From: Clostridia bacterium
Lineage (GTDB): Bacteria; Bacillota; Clostridia; Christensenellales; UBA3700
Length of the DNA: 39,484 nt
Assembly: GCA_029060065.1 (NCBI GenBank)
Contig: JAIDUT010000014.1
Location: 1 to 39,484 of the forward strand
Direction: 5' to 3'
Part shown: in pieces, positions 1 through 39,484 of the stretch
Layout: each line of letters starts with the position of its first letter
How positions within the stretch are numbered: position 1 is the first letter of the stretch
Made by a program: the position numbers and the translations under genes
The notes under the pieces: generated by a model
Told to the model about the DNA's origin: nothing
What the model saw: the letters and a program-made list of their open reading frames with translations, nothing else
Database searches by the model: none

Positions 1-223
1 TTGCCGCTTCGTATGGCTTTTCATTTTCCGTCGTCTTTGCCGGTTCGGTCTTCTTTGCGGTTGCCGTTGTCTTTGCAGGCTCGGCTTTCTTCGCGGTTGC
101 CGTAGTCTTTGCAGGTTCGGCTTTCTTCGCAGTTGCCGTAGTCTTTGCAGGTTCAGTCTTCTTCGTAGTCGCCGTTGTCTTTGCAGGCTCGGCTTTCTTC
201 GCAGGGGCTTTCTTCTCTGCCAC
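1..223 (-). CDS. Lys/Ala/Pro-rich tandem-repeat protein, N-terminal part (partial)
   Basis: This frame is too short for the ORF track and runs off the left edge. It starts at a GTG (223) preceded by AGGAGG with 8 nt spacing. The 74 visible codons encode five imperfect copies of a 12-residue unit, AKKAEPAKTTAT, which is a 36-bp tandem repeat in DNA. The protein is very basic and low-complexity, like histone H1-type tails or the linker tails of bacterial nucleoid or RNA-binding proteins. After the repeats it changes to TENEKPYEA, so a folded domain may begin beyond the window. No enzymatic motif is visible. Function is not recognised. DNA or RNA binding is an inference from charge alone. Confidence 0.7.
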   Translation of the reverse strand, partial: MAEKKAPAKKAEPAKTTATTKKTEPAKTTATAKKAEPAKTTATAKKAEPAKTTATAKKTEPAKTTENEKPYEAA

Positions 224-264
224 AGTAATATCCTCCTAAAAACTAAAAAATTGTATACAGATAT

Positions 265-293
265 ATTTTATTATATGATAAAAATTTTTGCAA
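265..293 (-). promoter_or_regulatory. Promoter of the Lys/Ala/Pro-rich protein
   Basis: On the minus strand TTGCAA (293-288) and TAAAAT (270-265) are 17 nt apart. The predicted transcript starts near 258, about 35 nt before the GTG start with its AGGAGG. Confidence 0.5.
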
Positions 294-393
294 GCGTAAT
301 TACAGACTATTATTTACTATTCTTTATATGTTTACATATAAAGTTCGTTTTTGCCTAATCCAAATTTTTCCAATAGGAACCTAAAATAAATGT

Positions 394-430
394 AAACAAA
401 TGTTTGCATTATGCTAATTTGTGTGATAAT
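394..430 (+). promoter_or_regulatory. dinB promoter with LexA-like palindrome
   Basis: TTTGCA (403-408) and GATAAT (425-430, preceded by TGT) are 16 nt apart. The palindrome AAAC-AAAT-GTTT (394-405) overlaps the -35 and resembles the Gram-positive SOS box GAAC-N4-GTTC with both outer bases changed. Transcription would start at about 437, essentially on the ATG at 439, so the mRNA would be leaderless. LexA control is an inference. Confidence 0.45.
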
Positions 431-438
431 ATATAGGT

Positions 439-1662
439 ATGAGAAAAATTCTTCACTGCGACGCTAATAATTTTTACGCTTCCGTCGAATGTATGCTCGA
501 TCCTAGCTTAAAAGACAAGTATGTTGCCGTATCGGGCAATCCCGATAAACGACACGGTATCATTTTGGCTAAAAATCAAAAGGCTAAAGAATGCGGAATT
601 AAGACTGGCGAAGTCATATGGGAAGCCAAGCGAAAATGTCCTCAGCTTGTGCTTGTACCTCCACAATATGACAAATACGTATACTACTCCGACAAGATAT
701 TCGATATATATTGCCAGTACACAGACAGAGTCGAACCGTTTGGAATCGACGAATGCTGGCTTGACGTAACGGGCTCTATGCGACTTTTTAAGAGCGCGAC
801 GGCAATCGCCGAAGAACTGAGAGAGCGTATCAAAAAGGAAATCGGCATCACTATCTCCGTAGGAGTATCTTTCAACAAAATCTTTGCCAAACTTGGCTCT
901 GATATGAAAAAGCCTGACGCCACCACCGTAATTACGCCACAAAACTTTCGCCAAAAAGTGTGGCCACTTGACGTAAGCGACTTGCTGATGATTGGCAGAA
1001 AGACATCCGATAAATTAAAGGATTTAGGTATTAAGACCATAGGAGATCTTGCGTGTACAGACCCGCAAATTCTCATTAAAAAATTCGGAATAAACGGACA
1101 AAAAATGTACGACAACGCCAACGGACTAAATGACGATGACGTACGTCTATATTACGATAAGCATATCCCAAAAAGCATTGGCAACTCTACTACTATGCCA
1201 AAGGACGTCACGTCCCGCGACGAAATCAAAGCCGTAGTTATGGCTCTCAGCGAAATGGTAGCGGTAAGACTTAGGAAATACGGATTTGTGGCGGGTGGCA
1301 TACATTTCGGCGTGAGATACAACGATTTGACTTACGCCGGCAAACAATGCAAACTCCCCTTCAAAATTAATTCCGCAAGCAGTCTTTGCGACGGCGCTAT
1401 GGAAATATACGACTCGATAAAGCACCCATGCCCAATAAGACTTTTGTCAGTGACCGCATTCGACCTCTCTAGCGGTGACGAAGTACAGCAGTTGTCTTTC
1501 TTCGACGACGAAAAGTCCCAAAAACTCCGTCGGCTTGACAAATCTCTTGACGAGATAAGAGGAAAGTACGGCTACAACGCATTGAAGTCGGCATCGCTCC
1601 TTGAGCACCCTTTCATTACGGACGGTCTAGAGGATAGCGACTTCTTGCCGTTTAAGAAATAG
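439..1662 (+). CDS. dinB: Y-family DNA polymerase IV
   Basis: Translesion DNA polymerase that copies past damaged bases. The 407-aa length is normal for the family. The palm begins HCDANNFYASVE (metal-binding Asp near residue 8). The catalytic DE pair lies in GIDECWLDVT (about 104-113), where most homologues have SIDE. GVSFNKIFAKLGSDMKKPDA (about 140-160) is the conserved Y-family signature. Helix-hairpin-helix and little-finger regions follow. QQLSFFDDE near residue 350 looks like the beta-clamp binding motif. The start is fixed by the conserved N-terminus, yet no Shine-Dalgarno precedes it and the -10 box ends only 8 nt upstream. The gene is monocistronic; tRNA-Leu follows from its own promoter. 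Confidence 0.93.
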   Translation: MRKILHCDANNFYASVECMLDPSLKDKYVAVSGNPDKRHGIILAKNQKAKECGIKTGEVIWEAKRKCPQLVLVPPQYDKYVYYSDKIFDIYCQYTDRVEPFGIDECWLDVTGSMRLFKSATAIAEELRERIKKEIGITISVGVSFNKIFAKLGSDMKKPDATTVITPQNFRQKVWPLDVSDLLMIGRKTSDKLKDLGIKTIGDLACTDPQILIKKFGINGQKMYDNANGLNDDDVRLYYDKHIPKSIGNSTTMPKDVTSRDEIKAVVMALSEMVAVRLRKYGFVAGGIHFGVRYNDLTYAGKQCKLPFKINSASSLCDGAMEIYDSIKHPCPIRLLSVTAFDLSSGDEVQQLSFFDDEKSQKLRRLDKSLDEIRGKYGYNALKSASLLEHPFITDGLEDSDFLPFKK

Positions 1663-1698
1663 CGGTAACGATTATTTTAAGAAAATATTCAAAAACAT

Positions 1699-1725
1699 TT
1701 GACAACTCATAATATTTAATATAAT
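1699..1725 (+). promoter_or_regulatory. Promoter of tRNA-Leu
   Basis: TTGACA at 1699-1704 is followed by TATAAT at 1720-1725 (15-nt spacer) or by TAATAT at 1722-1727 (17-nt spacer). The tRNA 5' end lies at 1745. Confidence 0.7.
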
Positions 1726-1744
1726 ATTAGGTATGCAATGATTT

Positions 1745-1827
1745 GCGGTCATGGCGGAATAGGCAGACGCGTACGTTTGAGGGGCGTATGGGAGACCATC
1801 CGGGTTCAAGTCCCGGTGACCGCACCA
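1745..1827 (+). tRNA. tRNA-Leu (anticodon GAG)
   Basis: The acceptor stem GCGGTCA pairs with TGACCGC. The anticodon arm is TACGT-TTGAGGG-GCGTA, giving anticodon GAG. A class II variable arm (TGGGAGACCAT) and the T arm CCGGG-TTCAAGT-CCCGG are present, and the 3' CCA is encoded. The length of 83 nt fits a leucine tRNA. Confidence 0.96.
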
Positions 1828-1832
1828 TAACT

Positions 1833-1878
1833 AACCTGAATCAAAACATAGACTAATGGTTTGATTCAGGTTTTTTTA
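1833..1878 (+). terminator. Terminator after tRNA-Leu
   Basis: AACCTGAATCAAA (1833-1845) pairs perfectly with TTTGATTCAGGTT (1860-1872), followed by a T run. This is a strong intrinsic terminator. Between it and the next promoter at 2026 I see nothing coding. Confidence 0.9.
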
Positions 1879-2025
1879 TTACTCTTTCAAAGTACAAATG
1901 TTAGTACCATACGGCAGTGCTCCCCCATAGGCAGTAAGCACAAGCGGACACAAAAAACTATCGTACACTTACTTAAAAAATACTTGACCTTACTTTAATA
2001 TTATGACGCGCTATAGACAAAACGC

Positions 2026-2077
2026 TTGACTTTATATAAACAATGTTATATAATTCATATTATATAAATATGTTTAT
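2026..2077 (+). promoter_or_regulatory. TetR operon promoter with 18-bp inverted-repeat operator
   Basis: TTGACT (2026-2031) and TATAAT (2049-2054) are 17 nt apart, predicting a start near 2061. An inverted repeat with 18-nt arms, 2036-2053 and 2060-2077, matches at 15 of 18 positions (TTATATAACATTGTTTAT against TTATATAAATATGTTTAT) with a 6-nt centre. It covers the -10, the start point and the early leader, as expected for an autorepressor operator. It also shows that the ATG at 2043 proposed by the ORF track cannot be the start. Confidence 0.65.
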
Positions 2078-2096
2078 CAACATGAGGTCTATTACT

Positions 2097-2651
2097 ATGC
2101 CTAAACAACGAATTACAAAAGAAATGATATTAGACGTTGCCTTTAATTTGGCAAGAGAAAAAGGCTATGAACAAGTTGTTGTCAAAAACATAGCCGATGA
2201 GATAGGTTGCTCGGTACAGCCGATATACAGTTATTTTAACAATATGGATACATTGAGAGAAGCTGTACTCGGCGTTGCTATGCAATTCTACAATCAGTAT
2301 ATTTATTCTCGCGTAAATAAGGACGGTATTTTGGAAAGTATGGCGCGTGCGAACGTAGCTTTTGCAAAATATGAAACAAATCTTTTTAAGTTGTTATTTT
2401 TGCAAAAGTTGAATGGATTGAATAGCTTTAATGATATTTACGAATGGATGGGTGATAAACAGGCTACAAAACAACTTGCCGAAAAACTCTTACTTCCGGA
2501 AGAAAAGGTAAAAGACGTCTATATTATGCTCATAGTTTTCACGCACGGCGTAGCAACAATGATAGCAACCGGTGGCGCTAATATTTCGGACGACGAAAGC
2601 GCGTCTATACTGGAAAAAGCATATTTAGCTTTTGTAAAAGCACAACAATAA
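2097..2651 (+). CDS. TetR/AcrR family transcriptional regulator
   Basis: A 184-aa one-component regulator. The N-terminal helix-turn-helix is in TKEMILDVAFNLAREKGYEQ, followed by NIADEIGCSVQPIYSYFNN (about residues 5-55). The helical remainder should be the ligand-binding and dimerisation domain; its ligand is unknown. I chose ATG 2097 because GAGG sits 9 nt upstream and because the promoter's predicted start (about 2061) lies downstream of the ORF-track start at 2043. The next gene begins 13 nt after the stop with its own AAAGGAGAT, so the two are probably one transcript. The inverted repeat over the promoter points to autoregulation. Confidence 0.9.
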   Translation: MPKQRITKEMILDVAFNLAREKGYEQVVVKNIADEIGCSVQPIYSYFNNMDTLREAVLGVAMQFYNQYIYSRVNKDGILESMARANVAFAKYETNLFKLLFLQKLNGLNSFNDIYEWMGDKQATKQLAEKLLLPEEKVKDVYIMLIVFTHGVATMIATGGANISDDESASILEKAYLAFVKAQQ

Positions 2652-2664
2652 AAGGAGATAAAAA

Positions 2665-3348
2665 ATGAACAACAAAACCATGCTAAATTATCTTGCGGAA
2701 CTTTCAGCAAACAACAACCGTGAATGGTTTCACGAACACAAGAAAGAAAATAAAGAAGCCAACGCGCATTTTGAGCAAATTGTTCAAGAACTTATTTACG
2801 GCATTGGAACATTTGACCAAAGCGTTTTACACAATGTCCCCAAAGAACTTACATTCAAACTTGTGCGAGATACAAGATTTAGCCACGATAAATCACCGTA
2901 CAATCCGTCTTTCAGAGCTCATATATCGTCTAAAGGCAAATTGCCTATTCCTGTCGGATACTACTTAATGATAAAACCAAATGGAGGCACATTTTTAGGT
3001 GGCGGTTTGTTTGCGGATATGTTTTCTAATGCCACTTCAATGGTACGCAACTATATAACGGCACACCCTGACGAATGGAACGCTATAATAACCAATGCGG
3101 AGTTTGAAAAGTATTTCACTGTAAAAGGCACGGTATTGAAAAATGTCCCTGCCGGTTATGACAAAGAACACTCACAAGCCGAATATCTGAAACACAAATC
3201 GTGGTATTTGGAGTATTTTATGGACGATGACGAGGTAGCTGACGAAAAAACATTTTTGCAAAAATCGGTTGAAATATTTAAGATTATGAAACCTTTTAAC
3301 GATTATCTCAATAAGGCACTAAAAGATTTCAAAATGCCGACAAGATAA
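2665..3348 (+). CDS. DUF2461 (TIGR02453) family protein
   Basis: A 227-aa protein. It matches DUF2461 by NNREWFHEHKKE near the N-terminus, then KLVRDTRFSHDKSPYNPSF and YYLMIKPNGGTFLGGGLF in the middle, which are the family's conserved blocks. The biochemical role of DUF2461 is unknown to me; no classical catalytic triad or metal site is obvious. It is a cytosolic protein with no signal peptide. It is the second gene of the TetR operon. Downstream, ACAAGACAAA (3389-3398) can pair with TTTGTCTTGT (3424-3433) across a 25-nt loop, before the strong terminator at 3460. Confidence 0.88.
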   Translation: MNNKTMLNYLAELSANNNREWFHEHKKENKEANAHFEQIVQELIYGIGTFDQSVLHNVPKELTFKLVRDTRFSHDKSPYNPSFRAHISSKGKLPIPVGYYLMIKPNGGTFLGGGLFADMFSNATSMVRNYITAHPDEWNAIITNAEFEKYFTVKGTVLKNVPAGYDKEHSQAEYLKHKSWYLEYFMDDDEVADEKTFLQKSVEIFKIMKPFNDYLNKALKDFKMPTR

Positions 3349-3459
3349 AACCTATGTAATCGTGCAATTCCTTATGTATTAATTACAAACAAGACAAAAC
3401 GTTAGTAGTCTAAATACTCAAACTTTGTCTTGTCGCACTTATTTGTAAAATATACTGAT

Positions 3460-3493
3460 AAAAGAGAGAGGTAAACCTCTCTCTTTTATTTTT
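3460..3493. terminator. Bidirectional terminator between convergent genes
   Basis: AAAAGAGAGAGG pairs with CCTCTCTCTTTT around a TAAA loop. T-rich sequence follows on the plus strand, and the A-rich 5' side serves the flavoprotein gene arriving on the minus strand. Confidence 0.88.
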
Positions 3494-3507
3494 ACTTTTA
3501 CCTTAAA

Positions 3508-4044
3508 TCACGCTTTCACTCCCATATCAAAAGCCTTTTGCGGAAAGTCGGTACTATCTATATCCCCTTTGTCTGTCACGCCTATAGCGCGAAGAACGCC
3601 TTTGAGTTCTACTCCGTCAAAGCAATCTATCCAACCTTGAATATCCTTGACTGCTCCGTCCATTGCGCTCTCGTCCTCCTCTGCCGACGTAGCCAAGAGA
3701 TATACTTCCCTAAACTTATTGTCGCGAGGATAAAGCGGATTAAGCCTGTCTAAGAAAGTCTTGAGCTGTCCGCATACTGCGTAATAATAAATCGGCGTAG
3801 CAAATACGAGCACGTCGGCATTTTGGAATTTATCGTACAGACCGTTCATACCGTCTTTAAGAACGCATCCGTCATGAGATTGGCAATACATGCAACCGAT
3901 GCAAAACTTCAAATCTACGTCGCGTACGGCTACGACCTCCGCCTCGTTGCCTGCGGATATTGCGCCGTCGGCAAACTTTCTCGCCAAGGTCTCGGAGTTA
4001 CCGCCCTTTCTTGGCGAACTTGTAACTATAATTATCTTTTTCAT
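3508..4044 (-). CDS. Iron-sulfur flavoprotein / NADPH-dependent FMN reductase family
   Basis: A 178-aa flavodoxin-fold redox protein. The N-terminal IIIVTSSPRKGGNSETL is the FMN phosphate-binding loop. C48, C51, C54 and C60 form CX2CX2CX5C (CIGCMYCQSHDGC), the pattern reported for the 4Fe-4S cluster of Isf-type iron-sulfur flavoproteins. ATPIYYYAVCGQLKTFLDR is the conserved flavin-ring segment. It probably shuttles electrons or reduces small molecules in an anaerobe; the substrate cannot be told. The start has AAAGGAG nearby and a perfect promoter upstream. The gene stands alone, convergent with the DUF2461 gene and divergent from the DUF11 operon. Confidence 0.9.
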   Translation of the reverse strand: MKKIIIVTSSPRKGGNSETLARKFADGAISAGNEAEVVAVRDVDLKFCIGCMYCQSHDGCVLKDGMNGLYDKFQNADVLVFATPIYYYAVCGQLKTFLDRLNPLYPRDNKFREVYLLATSAEEDESAMDGAVKDIQGWIDCFDGVELKGVLRAIGVTDKGDIDSTDFPQKAFDMGVKA

Positions 4045-4087
4045 GATATTCTCCTTTTGTATCTGCGTTGACGTTTTTATTATATCA

Positions 4088-4116
4088 ATTATATAGTAAT
4101 GACCTCAATATGTCAA
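4088..4116 (-). promoter_or_regulatory. Consensus promoter of the flavoprotein gene
   Basis: On the minus strand TTGACA (4116-4111) and TATAAT (4093-4088) are exactly 17 nt apart. Both hexamers match the sigma-A consensus fully. Confidence 0.8.
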
Positions 4117-4215
4117 TGCGTAAAATCGCAATAAAATAATCTAAAACTTTTAACAATACTATGGCTTACTTCATATACTGTATTGAAACGTAATACCGCC
4201 TTTAATTGAATAATG

Positions 4216-4262
4216 CTACATATTTACTCTTAACAACTTAGGAGTTATATGTAGTATTTTTT
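4216..4262 (+). promoter_or_regulatory. Terminator-like hairpin in the leader of the DUF11 operon
   Basis: CTACATAT (4216-4223) pairs with ATATGTAG (4247-4254), and ACTC (4226-4229) with GAGT (4242-4245) inside it. TATTTTTT follows at once. It lies 17 nt before the gene start at 4279 and just ahead of the AAAAGGAGA ribosome site, with no plus-strand gene close upstream to terminate. It could act as an attenuator. The operon promoter itself is not clear; TTGAAA at 4183 has no well-placed -10. Confidence 0.5.
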
Positions 4263-4278
4263 ACAAAAGGAGATTATT

Positions 4279-5982
4279 ATGCCTTTCATTCAAAGATATT
4301 CCGACGTCAAAAAAGGCGGAGTTGTATTTACGGGCAACACGCTCGGATTGAGTAAAGCCAGCAACCAAAATGCTCCCGGCACGGAAGGTTCTATAGGCGC
4401 GTTTACCAGTCTGAATACCGCTTTGCAAGTTGGTACATTCCCGGCGGGTACTACTCTTAATTACACGCTTAACGGCTCGAGAGCTATACTCACTCTACCT
4501 GCCGGCTCTACCGTACTTTACGCGGAACTAATATGGGGCGGACTTTTCCGCTCATCTGTCAACAACATCTCTGCGCTAATAAATAACAGCGTCAACTTCA
4601 CTACACCTCTCGGCGCCACTGCCGTAGCGCCCGACCCTGCCACGGCTCAGACTTTCAATATACCCGCAGGCGACATTACGGTGGGATTTTACGTGAGGTC
4701 TGCCAACGTAACACCGCTAGTGCAGTCAGCTCTTGGCGGTACGTATTCTCTCCAAGGCGTCCCCGCTCTTATAGAGGCCATTGACGATAGAACCGCCGAC
4801 ACCAACCATGCAGGTTGGACGCTTGCGGTAGCGTACGAGAACGCAAACGAAACACTGCGTAATATCACCGTATGGAGCGGAGGTACTGTGGTATCGCCAA
4901 ATACGGGAAGCACTACGATAACCGTATCGAATTTCCTTACTCCCGACGTCTTGCCAATCACGGGTAAAATCTTCGTATCCGCGCAGGAAGGCGACGCAGT
5001 ACTCACGGGAGACCAAATGATGTTCGGTCAAAGCGTAGCCGACCTTGAAAACCTTTCAGGCCCCAACAATCCCGAGGACAATTTCTTTGCCTCGCAAATC
5101 AACAACTCGAGCGGAACGCTCGATACGACGGGTACCTTCGGTAACCGTAACGCCAACGCGAGCGCAGGAACAAACACGTCGGCATGCCGTCAAGGTTGGG
5201 ACATTACCGCCGTAGACGTGTCCGACAAACTAGTCGCAAGTCAAACTAGCGCAGTAATAAGATTTACCAGCGACGGAGACCTTTACGTCCCCAACGCCTT
5301 AGCATTGCAGGTCGATAGCAAAGGCGCAAACCTTACTGTGACGAAATCCGCCGACAAAACTTTCGCCGACGTAGGCGAAGAAATCACCTATACCCTTGCA
5401 ATACAAAACACGGGAAGCGTAGACGCAACCAACGTAACTATAAACGATATGCTACCTGCGGAAACAACTTTAGTGCCAAACTCCGTGACTGTAGACGGCG
5501 TAGCGTACGCAGGCGCATTGCCTGTAGTCATTGCCACCATAGCTCCCAATCAGACGGTTACGGTGACATTCAAAGTTACTGTCAATTCTCTGCCTGCCGT
5601 CAATCCTATTTTCAACATTGCAAGAGCCGACTTTGAGTTCTTCCCATTTGCGGGCTACCCTGCTACGAGCTTTTCAAATTCCAATCCCGTAGCCGTGTAT
5701 ATCATATCCCGTCAAATGAGTATTGTAAAAAGCGTAGACAAAGCCTTTGCTATCCAAGGCGACGTCTTGACTTACACTTCGGTTATTAAAAACACGGGAA
5801 GCGTACCCGTCACCGACGTGATATTCAAAGACGAGATACCCGCGGGTACGACTTTCGTCGACGGCTCTGTGACAATAGACGGAGTGAGCTATCCGACTTA
5901 CAATCCCGAGACGGGATTTTTCGTGGCGAACCTGACGCCACAGGCAAGCGCAACAGTAACCTTTCAGGTGAAAATAAACTAA
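4279..5982 (+). CDS. DUF11-repeat structural protein, long form
   Basis: A 567-aa beta-rich protein with no signal peptide, membrane segment or sortase motif. Residues 1 to about 345 form a large N-terminal domain beginning MPFIQRYSDVKKGGVVFTGN, a start I associate with DUF11 proteins of Bacilli and Clostridia. DUF11 domains follow at about 350-455 (TKSADKTFADVGEEITYT) and 478-567 (KSVDKAFAIQGDVLTYT). The chain stops precisely at the end of the last domain. AAAAGGAG precedes the start. The next gene begins 13 nt later with AAGGAG. A surface or spore-surface role is inferred from the family and from the Cys-rich last gene; lack of a signal peptide would suit assembly from the mother cell. Confidence 0.82.
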   Translation: MPFIQRYSDVKKGGVVFTGNTLGLSKASNQNAPGTEGSIGAFTSLNTALQVGTFPAGTTLNYTLNGSRAILTLPAGSTVLYAELIWGGLFRSSVNNISALINNSVNFTTPLGATAVAPDPATAQTFNIPAGDITVGFYVRSANVTPLVQSALGGTYSLQGVPALIEAIDDRTADTNHAGWTLAVAYENANETLRNITVWSGGTVVSPNTGSTTITVSNFLTPDVLPITGKIFVSAQEGDAVLTGDQMMFGQSVADLENLSGPNNPEDNFFASQINNSSGTLDTTGTFGNRNANASAGTNTSACRQGWDITAVDVSDKLVASQTSAVIRFTSDGDLYVPNALALQVDSKGANLTVTKSADKTFADVGEEITYTLAIQNTGSVDATNVTINDMLPAETTLVPNSVTVDGVAYAGALPVVIATIAPNQTVTVTFKVTVNSLPAVNPIFNIARADFEFFPFAGYPATSFSNSNPVAVYIISRQMSIVKSVDKAFAIQGDVLTYTSVIKNTGSVPVTDVIFKDEIPAGTTFVDGSVTIDGVSYPTYNPETGFFVANLTPQASATVTFQVKIN

Positions 5983-5995
5983 GGAGAATTTAACA

Positions 5996-6769
5996 ATGAT
6001 AATACCAAACCAATCCAATATAGCGTTCAACTACGTTCTGCCTGACGGCGACACTCTTTCCGCCAATCTCGACAGTAACATTGTCAACACGGAAGTATTG
6101 ACCTACTCTGTCCCCAAGGTGAAGAGCGGTGATAAGACCTTTTTGCAAGAGGGCGAAACGTCCGAGCATACCGTAGTAATCACCAACAATTCGCAGACGC
6201 AACTTTTCAATCTCTTATTCAAAGACGCGATGTCCAACGGCGCAACCTACGTCGCAGGAAGCGTAAAAGTAAACGGCGTAGCGCAACCAACTTACGACCC
6301 AATCGCAGGCTTTGCTTTGCCGGCGCTCAACCCTGCTCAGGCAGTTACCGTAGCGTATACGATACAGGCGAACAATCCAATGACGCAATCTCCAGTAACG
6401 AACCTAGCTACACTCAACTATACCGTAAACGACCCTATAAGAGGCAACGTAAACTTTGCCGAAAATACAAATACGGTATCAGTGCAAATTATATCCAACA
6501 GAATTACCAACGTCAAGAGTGTAGACAAGGCCTTTGCCGTAAAAGGCGATACGTTGCACTACACTTCGGTAATCAGCAACACAGGTACGCTTGCAAAGAC
6601 CGACCTCGTATTCACAGACCCAATTCCTGCGGGAACGACCTTTACAGCGGGCAGTGTAAAGATCAACGGCGCAAGCTATCCTGCTTACAATCCGCAAACG
6701 GGATTCGACTTACCCGACCTTGCGGTAGGCGAAGCGGTGACGGTAGAATTTGACGTAACGGTGAACTGA
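5996..6769 (+). CDS. DUF11-repeat structural protein, two-domain form
   Basis: A 257-aa protein, about 27 kDa, made almost only of two DUF11 domains at about 38-130 (KSGDKTFLQEGE) and 168-257 (KSVDKAFAVKGDTLHYT). Its first 35 residues resemble the linker that normally joins two DUF11 domains, so the protein reads like a continuation of the gene before it, but it has its own good ribosome site (AAGGAG) and a genuine upstream stop. The second domain is close to the last domain of the upstream protein even in DNA, which points to domain duplication. No signal peptide. The next ORF starts 1 nt after the stop, suggesting translational coupling. Confidence 0.82.
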   Translation: MIIPNQSNIAFNYVLPDGDTLSANLDSNIVNTEVLTYSVPKVKSGDKTFLQEGETSEHTVVITNNSQTQLFNLLFKDAMSNGATYVAGSVKVNGVAQPTYDPIAGFALPALNPAQAVTVAYTIQANNPMTQSPVTNLATLNYTVNDPIRGNVNFAENTNTVSVQIISNRITNVKSVDKAFAVKGDTLHYTSVISNTGTLAKTDLVFTDPIPAGTTFTAGSVKINGASYPAYNPQTGFDLPDLAVGEAVTVEFDVTVN

Positions 6770-6770
6770 T

Positions 6771-6989
6771 ATGAGAACTATAATCAATTTATCCAACGTA
6801 GTAGATAATTCAGGCGAGTTTCCGGTCATAACTTACAGCAACACCGTAACGACGCTTGTAACCGACCCGACGCCGATAATGCCCCGTATCGCGCCATGCT
6901 CTTCCTGTAACTCTTGGCAATGCCGTAGCGCTTGCCAAAGCTGTTGTAACTGCAATAACTGCTGTCGTTGCAACCAAAACAACTTCTAG
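6771..6989 (+). CDS. Small Cys-rich protein of the DUF11 operon
   Basis: A 72-aa protein. Residues 1-40 (NLSNVVDNSGEF...TYSNTVTTLVTDP) resemble the inter-domain linker of the two upstream DUF11 proteins. Residues 43-69 then hold ten cysteines (CSSC, C, C, CC, C, CC, C). The gene has no ribosome site of its own and starts 1 nt after the previous stop, so it is probably translated by coupling. Disulfide cross-linking or metal binding is likely from the cysteine density. In this context I infer a cross-linking cap or anchor for the DUF11 proteins, reminiscent of Cys-rich spore coat proteins. I do not recognise a named family. Confidence 0.75.
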   Translation: MRTIINLSNVVDNSGEFPVITYSNTVTTLVTDPTPIMPRIAPCSSCNSWQCRSACQSCCNCNNCCRCNQNNF

Positions 6990-7011
6990 TAGAAAAACCT
7001 AAATGACAGCA

Positions 7012-7041
7012 ATACGGCAAACGCATTTGCGTTTGCCGTAT
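7012..7041. terminator. Hairpin between convergent genes
   Basis: ATACGGCAAACGC (7012-7024) pairs perfectly with GCGTTTGCCGTAT (7029-7041) around a 4-nt loop. The T tract is poor on both strands, so termination efficiency is uncertain. It separates the DUF11 operon from the DUF4091 gene. Confidence 0.65.
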
Positions 7042-7047
7042 CTTATA

Positions 7048-8676
7048 TTACTTAGCTATACTTTGTCTTATCGCGTCGTTTATTCTCTCGCGCATTTGCA
7101 ACTGCCATTCGTCGCTGTGCGGATATTCGGAGAAAGTAATAGGCGTATCGATTCCCTGCTCAAGAAGTTCTATCGTCTTTTCTCTGCCGATTAAACTTTC
7201 TAAAAGTTGCAACGCCATCATATCTTGGAATGCGTCGTAAAATACTTTTAGGCGCAAAGACAAAAGAGGCTTACCGTCCTGTCCGGGATAAACAACGTAA
7301 GAATCGCCAGACGGGAATTCCTTGCCTGCGTCGGTTTCCGTAAACGGGTCTACTCTCCTCTTGGAAAGTCTGGTGTACCAAAAATTATATCCCCATTGCA
7401 AAAAGCCTTTTATATCAAATTTATACATTTGACAGCCAAGTACTCTGTTGCGTTGAGATGGCATTGAGAAAAATCTATTGGACACTTTAACGGTCTGACC
7501 GCAACTATAGTACGTCCAAGGCTCTTTTACCTTGCCGAGAAATTCGTGTATGTGCGTAATACCGGTTATAGGATGCTCTAAAATGCCTTGCTCAAAGAAT
7601 TTGATATTGCTTAGCGCATCCATAATTTTGAACTCGCCGAAATTCTCTTTGACAATGGCGCTAGTCTTACGGTAGTTACGCAATACCATTGGATAAGGCT
7701 CGTCGGACACGTGGAAGAATACCTTGTCGGCAATGCCTTTTTGCCTTAAATACTCCTTAAGTTTTGGAGCAAGAGCAGATAAGAAAGTCTTATATTTCCT
7801 GCCGGTTGCGGACGTATGCCAACCGAAAATTTTCTTTTCCTTGCCCTTTACAGTGGCGATTATCTTGGGACATCTCCATGCGCCCCATTGAGTAAAGAAA
7901 TGCGCCATTTCAAAATACTCCACGCCTACTCTGTGACACATATCAATCCACTTGTCAAGATTGGAAAAATCAAAAGAATACTCTTTGTCCTTTACGCTCA
8001 CGCCTATCAACTGAACGGTAGGTCGCTCTCCGCCTATTCTGGTGTCAAGCGGTGGAGTAAATATCGGCGTAAGCACGGCGTTCATTCCGTAATCATGCGC
8101 AGTCGTAAGATAATTCTCCACTATCTCCCAATACTTATCGGAAAATACGGGCGCGTTGTAGTACGTCGATAGACAATCGGTATGAAACCAATTTGTATAC
8201 TTTAGCGTCTGCTTTGGCAAATCGCAATCAATGACGTCAAAGGTCAACTCGACTTTTTCGTCAACTCCATCGCCTTTGAATGATACCTCAACCTTTTGCT
8301 CTCCGCTAGGCAACTCTCCCTTTGGCTCGGTTGAAACCCAAAGACTGCTCCACGCATTCGCCTTTAGACTTATCTCGCCCTCAAGCGGTCTAAGCAGTTC
8401 GGGAAACATACCCGGCTCTTTTCTCAACGTATAATCATCCTGATTCTTGCCAAGTGGTAAGCCTGCGTAAATCTCTTCGACGACGTACGCCTTGAGCATA
8501 TCGCCCATTGCGGAATTTATCTCAACCGACAACTTGCAATCAACGTCGCTCATCAACGCAATTTGCATACTCGACTTTTCGTTGCGGAAAATACTAACTC
8601 TGTCAAAGGACTTTGCTTTCGGCTCTTCGTCTGAAAATACTTTGACAAGACTGCTTAACGGTTTAACTTTTAACAT
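7048..8676 (-). CDS. DUF4091 glycoside-hydrolase-like protein
   Basis: A 542-aa protein with the DUF4091 layout. The N-terminal 150 residues form a beta-sandwich-like region ending in LTFDVIDCDLPKQTLKYTNWFH. A TIM-barrel-like part follows (YFEMAHFFTQWGAW, KVFFHVSDEPYP, WTYYSCGQ). The C-terminal block FLQWGYNFWYTRLSKRRVDPF and DGKPLLSLRLKVFYDAFQDMMALQLLE is the conserved DUF4091 segment. HVSDEPYP carries the acidic pair expected of a glycosidase active site. No signal peptide, so it is cytosolic and may act on imported oligosaccharides; substrate unknown. GGGGGAG precedes the start, and it has its own promoter. Confidence 0.85.
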   Translation of the reverse strand: MLKVKPLSSLVKVFSDEEPKAKSFDRVSIFRNEKSSMQIALMSDVDCKLSVEINSAMGDMLKAYVVEEIYAGLPLGKNQDDYTLRKEPGMFPELLRPLEGEISLKANAWSSLWVSTEPKGELPSGEQKVEVSFKGDGVDEKVELTFDVIDCDLPKQTLKYTNWFHTDCLSTYYNAPVFSDKYWEIVENYLTTAHDYGMNAVLTPIFTPPLDTRIGGERPTVQLIGVSVKDKEYSFDFSNLDKWIDMCHRVGVEYFEMAHFFTQWGAWRCPKIIATVKGKEKKIFGWHTSATGRKYKTFLSALAPKLKEYLRQKGIADKVFFHVSDEPYPMVLRNYRKTSAIVKENFGEFKIMDALSNIKFFEQGILEHPITGITHIHEFLGKVKEPWTYYSCGQTVKVSNRFFSMPSQRNRVLGCQMYKFDIKGFLQWGYNFWYTRLSKRRVDPFTETDAGKEFPSGDSYVVYPGQDGKPLLSLRLKVFYDAFQDMMALQLLESLIGREKTIELLEQGIDTPITFSEYPHSDEWQLQMRERINDAIRQSIAK

Positions 8677-8717
8677 AATTCTCCCCCTATTTAATCGGTT
8701 AACACCCGAACGAATAA

Positions 8718-8746
8718 ATTATATCATACAATTAAATATAAATCAA
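8718..8746 (-). promoter_or_regulatory. Promoter of the DUF4091 gene
   Basis: On the minus strand TTGATT (8746-8741) and TATAAT (8723-8718) are 17 nt apart. The transcript would start near 8711, 35 nt ahead of the start codon. Confidence 0.65.
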
Positions 8747-8748
8747 TA

Positions 8749-11700
8749 TTAATCTTCAATTTCTCTCAATATTGCGGTATCTTTTATTGCATCGTCATTT
8801 GCAAGCACGATTGCTTTGCTTATAATATCTGCCGTCATTGGGTCTTCGTCTACAAAATCGAGAAGAATCGGCTTATCTACGCTATACACGGTATCAAGCG
8901 CAAGATTGCCCTTGCCTTCCTTGAACACAAGTCCCGTGCGGATATTGACGACGTAAGTCCCCAACTTGCCTTGAACCTTGATATTGTCCTTCAAGAACGA
9001 TACGTTGTTAAGTCCAAGTATAGCTACGATAGATTTGAGTACTTCGTGGCGCATCTCCACCGTAGACATAGCCAAATCAAAGTCGTAAATAACTTTGGAA
9101 CTTATAGATACCATCAAATCCACGTCGCGCAGAGTTTCTGAGAAAGTTATGTCGTCCACGTCCTTTATCGGAATAATTTCACCGCTCTTGCGCTTCAAGA
9201 AAAATATTCCGTGGAGTTCTCTATTGACGTTGGTATAGTCTGCTGTATAGAACAAATCGAACTCCCTAAAGATTGCCGAAACAATGTCGCTACGATAATA
9301 TATCTTTCTAAGTCCTATCTCTTCGCACACTCCCCAGCCCTTGCCTTTAAGCGCTGATACGCATTTCTTAAGGTCTACTTCAAATCCCCTAAAACGCAAC
9401 ACTTCGTCTTGTTGAAGTTCCAATTCCGTCTTGGTATAAATTTCCCTCATGACTTGCTTGAAAGGCTGACGTATATTATGCCTTGCCACATACTCTATTG
9501 CGTCTTGCAAAAGTCCCAACTTCTTTAATTCTACAGGGTGAGCAACGTAGATGTCGTTCGCCTCGATAAGTGTGCCGTCAATACTCTTAAGTTCTTGGTC
9601 GAATACGCATAGTTTACCGTCCGCAACAAATATCAATTTGTCAAGCGCGGTAGCCATAATACGTTCTTTGCGCATTCGCTTCAACTGCTCAAGCGTAAAC
9701 GCAACGCGGTTATTCATAGTATTTTCCAAGCTTGCGATAACACGGCGGAACTTTTGATTAAGCCTCTTTATCTCTTCGCGCATGGTTACGACAGCTTGGG
9801 CTTTGCCGTACTTGCTAGGTATTGAAGTAAGCGTTTTGCCGTTCTTTTGGACGCTATACGATACTTTGAATTTACTCTCGTCAATATAAGGCGTGATAGC
9901 GATATCGTCCAGAGTAAACGTCTTGAAAATATCGCTTGGGTTTTCCGCTTCCATTTCAAAAATAAATATATCGGAGCTTGCGTACCCTGCGACGCGCGCA
10001 AGATTTTCCATGGCAATATCCACTGTTCTGCGCTCGCTCAACTGACGTTGCGCTCCGAACTGTTTTCCGCTTCTTATAAACTCCGCAAGTACATTATATC
10101 TCGTAAACAAATCTTCTCTGTTCTCTATAGGAATAAGGCTGTAGATAAGACAGTAGTCTTTATTGCGAGTACCGCTCATTTTCTCCAAACACTCGGCTTT
10201 ATCGATGCGCCCGTTTAGCGCGTCAAAAAACCTCTGAGCGCGCTTATGCAAACCGCCTATAGTGACGTACTTAGCATTGTCGTACACGCGCGAAAGCATA
10301 TCTTTAGGCACTTTATCCACCATTTCTTGATACCACTTACAGTCGAAAGCTCCGTCCTTAAAATCGGGATAGCTTATATCGGAAAACTCCTTTATCTGCT
10401 CAATGCGTTTTTCCTGTCTGCTTTCTTCGAGATTTTCATTGAGGTGCGCGATAAACCAAAATACTGCAATCTTGAGGTTGGGTACGCCTAAATACTTCGC
10501 CGTATAGTCCACAAATTCCGGATTGAAGAGCGTAGCTTTAATAAGTTCGTCGTCGGTAATCTTATACTCTTTGACAAGTTGAGTAAACTTGTCGTAGTCA
10601 TCGCCCTCTGCTTTCACGCAATACTTGAGAACATAAGAAAATACGTTGTCTTTCTTAGTTCCGAACGGCGAGCGTACCCAAGTAATGCCTCTAAGCGCAA
10701 CTATGGCTTTGCAGAACTTCTCCACTCCGTAGAATCTCTCGGCGCGCGCCAAAAGATGGCTATACTGCGTTTCCAGACTTCCGCGACTAAACTCCGCTTC
10801 CAATGCGCTGTCAACGAAGTCAAGAAGCAAAGTCTTGAACTTTTGGTACTTGTAGTCGGGACGCATTATGCACTCGGTAGAAGACGGCATAACTAAAGAG
10901 CCGATATATTGGCTTTTGAGAATAAAGTAGCGCGCGAGTTCTTGCGAAATCAGATTGTACTCGTAAGCCTTTGCCGTCAAATTTATATCGGGAGCATAAT
11001 CGGGTACTGCGTCTATCATCACGCACGCAAATCGCAAAGCCTTGTTAATAGTTTCGATATCGTCGGTTTGCTTTATTAATAGTCTGCTGAATTGAGCGGG
11101 ATACCAATACGACTTTTTGTATTTGTCAAGTGCGCCCTTGTTTGCAAAGGCGGACATAAGCGCAAGAAATTGTTGCTCGCCCAGCAAATCGCTGACAATC
11201 GAGTTCTTGAAATTATAAATTATGTTGTACTCGTTGGTGCAATACCAATACCCCTTTATAAGCGATAAAACGTAGTCGAAATTCTTTTCAGCCTCTTTTA
11301 ACGACTTGCCGTCGTAAACACCGCAATACAAATTCTTGGCGTCTTTTTCTATGCAGTGTATAATCACAACTACTCCTGCAATCTCGTCTTTAGTAAGATT
11401 ACTCTCTATCAGCGCTTTTATCTCAAGTCCCAAGGGGTATGCTTCCCAGTCCCTAGAGCCTACTTCCGTGTCCTTTAGCCTTTCAAAGTTAGAGCCGAAC
11501 TGCTTGAGTCCCTCGCTCAAACCCGACGCGTATTCATAGTCTTTATTTGCTTGAATAAAATCGCCTAAGGCTTCAAAGAACGCTTTCAATCGCTTGTACT
11601 CAATGATTTGCAATGGCTTGACGTCAATCTTTTGATTGGCTATACTTTTGATTTCGCCGTCGGGTCTTTCGACAATAAATACGCTCTCGTTTCCGAAGTA

Positions 11701-13263
11701 TGAGTACTCGTCCTTCTTTTTCAATTTCTTGTCGTCTACCTTACCTCGACTTTTTTTCATTTCTTCGCCTACGGCTACCTTATAATCCTCTTTGCAAGAT
11801 AATAGATACTGCTCGATTTTGTCGCTGTCTTTTGACTTGAGATACATCTTGACAATCTTAGATTTGACACTTTCTTTTTTGGATTTCAGATAGTCAGATA
11901 CGCTTACAGCTTCGTCGTAATTCAACTTTACATTTTGTTTGTCAAAATACTTTTGCGCAGTATAGTTGTCCGTCTTTAAGAACTTTATCGCGCATTGCCT
12001 AGTATCAAGCGTAGTCCTTTCCTTTACAGTACACAAATAATACGCTTGCGCTTCTTCTTTCAAAGTATCGTATATTCCGTCAAGTCGCTTGACGTACCTA
12101 TCGTCATTTACCTGTATCGCTATATCGCCGAGTGTGGATATCATCATCGCCTTTGACAAATCTCTTGCGAACGTCACGTCGTCGTCAACCTTGAAATGGT
12201 AGTTGAGCTTGTCCATAGAATTGAGTATGTCAAAAAGTCTTTCGAATACAATGGGTATATCGTCGGGACGTATTTGGTCGCCGTGTATCTTATTGACGAA
12301 TATACTCAAGTCGTCTATCTTCAACTTGCTTGAGTATACGTATCTTGCGTATTCGCCGTTGAGCAAGCGCGCGGGAAGCAAATAGAATAACGCCCACCTT
12401 GTCTTATCTGTGGCGCGCTCAAACGCGTCGATTGCAAAGTCGCGAAATTTATCTTTATATACCCTTTTGCATGCGCTGATAAAATGATACGCTTGCTTAA
12501 AATTTGCGTTGAGATATTTCTCCCAACGATTGTCAACTACGTCGCGAAGTACCGCCACAAGTTCTTTTGGCGCAAGACATACGCTATAATCCCCTATCAT
12601 AACGCAAGCGTCGTTCATCGCCTTAAAGCGATAATAGTTGTTGCTCTCGATTTCGTCAAGACAGCGCGCCAACATCTTTTCGTCGGACGATTTCAAGATC
12701 TCTTGGAATACGCGTACGCGAATACTGTCTTCCAACCCGGACGAAACTATATACCGTGTCAACGCTTGAGAAAATACGTCGCTGTCAACGGAGCAAATCA
12801 GCGGTAGAAAGTAAAATAGATACTTGGGATTTTTGTCGACAAATTCAATCAACTTCTTATCGCCGTCTTTAAGTTTCAACAATCCGTCTTTGAAAATATC
12901 CGTTGAATTCAAACTGAAGAAGAATATCGATTCGTCCAAATTGCCCCCGACAGAGGCAAAGTTGACTACGCTGGTGAAATCGTCGGGATCGATTATAGAG
13001 TGCTGCAAACACGCGTAGAGCAAAAAGTTATCTTTTCCCACTACGTAGTGAATTCCGTCGTCGCAAGTGCCGAAGTATCTATACTCATCCTTGAACCTAT
13101 CGAAATAGTCGGGAATTACTGAGCGAAAAGCCTCCTCGTGTTCCTGCAGAAATTTAACGGTGCACAAATCGCAATCATTCTTGAGCATAACAGCCCGCGC
13201 CTTCGCGTCCTTTACTTCGCCGATTACTTTAAGAAACTTTTCGTTGGTTATCTTCTCTACCAT
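8749..13263 (-). CDS. Giant DUF4132 / MolR-family protein
   Basis: A 1504-aa soluble, largely helical protein. The last 350 residues carry recognisable DUF4132/DUF7737-type blocks: LRFRGFEVDLKK, ITFSETLRDVDLMVSISS (family form: FSEVMRDVDLFV), and a terminal DEDPMTADIISKAIVLANDD. Residues 1 to about 1100 are low-similarity helical repeats I cannot assign. E. coli YehI/MolR is the best-known relative, historically linked to molybdate metabolism, but the true function is unclear. In E. coli the yeh cluster includes a MoxR-type ATPase and a VWA protein; neither is seen here. Its start overlaps the end of the 105-aa gene by 7 nt, so the two are translationally coupled. The size of the gene argues for active maintenance. 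Confidence 0.8.
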   Translation of the reverse strand: MVEKITNEKFLKVIGEVKDAKARAVMLKNDCDLCTVKFLQEHEEAFRSVIPDYFDRFKDEYRYFGTCDDGIHYVVGKDNFLLYACLQHSIIDPDDFTSVVNFASVGGNLDESIFFFSLNSTDIFKDGLLKLKDGDKKLIEFVDKNPKYLFYFLPLICSVDSDVFSQALTRYIVSSGLEDSIRVRVFQEILKSSDEKMLARCLDEIESNNYYRFKAMNDACVMIGDYSVCLAPKELVAVLRDVVDNRWEKYLNANFKQAYHFISACKRVYKDKFRDFAIDAFERATDKTRWALFYLLPARLLNGEYARYVYSSKLKIDDLSIFVNKIHGDQIRPDDIPIVFERLFDILNSMDKLNYHFKVDDDVTFARDLSKAMMISTLGDIAIQVNDDRYVKRLDGIYDTLKEEAQAYYLCTVKERTTLDTRQCAIKFLKTDNYTAQKYFDKQNVKLNYDEAVSVSDYLKSKKESVKSKIVKMYLKSKDSDKIEQYLLSCKEDYKVAVGEEMKKSRGKVDDKKLKKKDEYSYFGNESVFIVERPDGEIKSIANQKIDVKPLQIIEYKRLKAFFEALGDFIQANKDYEYASGLSEGLKQFGSNFERLKDTEVGSRDWEAYPLGLEIKALIESNLTKDEIAGVVVIIHCIEKDAKNLYCGVYDGKSLKEAEKNFDYVLSLIKGYWYCTNEYNIIYNFKNSIVSDLLGEQQFLALMSAFANKGALDKYKKSYWYPAQFSRLLIKQTDDIETINKALRFACVMIDAVPDYAPDINLTAKAYEYNLISQELARYFILKSQYIGSLVMPSSTECIMRPDYKYQKFKTLLLDFVDSALEAEFSRGSLETQYSHLLARAERFYGVEKFCKAIVALRGITWVRSPFGTKKDNVFSYVLKYCVKAEGDDYDKFTQLVKEYKITDDELIKATLFNPEFVDYTAKYLGVPNLKIAVFWFIAHLNENLEESRQEKRIEQIKEFSDISYPDFKDGAFDCKWYQEMVDKVPKDMLSRVYDNAKYVTIGGLHKRAQRFFDALNGRIDKAECLEKMSGTRNKDYCLIYSLIPIENREDLFTRYNVLAEFIRSGKQFGAQRQLSERRTVDIAMENLARVAGYASSDIFIFEMEAENPSDIFKTFTLDDIAITPYIDESKFKVSYSVQKNGKTLTSIPSKYGKAQAVVTMREEIKRLNQKFRRVIASLENTMNNRVAFTLEQLKRMRKERIMATALDKLIFVADGKLCVFDQELKSIDGTLIEANDIYVAHPVELKKLGLLQDAIEYVARHNIRQPFKQVMREIYTKTELELQQDEVLRFRGFEVDLKKCVSALKGKGWGVCEEIGLRKIYYRSDIVSAIFREFDLFYTADYTNVNRELHGIFFLKRKSGEIIPIKDVDDITFSETLRDVDLMVSISSKVIYDFDLAMSTVEMRHEVLKSIVAILGLNNVSFLKDNIKVQGKLGTYVVNIRTGLVFKEGKGNLALDTVYSVDKPILLDFVDEDPMTADIISKAIVLANDDAIKDTAILREIED

Positions 13264-13574
13264 ATAATACCCCTCACGTATTTAAGTTTGACGAGCATAA
13301 TCTCGTCGCCGTCGCAAAGATTGAGTTTTTCGTCCAAATCAGCGTACTTGATATTCTGCGTAGCGTTGACAATATAAAAACACCCGTCGGAGAAATCGTC
13401 CAAAGCTACCTGTACGCAATCTTCCAACTTGTCCTCAATGGGACGAGCCTTGTAGTTTCGCTCAACCATTTCGCTTAAAAACTCACGTACTGTCACAGCG
13501 TGAGTCAGGTACTCTTTTCTCTCAATGGGAGTTTTAAGACTAGATATTGATTTCCGCAGAATATGAATTTTCAT
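13257..13574 (-). CDS. Small partner protein of the DUF4132 protein, possibly ubiquitin-like fold
   Basis: A 105-aa protein. TVREFLSEMVERNY could be the central helix and LDEKLNLCDGDEIMLVKLKYVRGIIW the final strands of a beta-grasp (ubiquitin-like) fold; this is only a by-eye impression. It ends by overlapping the DUF4132 start by 7 nt, so the two proteins are probably made together and may form a complex. Its own ATG overlaps the TGA of the Fic remnant as ATGA. Only GGTGGG precedes it as a ribosome site. I do not recognise a named family. Confidence 0.72.
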   Translation of the reverse strand: MKIHILRKSISSLKTPIERKEYLTHAVTVREFLSEMVERNYKARPIEDKLEDCVQVALDDFSDGCFYIVNATQNIKYADLDEKLNLCDGDEIMLVKLKYVRGIIW

Positions 13575-13732
13575 TTTCCCACCTTATATAAAGTCAACGT
13601 CAATTTGGAATGGAATAACGTTATTGCAAGACACTCCTTAAACATAATTAAGCGTCCTACTCTGCCGTTGCCGTCTTGGAAAGGATGAATTTTTTCAAAA
13701 TATTTATAAAAGTCAATATTTTCTCCAAAATA
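13571..13732 (-). pseudogene. Fic-domain remnant
   Basis: An open stretch of 53 codons with no start codon, missing from the ORF track. It reads FYKYFEKIHPFQDGNGRVGR then LIMFKECL, the intact Fic AMPylation core motif HPFxDGNGR with typical flanks, but family similarity stops after FKECL and the rest of the domain (normally 150-300 aa) is missing on both sides. It lies directly downstream of a good promoter and ends in an ATGA overlap with the next gene. It is most likely a relic left by an internal deletion, now acting as the leader of the DUF4132 operon. Confidence 0.8.
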
Positions 13733-13743
13733 TTATTGATAAT

Positions 13744-13772
13744 ATTATATACCGTTATCGGCAAAAAATCAA
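13744..13772 (-). promoter_or_regulatory. Promoter of the Fic remnant and DUF4132 operon
   Basis: On the minus strand TTGATT (13772-13767) and TATAAT (13749-13744) are 17 nt apart. The start would be near 13737, 5 nt before the Fic-like frame opens. The -35 sits inside the hairpin of the upstream gene. Confidence 0.6.
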
Positions 13773-13800
13773 TAGTATCACACTATGATTTTTGCCGATA
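13756..13800 (-). terminator. Long hairpin after the 108-aa gene
   Basis: TATCGGCAAAAATCA pairs with TGATTTTTTGCCGATA with one bulged base, and the inner ATAGT/ACTAT extends it. It starts 7 nt after the stop of the 108-aa gene. The T tract lies within the stem, so it probably ends that gene; its role in termination is inferred. Confidence 0.6.
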
Positions 13801-13806
13801 GAATTT

Positions 13807-14133
13807 TTAATTAGACTTCAACTTTTCGGCAAGCATTTCGTCAAATAGACAATTACGGTATTCTTTGTAAAATTCGTTTATTGAGTCCTCTATCCTATCG
13901 CATAGGTCGGAAAGCATATTGTCTTCCGTCTTTTTATAAGGTATTGCCTTGAATTCAAAGTTAAGTTCAGTCTTGGGCATAGATTTTACGATTTGTAATA
14001 ATACGTCCTCTAAAAGGTCCGCATATTCCTTTTTCTCCTCTCCTGCTTTGCGGTATTCGTTGATTACCAAGTTGCCAAGATAGATACACTGCACCAACTG
14101 CTTGTAATTTTCTTGTTTGATTTGTAGTTCCAT
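13807..14133 (-). CDS. Hypothetical helical protein
   Basis: A 108-aa protein, predicted all-helical and charged (EEKKEYADLLEDVLLQIVKSM, LCDRIEDSINEFYKEYRN). No signal peptide, membrane segment or metal site. AAGGAGT lies 9 nt ahead of the ATG. It is monocistronic, between the divergent HTH regulators and the Fic remnant. I do not recognise the family and assign no function. Confidence 0.7.
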   Translation of the reverse strand: MELQIKQENYKQLVQCIYLGNLVINEYRKAGEEKKEYADLLEDVLLQIVKSMPKTELNFEFKAIPYKKTEDNMLSDLCDRIEDSINEFYKEYRNCLFDEMLAEKLKSN

Positions 14134-14374
14134 AAATTTATACTCCTTATGTAATTTAATTTTTTTTCATTGTGTTTTTATGAGTTTCAATGGATATACT
14201 CGGTATAAGGAATAATTACTTTCCTATTGTTCCGAACTATAACAATTTACTCTTGAATACTATATCGATATTATATTCATTTTATTAATGTATTTATTAT
14301 AGCATACAAAAGATAAGTAAATCGATATCTATATCATACGAATTTTGTCGAAAAAGAAGAAAAAAGGAAGAAAA
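14134..14374. other. AT-rich divergent intergenic region with ATCGATAT repeats
   Basis: No gene is visible. It separates the minus-strand 108-aa gene from the plus-strand HTH gene. The palindrome ATATCGATAT (14262-14271) and a second AATCGATATC (14320-14329) share ATCGATAT and are about 58 nt apart. They could be binding sites for the adjacent regulators. No promoter with both hexamers is convincing. Confidence 0.4.
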
Positions 14375-14854
14375 ATGTCGAAATCACCTGAAAATAGTCA
14401 ATATAAAACATCTACAGCCTTTTCAAAACGTATTAAACATCTTATTTATGAAAACGAATGTGATTCAAATACGGATTTAGCAAAACTCATTGGCGTAGGA
14501 CCTATTATAATATCTAATGCTGTAAATTATGGAATTATACCAAGCACAAGAACTCTTATTAAGATAGCCAACAAATTTGATTTGTCGTTAAAGTATCTTT
14601 TAGGAATTGATAACATAAATAATTTTATTCCATCTGCAAATCCATCTAATTTTCCAACTCGCATTGCTCAACTTACTGAAGAAAATAATTTGAATTATGG
14701 CAAAGTTGCATCACAAACGAGTTTTACTAGAATGTATATTTATCAATGGAATAAAAAATGTACTATACCGTCTTTAGACTATCTATTTGAAATTGCAGAT
14801 TATTTTAAGGTTTCGCCCGATTATCTACTAGGCAGAACTGATTATAGAAATTAA
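14375..14854 (+). CDS. XRE-type regulator with two HTH domains (copy 1)
   Basis: A 159-aa protein containing two Cro/C1-like helix-turn-helix domains. The first is about residues 14-72 (DLAKLIGVGPIIISNAV then LKYLLGI). The second is about 85-155 (YIYQWNKKCTIPSLDYLFEIADYF then PDYLLGR). Each ends in the typical YLLG helix. The ORF-track start is a TTG at 14345; I prefer the ATG at 14375 because AAGGAAG precedes it and because copy 2 begins with the same residues, MSKSPENSQY, right after its own AGGAGG. There is no separate sensor domain. Targets are unknown. Confidence 0.82.
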   Translation: MSKSPENSQYKTSTAFSKRIKHLIYENECDSNTDLAKLIGVGPIIISNAVNYGIIPSTRTLIKIANKFDLSLKYLLGIDNINNFIPSANPSNFPTRIAQLTEENNLNYGKVASQTSFTRMYIYQWNKKCTIPSLDYLFEIADYFKVSPDYLLGRTDYRN

Positions 14855-14856
14855 GC

Positions 14857-14960
14857 GGTTGAGATTTCTCCATTCCGCTTCGCTACAGTCGAAATGACAT
14901 AGGGGGTGTTATTATCACTATTAAATTTGTCATTTCGAGCGCAGTCGAGAAATCTCTACC
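14857..14960. repeat. Inverted pair of dispersed repeat elements
   Basis: The plus-oriented copy (14857-14899, GGTTGAGATTTCTCC...GAAATGACA) faces a minus-oriented copy (14928-14960, TGTCATTTCGA...GAGAAATCTC). Together they can fold into one long hairpin between the two HTH genes. The same element recurs at 15466 and 17455. Confidence 0.8.
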
Positions 14961-14983
14961 GATTTTTTATACAAGGAGGAAAA

Positions 14984-15463
14984 ATGTCGAAATCACCTGA
15001 AAATAGCCAATATAGAATGTCAGAAAATTTCTCTAAACGAATTAAACACCTAATTTATGACAATGAATGTCAGTCAAATGTAGAATTTGCAAAACTTTTA
15101 GGTGTCAGCGAGCCAATAATTTCAAAGGCTGTAACATTCGGTATATATCCTAGTCTAAGAACTTTAATAAAAATTGCCGATAAATTAGATATTTCGATAA
15201 AGTACCTTATGGGTATTGAGGATAATAATGAATTTATAATGTCGACAAATCCTACAACCTTTCATACCCGACTTGCCGAATTAACAACAGAACATAAGAC
15301 AAAGTTTGCCCGTGTTGCTTCTAAAACCAGTTTTCAAAGAACTTATATTTATCAATGGAATAAAATAGGTACTCTGCCCTCTATAGATTATTTATTTGAA
15401 ATTGCAGATTATTTTAAGGTTTCGCCTGATTATCTACTGGGCAGAACTGATTATAGAAATTAA
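14984..15463 (+). CDS. XRE-type regulator with two HTH domains (copy 2)
   Basis: A 159-aa paralogue of the gene before it, about two-thirds identical by eye, with the same two Cro/C1-like domains. The ORF track starts at 14906, but that part lies in the repeat element; AAGGAGG just before ATG 14984 and the shared MSKSPENSQY start decide for 14984. The final 23 residues (LFEIADYFKVSPDYLLGR...) are identical to copy 1, and the underlying DNA plus the next 20 bases downstream differ at only a few sites. This suggests recent duplication or gene conversion of the 3' end. The copies could form homo- or heterodimers. Confidence 0.82.
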   Translation: MSKSPENSQYRMSENFSKRIKHLIYDNECQSNVEFAKLLGVSEPIISKAVTFGIYPSLRTLIKIADKLDISIKYLMGIEDNNEFIMSTNPTTFHTRLAELTTEHKTKFARVASKTSFQRTYIYQWNKIGTLPSIDYLFEIADYFKVSPDYLLGRTDYRN

Positions 15464-15465
15464 GC

Positions 15466-15498
15466 GGTTGAGATTTCTCCACTTCGGTCGAAATGACA
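15466..15498 (+). repeat. Dispersed repeat element, third copy
   Basis: This 33-nt copy (GGTTGAGATTTCTCCACTTC...) is identical to the one at 17455-17487 and begins 3 nt after the HTH copy-2 stop. ATTTC and GAAAT allow a small hairpin. Confidence 0.85.
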
Positions 15499-15538
15499 TT
15501 TCATTACTTCTTCCCTATTCACTTTTACTTGTTACTTT

Positions 15539-15626
15539 CCAAAATCGACAAATTTTTAGTGAAGAGTGAAAAGTGAAGAGGTAATAGGTAAATCGACAAA
15601 TCTCTGGCGTAATTTGTCGATTTTGG
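15539..15626. repeat. 88-bp element with 16-bp terminal inverted repeats
   Basis: CCAAAATCGACAAATT (15539-15554) and AATTTGTCGATTTTGG (15611-15626) are perfect inverted copies. A third copy of AAATCGACAAAT (15590-15601) lies in direct orientation inside. The interior is purine-rich (AGTGAAGAGTGAAAAGTGAAG). I see no clear target-site duplication. It may be a tiny non-autonomous element, or an RNA hairpin with two alternative partners. Confidence 0.6.
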
Positions 15627-15644
15627 AGCTACTGGCCAGATTCG
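15623..15644 (-). repeat. Duplicate of the tRNA-Thr 3' end (att-like)
   Basis: TTGGAGCTACTGGCCAGATT and the next two bases exactly match 15803-15824, the 3' end of tRNA-Thr including its CCA. The copy lies 180 bp beyond the tRNA 3' end, in the same orientation, as expected for the distal attachment site of an element integrated at a tRNA gene. Only about 160 bp lie between the copies, so an element, if ever present, is gone. The GAGCGT-rich DNA around 15650-15735 carries no gene I can see. Confidence 0.55.
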
Positions 15645-15736
15645 TAAGGAGCGTAGCGACGGCATAGCGAGTTTACGAGCGTCACTGTTCGGACTGTCTG
15701 AGCCTGTTTTAAGTCAAAGAAAAGCGAGCGTCATTT

Positions 15737-15782
15737 GGAGCATAAAAATAGAAGGGCGATAACCCTTCTATTTTTATGCTCC
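15737..15782 (-). terminator. Terminator of tRNA-Thr
   Basis: A perfect 20-bp hairpin (GGAGCATAAAAATAGAAGGG, 6-nt loop, and its complement) lies 21 nt past the tRNA 3' end. Confidence 0.8.
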
Positions 15783-15803
15783 TCTTTAGCGAGCCTTTTC
15801 TGT

Positions 15804-15879
15804 TGGAGCTACTGGCCAGATTCGAACTGGCGACCTGTTCATTACGAGTGAACTGCTCTACCTGCTGAGCCACAGTAGC
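15804..15879 (-). tRNA. tRNA-Thr (anticodon CGU)
   Basis: On the minus strand the acceptor GCTACTG pairs with CAGTAGC, followed by discriminator T and encoded CCA. The anticodon arm GTTCA-CTCGTAA-TGAAC gives anticodon CGU. The D arm GCTCAGCAGGTAGAGC and T arm CCAG-TTCGAAT-CTGG are standard. The length is 76 nt. The 63-aa ORF in the track over this region is spurious. Confidence 0.96.
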
Positions 15880-15923
15880 GAATTGCGACGCAAGTCGCAT
15901 ATTTATTAAATTTAAGCCCTCTT

Positions 15924-15952
15924 ATTATACTACCCATTTTTTTATATGTCAA
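15924..15952 (-). promoter_or_regulatory. Consensus promoter of tRNA-Thr
   Basis: On the minus strand TTGACA (15952-15947) and TATAAT (15929-15924) are 17 nt apart, full consensus. The start is predicted near 15917, 38 nt before the mature tRNA end. Confidence 0.85.
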
Positions 15953-15972
15953 CGACTTAAATGGGAAATTTT

Positions 15973-17367
15973 CTAAAAGTCTGCATTACCTGTCGTACGG
16001 GCGAAAGGTATTACGTCCCTGATATTTTGCATACCTGTGAGGTACATAATCAATCTTTCAAAGCCCAGTCCGTAACCTGCGTGCTTTACGCCGCCAAAGC
16101 GTCTTAAGTCGAGATACCACCAATAGTCCTCTTCTCTAAGACCAAGTTCTTTGATACGCTCGATAAGCAAATCAAGACGCTCTTCTCTTTGGCTTCCGCC
16201 TATTATTTCGCCTACGCCCGGGACAAGCAAATCGACTGCCGCGACGGTCTTACCGTCGTCGTTAAGGCGCATATAGAACGCCTTGATTTCCTTTGGATAG
16301 TCGGTGACGAATACAGGCTTGTTGAATATCTTTTCCGTGAGGTATCTCTCGTGCTCGGTCTGCAAATCCGCTCCCCAATATACAGGGAATTGGAATTCGT
16401 CCTTATGCTGTTCAAGCAATTTAATTGCCTCGGTATAAGTGACTGTAGCAAAGTCGCTGTCAACTATGCCTTGCAATCTCTCGATAAGACCTTTGTCCAT
16501 AAAGTTGTTGAAGAATGCCATTTCTTCAGGGCACTTCTCCAGTACGTCTTTAATTACGTATTTGACCATATCTCTTGCCAAGTTCATATCGTCTTTTAGG
16601 TCGGCAAAGGCAATCTCCGGCTCTATCATCCAAAATTCCGACGCATGGCGATTGGTATAACTCTTCTCCGCTCTAAAGGTAGGTCCAAAGGTATATACGT
16701 TCTTGAAAGCCAAAGCAAAGCACTCTGCGTTGAGCTGTCCGCTTACGGTCAAGCCAGCCGACTTGCCGAAAAAGTCCTTGGAATAATCTATCTCGCCCGT
16801 CTTAGTCTTTGGCGGATTGCTGAGGTCCAAAGTAGTGACTTTGAACATCTCTCCCGCGCCCTCGCAATCGCTGGTAGTGATAAGAGGTGTATTGACGTAA
16901 ACAAAGTTGCGTGAAGCAAAAAACGCGTGTATGGCTTGCGCCGCAACCGACCTGACTCTAAATACCGCTTGGAAAGTATTGGCTCTTGGTCTTAGGTGCG
17001 CTATCTCACGAAGATACTCCATGGTATGTCTTTTCTTTTGCAAAGGATACGTCGGCGTAGACGTAGCCTCAATCTCTATACTTGTGGCTTGAATTTCAAA
17101 AGGCTGTTTCATTTGAGGCGTAAGCACGACTTTGCCTACTACGCTCAACCCTGCGCCTACGTTCTGCGAAATGACGCTCTTGTAATTTTCCAGTTTGCTT
17201 TCGTCTGCAATAATCTGCGTTGACTTGAAATAAGTTCCGTCATTGAGTTCGATAAAAGCAAAGCTCTTGCTATCTCTTATCGTCCTTACCCAACCGCAAA
17301 CGCTGACTTCTTGGTCTGCGTACTTCTCAAAATTTTGCGCTAATTCTTTTAATGAAAGTTTTGCCAT
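15973..17367 (-). CDS. asnS: Asparaginyl-tRNA synthetase
   Basis: A 464-aa class IIb aminoacyl-tRNA synthetase that charges tRNA-Asn. The N-terminal OB-fold anticodon-binding domain spans about 1-110 ([24 protein letters not shown]). The catalytic core has motif 2 in [27 protein letters not shown] and motif 3 in [25 protein letters not shown] near the C-terminus. Its length is normal and it appears intact. AGG lies before the ATG. I looked for a T-box leader and found none. An AT-rich stretch with TATAAT lies upstream, but without a clear -35. Downstream is the tRNA-Thr gene on the same strand with its own promoter. Confidence 0.96.
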
Positions 17368-17454
17368 AAAAAACCTGCCTAACTATATATTTCATAATCA
17401 ATATATTATAATATAACACAATATGCTAAAAAATACAAATACTTTTTAGCAATA

Positions 17455-17487
17455 GGTTGAGATTTCTCCACTTCGGTCGAAATGACA
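17455..17487 (+). repeat. Dispersed repeat element, fourth copy
   Basis: Identical over 33 nt to the copy at 15466-15498, in plus orientation, in the spacer upstream of asnS. The rest of 17368-17560 is AT-rich with no gene visible. Confidence 0.85.
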
Positions 17488-17561
17488 TGAATTAGACTTA
17501 TACGCTAGTAAAAGTATGTTTTGTACACGGAGATTGTCCGTAAAATTTTTTTAATTAGGTA

Positions 17562-17590
17562 TTGATTTTACTTAAAATGTATAGTATAAT
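17562..17590 (+). promoter_or_regulatory. Promoter of the 6S-like RNA
   Basis: TTGATT (17562-17567) and TATAAT (17585-17590) are 17 nt apart. The predicted start is near 17597, matching the 5' side of the RNA's terminal helix. Confidence 0.7.
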
Positions 17591-17596
17591 AAATGT

Positions 17597-17793
17597 ACAC
17601 AAACGGGTAGCACATTGTACCGCACTCTTGAAAAGGGAATCCGGAGTTGAAAGTCGGCTGGCGTGCCTTACCGCTTAAACGGTTCTTAAGGATTACAAAA
17701 GACTTGCACAGGATACCCACCTGCTACAAAGCGGGTTCAGATTGGCGCTCGTCTGTGTACCATTAAAAAGTCCACGCTATTAGCGTGGACTTT
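17597..17793 (+). ncRNA. ssrS: Probable 6S RNA
   Basis: An ORF-free transcript of about 197 nt with its own promoter and terminator. The ends pair (GTACACA near 17595 with TGTGTAC near 17755) and pairing continues inward (ACGGG with CTCGT), giving a long rod with internal bubbles. The 3' half contains ACCCACCTGCTACAAAGCGGGTTCAG, here cited as ACCCACCTG and GGGTTCAG, a pattern I associate with Clostridial 6S RNAs. 6S RNA mimics an open promoter and sequesters the housekeeping RNA polymerase in stationary phase. I considered SRP RNA, RNase P RNA, tmRNA and a T-box; none fits. The end assignment is approximate. Confidence 0.68.
17767..17793 (+). terminator. Terminator of the 6S-like RNA
   Basis: AAAGTCCACGC pairs with GCGTGGACTTT around a 5-nt loop. 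From here to 17924 there are only small hairpins (for example GCCTATGTATAGGC) and no gene. Confidence 0.75.
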
Positions 17794-17924
17794 CGTATAT
17801 ATTTTCAGTCGTTCGTCTGTCGCCTATGTATAGGCGCGCTTGCCATAGCGTATAGATAGACGCTCCTCTCGGTCTCTTACGCGAGGTCTTACGCTTGACG
17901 TTAGACAATGTCTAAAGCTAAGTA

Positions 17925-18167
17925 TTATTTACTTTCTTCCGTCTCTTGGGCTTCTTCAGTCGAAGTATCCTCTGTCGGCGCGTCAACGCTTCCCGTCGGC
18001 GGGTCGCTCTTCTTTACTATTCCCGCAACTGCCAGTATACCCAAAAATCCCATTACCGTTTCTTGAATATACGGCAAGTCGAATTTGAGGGATAGGCTCT
18101 GCAGTACCACCATAACGGCGCTGACGATAGATACCCAAAATTCATAGCTTTTAAGTTTTTCTTTCAT
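17925..18167 (-). CDS. Phage holin-like protein
   Basis: An 80-aa protein at the end of the cassette. YEFWVSIVSAVMVVLQSL and a second hydrophobic stretch ETVMGFLGILAVAGIV give two membrane segments, followed by an acidic, hydrophilic tail (EDTSTEEAQETEESK). This is the usual shape of phiLC3-type holins, which make the membrane lesions that end a phage cycle. It overlaps the previous gene by 4 nt (ATGA), so the two are coupled. No endolysin follows, which is unusual since holin and lysin are normally adjacent. Confidence 0.72.
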   Translation of the reverse strand: MKEKLKSYEFWVSIVSAVMVVLQSLSLKFDLPYIQETVMGFLGILAVAGIVKKSDPPTGSVDAPTEDTSTEEAQETEESK

Positions 18168-18496
18168 GCGCTCTCCTTTACGGCTTCGGGAGTTGTTTCG
18201 ACAGTTAATTCGGCTTTTTTGCCGACGGCTTTCTTTTTCTCTGACTTACCGTCTTTGACGATACTCTCCATACACTCCTTTACCGCATTACTCATCTGCT
18301 CTATATCCTCGTCGATTTCCTTTATCTCCTCGTCAATATCTTTGACATATTCGAGGTCTTTTGCGAGAGAAGATATCGTATTTTGATATTTCGTCTCTCG
18401 AGCTCTGCTGTCCTTTAGTTCATATATCAACAATACGCAAAATAGCAACGCCCATAAGCCGTCGCCTATAGCAAGTTCTAAAATTCTATCCCACAT
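18164..18496 (-). CDS. BhlA/UviB-type holin-like protein
   Basis: A 110-aa protein with one N-terminal membrane segment (AIGDGLWALLFCVLLIYEL) followed by a charged coiled-coil-like part (YQNTISSLAKDLEYVKDIDEEIKEIDEDIEQ) and a Lys-rich tail. This matches the BhlA/UviB bacteriocin-associated holin pattern, in which the motif G-WALLF precedes a short charged region. It starts 1 nt after the coiled-coil gene and overlaps the second holin by 4 nt. It probably contributes to host membrane disruption. The tail is longer than usual. Confidence 0.72.
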   Translation of the reverse strand: MWDRILELAIGDGLWALLFCVLLIYELKDSRARETKYQNTISSLAKDLEYVKDIDEEIKEIDEDIEQMSNAVKECMESIVKDGKSEKKKAVGKKAELTVETTPEAVKESA

Positions 18497-18497
18497 A

Positions 18498-19499
18498 TCA
18501 ACCTTTTGACCTGGAAATATCGGTTACCAACTTGCCGTAGTACGTACCGAGATAATCCTCGAGTTTTTTATTTTCTTGCAACATTTTCAATGCTACGTCT
18601 TGCGGAAGCGAAGTGTAGTACTCATAAGCTAAGTCGTAGCGCTGTTTGTAATTTTCCTTTTTCTCCCCCGCATACCCGTATTTGTTTTCAAGATTATTTA
18701 TCTCGAGCTGGTCTTTGATTCTTTGCGCAAGTTGCGCCTCGATAGCCTTGGCTCTGTCTTGAATATATTTGACTTCCTTTTCTTTTAGCGTATTGTTGTA
18801 TTTGTCTATACTTTCGATTTCTTTGGCGCGTTTGTCAATCAAGCGCTGGATTTCCGTATCGAGTTTGCTCGCATAGGATATGTCAAGCTGTTGTAGCGCG
18901 GTATTTGCTTCGCCTTGCAGTTTTGCAATCTCGCCGTCGAGTTTGCTCAAATCTATATTGCGCTTATTCGCCAACTCGCCCGTTTCCCAAGCTCTGGCTT
19001 GCTCGTTGGCATCCGTCTGTCCCTTCTTGATAGAAGAGCGGTACAGCCCCTTTTTGACGAGTTCTTGCATGAGCGCTTTTTGGAATTCGTCGTAATCCTT
19101 ATCGACTTGCGCTTGCTTTTGGTCGTAATCGGCGTTGGTTTCGTCTTTTTTATTCTCAACTACTGCCGTCTTGACGTCATAGCTGTCGTTGACCTTTTGC
19201 TTTTCGTCATTTAGCAAGCCGTCGTACTTTTCTTTGGTATTTTGTCTTATTGTATCTTCGTCGTCACCCTCATATTTGAGGTACTCGAAAGTCTGTTCTT
19301 CAGGCAACAAATCCGACAGATCTTCATACCCATTACCGGGGTCATACGCCCCGCTGTTTTTATATTCTTCGTCAAGTTGTCCCAGCTTGTCCAGCAATTC
19401 GTTTTCGCCGTCAACATACGGTGAAGTATCCACGTCGTCCGCTACTTTTTTGCCTGTAAAAAACGCCTTGACCTTATTTGTAAAATCACTCCAAGTCAT
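18498..19499 (-). CDS. Coiled-coil phage structural or ejection protein
   Basis: A 333-aa, highly charged protein. Residues about 75-290 are predicted to be long coiled coil (EKEVKYIQDRAKAIEAQLAQ). The N-terminal 70 residues are acidic and Gly/Asp rich, and the last 40 contain ALKMLQENKKLEDYLGTYYGKL. Its place after the propeller-like tail protein and before the holins is where internal (ejection) or tail proteins of short-tailed phages are encoded. No lysozyme or peptidase motif is visible. AAGGAG precedes the start. The function is inferred from position and shape. Confidence 0.6.
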   Translation of the reverse strand: MTWSDFTNKVKAFFTGKKVADDVDTSPYVDGENELLDKLGQLDEEYKNSGAYDPGNGYEDLSDLLPEEQTFEYLKYEGDDEDTIRQNTKEKYDGLLNDEKQKVNDSYDVKTAVVENKKDETNADYDQKQAQVDKDYDEFQKALMQELVKKGLYRSSIKKGQTDANEQARAWETGELANKRNIDLSKLDGEIAKLQGEANTALQQLDISYASKLDTEIQRLIDKRAKEIESIDKYNNTLKEKEVKYIQDRAKAIEAQLAQRIKDQLEINNLENKYGYAGEKKENYKQRYDLAYEYYTSLPQDVALKMLQENKKLEDYLGTYYGKLVTDISRSKG

Positions 19500-19520
19500 A
19501 ATTTCTCCTTGTATATATAT

Positions 19521-19895
19521 CTAGTTTTCAAGTATAGTCGCTCCCGATATACTTCCCTTTATGCGCGCTCTTCCCGACGATAAATTCCGTGCGATTATCT
19601 CCACTGTCCGCCAGCCTTTCGATAGCGATATCGGAGCTATTGTTATAGTTCCCTCTCGCTCGTCCACAACTTCTCCGTCTACTCTTATTTGACAACTCGG
19701 TCGTTCGCCGTCCGCGGGGAAAGCCAATATTTCGAGTTCGGCATTCCCACCCTGAGAATATAGCCTTATTGACAGTTGGCTTTCGCCGTCAACTGCCGTC
19801 AAAACAAAATAGCAATTCTCCGACGAAGCCGAGATATGTCTGTCTAAATTCTCGCTCACTTCTTCAATCATAACTTCCATTCTCTTAATATTCAT
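19521..19895 (-). CDS. Small beta-rich phage protein, function unknown
   Basis: A 124-aa protein rich in alternating hydrophobic residues (CYFVLTAVDGESQLSIRLYSQ, GTITIAPISLSKGWRTVEIIAR), suggesting a beta-sandwich such as a head-decoration or tail-adaptor domain. No family is recognised. It has AAGGAG before the ATG and sits between the propeller-like and coiled-coil genes in the same transcript. Confidence 0.6.
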   Translation of the reverse strand: MNIKRMEVMIEEVSENLDRHISASSENCYFVLTAVDGESQLSIRLYSQGGNAELEILAFPADGERPSCQIRVDGEVVDEREGTITIAPISLSKGWRTVEIIARNLSSGRARIKGSISGATILEN

Positions 19896-19925
19896 ATTTT
19901 CTCCTTCAAGAGTTCTTTAAGAGCT

Positions 19926-21353
19926 CTATTTCAAAAAGTCGATTTCCAGTATCGGCGGACGTATATTTTCGTCCACGTTGTCCGAGCGAATATAAAATAC
20001 GAACTTATCGGACTTGACGTATATGCTTTGGCGATTCTCCAACGGCGAAAGAACATATTCTCTTCTCTCACCGTTGGCAAGTATTCCGAGCACGTATTGA
20101 CTATCCGCGCTGTACTCTACTCCGCGAACTACTTTCAGCCTGGCGGGTCTGTCGAAATCTATCTCGGGGCTTTGCCAATACTTTTGATACGGCTCTCCCA
20201 AATAAAGTCCGCTTTCGTCGAGTTGAACGGGTGAAGAACAATCCTTGGACAATCCTATTATCTTGCCCTCGCCGTAAGCTCCGACAGTCTTGATATCAAA
20301 GAGAGATATACCTCTCATAAAGTCCACCGATTTGTCAGTCAAGTCAAAGAGCATGACAACATTGTTTTCCTGCTCTTTAGAAAAAATTCCATAATCGCAA
20401 TCTATGACGTTGGTAAACGACAAGATGTATTTGTGATGAGCATAGCACGCCGAAACGTCCTTGAATCCGCCTTGCAACAAATCGTTGGTCTTTACTGAAT
20501 ATCTATTGACGTCGTATCCGTCGAAGAGATATATTCCGTCCTCGCTTGCAAAAGCCACGTACTCACCGCATTGCGTAATCGAGTTCGCAAATATTCTTCC
20601 GCTAGAGGCGTACACTTTCTTCATAGTGAATTGGGTCTGGTCAGCGTAAGCAGTCAATCTGTAAATACCGAATTCGCAAAAGACGTAGAGATAATTGTCA
20701 AAACTCTTAATAGCGTTGACGTTGCCGAGCGAGCCGTCGAAGTCTATGTAACCCCCCTCGTCCAGCGACACGTTCCAGTTGAAAGGATCGAAGTCGTCGC
20801 TAAACCAAAGGCTGTTGCGAACGTCCTCCACGACGGCGTAAATTCTCTCGTAGTGCGCGCACATATCAAGCACTTTCACGCCGTCTTTTATTTCGACAAG
20901 TTGCTCGCCAGACAAAGCCTTAAGTCCGCTCTCTCCCGACAGCAACAGCAAATCGGCGTCGCCGTAAAGATAATTGACGCCCACGTCAAAGATACCCTCG
21001 CCGTCGATATGCACCCATTCCCTATCGCCTGCCGTCAAGTATTCCAAGCCCTTTTGATGCGAGATTATCAGCCTACTTTTAAGTCTGCCGTCCCTTTCTG
21101 TCTTTGTGATAAAGAGTTTGACTTCGCCCAAGCCGTCGGGAATAGGCGGAATCACTTCTCCGTCGAACTCCAAAGCGCTTATGCCGTAAGGCGTTACCAA
21201 TCGCGAATTTTTGAATTTGTAATTATAGACGCAATCAACGTAGTCGCAGGGCAAATTGCGAGATAATTTGGTTTCGTCATACCCCTTAAAGTTGGAAAGT
21301 ACAACTCTTTTCCGCTCGGGTTTTGCGAGCGCGTAATCTTTGTCGTAAAACAT
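19926..21353 (-). CDS. Beta-propeller-like tail/stabilisation protein (P22 gp10-like position)
   Basis: A 475-aa protein with repeated WD/kelch-like beta segments (ERIYAVVEDVRNSLWFSDDFDPFNW, NYLYVFCEFGIYRLTAY, EYVAFASEDGIYLFDGY). SLWFSDDFDPFNW is typical of phage proteins related to P22 gp10, which plugs and stabilises the head after DNA packaging. The location after the connector-like gene supports that role. It begins 1 nt after the previous stop with GGTGG upstream. Intact by length. The assignment to gp10 is by layout, not by search. Confidence 0.65.
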   Translation of the reverse strand: MFYDKDYALAKPERKRVVLSNFKGYDETKLSRNLPCDYVDCVYNYKFKNSRLVTPYGISALEFDGEVIPPIPDGLGEVKLFITKTERDGRLKSRLIISHQKGLEYLTAGDREWVHIDGEGIFDVGVNYLYGDADLLLLSGESGLKALSGEQLVEIKDGVKVLDMCAHYERIYAVVEDVRNSLWFSDDFDPFNWNVSLDEGGYIDFDGSLGNVNAIKSFDNYLYVFCEFGIYRLTAYADQTQFTMKKVYASSGRIFANSITQCGEYVAFASEDGIYLFDGYDVNRYSVKTNDLLQGGFKDVSACYAHHKYILSFTNVIDCDYGIFSKEQENNVVMLFDLTDKSVDFMRGISLFDIKTVGAYGEGKIIGLSKDCSSPVQLDESGLYLGEPYQKYWQSPEIDFDRPARLKVVRGVEYSADSQYVLGILANGERREYVLSPLENRQSIYVKSDKFVFYIRSDNVDENIRPPILEIDFLK

Positions 21354-21354
21354 A

Positions 21355-21906
21355 TCAATACCACCTTCTGGGTTTGATTTTTATCTCCCCTTTCTTTCTC
21401 ACGGCAGTGCGCATATCCTGCTTGAATCTGTCGGAGTACGTAACCGATTGCTCGTACATACCCGAAATGAGGCTGTACTCTGCGCATATACCGAGCGCAA
21501 GCGTCTTGGCGGAAACGAGCGGAGGCAGAGGACACTCTTCTTCGATATCAATATCAAGCGGTATATAACTGTATACTATCCTTGCTCTTTTTACGCCGTC
21601 GTTGACTACTCTGCAATAAGTCGGCGTATGATAAAAGTCAGACGTCAATCCGCTGTCTAAATCCTCGACTTTGCGCATCTCCAGCAACTTGTGTGTCAGT
21701 CCTTCGTAATTTATCTTGCCGTCTTTAACTTCGACTTCCTCTTCTCCAATCAATGGGAGATACTCGCCTGTTATTTCTTTTATTACGAGATTGGCGCAAT
21801 TAACCAAGAGTTTGAGTTTGGGGTGTTGAGCCGTCTGCGTATTTATGTTGGCGTCCTCGTCGCCGAGATACGTCAAACAAATTTGTATGGCTTCTTTAAG
21901 TTGCAT
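21355..21906 (-). CDS. Phage head-tail connector-like protein
   Basis: A 183-aa protein. The N-terminal helices MQLKEAIQICLTYLGDEDA and LLVNCANLVIKEITGEYLPL resemble the helical bundle of head-completion or adaptor proteins. The C-terminus is helical and ends basic (KKGEIKIKPRRWY). It follows the capsid genes and precedes the propeller-like protein, as connectors do. AAGGAGAT precedes the ATG. No catalytic motif. Family identity was not confirmed. Confidence 0.58.
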   Translation of the reverse strand: MQLKEAIQICLTYLGDEDANINTQTAQHPKLKLLVNCANLVIKEITGEYLPLIGEEEVEVKDGKINYEGLTHKLLEMRKVEDLDSGLTSDFYHTPTYCRVVNDGVKRARIVYSYIPLDIDIEEECPLPPLVSAKTLALGICAEYSLISGMYEQSVTYSDRFKQDMRTAVRKKGEIKIKPRRWY

Positions 21907-21951
21907 ATATCTCCTTATTTGAACCTATGCTAAAGTTACTAATCATAGATT

Positions 21952-22266
21952 CTAAATTCTTAAATTTCCTATAGCATTGTTAATTATCTCGTCTTGACGC
22001 TGTTTTTCAAGTCGAGCGTTGTGAGCGTCGATTTCGGCAAGAATAGCGTCCTTGTTTTTGACGCGACTTTGCATTGCGAAATCAAGCGCTCTTTTGTCAA
22101 GAGATGAATATGGAAAGACCGCTTGAAACGTAGGCGTCTTTGACGAGTTGTGCAACTCATATCTGCAAGTTCCCCTATTGAAATAGATTTTGTAATTTTC
22201 GTCTATGCTCTTTATCCTTGAAGATATATCAAAAAGGTCGTCCTTAATCTCAATCAGTCTTTCCAT
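21952..22266 (-). CDS. Small phage protein next to the capsid gene
   Basis: A 104-aa protein (IDENYKIYFNRGTCRYELHN, FPYSSLDKRALDFAMQSR, followed by a charged C-terminal helix). I recall similar small proteins beside capsid genes in Clostridial phages, with the blocks YRLYYN and LPYxxLDxRAL, but cannot name a role. The start has SD-like purine repeats upstream. Confidence 0.6.
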   Translation of the reverse strand: MERLIEIKDDLFDISSRIKSIDENYKIYFNRGTCRYELHNSSKTPTFQAVFPYSSLDKRALDFAMQSRVKNKDAILAEIDAHNARLEKQRQDEIINNAIGNLRI

Positions 22267-22312
22267 ACTTTTACCTCTTACCTCTTCACTCTTACCTCTT
22301 AACTCTTAACTC
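22267..22312 (-). repeat. Purine-rich SD-like tandem repeats upstream of the 104-aa gene
   Basis: The minus strand reads (GA)GTTAAGAGTTAAGAGGTAAGAGTGAAGAGG and so on, a degenerate 7-8-nt repeat. Several GAGG/AAGAGG segments could bind the ribosome. Very similar purine-rich sequence occurs at 15556-15590. Confidence 0.6.
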
Positions 22313-23476
22313 TTACTCCACAGTAATACCCGAGAGCTTAGCCTGTCCGATAGGTTTGTCGCAAATCATGTCGGCATACTTGACAAGCGTTGCGCCGTAG
22401 GTTGCGCTACCTGCTTTTTGCTTGATTACTTTGCCGTTGTCGCCCTCAAGCCATCTCCAATCGCAAAGTTGGTGCAACTTAAAGTCACCGCTGTTGAGCA
22501 AGTACATAGTTCCGCTCTCTATGAATCTGTCCGCGGTGAGCGGTATCCCGTTGTAAGACAAAGCCTTAAAACCGCCGTCAAGATTCATATAGTCTACGTT
22601 GGTTCTCGTCAATGCGAGATAGTCAAGATAAGCTCTTCTTACGTCGTAAGAACATACGATAAAATCGATTTGCGAGCCTGCAACTTCGTCAATGTAGTCG
22701 ATTGCGCTCTGAATCTTTGCAGTGTTGATACTGCCTACGTTTTCGTATTGCTTAGGCTTGAGCCAGCTTCTGCCCTCTCTTGACAAGCCGTACAAATCTC
22801 TGTCCGAAAAGATTGCGCCAAGACCTGTCAACTCGTTTTCTCTAGAGCCTTGAACGGTGACAATATCGCCGTCTGCTACTGTAGTAGATACGTTTGCAGA
22901 CACTGTTATAGAATTGTTTACTCTATCTACGCTGACGATTCTCACGCCCTTAAGGTCTGGGTATACCGTACCCGATTGAGAATAGACGTCAACTACCATA
23001 CCCTCCATAACGTTGCGTACGCTATCGAGAACAATTACGTTACCGTTATTTGCCTTGCAGGTTGCAAGACTACCGCTACCGTCGCCGTACAACATTCTGC
23101 CGAGATTGAATTTAGATGCTTTGAGCAAACCTTCCATCTCCGCGTTGAGAAGATTTACGAACGCTCCTGTATTTGACTGAGATGCTCTGATAGCTTTGTC
23201 GGAAAGCTCTATCGTGCCGTAAAGGTTCTTGAGTTCCAACTTGAATCTGTCGTAGTTGTTGGAAGCCGGAGTGGGAAGCTCTCCCGTTTCCGTACCCGCT
23301 CCGATACCGCCGTTGATTCCGTAAGGTACGAGTTTGATTATCTCCTTACCCCATACGTCGCTCGTCGTCTGCTCTATCTTTGCAAGAAGCGGATTAACGC
23401 CCACGTTAAGTTGATCTGCTACCACGTTTAAGTACACGCTTTTAAGCGCTTTTTCTGCTGTTTCTAACGTTACCAT
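22313..23476 (-). CDS. Phage major capsid protein
   Basis: A 387-aa protein, by size, composition and position the coat protein. It has an N-terminal helical part (LETAEKALKSVYLNVVADQL), then WGKEIIKLVPYG, GTIELSDKAIRASQS, a beta-rich middle (DGDIVTVQGSRENELTGLG), and ends in ATLVKYADMICDKPIGQAKL. This layout is usual for HK97-fold coats of Clostridial phages. The ORF track starts at 23521; I prefer ATG 23476 because it follows AGGAGG and lies 7 nt after the scaffold stop. The extra N-terminal residues (YSRLCSTTGGYN) are out of keeping with the family. Confidence 0.82.
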   Translation of the reverse strand: MVTLETAEKALKSVYLNVVADQLNVGVNPLLAKIEQTTSDVWGKEIIKLVPYGINGGIGAGTETGELPTPASNNYDRFKLELKNLYGTIELSDKAIRASQSNTGAFVNLLNAEMEGLLKASKFNLGRMLYGDGSGSLATCKANNGNVIVLDSVRNVMEGMVVDVYSQSGTVYPDLKGVRIVSVDRVNNSITVSANVSTTVADGDIVTVQGSRENELTGLGAIFSDRDLYGLSREGRSWLKPKQYENVGSINTAKIQSAIDYIDEVAGSQIDFIVCSYDVRRAYLDYLALTRTNVDYMNLDGGFKALSYNGIPLTADRFIESGTMYLLNSGDFKLHQLCDWRWLEGDNGKVIKQKAGSATYGATLVKYADMICDKPIGQAKLSGITVE

Positions 23477-23483
23477 TATTATG

Positions 23484-24077
23484 TTATATCCTCCTGTTGT
23501 TGAACATAGCCTTGAATACACTGCCCGCCTCGGCTATGCTCGTCGGTCTTGAAGGCGGTGTGAGTGTGATTTGTCCCCTCGAAGAAATCGACTTAGGGGG
23601 AAGATTGCGTTGCAAACTCTCGAGATACTCTTCGATAATTCTGTCTTTTACTTCTTGATTGCCAAAGACGTATTTTTGCAAAAAGTCCTCGTCGCTTGCA
23701 ATTTTTTCGGGAGCTACGTACGCTTTGGCAAGCGCTGTCGCCAATGCTTTTTCCAAGCAATTTTCATCTTGCGATAGCTCCTTGCTATCGGCTATGATTT
23801 CGCCGATTTGCGAAGAAAAGTCCTTGGCTATCGGATAGACTTGCAAAAACTCCTGCACTTTAGTCTTCCAACCGACTTGCTCGAATACGGGGATACTTTC
23901 CTTCTCGGGAGCGTCGTTTATATCCTCCCCTTTTGCCCCGTCGCAAGCGCCATTGTCGGCGGACTTTTCCTCCTTTGGTTCTTCTTCCCCCTGAAGTTCT
24001 TGGGGTATATTCTCAAGCTCTTTAGCGTCTGCTTCCAAGCCGTTGAGATCAGTTTGTCGGTATGATTGCGTTTCCAT
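23484..24077 (-). CDS. Phage scaffold-like protein
   Basis: A 197-aa, acidic, helical protein directly upstream of the coat gene. The first 65 residues are Glu/Asp rich (LQGEEEPKEEKSADNGA). The C-terminus (PTSIAEAGSVFKAMFNNRRI) is short and basic, like the coat-binding tail of scaffold proteins that guide procapsid assembly. GGGAGG precedes the ATG. It overlaps the end of the portal gene by 29 nt. No protease motif is visible. Confidence 0.72.
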   Translation of the reverse strand: METQSYRQTDLNGLEADAKELENIPQELQGEEEPKEEKSADNGACDGAKGEDINDAPEKESIPVFEQVGWKTKVQEFLQVYPIAKDFSSQIGEIIADSKELSQDENCLEKALATALAKAYVAPEKIASDEDFLQKYVFGNQEVKDRIIEEYLESLQRNLPPKSISSRGQITLTPPSRPTSIAEAGSVFKAMFNNRRI

Positions 24078-25938
24078 TTTGTCCTCCCTCGTCCGGCGAT
24101 TGCGCCATATCGATAGTTTTCATCATCTTGTGCTGTTTGATATGTTCGTCTATTATGCTCGCAAGGTTTTCGTCCTTTTCTTCAAGCAAGCGCTTGAGGT
24201 GTTCGTCGATATGCAAGTCGTGGTCGTCATACTCCGCTACTTGAACGTCCTCTTTGCCAAAGTCAAGGTTTTCTTTCATGGCCTTTTTGCGATGGCTTTC
24301 GTCGATATCTCTGCTTGACTCCCAGTTGCCGAAGCCCAAAATCTCAAGAATCTTGAGTTTATTTCTCGAAGATATTGCTCCGCTTTCGTCGTTGAAAATA
24401 CCCATTTTCACAAGTTCGATGACCATATTTCTCTTGTTTTCCAAAGTATCGGTGAGTTCGTTTTCATTGTCGAATACAAGGTCGTCGCTTTGTAAGTCGC
24501 TCGCCGTGAAATAAGCAAGCTCCACTTCTCCGTTGTCGCCCGAAAATCTCTTCATACGCTTGCTCTGACAAAACTGTTTATACAGTCTTAGCATTTGCTC
24601 GCATATTCTCTTGATACCCATTCTCAAAGACGTCGTAGCTATAGACAATCGCGTGTCGTCCTGCTCGACAAGCAAACCTATTGCCTTACCCGACATTTGA
24701 TTGAATACGTTGGAATACTTACTCAATTCGCTTACGCCGGATATTGTGGTAAACTCCGAAAGTATTCTCTCCTCTTCGTATTGGAAGTCTACCGGAACTC
24801 TTCCGCTCTCCAAGAGCTTTGGTGGCGTAGAGCCTTGACGGTATATCAAAACTTTGCCGGGAGAGAGACCCTCTTCCTCAAGATTGTCCGTATCGACAGA
24901 CCCGTCCTCTATGCTGAGTACGCCCATCGACAGTCTGTTGATAAATTCGTGTTTGCGATTTTTGACTGCGTTGTACGCTCTTTGCAGTGGGATAAGTCTT
25001 TCTATTATGCTACTGCCGTAAAAACATCCTAACTTATCAAGACAGATTATCCTTGTGAATGGATAGCCTCGACTTTCGTTGACGCCGTTGATATATGGCA
25101 AATCGCCGTGGTACAGCAGTTTGTCGCCTGCTACTATACTCAACTCTCCGTTAGGCTTGTCCGCCGTAGGTCGGGAGTACCTCTCTATCACAACGCACAT
25201 ATCGTGCGCCACGCCGTTGAGCGTATTGAAAGAATTGTCGTATACTATACCGCTTTGAGCCGAATCGAGCGAAAATACGTTGACGTCCTCGCCGTTGACT
25301 TCTACGCCCCAAATGTCCTTGATTTCATCTACATGATACGCTTTGGCGTGTATGATACTCATACAGTCGTCAATGTTGGATGTGCCTATATTGTCGGGGA
25401 AAATCTCGTACGGCGGAACAACGGATATATCCACGTCGCCCTCGCGCACCTCGCCCTTCTTGCTTTGTCCGATAACTCTTCCCTTTTCGCCTGCCCATAC
25501 CGTCTTGAAGAAGCAACTGCCCGTAACTTCGCTCCAACTGCTCGCTTCATTGAGCAAGCGCGGTAAGTCGTTTTCTTCGCACAGCGCCTTGACTATTTGC
25601 GTAGATAATTTTGCCGTCTGCACGTCGCTATCGTCGCTACTGAAAGGACGTACGCTGATTCCGCACTTTAGACGGTTGAGTTTGGACAGCCTCGTTTCGA
25701 CAATAGACGCGATATGATTATATACTTCTCTCTCTTGCCAATAGTATTGCTTGCCGTACTGCTCTACGTCGCCCACGGGAGTTATCTCGGCGTATTGATT
25801 ACCGCTGAAAAAATTCATATTAAGACGCCACTGCAACTCAAGCGGTTTGCGCTCCTGTCTGCGTCTTTCAAAATCTTTGCGTACTTCCTTGACTATGTCC
25901 TCGCTGAATTTTCCGTTAAACTTTGTCATTTTCCGCAT
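24049..25938 (-). CDS. Phage portal protein (P22-type)
   Basis: A 629-aa portal, the dodecameric ring through which DNA enters and leaves the capsid. The N-terminal part has SEDIVKEVRKDFERRRQERKPLELQW and NFFSGNQYAEI; then SWSEVTGSCFFKTVWAG and CLDKLGCFYGSSIIERLIPLQRAYNAVKNRKHEF. The latter is a typical portal-family segment (the stem and clip). The C-terminal 100 residues are helical and charged, like the barrel of P22-type portals. The length fits this group rather than the roughly 400-450-aa HK97-type portals. ATG 25938 (GGGAG only 3 nt away) or ATG 25929 are both possible starts. Confidence 0.85.
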   Translation of the reverse strand: MRKMTKFNGKFSEDIVKEVRKDFERRRQERKPLELQWRLNMNFFSGNQYAEITPVGDVEQYGKQYYWQEREVYNHIASIVETRLSKLNRLKCGISVRPFSSDDSDVQTAKLSTQIVKALCEENDLPRLLNEASSWSEVTGSCFFKTVWAGEKGRVIGQSKKGEVREGDVDISVVPPYEIFPDNIGTSNIDDCMSIIHAKAYHVDEIKDIWGVEVNGEDVNVFSLDSAQSGIVYDNSFNTLNGVAHDMCVVIERYSRPTADKPNGELSIVAGDKLLYHGDLPYINGVNESRGYPFTRIICLDKLGCFYGSSIIERLIPLQRAYNAVKNRKHEFINRLSMGVLSIEDGSVDTDNLEEEGLSPGKVLIYRQGSTPPKLLESGRVPVDFQYEEERILSEFTTISGVSELSKYSNVFNQMSGKAIGLLVEQDDTRLSIATTSLRMGIKRICEQMLRLYKQFCQSKRMKRFSGDNGEVELAYFTASDLQSDDLVFDNENELTDTLENKRNMVIELVKMGIFNDESGAISSRNKLKILEILGFGNWESSRDIDESHRKKAMKENLDFGKEDVQVAEYDDHDLHIDEHLKRLLEEKDENLASIIDEHIKQHKMMKTIDMAQSPDEGGQNGNAIIPTN

Positions 25939-26143
25939 TTTCTCCCATCGTAGTTTTTTTCGCCTTTTTGCGTTTGGGCGTAAGCGCCAAAGCTATCTCT
26001 CCGTACAGTTGTCGCATACATTTCTCGCACAGGTTGATGTACTGTCCCGCTCCCACTCCGTCGGGCGCAACGGAAAATCCTGCTAGGTTTCGGCAGTTGC
26101 CTACGTCACACCTGATTTTGTTTGTTTGAATTATTACTTTCAT
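25916..26143 (-). CDS. Small zinc-ribbon-like phage protein
   Basis: A 75-aa protein with two cysteine pairs, C12-X4-C17 (CDVGNC) and CEKC, about 22 residues apart, the arrangement of a zinc ribbon. The tail is basic (KRKKAKKTT). AAAGGAG precedes the ATG. It overlaps the previous gene by 38 nt and the portal by 23 nt. A DNA or protein contact role is a guess. Confidence 0.65.
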   Translation of the reverse strand: MKVIIQTNKIRCDVGNCRNLAGFSVAPDGVGAGQYINLCEKCMRQLYGEIALALTPKRKKAKKTTMGENAENDKV

Positions 26144-26411
26144 TACTTTCTCCTTTCGTCAAGTCCTTGAGTTGACCCAACAATTTTGTTTTGAGTTGAA
26201 TAAGTTCTTCATCGCTCATTTTAGCCAAGTCGTTTTGCTGACCTTTGAGTTCGAGTATCGTCTTAATTGCCGTCATGTCGGGCGGTAGATGCTTGCTACT
26301 GACTTTGCGTTTCAACAACTCGTTTTCTCCCGAATACTCCTCTACTATCTCCTGCACGTCGTAACCCACGGCTTTGCGTAAAATGGCAAGTTCTATGTCT
26401 TCGTTTTCCAT
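26106..26411 (-). CDS. Small phage protein, possibly a terminase-associated protein
   Basis: A 101-aa protein. AILRKAVGYDVQEIVEEY and KRKVSSKHLPPDMTAIKTILEL resemble a segment I know from small proteins beside terminase genes in Clostridial phages, sometimes annotated as terminase small subunit. Here it lies after the large subunit rather than before it, and it lacks a clear HTH. The C-terminus is Asn/Ser rich (SNESNNSNKQNQ). The function is uncertain. Confidence 0.55.
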   Translation of the reverse strand: MENEDIELAILRKAVGYDVQEIVEEYSGENELLKRKVSSKHLPPDMTAIKTILELKGQQNDLAKMSDEELIQLKTKLLGQLKDLTKGESNESNNSNKQNQV

Positions 26412-26626
26412 ATATCTCCGTCGTACGCTGTCAATTTATTAAATTGCAAGCGTGTGTTTTATTATTACTATCGCGTTAAATACGATAGCTAGGTGAATAC
26501 GGATAAGTTTGCGTAAGCAATTTGCGTAATAAGAAGGATACGCATTGCAGGCGTACTGGATGTACGTCAAAATGCGTAGACGAACTTAGTGCGTAAATGG
26601 ATAGCAAAATTGTCGTATGAACTTAG
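26412..26626. other. Intergenic gap inside the phage cassette with TGCGTA cluster
   Basis: No gene is visible. TGCGTA or its complement occurs five times in 86 bp (26510, 26523, 26539, 26573, 26590). A hairpin CTATCG-N9-CGATAG lies at 26468-26488. GAACTTAG also appears twice. It could hold a packaging or regulatory site, or be the remains of a lost gene. Confidence 0.4.
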
Positions 26627-27103
26627 CTACCGTCTTTTATTCATCAGGCGTCTTTTGTCTTTTTGAATTTCGCTTACTTTGGTTTGTGGCAGTTTAGGCG
26701 GTTGAGGTTTAGATACGATATAATACCGTAATGCGTCCAGCGCATGGTCGTCCTTTTTAATAGGTCTATCGCCCTTGCCCCACCAATAGCTTTTGAGTTC
26801 TCTGATAAGATTTACGCAAGTTGAAAATATCTTTATTCTCCCCTCGGCAAAATAGCTTTTGACGCTTGCGATACCGCTAAAGAGTTGTTTGTCGACGTTG
26901 GTATTGACGAGTATACCTCTGTCGTAAAAGAGTTCGCTCACGCTCTTGCGAGAAGCAAGCGTATGCTGATCTGCTGCGCTGTCAATCAAGGCAGTAAGTC
27001 TGCCCTTGCAATCGGTATGCCAGTTCAACTTTTTAGCAAGCTCCTTTATATGCTCGGCGTGATAATCAATATCTTTTCCAGCCATATACCACTCTCCCAC
27101 CAC
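26627..27103 (-). pseudogene. Terminase large subunit, C-terminal nuclease part (frameshifted)
   Basis: 158 residues beginning VVGEWYMAGKDIDYHAEHI, the continuation of the terminase that the upstream ORF loses. ALIDSAADQ and DDHALDALRYYIV supply the second and third acidic residues of the RNase H-like nuclease. The ORF starts at a GTG only because of the frame change; no ribosome site precedes it. Joining it to the upstream ORF by a -1 shift near 27104-27112 restores YDGKSYVVGEWYM, exactly what a terminase should read. It overlaps the upstream ORF by 58 nt. Confidence 0.8.
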
Positions 27104-28038
27104 GTAGACTTGCCGTCATAGTCGGTCGCAAAAAACAAGCACGCCAAAGGGTTATTTAATCCGGGGTCGATAGATATCTCGTCTTGCCACTCAAAAGGCA
27201 CGTCAAATGGCGAGATTACGTCGCGTTCAGGTAAAAACTCTTTGTATACTATTCCCTCCGCTTCGCAAAATCTGCCGTATCTACGGGAAGCCAAAGTCTG
27301 CTCGTCCATATTCGCCGATAGACTTACCACTTCCTTTTCGTCAAGAAAAGGATTGTCCGCCCACTCTATGTGTTCGTGCCATACCTCGTCGTCGCCTGCC
27401 GAGTTGAGATATATCTCGTCGTATACCCAAGTTAAGCCCTTAAGCGGAGTCATAGTTCCCCATATCTCGCCCACTCTGTCGATTACGCGCATCCTACACT
27501 CGTCATAGACGTCCTTGGGCGGTTCTTCGTCAAACCATACGAAGTCAAGCGACGCGCCTTGAAATTTTTCTCTGCCTTGGTCGCAACTTTTGAACGCGAC
27601 TTTAGAAGTACCTCCAAACACGTTTTTAATAAGCACGTAGTCAATGATACCGTATTCGGCAGAACCTTTTTTGCCTGAAAGCATAACGACGTCCTCTATC
27701 CAATCGGGATTGAGATAGGACAAAAATTTGCTTTGCGCAACCTCTCTTTGAACCTCATACGACAGCGAAACTATCCACCCCGACACGTTTTTGCGATTGC
27801 GCCTATATGGATGAATACCTCTCGCCCACCACACCGCCTCGACTGCTCCGCACTCCGTCTTGCCCGAGCGGTTACCTCCAAATACCCAACGGTTACGCTT
27901 AAGGCATTTGTGGAAGTCAAGTTGCTTTTGATGCACCTTATCGCCCGTATTGTAACTCGCCAATCTATCGCCCGCTTTGCGCCTTAATTGTTCTTTCTCT
28001 ATTGATAACAACGTAAAAAGTATTTCTTTTTCTCTCAT
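27046..28038 (-). CDS. Terminase large subunit, ATPase part (frameshifted before the nuclease end)
   Basis: The DNA-packaging motor. Walker A is GGNRSGKTE (WVFGGNRSGKTECGAVEAVW) and Walker B is LDFVWFDEEPP. The first nuclease Asp is in ISIDPGLNNPLA near the end, after which the frame leaves the family at YDGKSTWW. I start at ATG 28038 (MREKEILF) and not 28110, because the predicted promoter (28082-28110) and start point (about 28075) lie inside the longer ORF. The full protein needs a -1 shift to join 26627-27103, so the gene is broken or uses an unusual recoding. No slippery heptamer is evident. Confidence 0.85.
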   Translation of the reverse strand: MREKEILFTLLSIEKEQLRRKAGDRLASYNTGDKVHQKQLDFHKCLKRNRWVFGGNRSGKTECGAVEAVWWARGIHPYRRNRKNVSGWIVSLSYEVQREVAQSKFLSYLNPDWIEDVVMLSGKKGSAEYGIIDYVLIKNVFGGTSKVAFKSCDQGREKFQGASLDFVWFDEEPPKDVYDECRMRVIDRVGEIWGTMTPLKGLTWVYDEIYLNSAGDDEVWHEHIEWADNPFLDEKEVVSLSANMDEQTLASRRYGRFCEAEGIVYKEFLPERDVISPFDVPFEWQDEISIDPGLNNPLACLFFATDYDGKSTWWESGIWLEKILIITPSI

Positions 28039-28081
28039 AATTCGCCAAATTTTACTGATATTTTTTTTATTTATTACCGCA

Positions 28082-28116
28082 ATAGTATTGTAAAAATTTT
28101 CCAAATGCAATATAAT
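28082..28116. promoter_or_regulatory. Overlapping divergent promoters of terminase and SH3b genes
   Basis: Minus strand: TTGCAT (28110-28105) and TACTAT (28087-28082), 17-nt spacer. Plus strand: TTGTAA (28088-28093) and TATAAT (28111-28116), 17-nt spacer. The two promoters occupy the same 35 bp, so polymerase on one should exclude the other. Confidence 0.6.
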
Positions 28117-28161
28117 TAGATTATTACAACGGTCTAACGAATTACTACGATTGAGGTATAT

Positions 28162-28974
28162 ATGAAAAAAGTAATAATAATTGCAATGCTATTGTCGCTA
28201 CTATGCGTATGTTCACTGTCCGCAGGCGTTTGCTTTGCCGACGAGGCTTCGACTTCAACGACGCAAAGATATTACTTTGAAGCGTCGGTTACAACTCCCA
28301 ATCTTTATTTAAGAGCGTCTGCAGACGGAGAAAGCAGAATTTTACTCTATATCCCCCACTCCTACGCTTTTGAAAAAATCGAAGAAGCAAACGGAGCTTT
28401 TGTCAAAGTAAAATATAACGAAATCGAAGGATATATCCAAACCAACGCTTTCACTAACAACTGTAAGCAGGTTACGTCAAAATGGGGCAACAATGCCTAC
28501 GAATATGAGTTCCCTAATATTACGGTTACCGCAAGTCAAATTACGCTCTATAGTAAAAATGATATGACTGCCATTGGCTCAGAAGAGCAAAACAGATTTA
28601 GAATCGACAAAGTATACGGATATTATTATAAAGATAACGAGTATTACTTTCTAGCCGATACATCAAGCATATCAATGGGTTCGTATAAATCAAACGAACT
28701 TGGATATATTAAAGCCACTGATACTTCGCTTGCAAATTTCAATGAGAATTCTATCCCCGAAAGCGCAGGTTATAAAGCCCAAACAACAGCGGATAATAAT
28801 CCCCCTACAAGCGGTAATATAAATTCCGGCAACCCCAACGGTGGCAATAACGGAACTACCCCAAAAGATACTTCCAACTCTTTCGAGAGATATATCCTTA
28901 TTGCCGTAATTGCCGTCTTGTGCGTAGTGATTATTATTTTGATTTTCGCGCCTACAAGAAAAAGACAACACTAA
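28162..28974 (+). CDS. Exported SH3b protein with C-terminal membrane anchor
   Basis: A 270-aa protein. A signal peptide (KVIIIAMLLSLLCVCSLSAG) is followed by an SH3b-like domain at about 40-95 (VTTPNLYLRASADGESRILLYIPH and FVKVKYNEIEGYIQTNAF). A second SH3b-like unit may lie at about 115-180. A Pro/Gly/Asn spacer (GNINSGNPNGGNNGTTP) follows, then a membrane helix ILIAVIAVLCVVIIILIF with a basic tail. SH3b domains bind peptidoglycan, so this is a cell-wall-facing protein. It is the only plus-strand gene in the phage cassette. It is a possible cargo or moron gene, or a host gene into which the cassette was built. Confidence 0.78.
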   Translation: MKKVIIIAMLLSLLCVCSLSAGVCFADEASTSTTQRYYFEASVTTPNLYLRASADGESRILLYIPHSYAFEKIEEANGAFVKVKYNEIEGYIQTNAFTNNCKQVTSKWGNNAYEYEFPNITVTASQITLYSKNDMTAIGSEEQNRFRIDKVYGYYYKDNEYYFLADTSSISMGSYKSNELGYIKATDTSLANFNENSIPESAGYKAQTTADNNPPTSGNINSGNPNGGNNGTTPKDTSNSFERYILIAVIAVLCVVIIILIFAPTRKRQH

Positions 28975-29007
28975 CAGCATACTTTAACGCAACATAAATA
29001 TCCTTAA

Positions 29008-29047
29008 CTAAAAGCAACTTATCTCATCATAAGTTGCTTTTAGTTTT
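29008..29047. terminator. Bidirectional terminator between SH3b and sigma-like genes
   Basis: CTAAAAGCAACTTAT (29008-29022) pairs perfectly with ATAAGTTGCTTTTAG (29029-29043), followed by TTTTC. It separates two convergent genes. Confidence 0.85.
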
Positions 29048-29055
29048 CAATCCGC

Positions 29056-29637
29056 CTATAATATTGTCGCCACTCTTTGCTCTGCTCTTGAAGTTGCGCC
29101 TAGCGCGACGGCTATGCCCTTTGCCAAATTTTCTTTATATTTATTTTGTTTTTGCAGACTTCTTCGCTCTTCTCGCTCCTGTTCTTCCCTTTCGGCGCAA
29201 TATCTAAAGCACTTTACAAATACGGGATCATCCGCATAATATTTGCTAAGCCATTCGTCGTCGTAGCCCTTCATAATACGTAGGCTTGAGAATTGTTTTA
29301 GCGCAAGTTCGTGCCACCTAAACACACTACGCAAGCATATATTCATAAGCGTGGCAATCTGCTCAAAGCTCTTGCGCTTTATGTACCTCATTTCCAATAC
29401 GAGCTTGTGTTTCGGCTTTAACATAGCAAGCGTATTGTCTACAATAACTTTAGCATTTATCAACGCCTCTTTTCTTGCGTTGTTGGCAATCATTTTATTC
29501 ATAAGGTCTAATGCGTTACCTTGATATGAAAAACTGCCCAGCGCCATTTGCATATTACTTCTGTCAATGCACTTTACTACTAACGGTAGCGCATTGTATG
29601 TGGCAAGTAAGCTCTTTGACCACGTTTCTTGATCCAT
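29056..29637 (-). CDS. Sigma-70 region 4-like phage activator
   Basis: A 193-aa regulator. LKPKHKLVLEMRYIKRKSFEQIATLMNICLRSVFRW (about 70-110) is a sigma-70 region 4-type helix-turn-helix, as in ArpU/RinA-type activators of phage late genes. The C-terminus is charged coiled coil. A very strong ribosome site (GGAGGTGATTT) precedes ATG 29637. It stands at the head of the phage cassette and likely controls the structural genes. The promoter lies 109 nt upstream. Other options are a general ECF-like factor or a terminase-small-like DNA-binding protein. Confidence 0.68.
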   Translation of the reverse strand: MDQETWSKSLLATYNALPLVVKCIDRSNMQMALGSFSYQGNALDLMNKMIANNARKEALINAKVIVDNTLAMLKPKHKLVLEMRYIKRKSFEQIATLMNICLRSVFRWHELALKQFSSLRIMKGYDDEWLSKYYADDPVFVKCFRYCAEREEQEREERRSLQKQNKYKENLAKGIAVALGATSRAEQRVATIL

Positions 29638-29753
29638 TAAATCACCTCCCTCGCCCTCTACTCCGCCAAGTGAGTTTTGGGTATGTATCTTAATATATTT
29701 CTCTTATTAAGTCGCATTTTTTGCTTGTTTATCTCTTCCCTTGCGACAACTCA

Positions 29754-29783
29754 ATTATAGGACCGTATTTTTCAAAAATGCAA
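29754..29783 (-). promoter_or_regulatory. Promoter of the sigma-like activator
   Basis: On the minus strand TTGCAT (29783-29778) and TATAAT (29759-29754) are 18 nt apart. The leader is about 109 nt. Confidence 0.55.
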
Positions 29784-29899
29784 ACTTATGTGACACACTT
29801 TTGAACATTTGTTCGTATTTCTAACAATTTTTACTCATATTTTTTCTACTTGTATCGTTTTAAGGACATTTAGAAGATTATTTAATGAAAATTACAATT

Positions 29900-29965
29900 T
29901 ATAATCGCAATTATACGAACGTGGAGAATGTATAATCTCAATTATATATCTATAATTAATGATTA
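29900..29965. repeat. Phased palindrome array between the phage cassette and the GH95 gene
   Basis: TATAATCGCAATTATA (29900-29915) and TATAATCTCAATTATA (29931-29946) are imperfect palindromes differing at one base, with centres 31 bp apart (three helical turns). A third, weaker half-site, TATAATTAATGATTA (29951-29965), follows. ATTACAATT flanks the group on both sides (29891, 29963). The rest of 29638-30035 is AT-rich without a gene. The array looks like a regulator's operator group. Confidence 0.6.
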
Positions 29966-29968
29966 CAA

Positions 29969-29998
29969 TTGACATAATACACTATTAAATGGTAAAAT
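29969..29998 (+). promoter_or_regulatory. Promoter of the GH95-like gene
   Basis: TTGACA (29969-29974) and TAAAAT (29993-29998) are 18 nt apart. The start codon is at 30036. The palindrome array ends just upstream of the -35. Confidence 0.65.
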
Positions 29999-30035
29999 AT
30001 GGACATAAAAATATTAAAGTTATTGGGGTAAATTT

Positions 30036-32714
30036 ATGAGAAAACACATCTTAAAATTCTTATGCGCGCTAGTGTTGGCTTGTACGCTGGCAATTTGCGC
30101 CACAGCATGCGACTCTAAGGACGGCGACGACTCTCTAGCCCATAAAAGTTCTTTCGCCACAACTTATTCGACGCTATTGGAAAAAAATAATTCGACGAGC
30201 AAATGGCGAGATGGAATGGTATCCGGCAACGGACTTCAGGGATTTATAACAAGCGGTTCGCCTTATAGCGACACTTTGATTTATCAAAATATCCACTTTG
30301 TTATGCCCAACACAAACTCCAGAACAAATCTTATTACTTACCAAGAACTCGATTCCGTAAGGCAAAGTATCGTCAACGGTAGGGATATCGTCGACACTCA
30401 AACGTACGACCACTTATATACCTATCACCCCGGCGCTACGCTAAGAATATCGAGTACCCTTAAAGAGGCTAGCGATTACAAGCGTTATACCGATTATACC
30501 ACCGCATGCGTAGGCGTACAGTACACCGATTCGCAAGGAAAATGGGAACGCGTAAGTTTTACGTCTCAATGCGACGGCGTATCCATCACCAAATTAAGCG
30601 CGTCCAGTACGGGTTCTAAAATCAACGTTAAACTATCTATGGATAACATTTCCGCTATGGCTAATTTCGGCAAACCTTACGACAGCGACAGCGAATGCGG
30701 TGAAGTGGATATGCTTTATAAAAAACTGGTTGACGAAGACGCTAACGCATTGACATTTATTGCTCATTACCCCAATTACGAGAACAGCGAACTCAAAGAC
30801 GGAGGCTACTCTACCGTTAGTTTTGTAGTATGCGAAGGCGGAAAGAAAGAACGAGTAACAGGCGATATGCCTAAAGAATCTCAATATGTCGGCGCGGATA
30901 ATCCCGCAATCTCAATCACCAACGCTGACAAAGTATATATCATAAGCGTATCCGACCGCACTTACGAAATGGGCAAAATCGACGACTTTGCCAATAAAGT
31001 TAACTATGAACTAGCAGACGAACTTTATAATAAGGTAAACGCGGTGGCTGAAAAATATACCGAAAACTCTAAGTTTAATTTTGACAAAGCGCTCAAAAAC
31101 CATACCGATATTTTTACGCCGATGTTCAACGCTGTATCATTAGATTTGGGAGCAGACACCAGCATTTCCAACAACAATCTAATTAGTAGCGTAAAAGTTA
31201 AAAAGACCTTGTCTAATACGCTTGCAGAAAGAGCTTATTATGCCGGAAGATACGCTTATCTATGTTGTTCAGGCGTTACCACTAGCAGACTCTACGGAAT
31301 GTGGACGGGAGAATGGAATGCCCGTTGGGGATCTAAGTATACTATGGACGCGAACGTGAATTTGCAAACATCGTCAATGAACACAAGCAATTTTATTTCT
31401 GCGCCAATCGGCTATGTCAACTTTATATTAAGACAAGTGCCGGATTGGGAGGAAAACGCTTATGCTACCCACGGTATGAGCAACGCTTTGCAAGCGCCCG
31501 TTAACAGCGACGGCGATAAGGCGATTACTGAAAGTTGCTACGGCTATCCTTTTAGATATTGGAATGCCGGAACGAGCTGGATGTTGCAACCTCTTTACGA
31601 AACGATACTTTGCTATGGCAATCTTCAAGTACCCATTTGCGACGAATTTGACCTTGACAAATTAAAAAGCATCCTATCTCCGTCGCAAACTCCTTTGTCC
31701 GAGGATAAAATCAACGCTCTTAAAGATAGAGGCTATCTAATGCTTAAAGAAGATATACTCTTCCCGCTTCTTATCAAATCGGCAAATTATTGGGAACAAC
31801 TTATGACCCCCGAATATTATACGGACGCCAACGGCTACATCAAATATCAAAAGGGCAAGACTTCTCTTGAAGCAGGAGAAACTTATTGCATAATCCCGTC
31901 TTATTCGCCTGAGAACAATCCGTCCAACTATCCAAGCCCTTCATGCGCAAATTCGGCTATAGATATATCGGCTTGCAATAGCAACATAGAAATGCTTTTG
32001 GATATCGCTAAAGACGTTGACCCGCAATACGATACGTCAAAATGGATTGCATTGCAAGACAAATTACCAAAACTGCTTTACGACAAAGACGGTTCGTTGA
32101 AAGAATGGGCAAGCTACTCTTTTACAGAAAACAACACTCATAGACATCTAAGTCACCTATACTGCGCTTGGCCACTCTCTGACACAAGATACGACAGCGA
32201 CTTATACAATTCGGCTGTACGTGCCATAGAAAATAGAGCAAGTGAAAACGAAGCAAGCCACGCTTTAATTCACCGTACGTTGATATCTGCAAGACTAAAA
32301 GACAGAAAAAGCGCAACCGAAGCAATGGTCGGACTTATGAACTCAATGATTTATTACAATTCGCTTATGACAAATCACCATACCAACAAATCAAGCGGAT
32401 ACTGTACCGATTTCAGTATAGGCTATGTAGGTATGATTAATGAATGTCTGGTATTCTCAAACAGAGGCGAAGTAGAATTACTCCCCTGTCTGCCTACAAG
32501 CGGTTTCGATAAGGGAAAACTCAGCGGATTAAGATTGCGTACGCAAGCAACGTTGACGAATATGGAATGGGACGTAAATAAAAAGACAATAAGCGCAACG
32601 ATAGTATCCGATATAGACCAAAGCGTAACTATCTCGTGCGGACTGTCCAACGAAACCAAAACCGTCAACTTAGAAAAGAACAAAGAGTATAAAGTAAAAT
32701 TCACAATTAAATAA
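30036..32714 (+). CDS. GH95-like alpha-L-fucosidase lipoprotein
   Basis: An 892-aa exported protein with a lipoprotein signal (hydrophobic segment ending ATAC, lipid Cys at 25). The N-terminal module has GNGLQGFITSGSPYSDTLIYQ, the GH95-type beta-sandwich start. The (alpha/alpha)6 catalytic part contains GMWTGEWNARWGSKYTMDANVNLQ (about 420-440), including the N-x-N pair that GH95 enzymes use, and HRHLSHLYCAWP (about 700). The C-terminal block includes EASHALIHRTLISARLKD. It should remove alpha-L-fucose or alpha-L-galactose from host or plant glycans at the cell surface. The length agrees with the family. The acidic residue usual just before HRH is replaced here (ENNTHRH), so activity should be tested. 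Confidence 0.8.
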   Translation: MRKHILKFLCALVLACTLAICATACDSKDGDDSLAHKSSFATTYSTLLEKNNSTSKWRDGMVSGNGLQGFITSGSPYSDTLIYQNIHFVMPNTNSRTNLITYQELDSVRQSIVNGRDIVDTQTYDHLYTYHPGATLRISSTLKEASDYKRYTDYTTACVGVQYTDSQGKWERVSFTSQCDGVSITKLSASSTGSKINVKLSMDNISAMANFGKPYDSDSECGEVDMLYKKLVDEDANALTFIAHYPNYENSELKDGGYSTVSFVVCEGGKKERVTGDMPKESQYVGADNPAISITNADKVYIISVSDRTYEMGKIDDFANKVNYELADELYNKVNAVAEKYTENSKFNFDKALKNHTDIFTPMFNAVSLDLGADTSISNNNLISSVKVKKTLSNTLAERAYYAGRYAYLCCSGVTTSRLYGMWTGEWNARWGSKYTMDANVNLQTSSMNTSNFISAPIGYVNFILRQVPDWEENAYATHGMSNALQAPVNSDGDKAITESCYGYPFRYWNAGTSWMLQPLYETILCYGNLQVPICDEFDLDKLKSILSPSQTPLSEDKINALKDRGYLMLKEDILFPLLIKSANYWEQLMTPEYYTDANGYIKYQKGKTSLEAGETYCIIPSYSPENNPSNYPSPSCANSAIDISACNSNIEMLLDIAKDVDPQYDTSKWIALQDKLPKLLYDKDGSLKEWASYSFTENNTHRHLSHLYCAWPLSDTRYDSDLYNSAVRAIENRASENEASHALIHRTLISARLKDRKSATEAMVGLMNSMIYYNSLMTNHHTNKSSGYCTDFSIGYVGMINECLVFSNRGEVELLPCLPTSGFDKGKLSGLRLRTQATLTNMEWDVNKKTISATIVSDIDQSVTISCGLSNETKTVNLEKNKEYKVKFTIK

Positions 32715-32725
32715 ACTTAAAACAA

Positions 32726-32758
32726 AAAAGCGCGTTATCAAAACGCGCTTTTTATTTT
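32726..32758. terminator. Bidirectional terminator between GH95 and LRR genes
   Basis: AAAAAGCGCGTT pairs with AACGCGCTTTTT around a 5-nt loop, with T-rich sequence on the right and A-rich sequence on the left. Confidence 0.88.
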
Positions 32759-32772
32759 ACCTATCCTTTCAA

Positions 32773-33966
32773 TTAATTTGTCTTACAGCCCCACTCAACA
32801 ACAAAGAGCTTATAATCTGTCCAGTTGTCCCATTGGCTATCCCAACCGCTGGGTTGCTCTTCGGCTTCGCAATATACTGTCATTTCACAAGCGAAGAATA
32901 CGTTTTTCCCCATACGCTTCACACTAATAGGTATTTTAATTTTCGTCAAATTCATACAACAGGCAAAAGCGAATTCTCCAATCTGCTCTACGCTACTAGG
33001 CACTTCGATTCTCGTCAAATTTATGCACAAGGCAAAAGTTTCTTGTCCGATTATAGTTACACCGTTTGGAATAACTACGCTTTCAATATCGTTAACCGAT
33101 ATGAATGAACAATCGTCAATTTCCGTCACTAGGTAAGTCTTATTTTTATAATCGATACTGCTGTCAATAACAATATCTCCCGACAAGTTAGCGTGTCCGC
33201 TGACTTTTGCAAATCCGTCTTTAAGCGCATATTGAATGCCATTTCCCGCCACGACGTAAATATATCCGTCATTGGCAATTTCATTGTTCTCGCAATCTAA
33301 AATAATCGGAATTGACATTTCGTCGCTCCACCGCATCTGGCTACTCAACTCGCTGGGCAATTCGCTACCTTGATATTTGATTACAAGACTATAGCATAAG
33401 TCAAAAGGATAGCTCCCTAACTGCGTTAAGCTCATCGATATTTCTAGATTTGTTAGACTATAACAGCAGTAAAAGGCATAGTCGCCAATCCTCGTTACAC
33501 CGTCTGGAATTGATACGCTCGACAACTTACTGCATTTATAGAAAGCATAGTCGCCAATACACGTCACGTAATCTGGTATTACGCTATTCTTACAACCTGC
33601 TATTACTGTATTCGTATCTTTTTCAATAATACAGTTGCCGTCACTTGCATATTTTGTATTTTCGCTATCTATCGAGATTTTCTCTAAATTTACGCAATCT
33701 GCGAAAACTTTCGATGGAATATCAATTACGCTACTTGGGATATACAAGCTCGTCAAACGAGCTTCGGAGAAAGCTTTTTCACTAATACCCGTGACACCTT
33801 CGGGGATTCTTACATTTTCCAAAGTTCTTCCATAGTCAGTTAGGTTAACGATAGTATTATCCTCTATCAAAAAAGGTGTCTGAAATTTTGTACAAGCGGA
33901 AAATACTAACGACGCGCACAATACGCATACGATTAAAACTAACACCAAAATAGTTCTCTTTTTCAT
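32773..33966 (-). CDS. BspA-type leucine-rich-repeat lipoprotein
   Basis: A 397-aa surface lipoprotein. The signal peptide ends in LVFSAC with the lipid Cys at 25. About residues 45-210 and 270-380 are LRR_5 (BspA-type) repeats such as IPDGVTRIGDYAFYCCYSLTNLEI and IPSSVIDIPSKVFADCVNLEKISI. Such proteins bind host or community proteins and are common in gut bacteria. A non-repeat part with QYALKDGFAKVSGHANLSGDIVID separates the two blocks. It is convergent with the GH95 gene and has its own consensus promoter. Confidence 0.88.
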   Translation of the reverse strand: MKKRTILVLVLIVCVLCASLVFSACTKFQTPFLIEDNTIVNLTDYGRTLENVRIPEGVTGISEKAFSEARLTSLYIPSSVIDIPSKVFADCVNLEKISIDSENTKYASDGNCIIEKDTNTVIAGCKNSVIPDYVTCIGDYAFYKCSKLSSVSIPDGVTRIGDYAFYCCYSLTNLEISMSLTQLGSYPFDLCYSLVIKYQGSELPSELSSQMRWSDEMSIPIILDCENNEIANDGYIYVVAGNGIQYALKDGFAKVSGHANLSGDIVIDSSIDYKNKTYLVTEIDDCSFISVNDIESVVIPNGVTIIGQETFALCINLTRIEVPSSVEQIGEFAFACCMNLTKIKIPISVKRMGKNVFFACEMTVYCEAEEQPSGWDSQWDNWTDYKLFVVEWGCKTN

Positions 33967-34056
33967 ATCCCTATCCCCCTAATCATATATTTATATCTAC
34001 AAAGCCTTACTCGAAGTGAGCTTTTGTTCGACAAAATATTCGCTTCCCCTAGCTAA

Positions 34057-34085
34057 ATTATATTCTATTAAAAACACTTTGTCAA
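34057..34085 (-). promoter_or_regulatory. Consensus promoter of the LRR gene
   Basis: On the minus strand TTGACA (34085-34080) and TATAAT (34062-34057) are exactly 17 nt apart. The leader is about 84 nt. Confidence 0.8.
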
Positions 34086-34122
34086 TACTGAATTTACGCT
34101 GAATTCATAACTAAAAATCTTA

Positions 34123-34155
34123 ATAAAAAAGACAGAACCTCTTAAGTTCTGTCTT
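34123..34155 (-). terminator. Terminator of the topoisomerase operon
   Basis: On the minus strand AAGACAGAAC pairs with GTTCTGTCTT, followed by six T and ATT. It lies 23 nt past the ParC-like stop. Confidence 0.85.
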
Positions 34156-34177
34156 AATTGACCTTTCCAATTATTAT

Positions 34178-36655
34178 TTACGCCAAGTTATGACGTTTTG
34201 CATCGCTTATAGTCATTACGTTCTTATCTTTAGCGACGGCTTTAATTATGTTCTTACCCTTGTTAGTTCTGTCGTCGATAGGAATTTGTTCGGTATTGAT
34301 ACTGCGTACTTCACCGCCCGGGAATATAAGCGCAATGTCGTAAGGTATCGTCACAAGGTCTGCGTAGATACATTCGCCCGCCTTGGAGTCGCTTAGCTTA
34401 ACGCCCTTTGACATTCTCATTCTAGGCTCGATACAACCCAGAATTACTCTCTTTGCGTAACCGCTATCCGAAATATTGATAACTTCTCCGCTACCGTCGT
34501 TATGCTGAGCAAAGATAATTCTATCCTTATCGTCTAGCTTCATCAATTTGACACCGCTTGCCTTTTTACCCTGAGTAGGTATATCGTCATAAGAGTTAAG
34601 CACCATCCCTTCGGCGCTTATCGAAAGCACGAAACCTCTTGCCTCGCGTGTGCCGTCGTCAAACTCCGGCGGAGCAACCGCAGTTACGCTTACGACAAAA
34701 TCGTCATCGTCCTTAAAGGTCATAGCCGTAGTTAGCGATTTCCTGTCAAAGACAAATTCGGATATATCGACGTACTTTGCCATACCCATAGAAGTCACGA
34801 TGAGCAACTTATTGCCTTTTAATTCTTTTTCGGTGAATATATCAAGCAACTTATCGTCGCTGTCAACCTTAGCAATCTTGTTGATACCCATACCTCTGCT
34901 CTTCCACTTATCCTCGCCCAGCGCAGATACAGGGAAAGTAACCGCATTGCCCTTAGAAGTTATACCAAAGAGCAAACTCTCGCTATCGCTCTTGATTACC
35001 TTCTTTGCGATATCGTTAGGAGCGCAGTTGACTATTGACTTCACAGCTGTATTATAACCTTTTTCCGGTACAAATTTGATATTGCCGTTGTAATGCAATA
35101 CTACAAAACCGTCTTTCTTTATCTTCGCGTTGAGGTCTACCTCGACATCGTTAAGCGCATGTTCGTGCACAATCTTAGAAAGTCTTTTGTCGGGATATTT
35201 TTTCTTGATTTCCAAAAGTTCTTTGCGTACTACACCGTACTGCTTAGCCTTTGAATTTGTAATTTCCTTGAGATTGGCAATTTTCTCAAGTAATTCTTTC
35301 TGCTCTTCGAGCATTTTGTTTATATCCAGTTTATTAAGTCGTTTGAGCGGTATATCCAACACTGCGATAGCCTGCTTTTCGCTTAGGCTGAATCTCAACA
35401 TCAATCTTTCCTTCGATTCTGTATACGTCTTAGAGTCAAGAACTATATCGACGACTTCTCGCACGTTGTTGACGGCAATCAGCAAGCCTTGAAGAATATG
35501 TTCTCTCTTTTCCGCGACCTCCAGGTCGTACTTACTTCTTTTATAAATAACTTGTCTTTGGAATTCTACGTAATGTCTGATTATATCCAATAATCCCAGT
35601 TGCATCGGGCGGTTATTGACTATAGCAGTCATATTTGCGGAAAAATTGACTTGCAAACTCGTCTTTTTGAAAAGAAGCGCTATCATAGTATCCGCGTCGA
35701 CTTCTTTTCTCAACTTGATTACGCAACGCATACCCATTCTGTCCGACTCGTCTACGATATCCATAATACCGCCGAACAAATCTTTGTTGGTTTCTCTCAA
35801 ATCGTTTATTCTTGCTAAAAGCTCGGCTTTGTTGACCTGATAAGGTATCTCGGTGATGACTATATTCTTTCTTCCGCCCTCTTCCTCGATATGCAGATTG
35901 GCTCTAAGTATAATCTTGCCCTTGCCTTCTTTATACGCATCGTATATTCCATGATTGGCTACGATAATTCCGCCTGTAGGAAAATCCGGAGCGGGAATAT
36001 ACTTCATCATCTCCTCAAGAGTGATATTTTTGTTGTCTATATACGCGACAATACCGTCTATAGATTCCCCTAGAGAATGAGGTGGGATATTGGTAGCAAG
36101 TCCGACTGCAATACCGCTCGCGCCGTTGACAAGCAAGTTGGGTATTCTGCTGGGCAGTACGGCAGGCTCTTCAAGACTATCGTCGAAGTTGAGCGTCATC
36201 GGAACGGTATTTTTCTCCAAATCTCTCAACATCTCAAGAGCAAACGGCGTCATTCTCGCCTCGGTATATCTCATTGCAGCGGCGCTGTCGCCGTCTACCG
36301 AACCAAAGTTACCGTGTCCGTCAACTAGCAACATTTTTGTATTAAAAGGTTGCGCCAACTTGACCATTGCGCCGTATACGGAACTATCGCCGTGAGGGTG
36401 ATATTTACCTAGACAATCGCCGACAATACGGGCAGACTTACGGTGAGGCTTGTCCGGCGTCGTACCAAGCTCCATCATCGTATAGAGTATCCTTCTTTGA
36501 ACAGGCTTCAATCCGTCCTCAACTCTTGGCAAAGCTCTGTCAAGAATGACGTGCTCGCTGTAAGGCAACATCGAAGTGTGCATTACCTGCTCAAAAGATC
36601 CGTCGATAATCTTTGAATTGTCTATAATTTCTTGGTTTTCTTTCTTCTTAGCCAT
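34178..36655 (-). CDS. parC: Type IIA DNA topoisomerase subunit A (ParC-like)
   Basis: An 825-aa DNA-breaking subunit. The catalytic Tyr is Y130 in [26 protein letters not shown] (84-97) is the quinolone-determining region. S91 is kept but the usual Asp/Glu is Gly95. The coiled-coil tower and a C-terminal beta-pinwheel (about 500-825) follow. The N-terminus [26 protein letters not shown] differs from typical GyrA, and no GyrA box (QRRGGKG) is seen where the pinwheel begins, so it should relax and decatenate rather than supercoil. An automated pipeline might call it gyrA. It is downstream of the ATPase subunit, after a 144-nt gap. Confidence 0.85.
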
Positions 36656-36726
36656 ATCTGTCCTTTACTTTATCCGTCGTTACTCTTTCAGGCTCGTCTG
36701 CAATTTCTAATACGCGTTTATGTTAT

Positions 36727-36755
36727 TATATATATGCGCGCGTTTATTTTATCAA
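36727..36755 (-). promoter_or_regulatory. Possible internal promoter upstream of parC
   Basis: On the minus strand TTGATA (36755-36750) and TATATA (36732-36727) are 17 nt apart, in the gap between the two subunits. It may give extra transcription of subunit A. Confidence 0.4.
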
Positions 36756-36799
36756 TAATTTGTTTATTCTAATACGGCATTTCTATCATTGAACATTGT

Positions 36800-38791
36800 T
36801 CAACCGTTATTATGGCGCTTATTTTCCGCCTTTTTAGTAGTCTCTGCCAAAGAGTCTTCTTTGTTAAACTCGGCGTACTCGAAAATATATTCTCTCCTCA
36901 AATCCGCGCTGTCACCCATAAGCGTGACGATTAGGCTCTCCGCCTCCGCATTGTCTTCGATTGACACCTTCATAAGCGAACGCGTCTTGGGATTCATAGT
37001 CGTTTCCCAAAGTTGCTCAGGGTTCATCTCGCCAAGTCCTTTATATCTTTGGAGCGTATAATTTTTGCCTACCGTTTCCAATATCTTCTTGAGTTCTTCA
37101 TCGTCATATGCGTACTGCACCTTATTCTTTTCGGTAATTTTATATAGCGGTGGCATACCGATATACAAATATCCGCCTGTGATAAGTTCTCTCATGTATC
37201 TATAGAACATCGTAAGCAAAATTGCTCTGATATGCGCTCCGTCTTGGTCTGCGTCAGCGAGAATGATAACTTTGTGATATTTGAGATTGCTTATATTGAA
37301 TTCATTGCCAAAACCTGTACCCAACGCGCTTATAATCAACTTGATTTCTTCGTTTTTGAGTATATCTTCGATTTTTTTCTTTTCGACGTTGAGCGGTTTT
37401 CCTCTAAGTGGCAAAATGGCTTGCGTAGCTCTATCTCTGCCTTGCTTTGCGCTTCCGCCTGCGCTATCGCCCTCAACAATGAAAATCTCGTTAAACTCCG
37501 GCTTTCTGCCCGAGCAGTTCGCCATTTTACCTATAAGAGCGGAAGAAGTCATGTTGCTGATATTTCTTGCTACGCTCTTTGCCTTAGCGGCGCTCTCTCT
37601 TGCCTTTGCGGCAACTCTCGCCTTTTCATAGATTGCGTCTATGACGTCTTTCTTGGCTTTATTGAGATAATCCTTGATGCCGTCGGTAAGCAAGTTCTCT
37701 ACAAGCGATTTGACCTCAGGATTGCCGAGTTTGGTCTTTGTCTGTCCCTCGAATTGCATATTCTGCATCTTGACGGTCAATACGGCGGTCAATCCTTCGC
37801 GATAGTCCTCTCCGCTGAAATTAGCTTGCTTTTCTTTGATGATATTCTTAGCTCTGCCGAAGTCGTTGAGAGCTTTCGTCAATGCCGACTTAAAGCCTGT
37901 TTCGTGCGTTCCTCCCTCCGTGGTAGGAATATCGTTGACGTATGAAAATACGCTTTCCGTATATGTGTCCGTATGCTGGAAAGCAAGTTCTACAATAAAT
38001 TTATCTTGTTTCTTCTCGATGTATATCGGCGGATTGTATTTCGGCGTCTTGCCCTCATTGAGGTGTAGCACGAAGTCGCTAATACCTCCGTCGTAACAAA
38101 ACTTGCGTACCTTAGGTCTTCCGCCCTCGCTCAGGCTTCTGTTGTCCGTCAAAGAAAATTTAACTCCGCCGTTGAGGAAAGCCAGTTCCTTGAGTCTTTT
38201 AGCTATCGTATCGAAAGAAAATTCTTCATTGCCGAATACCTTTGGGTCGGGCTTAAACGTTACCTTAGTACCTTTGAGTTTAGAATCGCAAGGTTCTGAT
38301 TTGAGTTCTTGAACTTTTGCTCCGCTGGCAATATCTCCGTTGGGCAATTCAACGGAAGCAAACTTCATATTATACCTTAAGCCTTTTTTATATACGTCTA
38401 CGGTGAGCCACTCGGATAGCGCGTTGGTAACCGACGCTCCGACGCCGTGCAAACCGCCCGACACCGTATAGTTCTTGTTGTTAAATTTACCGCCCGCGTG
38501 CAAAGTAGTAAATACAAGCTCGACGCCGGTGACTTTCTCCGTCGGGTGCATATCCACAGGAATACCTCTTCCGTGGTCAGTGACGCTTATGCTGTTGTCG
38601 TTGAAAATCTCAATTTCAATAGAGTTGCCATAGCCGTTGAGAACTTCGTCCATACCATTGTCGACGATTTCCCATAGAATATGGTGCATACCTTTAATGC
38701 CCGTAGTGCCTATGTACATACCCGGTCTTTTTCTAACCGCGTCCAGTCCTTTAAGTACGGCTATGTCTTTAGCTCCGTAATCTCTCTCCAT
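36800..38791 (-). CDS. parE: Type IIA DNA topoisomerase subunit B (ParE/GyrB)
   Basis: A 663-aa ATPase subunit. The N-terminal GHKL ATPase has the Bergerat motifs LWEIVDNGMDE, DHGRGIPVD and SGGLHGVGASVTNALSEW. The transducer follows, then the TOPRIM segment EIFIVEGDSAGGSAKQGRDR and LADADQDGAHI with the metal-binding acidic residues, and the C-terminal QRYKGLGEMNPEQLWETTMNP. I start at ATG 38791 after GAGGAG; the ORF track's 38803 is a TTG inside that ribosome site. It follows the hydrolase by 18 nt, so they are likely one operon. YTVSGG and LNVEKK look GyrB-like, so the pair could be called gyrB; the partner's lack of a GyrA box made me prefer parE. Confidence 0.85.
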   Translation of the reverse strand: MERDYGAKDIAVLKGLDAVRKRPGMYIGTTGIKGMHHILWEIVDNGMDEVLNGYGNSIEIEIFNDNSISVTDHGRGIPVDMHPTEKVTGVELVFTTLHAGGKFNNKNYTVSGGLHGVGASVTNALSEWLTVDVYKKGLRYNMKFASVELPNGDIASGAKVQELKSEPCDSKLKGTKVTFKPDPKVFGNEEFSFDTIAKRLKELAFLNGGVKFSLTDNRSLSEGGRPKVRKFCYDGGISDFVLHLNEGKTPKYNPPIYIEKKQDKFIVELAFQHTDTYTESVFSYVNDIPTTEGGTHETGFKSALTKALNDFGRAKNIIKEKQANFSGEDYREGLTAVLTVKMQNMQFEGQTKTKLGNPEVKSLVENLLTDGIKDYLNKAKKDVIDAIYEKARVAAKARESAAKAKSVARNISNMTSSALIGKMANCSGRKPEFNEIFIVEGDSAGGSAKQGRDRATQAILPLRGKPLNVEKKKIEDILKNEEIKLIISALGTGFGNEFNISNLKYHKVIILADADQDGAHIRAILLTMFYRYMRELITGGYLYIGMPPLYKITEKNKVQYAYDDEELKKILETVGKNYTLQRYKGLGEMNPEQLWETTMNPKTRSLMKVSIEDNAEAESLIVTLMGDSADLRREYIFEYAEFNKEDSLAETTKKAENKRHNNG

Positions 38792-38809
38792 TTCTCTCCT
38801 CAAATTATA

Positions 38810-39484
38810 CTAATTTGCGACGGCAAGCTCAGGCTCTTTTTTTACTTTAGTTTCTACAACGTCAGCTACTGCTTCGTTATCTTGGGTATTCTTTGTAGCC
38901 GATACCAAATTATCCAACCAATCCAATACGTCTGCGTAAACCTCGTCTTTATTGAGCTCGTTGACAATCTCGTGACGCGCGTCTTCATATAGCTTTATTT
39001 TGACGTTCTCTATCCCCAACTGATTATACATGTCGTAAAGTTTGCTTACCGACTTGCCCATTTTACCCACTGGGTCTTTGTCGCCCGAAATAATAAATAT
39101 AGGCAGTTTTTTATCTATTCCGGCAAGTCTTTCCGGCTTGTATATTCTGCACAAACCGTCGAAAAAGTTCTTATAAAATCCCACCGACATAGTGTAGTTG
39201 CAATACTTGTCAGAGTTATATTTTTCGCACTCGCCCGCATCTCTATTGAGCCAAGCATTCTGTCTGTTTTCTTTCTTAAAAGGCCTCTCGTAAGCACCGA
39301 AAGTCATATTTTTAATAAATTCAGCAGTTTTATCTTTGCCATAGAGTTTGTGTTGAATATTAGCCACAAATCTACCGATTTTAGGCTCAATACCGCTCAT
39401 GTTTCCCGATCCGCTCAAAATACAGCCGTCAATATTCTCGGAATTTTGCTGAATATATCCCTGTCCCAAGAAAGAGCCGTAAGA
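38810..39484 (-). CDS. Alpha/beta hydrolase, C-terminal part (partial)
   Basis: The frame is open to the right edge: before the ORF-track start (a TTG at 39469) it reads SYGSFL, the nucleophile elbow G-x-S-x-G-type region. The acid is in IIFSGDKDPVG (written FIISGDKDPVG in the frame) and the His in YEDARHEIVNEL, so the catalytic triad can be completed. This is the Hydrolase_4/serine aminopeptidase S33 group (monoacylglycerol lipase-like), usually lipases or esterases. The tail is charged and low-complexity (TKVKKEPELAVAN). It probably heads the topoisomerase operon. The substrate is not known. Confidence 0.82.
   Translation of the reverse strand, partial: SYGSFLGQGYIQQNSENIDGCILSGSGNMSGIEPKIGRFVANIQHKLYGKDKTAEFIKNMTFGAYERPFKKENRQNAWLNRDAGECEKYNSDKYCNYTMSVGFYKNFFDGLCRIYKPERLAGIDKKLPIFIISGDKDPVGKMGKSVSKLYDMYNQLGIENVKIKLYEDARHEIVNELNKDEVYADVLDWLDNLVSATKNTQDNEAVADVVETKVKKEPELAVAN

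Follow-up and report, generated by a model that had tools for sequence, protein, structure and literature searches.

Adjacent clostridial genes that share split DUF11 domains: a putative self-assembling, isopeptide-sealed system of spore proteins

Introduction

In the genome of a Clostridia bacterium, three adjacent genes read like parts of one DUF11 protein, and each of them has its own start and stop codon. This arrangement raises the question whether the three products act separately or complete one another and, in the latter case, how they are joined. The genes are located at positions 4279–6989 of the window, that is, the whole analyzed stretch of 39,484 nt of contig JAIDUT010000014.1. 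They were compared with relatives from the same genus and order and with 80 loci that were fetched from a genome scan.

Results

Gene organization

The plus strand of the window contains three adjacent open reading frames with real stops, as had been claimed by a sequence-only reading. They encode the proteins A (567 aa), B (257 aa), and C (72 aa), for which we propose the roles of initiator, extender, and terminator, respectively. All three reading frames are different, and therefore, A, B, and C are not products of read-through. A polyprotein produced by read-through or frameshifting was also rejected since the A–B gap varies between −8 and 151 nt and a separate ribosome binding site is retained for B.

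All features of the operon are on the plus strand. ORF1 (4279..5982) is preceded by the ribosome binding site AAGGAG, which was recognized in the sequence (4267..4272), and encodes an N-terminal beta-rich domain (residues 1–344), a complete DUF11 domain (5326..5703), and an incomplete "acceptor" DUF11 domain without the last two strands (5713..5979). ORF2 (5996..6769), whose AAGGAG site overlaps the stop codon of A, is the two-domain protein that had been noticed before. It encodes a two-stranded "donor" hairpin (5996..6097), a complete DUF11 domain (6113..6499), and a second incomplete acceptor domain (6506..6766). ORF3 (6771..6989) starts one base after the stop codon of B and encodes a donor hairpin (6771..6860) followed by a Cys-rich tail. 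The ten cysteines that had been attributed to this end piece are present (6897..6971), but they span 25 residues (residues 43–67) and not 27. Inspection of the N-termini of A, B, and C revealed no hydrophobic signal-like stretch, in agreement with the earlier statement that signal peptides are absent.

A Pfam search detected DUF11 (PF01345) in ORF1 and ORF2 with 82.1 and 56.4 bits (cut-off 24.6), and a genome search showed that all four DUF11 matches of the 1.57-Mb genome are located in these genes. The neighboring genes are of the flavodoxin, DUF2461, TetR, and GH123 types. The Glycoside hydrolase 123 gene (window 7048–8676, minus strand) is convergent with the operon, and beyond it, a gene for a 1504-aa protein with DUF5724, DUF4132, and DUF7737 is found (8749–13263, minus strand).

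Position of the cuts

The chains had been thought to end exactly at domain ends and to be followed by linker-like sequences. This is at odds with the Pfam results: the matches of the terminal DUF11 domains of A and B stop early and cover only positions 2–87 and 6–84, respectively, of the 114 profile positions, and on the DNA, the matches continue across both stop codons. The A/B and B/C cuts thus almost certainly lie inside a DUF11 domain. In the uncut DUF11 domain of A, this part of the chain is followed by an N-x-A strand and then an S-N-x-V strand (PAVNPIFNIARADFEFF...SNSNPVAVYII). Two equivalent strands are present at the N-termini of B (MIIPNQSNIAFNYVLPDG...SNIVNTEV) and C (MRTIINLSNVVDN...YSNTVTTLV). 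Judged by their sequences, the "linkers" at the starts of B and C represent the two final strands of the preceding DUF11 domain.

For a profile of the two-stranded hairpin, we used exclusively unsplit repeats (129, from Bacilli and Desulfosporosinus). This profile detected 58 of 58 N-termini of B at E ≤ 1e-4 (1.1e-7 for B of the window), while a single one of 922 control ORFs was found at E ≤ 1e-3, and this match coincided with the beginning of a DUF11 protein (L124). For C, 19 of 51 N-termini were detected at E ≤ 1, compared with 3 of 922 controls, and C of the window scored 0.0037. A second model, to which clostridial segments had been added, did not improve the detection of C (E = 1.6 for C of the window, a weak match). 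Both marks of a split domain were therefore found, namely, a domain without its terminal strands at one end and donor strands at the other.

The predicted structures are in line with this assignment. An AlphaFold model of a natural fusion of A, B, and C (mean pLDDT 84.4) has the strands F 557–566, G 573–584, and H 590–605 at the first junction and F 817–826, G 833–841, and H 847–857 at the second, and the strand order at both is identical to that of the uncut domain (F 427–436, G 445–458, H 461–477). The Cys tail was predicted to be disordered. In the B monomer model (mean pLDDT 96.8), the N-terminal hairpin is ordered (pLDDT about 95). Among solved structures, no sequence match to A was found, and fold searches with the B model and the fused model retrieved generic multi-Ig proteins only.

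Conservation and natural fusions

The split was found at the same point in 57 of the 80 fetched loci, 48 of them clostridial and 9 from Paenibacillus. The distance from the A-strand Lys to the cut is 83 residues in 44 of 48 ORF1s and in 43 of 48 ORF2s. In the relatives, A has a length of 567 aa or, with one domain fewer, 440 aa, and B comprises 252–257 aa. The A–B gap is mostly 8–19 nt and the B–C gap mostly 1 nt; in Paenibacillus, neighboring genes share 4 nt. The substitution rates indicate strong purifying selection on A and B (dN about 0.07–0.11, dS about 1 or more) and a weaker one on C, which changes fast between relatives. The Cys-rich gene, which had been seen as the end piece of the operon, is co-conserved with the split genes in 46 of the 48 clostridial split loci. 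It encodes 5–27 cysteines (median 12), 613 of 624 of which lie beyond residue 38, and B contains no Cys in any of 48 relatives. In a sample of the phylum, 3 of 250 genomes besides that of the window were carriers, one of them weak.

One relative (G020) has three stand-alone B-type genes without A (L050, 5782–6552, minus strand; L051, 4866–5636; L052, 4262–5240). Two of them (L050, L051) also lack C, and the stand-alone genes have sigma-K-type promoters of their own. Broken copies were observed in three loci (L053, L054, L046), in which A carries an internal deletion or a frameshift and the Cys-rich C gene behind it is still intact.

The genes have also been fused in nature. One locus (L092) encodes A, B, and C in a single chain of 907 aa, three encode A+B (L090, L095, L078), and two encode A+C (L073, L089); all three types restore the DUF11 domain in one chain and in the uncut order. 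The former start of B is retained inside L078, L090, and L095 (...TGETSMIIPNQS, TGDNM[LI]ITNQS), showing that in these cases the fusion came after the splitting. In a tree of the N-terminal domain, the fusions are found at four places within the split clade, which indicates about four re-fusions. In the same tree, the split proteins of Paenibacillus are placed elsewhere, among unsplit proteins. Thus, the cut point is either very old or of twofold origin, and the cut can be reversed; this would be expected of pieces that have one common interface in the fused and in the separate state. Taken together, hairpin identity, conserved cut, and fusions give the earlier idea that the subunits join across the cuts good support at the level of sequence.

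The isopeptide triad

The DUF11 family has been renamed CLIPPER, and an autocatalytic bond between Lys715 and Asn806, with Asp748 nearby, was described for PDB 9IFR; the bond is absent from some DUF11 domains (PMC12617251). In our analysis, 9IFR ranked first among the PDB entries by sequence relationship. In the alignment, Lys715 falls on the A-strand Lys, and Asn806 falls on the N of N-x-A, that is, on the donor strand. Lys, Asp, and Asn were thus found at the isopeptide positions, with the conserved Asp aligned to residue 749, one off the published number.

In the uncut domain of A, K356 (5344–5346), D390 (5446–5448), and N446 (5614–5616) were each present in 37 of 37 sequences. The acceptor of A has K484 (5728–5730) and D518 (5830–5832), both also 37 of 37, and no Asn partner in its own chain. 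For the acceptor of B, K174 (6515–6517) and D208 (6617–6619) were conserved in 49 of 49 cases. The Asn of the donors was equally constant, with 49 of 49 for N5 of B (6008–6010) and 50 of 51 for N6 of C (6786–6788), the sole exception being an ORF whose start had been picked too late. In Paenibacillus, the donor motif reads N-Q-S or N-Q-T, and the acceptor contains K-S (as VKS or AKS). In the uncut domain of B, K43 and D77 were invariant (49 of 49), and position N136 was occupied by 36 Asn and 13 Asp; the isopeptide Asn is thus exchanged for Asp in 13 of 49 relatives at this site, and the donor Asn never varies.

Because Lys and Asp reside on the acceptor and Asn on the donor encoded by the next gene, the predicted bond would link two gene products. 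We regard such a covalent Lys–Asn bond between subunits as rather probable. The triad had been missed in the sequence-only reading, and it gives the joining of the subunits a specific mechanism.

Promoter, leader, and sporulation genes

A relation to spores had been suggested before, and several results agree with it. A sigma-K-type promoter, AAC-N17-CATATACT, is located at 4152..4179. Of 58 clostridial loci, 22 have the pattern AAC-N17-CATAnnnT in the 250 bases that precede ORF1, compared with 1.3 in shuffled sequences (maximum 6); in the window taken alone, it is not significant. The own genome encodes Spo0A, SpoIVA, and, on C83, SigE (354.6 bits, cut-off 339) and SigK (275.7 bits, above the subfamily cut-off of 252 and below the stricter equivalog cut-off of TIGR02846). 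Based on the promoter type and these four sporulation proteins, the operon is probably a mother-cell sporulation operon, and synthesis in the mother cell would explain the absence of signal peptides.

The carriers are spore-formers: of 42 carrier genomes, 39 gave a SpoIVA match (36 strong, three weak). The background of spore-formers in the order is also high (81 of 99), and the carriers are not enriched above it, so the link to spores is one of consistency and not of association. Unsplit relatives in Clostridium and Desulfoscipio carry a C-terminal SipL/SPOCS domain, a spore morphogenesis module. Overall, we consider it very probable that the products are located at the spore surface. Two unsplit DUF11 spore proteins with a C-terminal SipL/SPOCS domain (L124, 3084–5325, and L123) have a 173-aa SPOCS ORF and a 160-aa ORF without Pfam match beside them; the sizes resemble those of HYPO2 and HYPO3 of C. 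taeniosporum (158 and 160 aa).

Just upstream of the ribosome binding site, the 5′ leader can form a stem-loop, CTACATA...TATGTAG, followed by a run of T (4216..4254). An alignment of the stem-loop from 28 relatives shows compensatory pairs. In the own genome, no second good copy was found; the structure also precedes the stand-alone B genes. It could act as an mRNA stabilizer or attenuator. An Rfam search of the leader returned no family at the gathering score; the sole match, MIR9563, reached 23.4 bits (cut-off 90) and was taken as chance.

Discussion

Proposed assembly and alternatives

We propose that the mother-cell operon encodes proteins that may complete each other's split DUF11/CLIPPER domains and seal them by isopeptide bonds, and we assign this reading a probability of about 0.62. 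The Ig-like domain at the end of A stops two strands short, and B would supply exactly those strands. B, in turn, ends in another open domain, for which the N-terminus of C would bring the strands. Insertion of the hairpin would place the donor Asn beside the acceptor Lys and Asp, and an intermolecular isopeptide bond could form by self-catalysis. A, with an acceptor only, would initiate; B, with donor and acceptor, would extend, once or repeatedly, since B could accept B; and C, with a donor only, would terminate. Disulfides formed by the Cys tail of C would tie the chain to the spore coat or the exosporium.

We infer binding in trans, the covalent bond, the polymerization of B, and the role of C, and our confidence differs between them. 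Complementation in trans is likely, and C probably cross-links to the coat or exosporium by its Cys tail. Homopolymerization of B is more tentative, and we give it slightly less than an even chance; B genes without an A neighbor and with sigma-K-type promoters of their own favor B–B joining. The most far-reaching form of the proposal is a natural tag/catcher polymer that clicks together in the mother cell without enzyme or energy, with a separate initiator, extender, and Cys-rich terminator, and with the same cut evolved in Clostridia and Paenibacillus. Its odds appear to be balanced.

Several alternatives were weighed. First, A, B, and C might form a discrete 1:1:1 complex and never a polymer, and the split would only set the translation levels. 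This overlaps with our proposal in everything except the polymerization of B. The single-chain fusion of 907 aa and the giant unsplit proteins of Bacilli speak for it, whereas the B genes that stand without A and C in one relative and the likeness of the acceptors of A and B speak against it. We regard it as possible but the less probable outcome. Second, the strands might be complemented in trans without a covalent bond, the triad being kept for folding and hydrogen bonds holding the subunits together, as they do in chaperone-usher pili. Some DUF11 domains indeed lack the bond (PMC12617251), and all evidence for the split is independent of it. However, full invariance among the Lys of the DUF11 parts is limited to five residues (A: K356, K484, and K488; B: K43 and K174), and the donor Asn shows no variation even though it belongs to the start of a different protein; a non-covalent system is thus unlikely. 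Third, the hairpin of B might fill B's own open C-terminal domain, or closed swapped dimers might form, and the proteins would be separate coat components. The B monomer model, confident throughout and including the hairpin, would fit self-closure. Yet it cannot serve A, an acceptor without a donor, or C, a donor without an acceptor, and the order of the uncut protein is kept where nature has fused A with B or C; self-closure is therefore quite improbable. Last, gene decay or an assembly error in the genome of the window, for which broken copies in some relatives (G039, G080, G051) might be quoted, is refuted by the identical cut in 57 loci from many assemblies, the own ribosome binding sites, and a dN that is far smaller than dS for both A and B.

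If our proposal holds, a conserved natural split at one and the same residue in two bacterial classes would mean that spore surfaces are built by the trick that protein engineers, for whom split isopeptide domains are a mainstay, apply by hand. DUF11 spore proteins are widespread, and for them the proposal would provide an assembly rule that can be tested; it may also account for the formation of P29-type spore appendages, and new orthogonal tag/catcher pairs would become available.

Comparison with known systems

In the literature searched, which covered few subscription papers, no description of a DUF11 domain split between genes was found. With CLIPPER (DUF11, PF01345; PDB 9IFR), the proteins share the Pfam match, the strand order, and, by alignment, the Lys–Asp–Asn set. 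The bond of 9IFR lies within one chain, whereas the partners in the window are on two gene products.

The C. taeniosporum appendage cluster (CRD1, CRD2, P29a/b) and CrdA–C of B. cereus have DUF11 repeats, the spore setting, and sigma-K-type promoters in common with the operon (PMC5749712). A collagen-like partner gene, a feature of P29/GP85 in C. taeniosporum, is absent beside the genes of the window, and kinship to the P29 appendages is a lead only. S-ENA, F-ENA, and "sporesilk" are spore fibers that assemble without secretion, as is proposed here for mother-cell products. F-ENA carries DUF4183 (PMC11952670); a Pfam search found neither this nor another ENA-type domain in the proteins of the window. 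Sporesilk is cited in PMC12617251 as having an autocatalytic intermolecular isopeptide bond. It is an alpha-helical hairpin, and the Pfam search gave no match of this kind for the proteins of the window.

In chaperone-usher, type V, and TasA fibers, an incomplete Ig-like domain is filled by the N-terminal segment of the next subunit, which resembles the present proposal. The window proteins differ in having no signal peptide, a presumed location in the mother-cell cytoplasm, and a two-stranded donor, and no chaperone or usher gene was found among the genes examined in window 1–13263. The archaeal thread protein Saci_0406 combines donor-strand complementation, a proposed inter-subunit isopeptide bond, and a cap protein without acceptor (PMC9715654). 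For the window proteins, the first and the second are predicted, and C is likewise an end protein without acceptor. The thread has no DUF11 and consists of secreted pilins of an unrelated fold family, and its bond joins the N-terminal amino group of subunit n+2 to Asn57, unlike the Lys–Asn bond predicted here.

SpyTag/SpyCatcher and isopeptag are man-made split isopeptide domains, in which a strand-bearing peptide holds one of the partner residues and the remainder of the domain holds the other. The window proteins appear to share this design, with the predicted partner residues on separate pieces; unlike the engineered pairs, they are genome-encoded and conserved, with a two-stranded donor and a head-to-tail logic. 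In summary, A, B, and C belong to the DUF11/CLIPPER family and appear to work like donor-strand fibers and, if the bond forms, like the archaeal thread and the engineered tag/catcher pairs.
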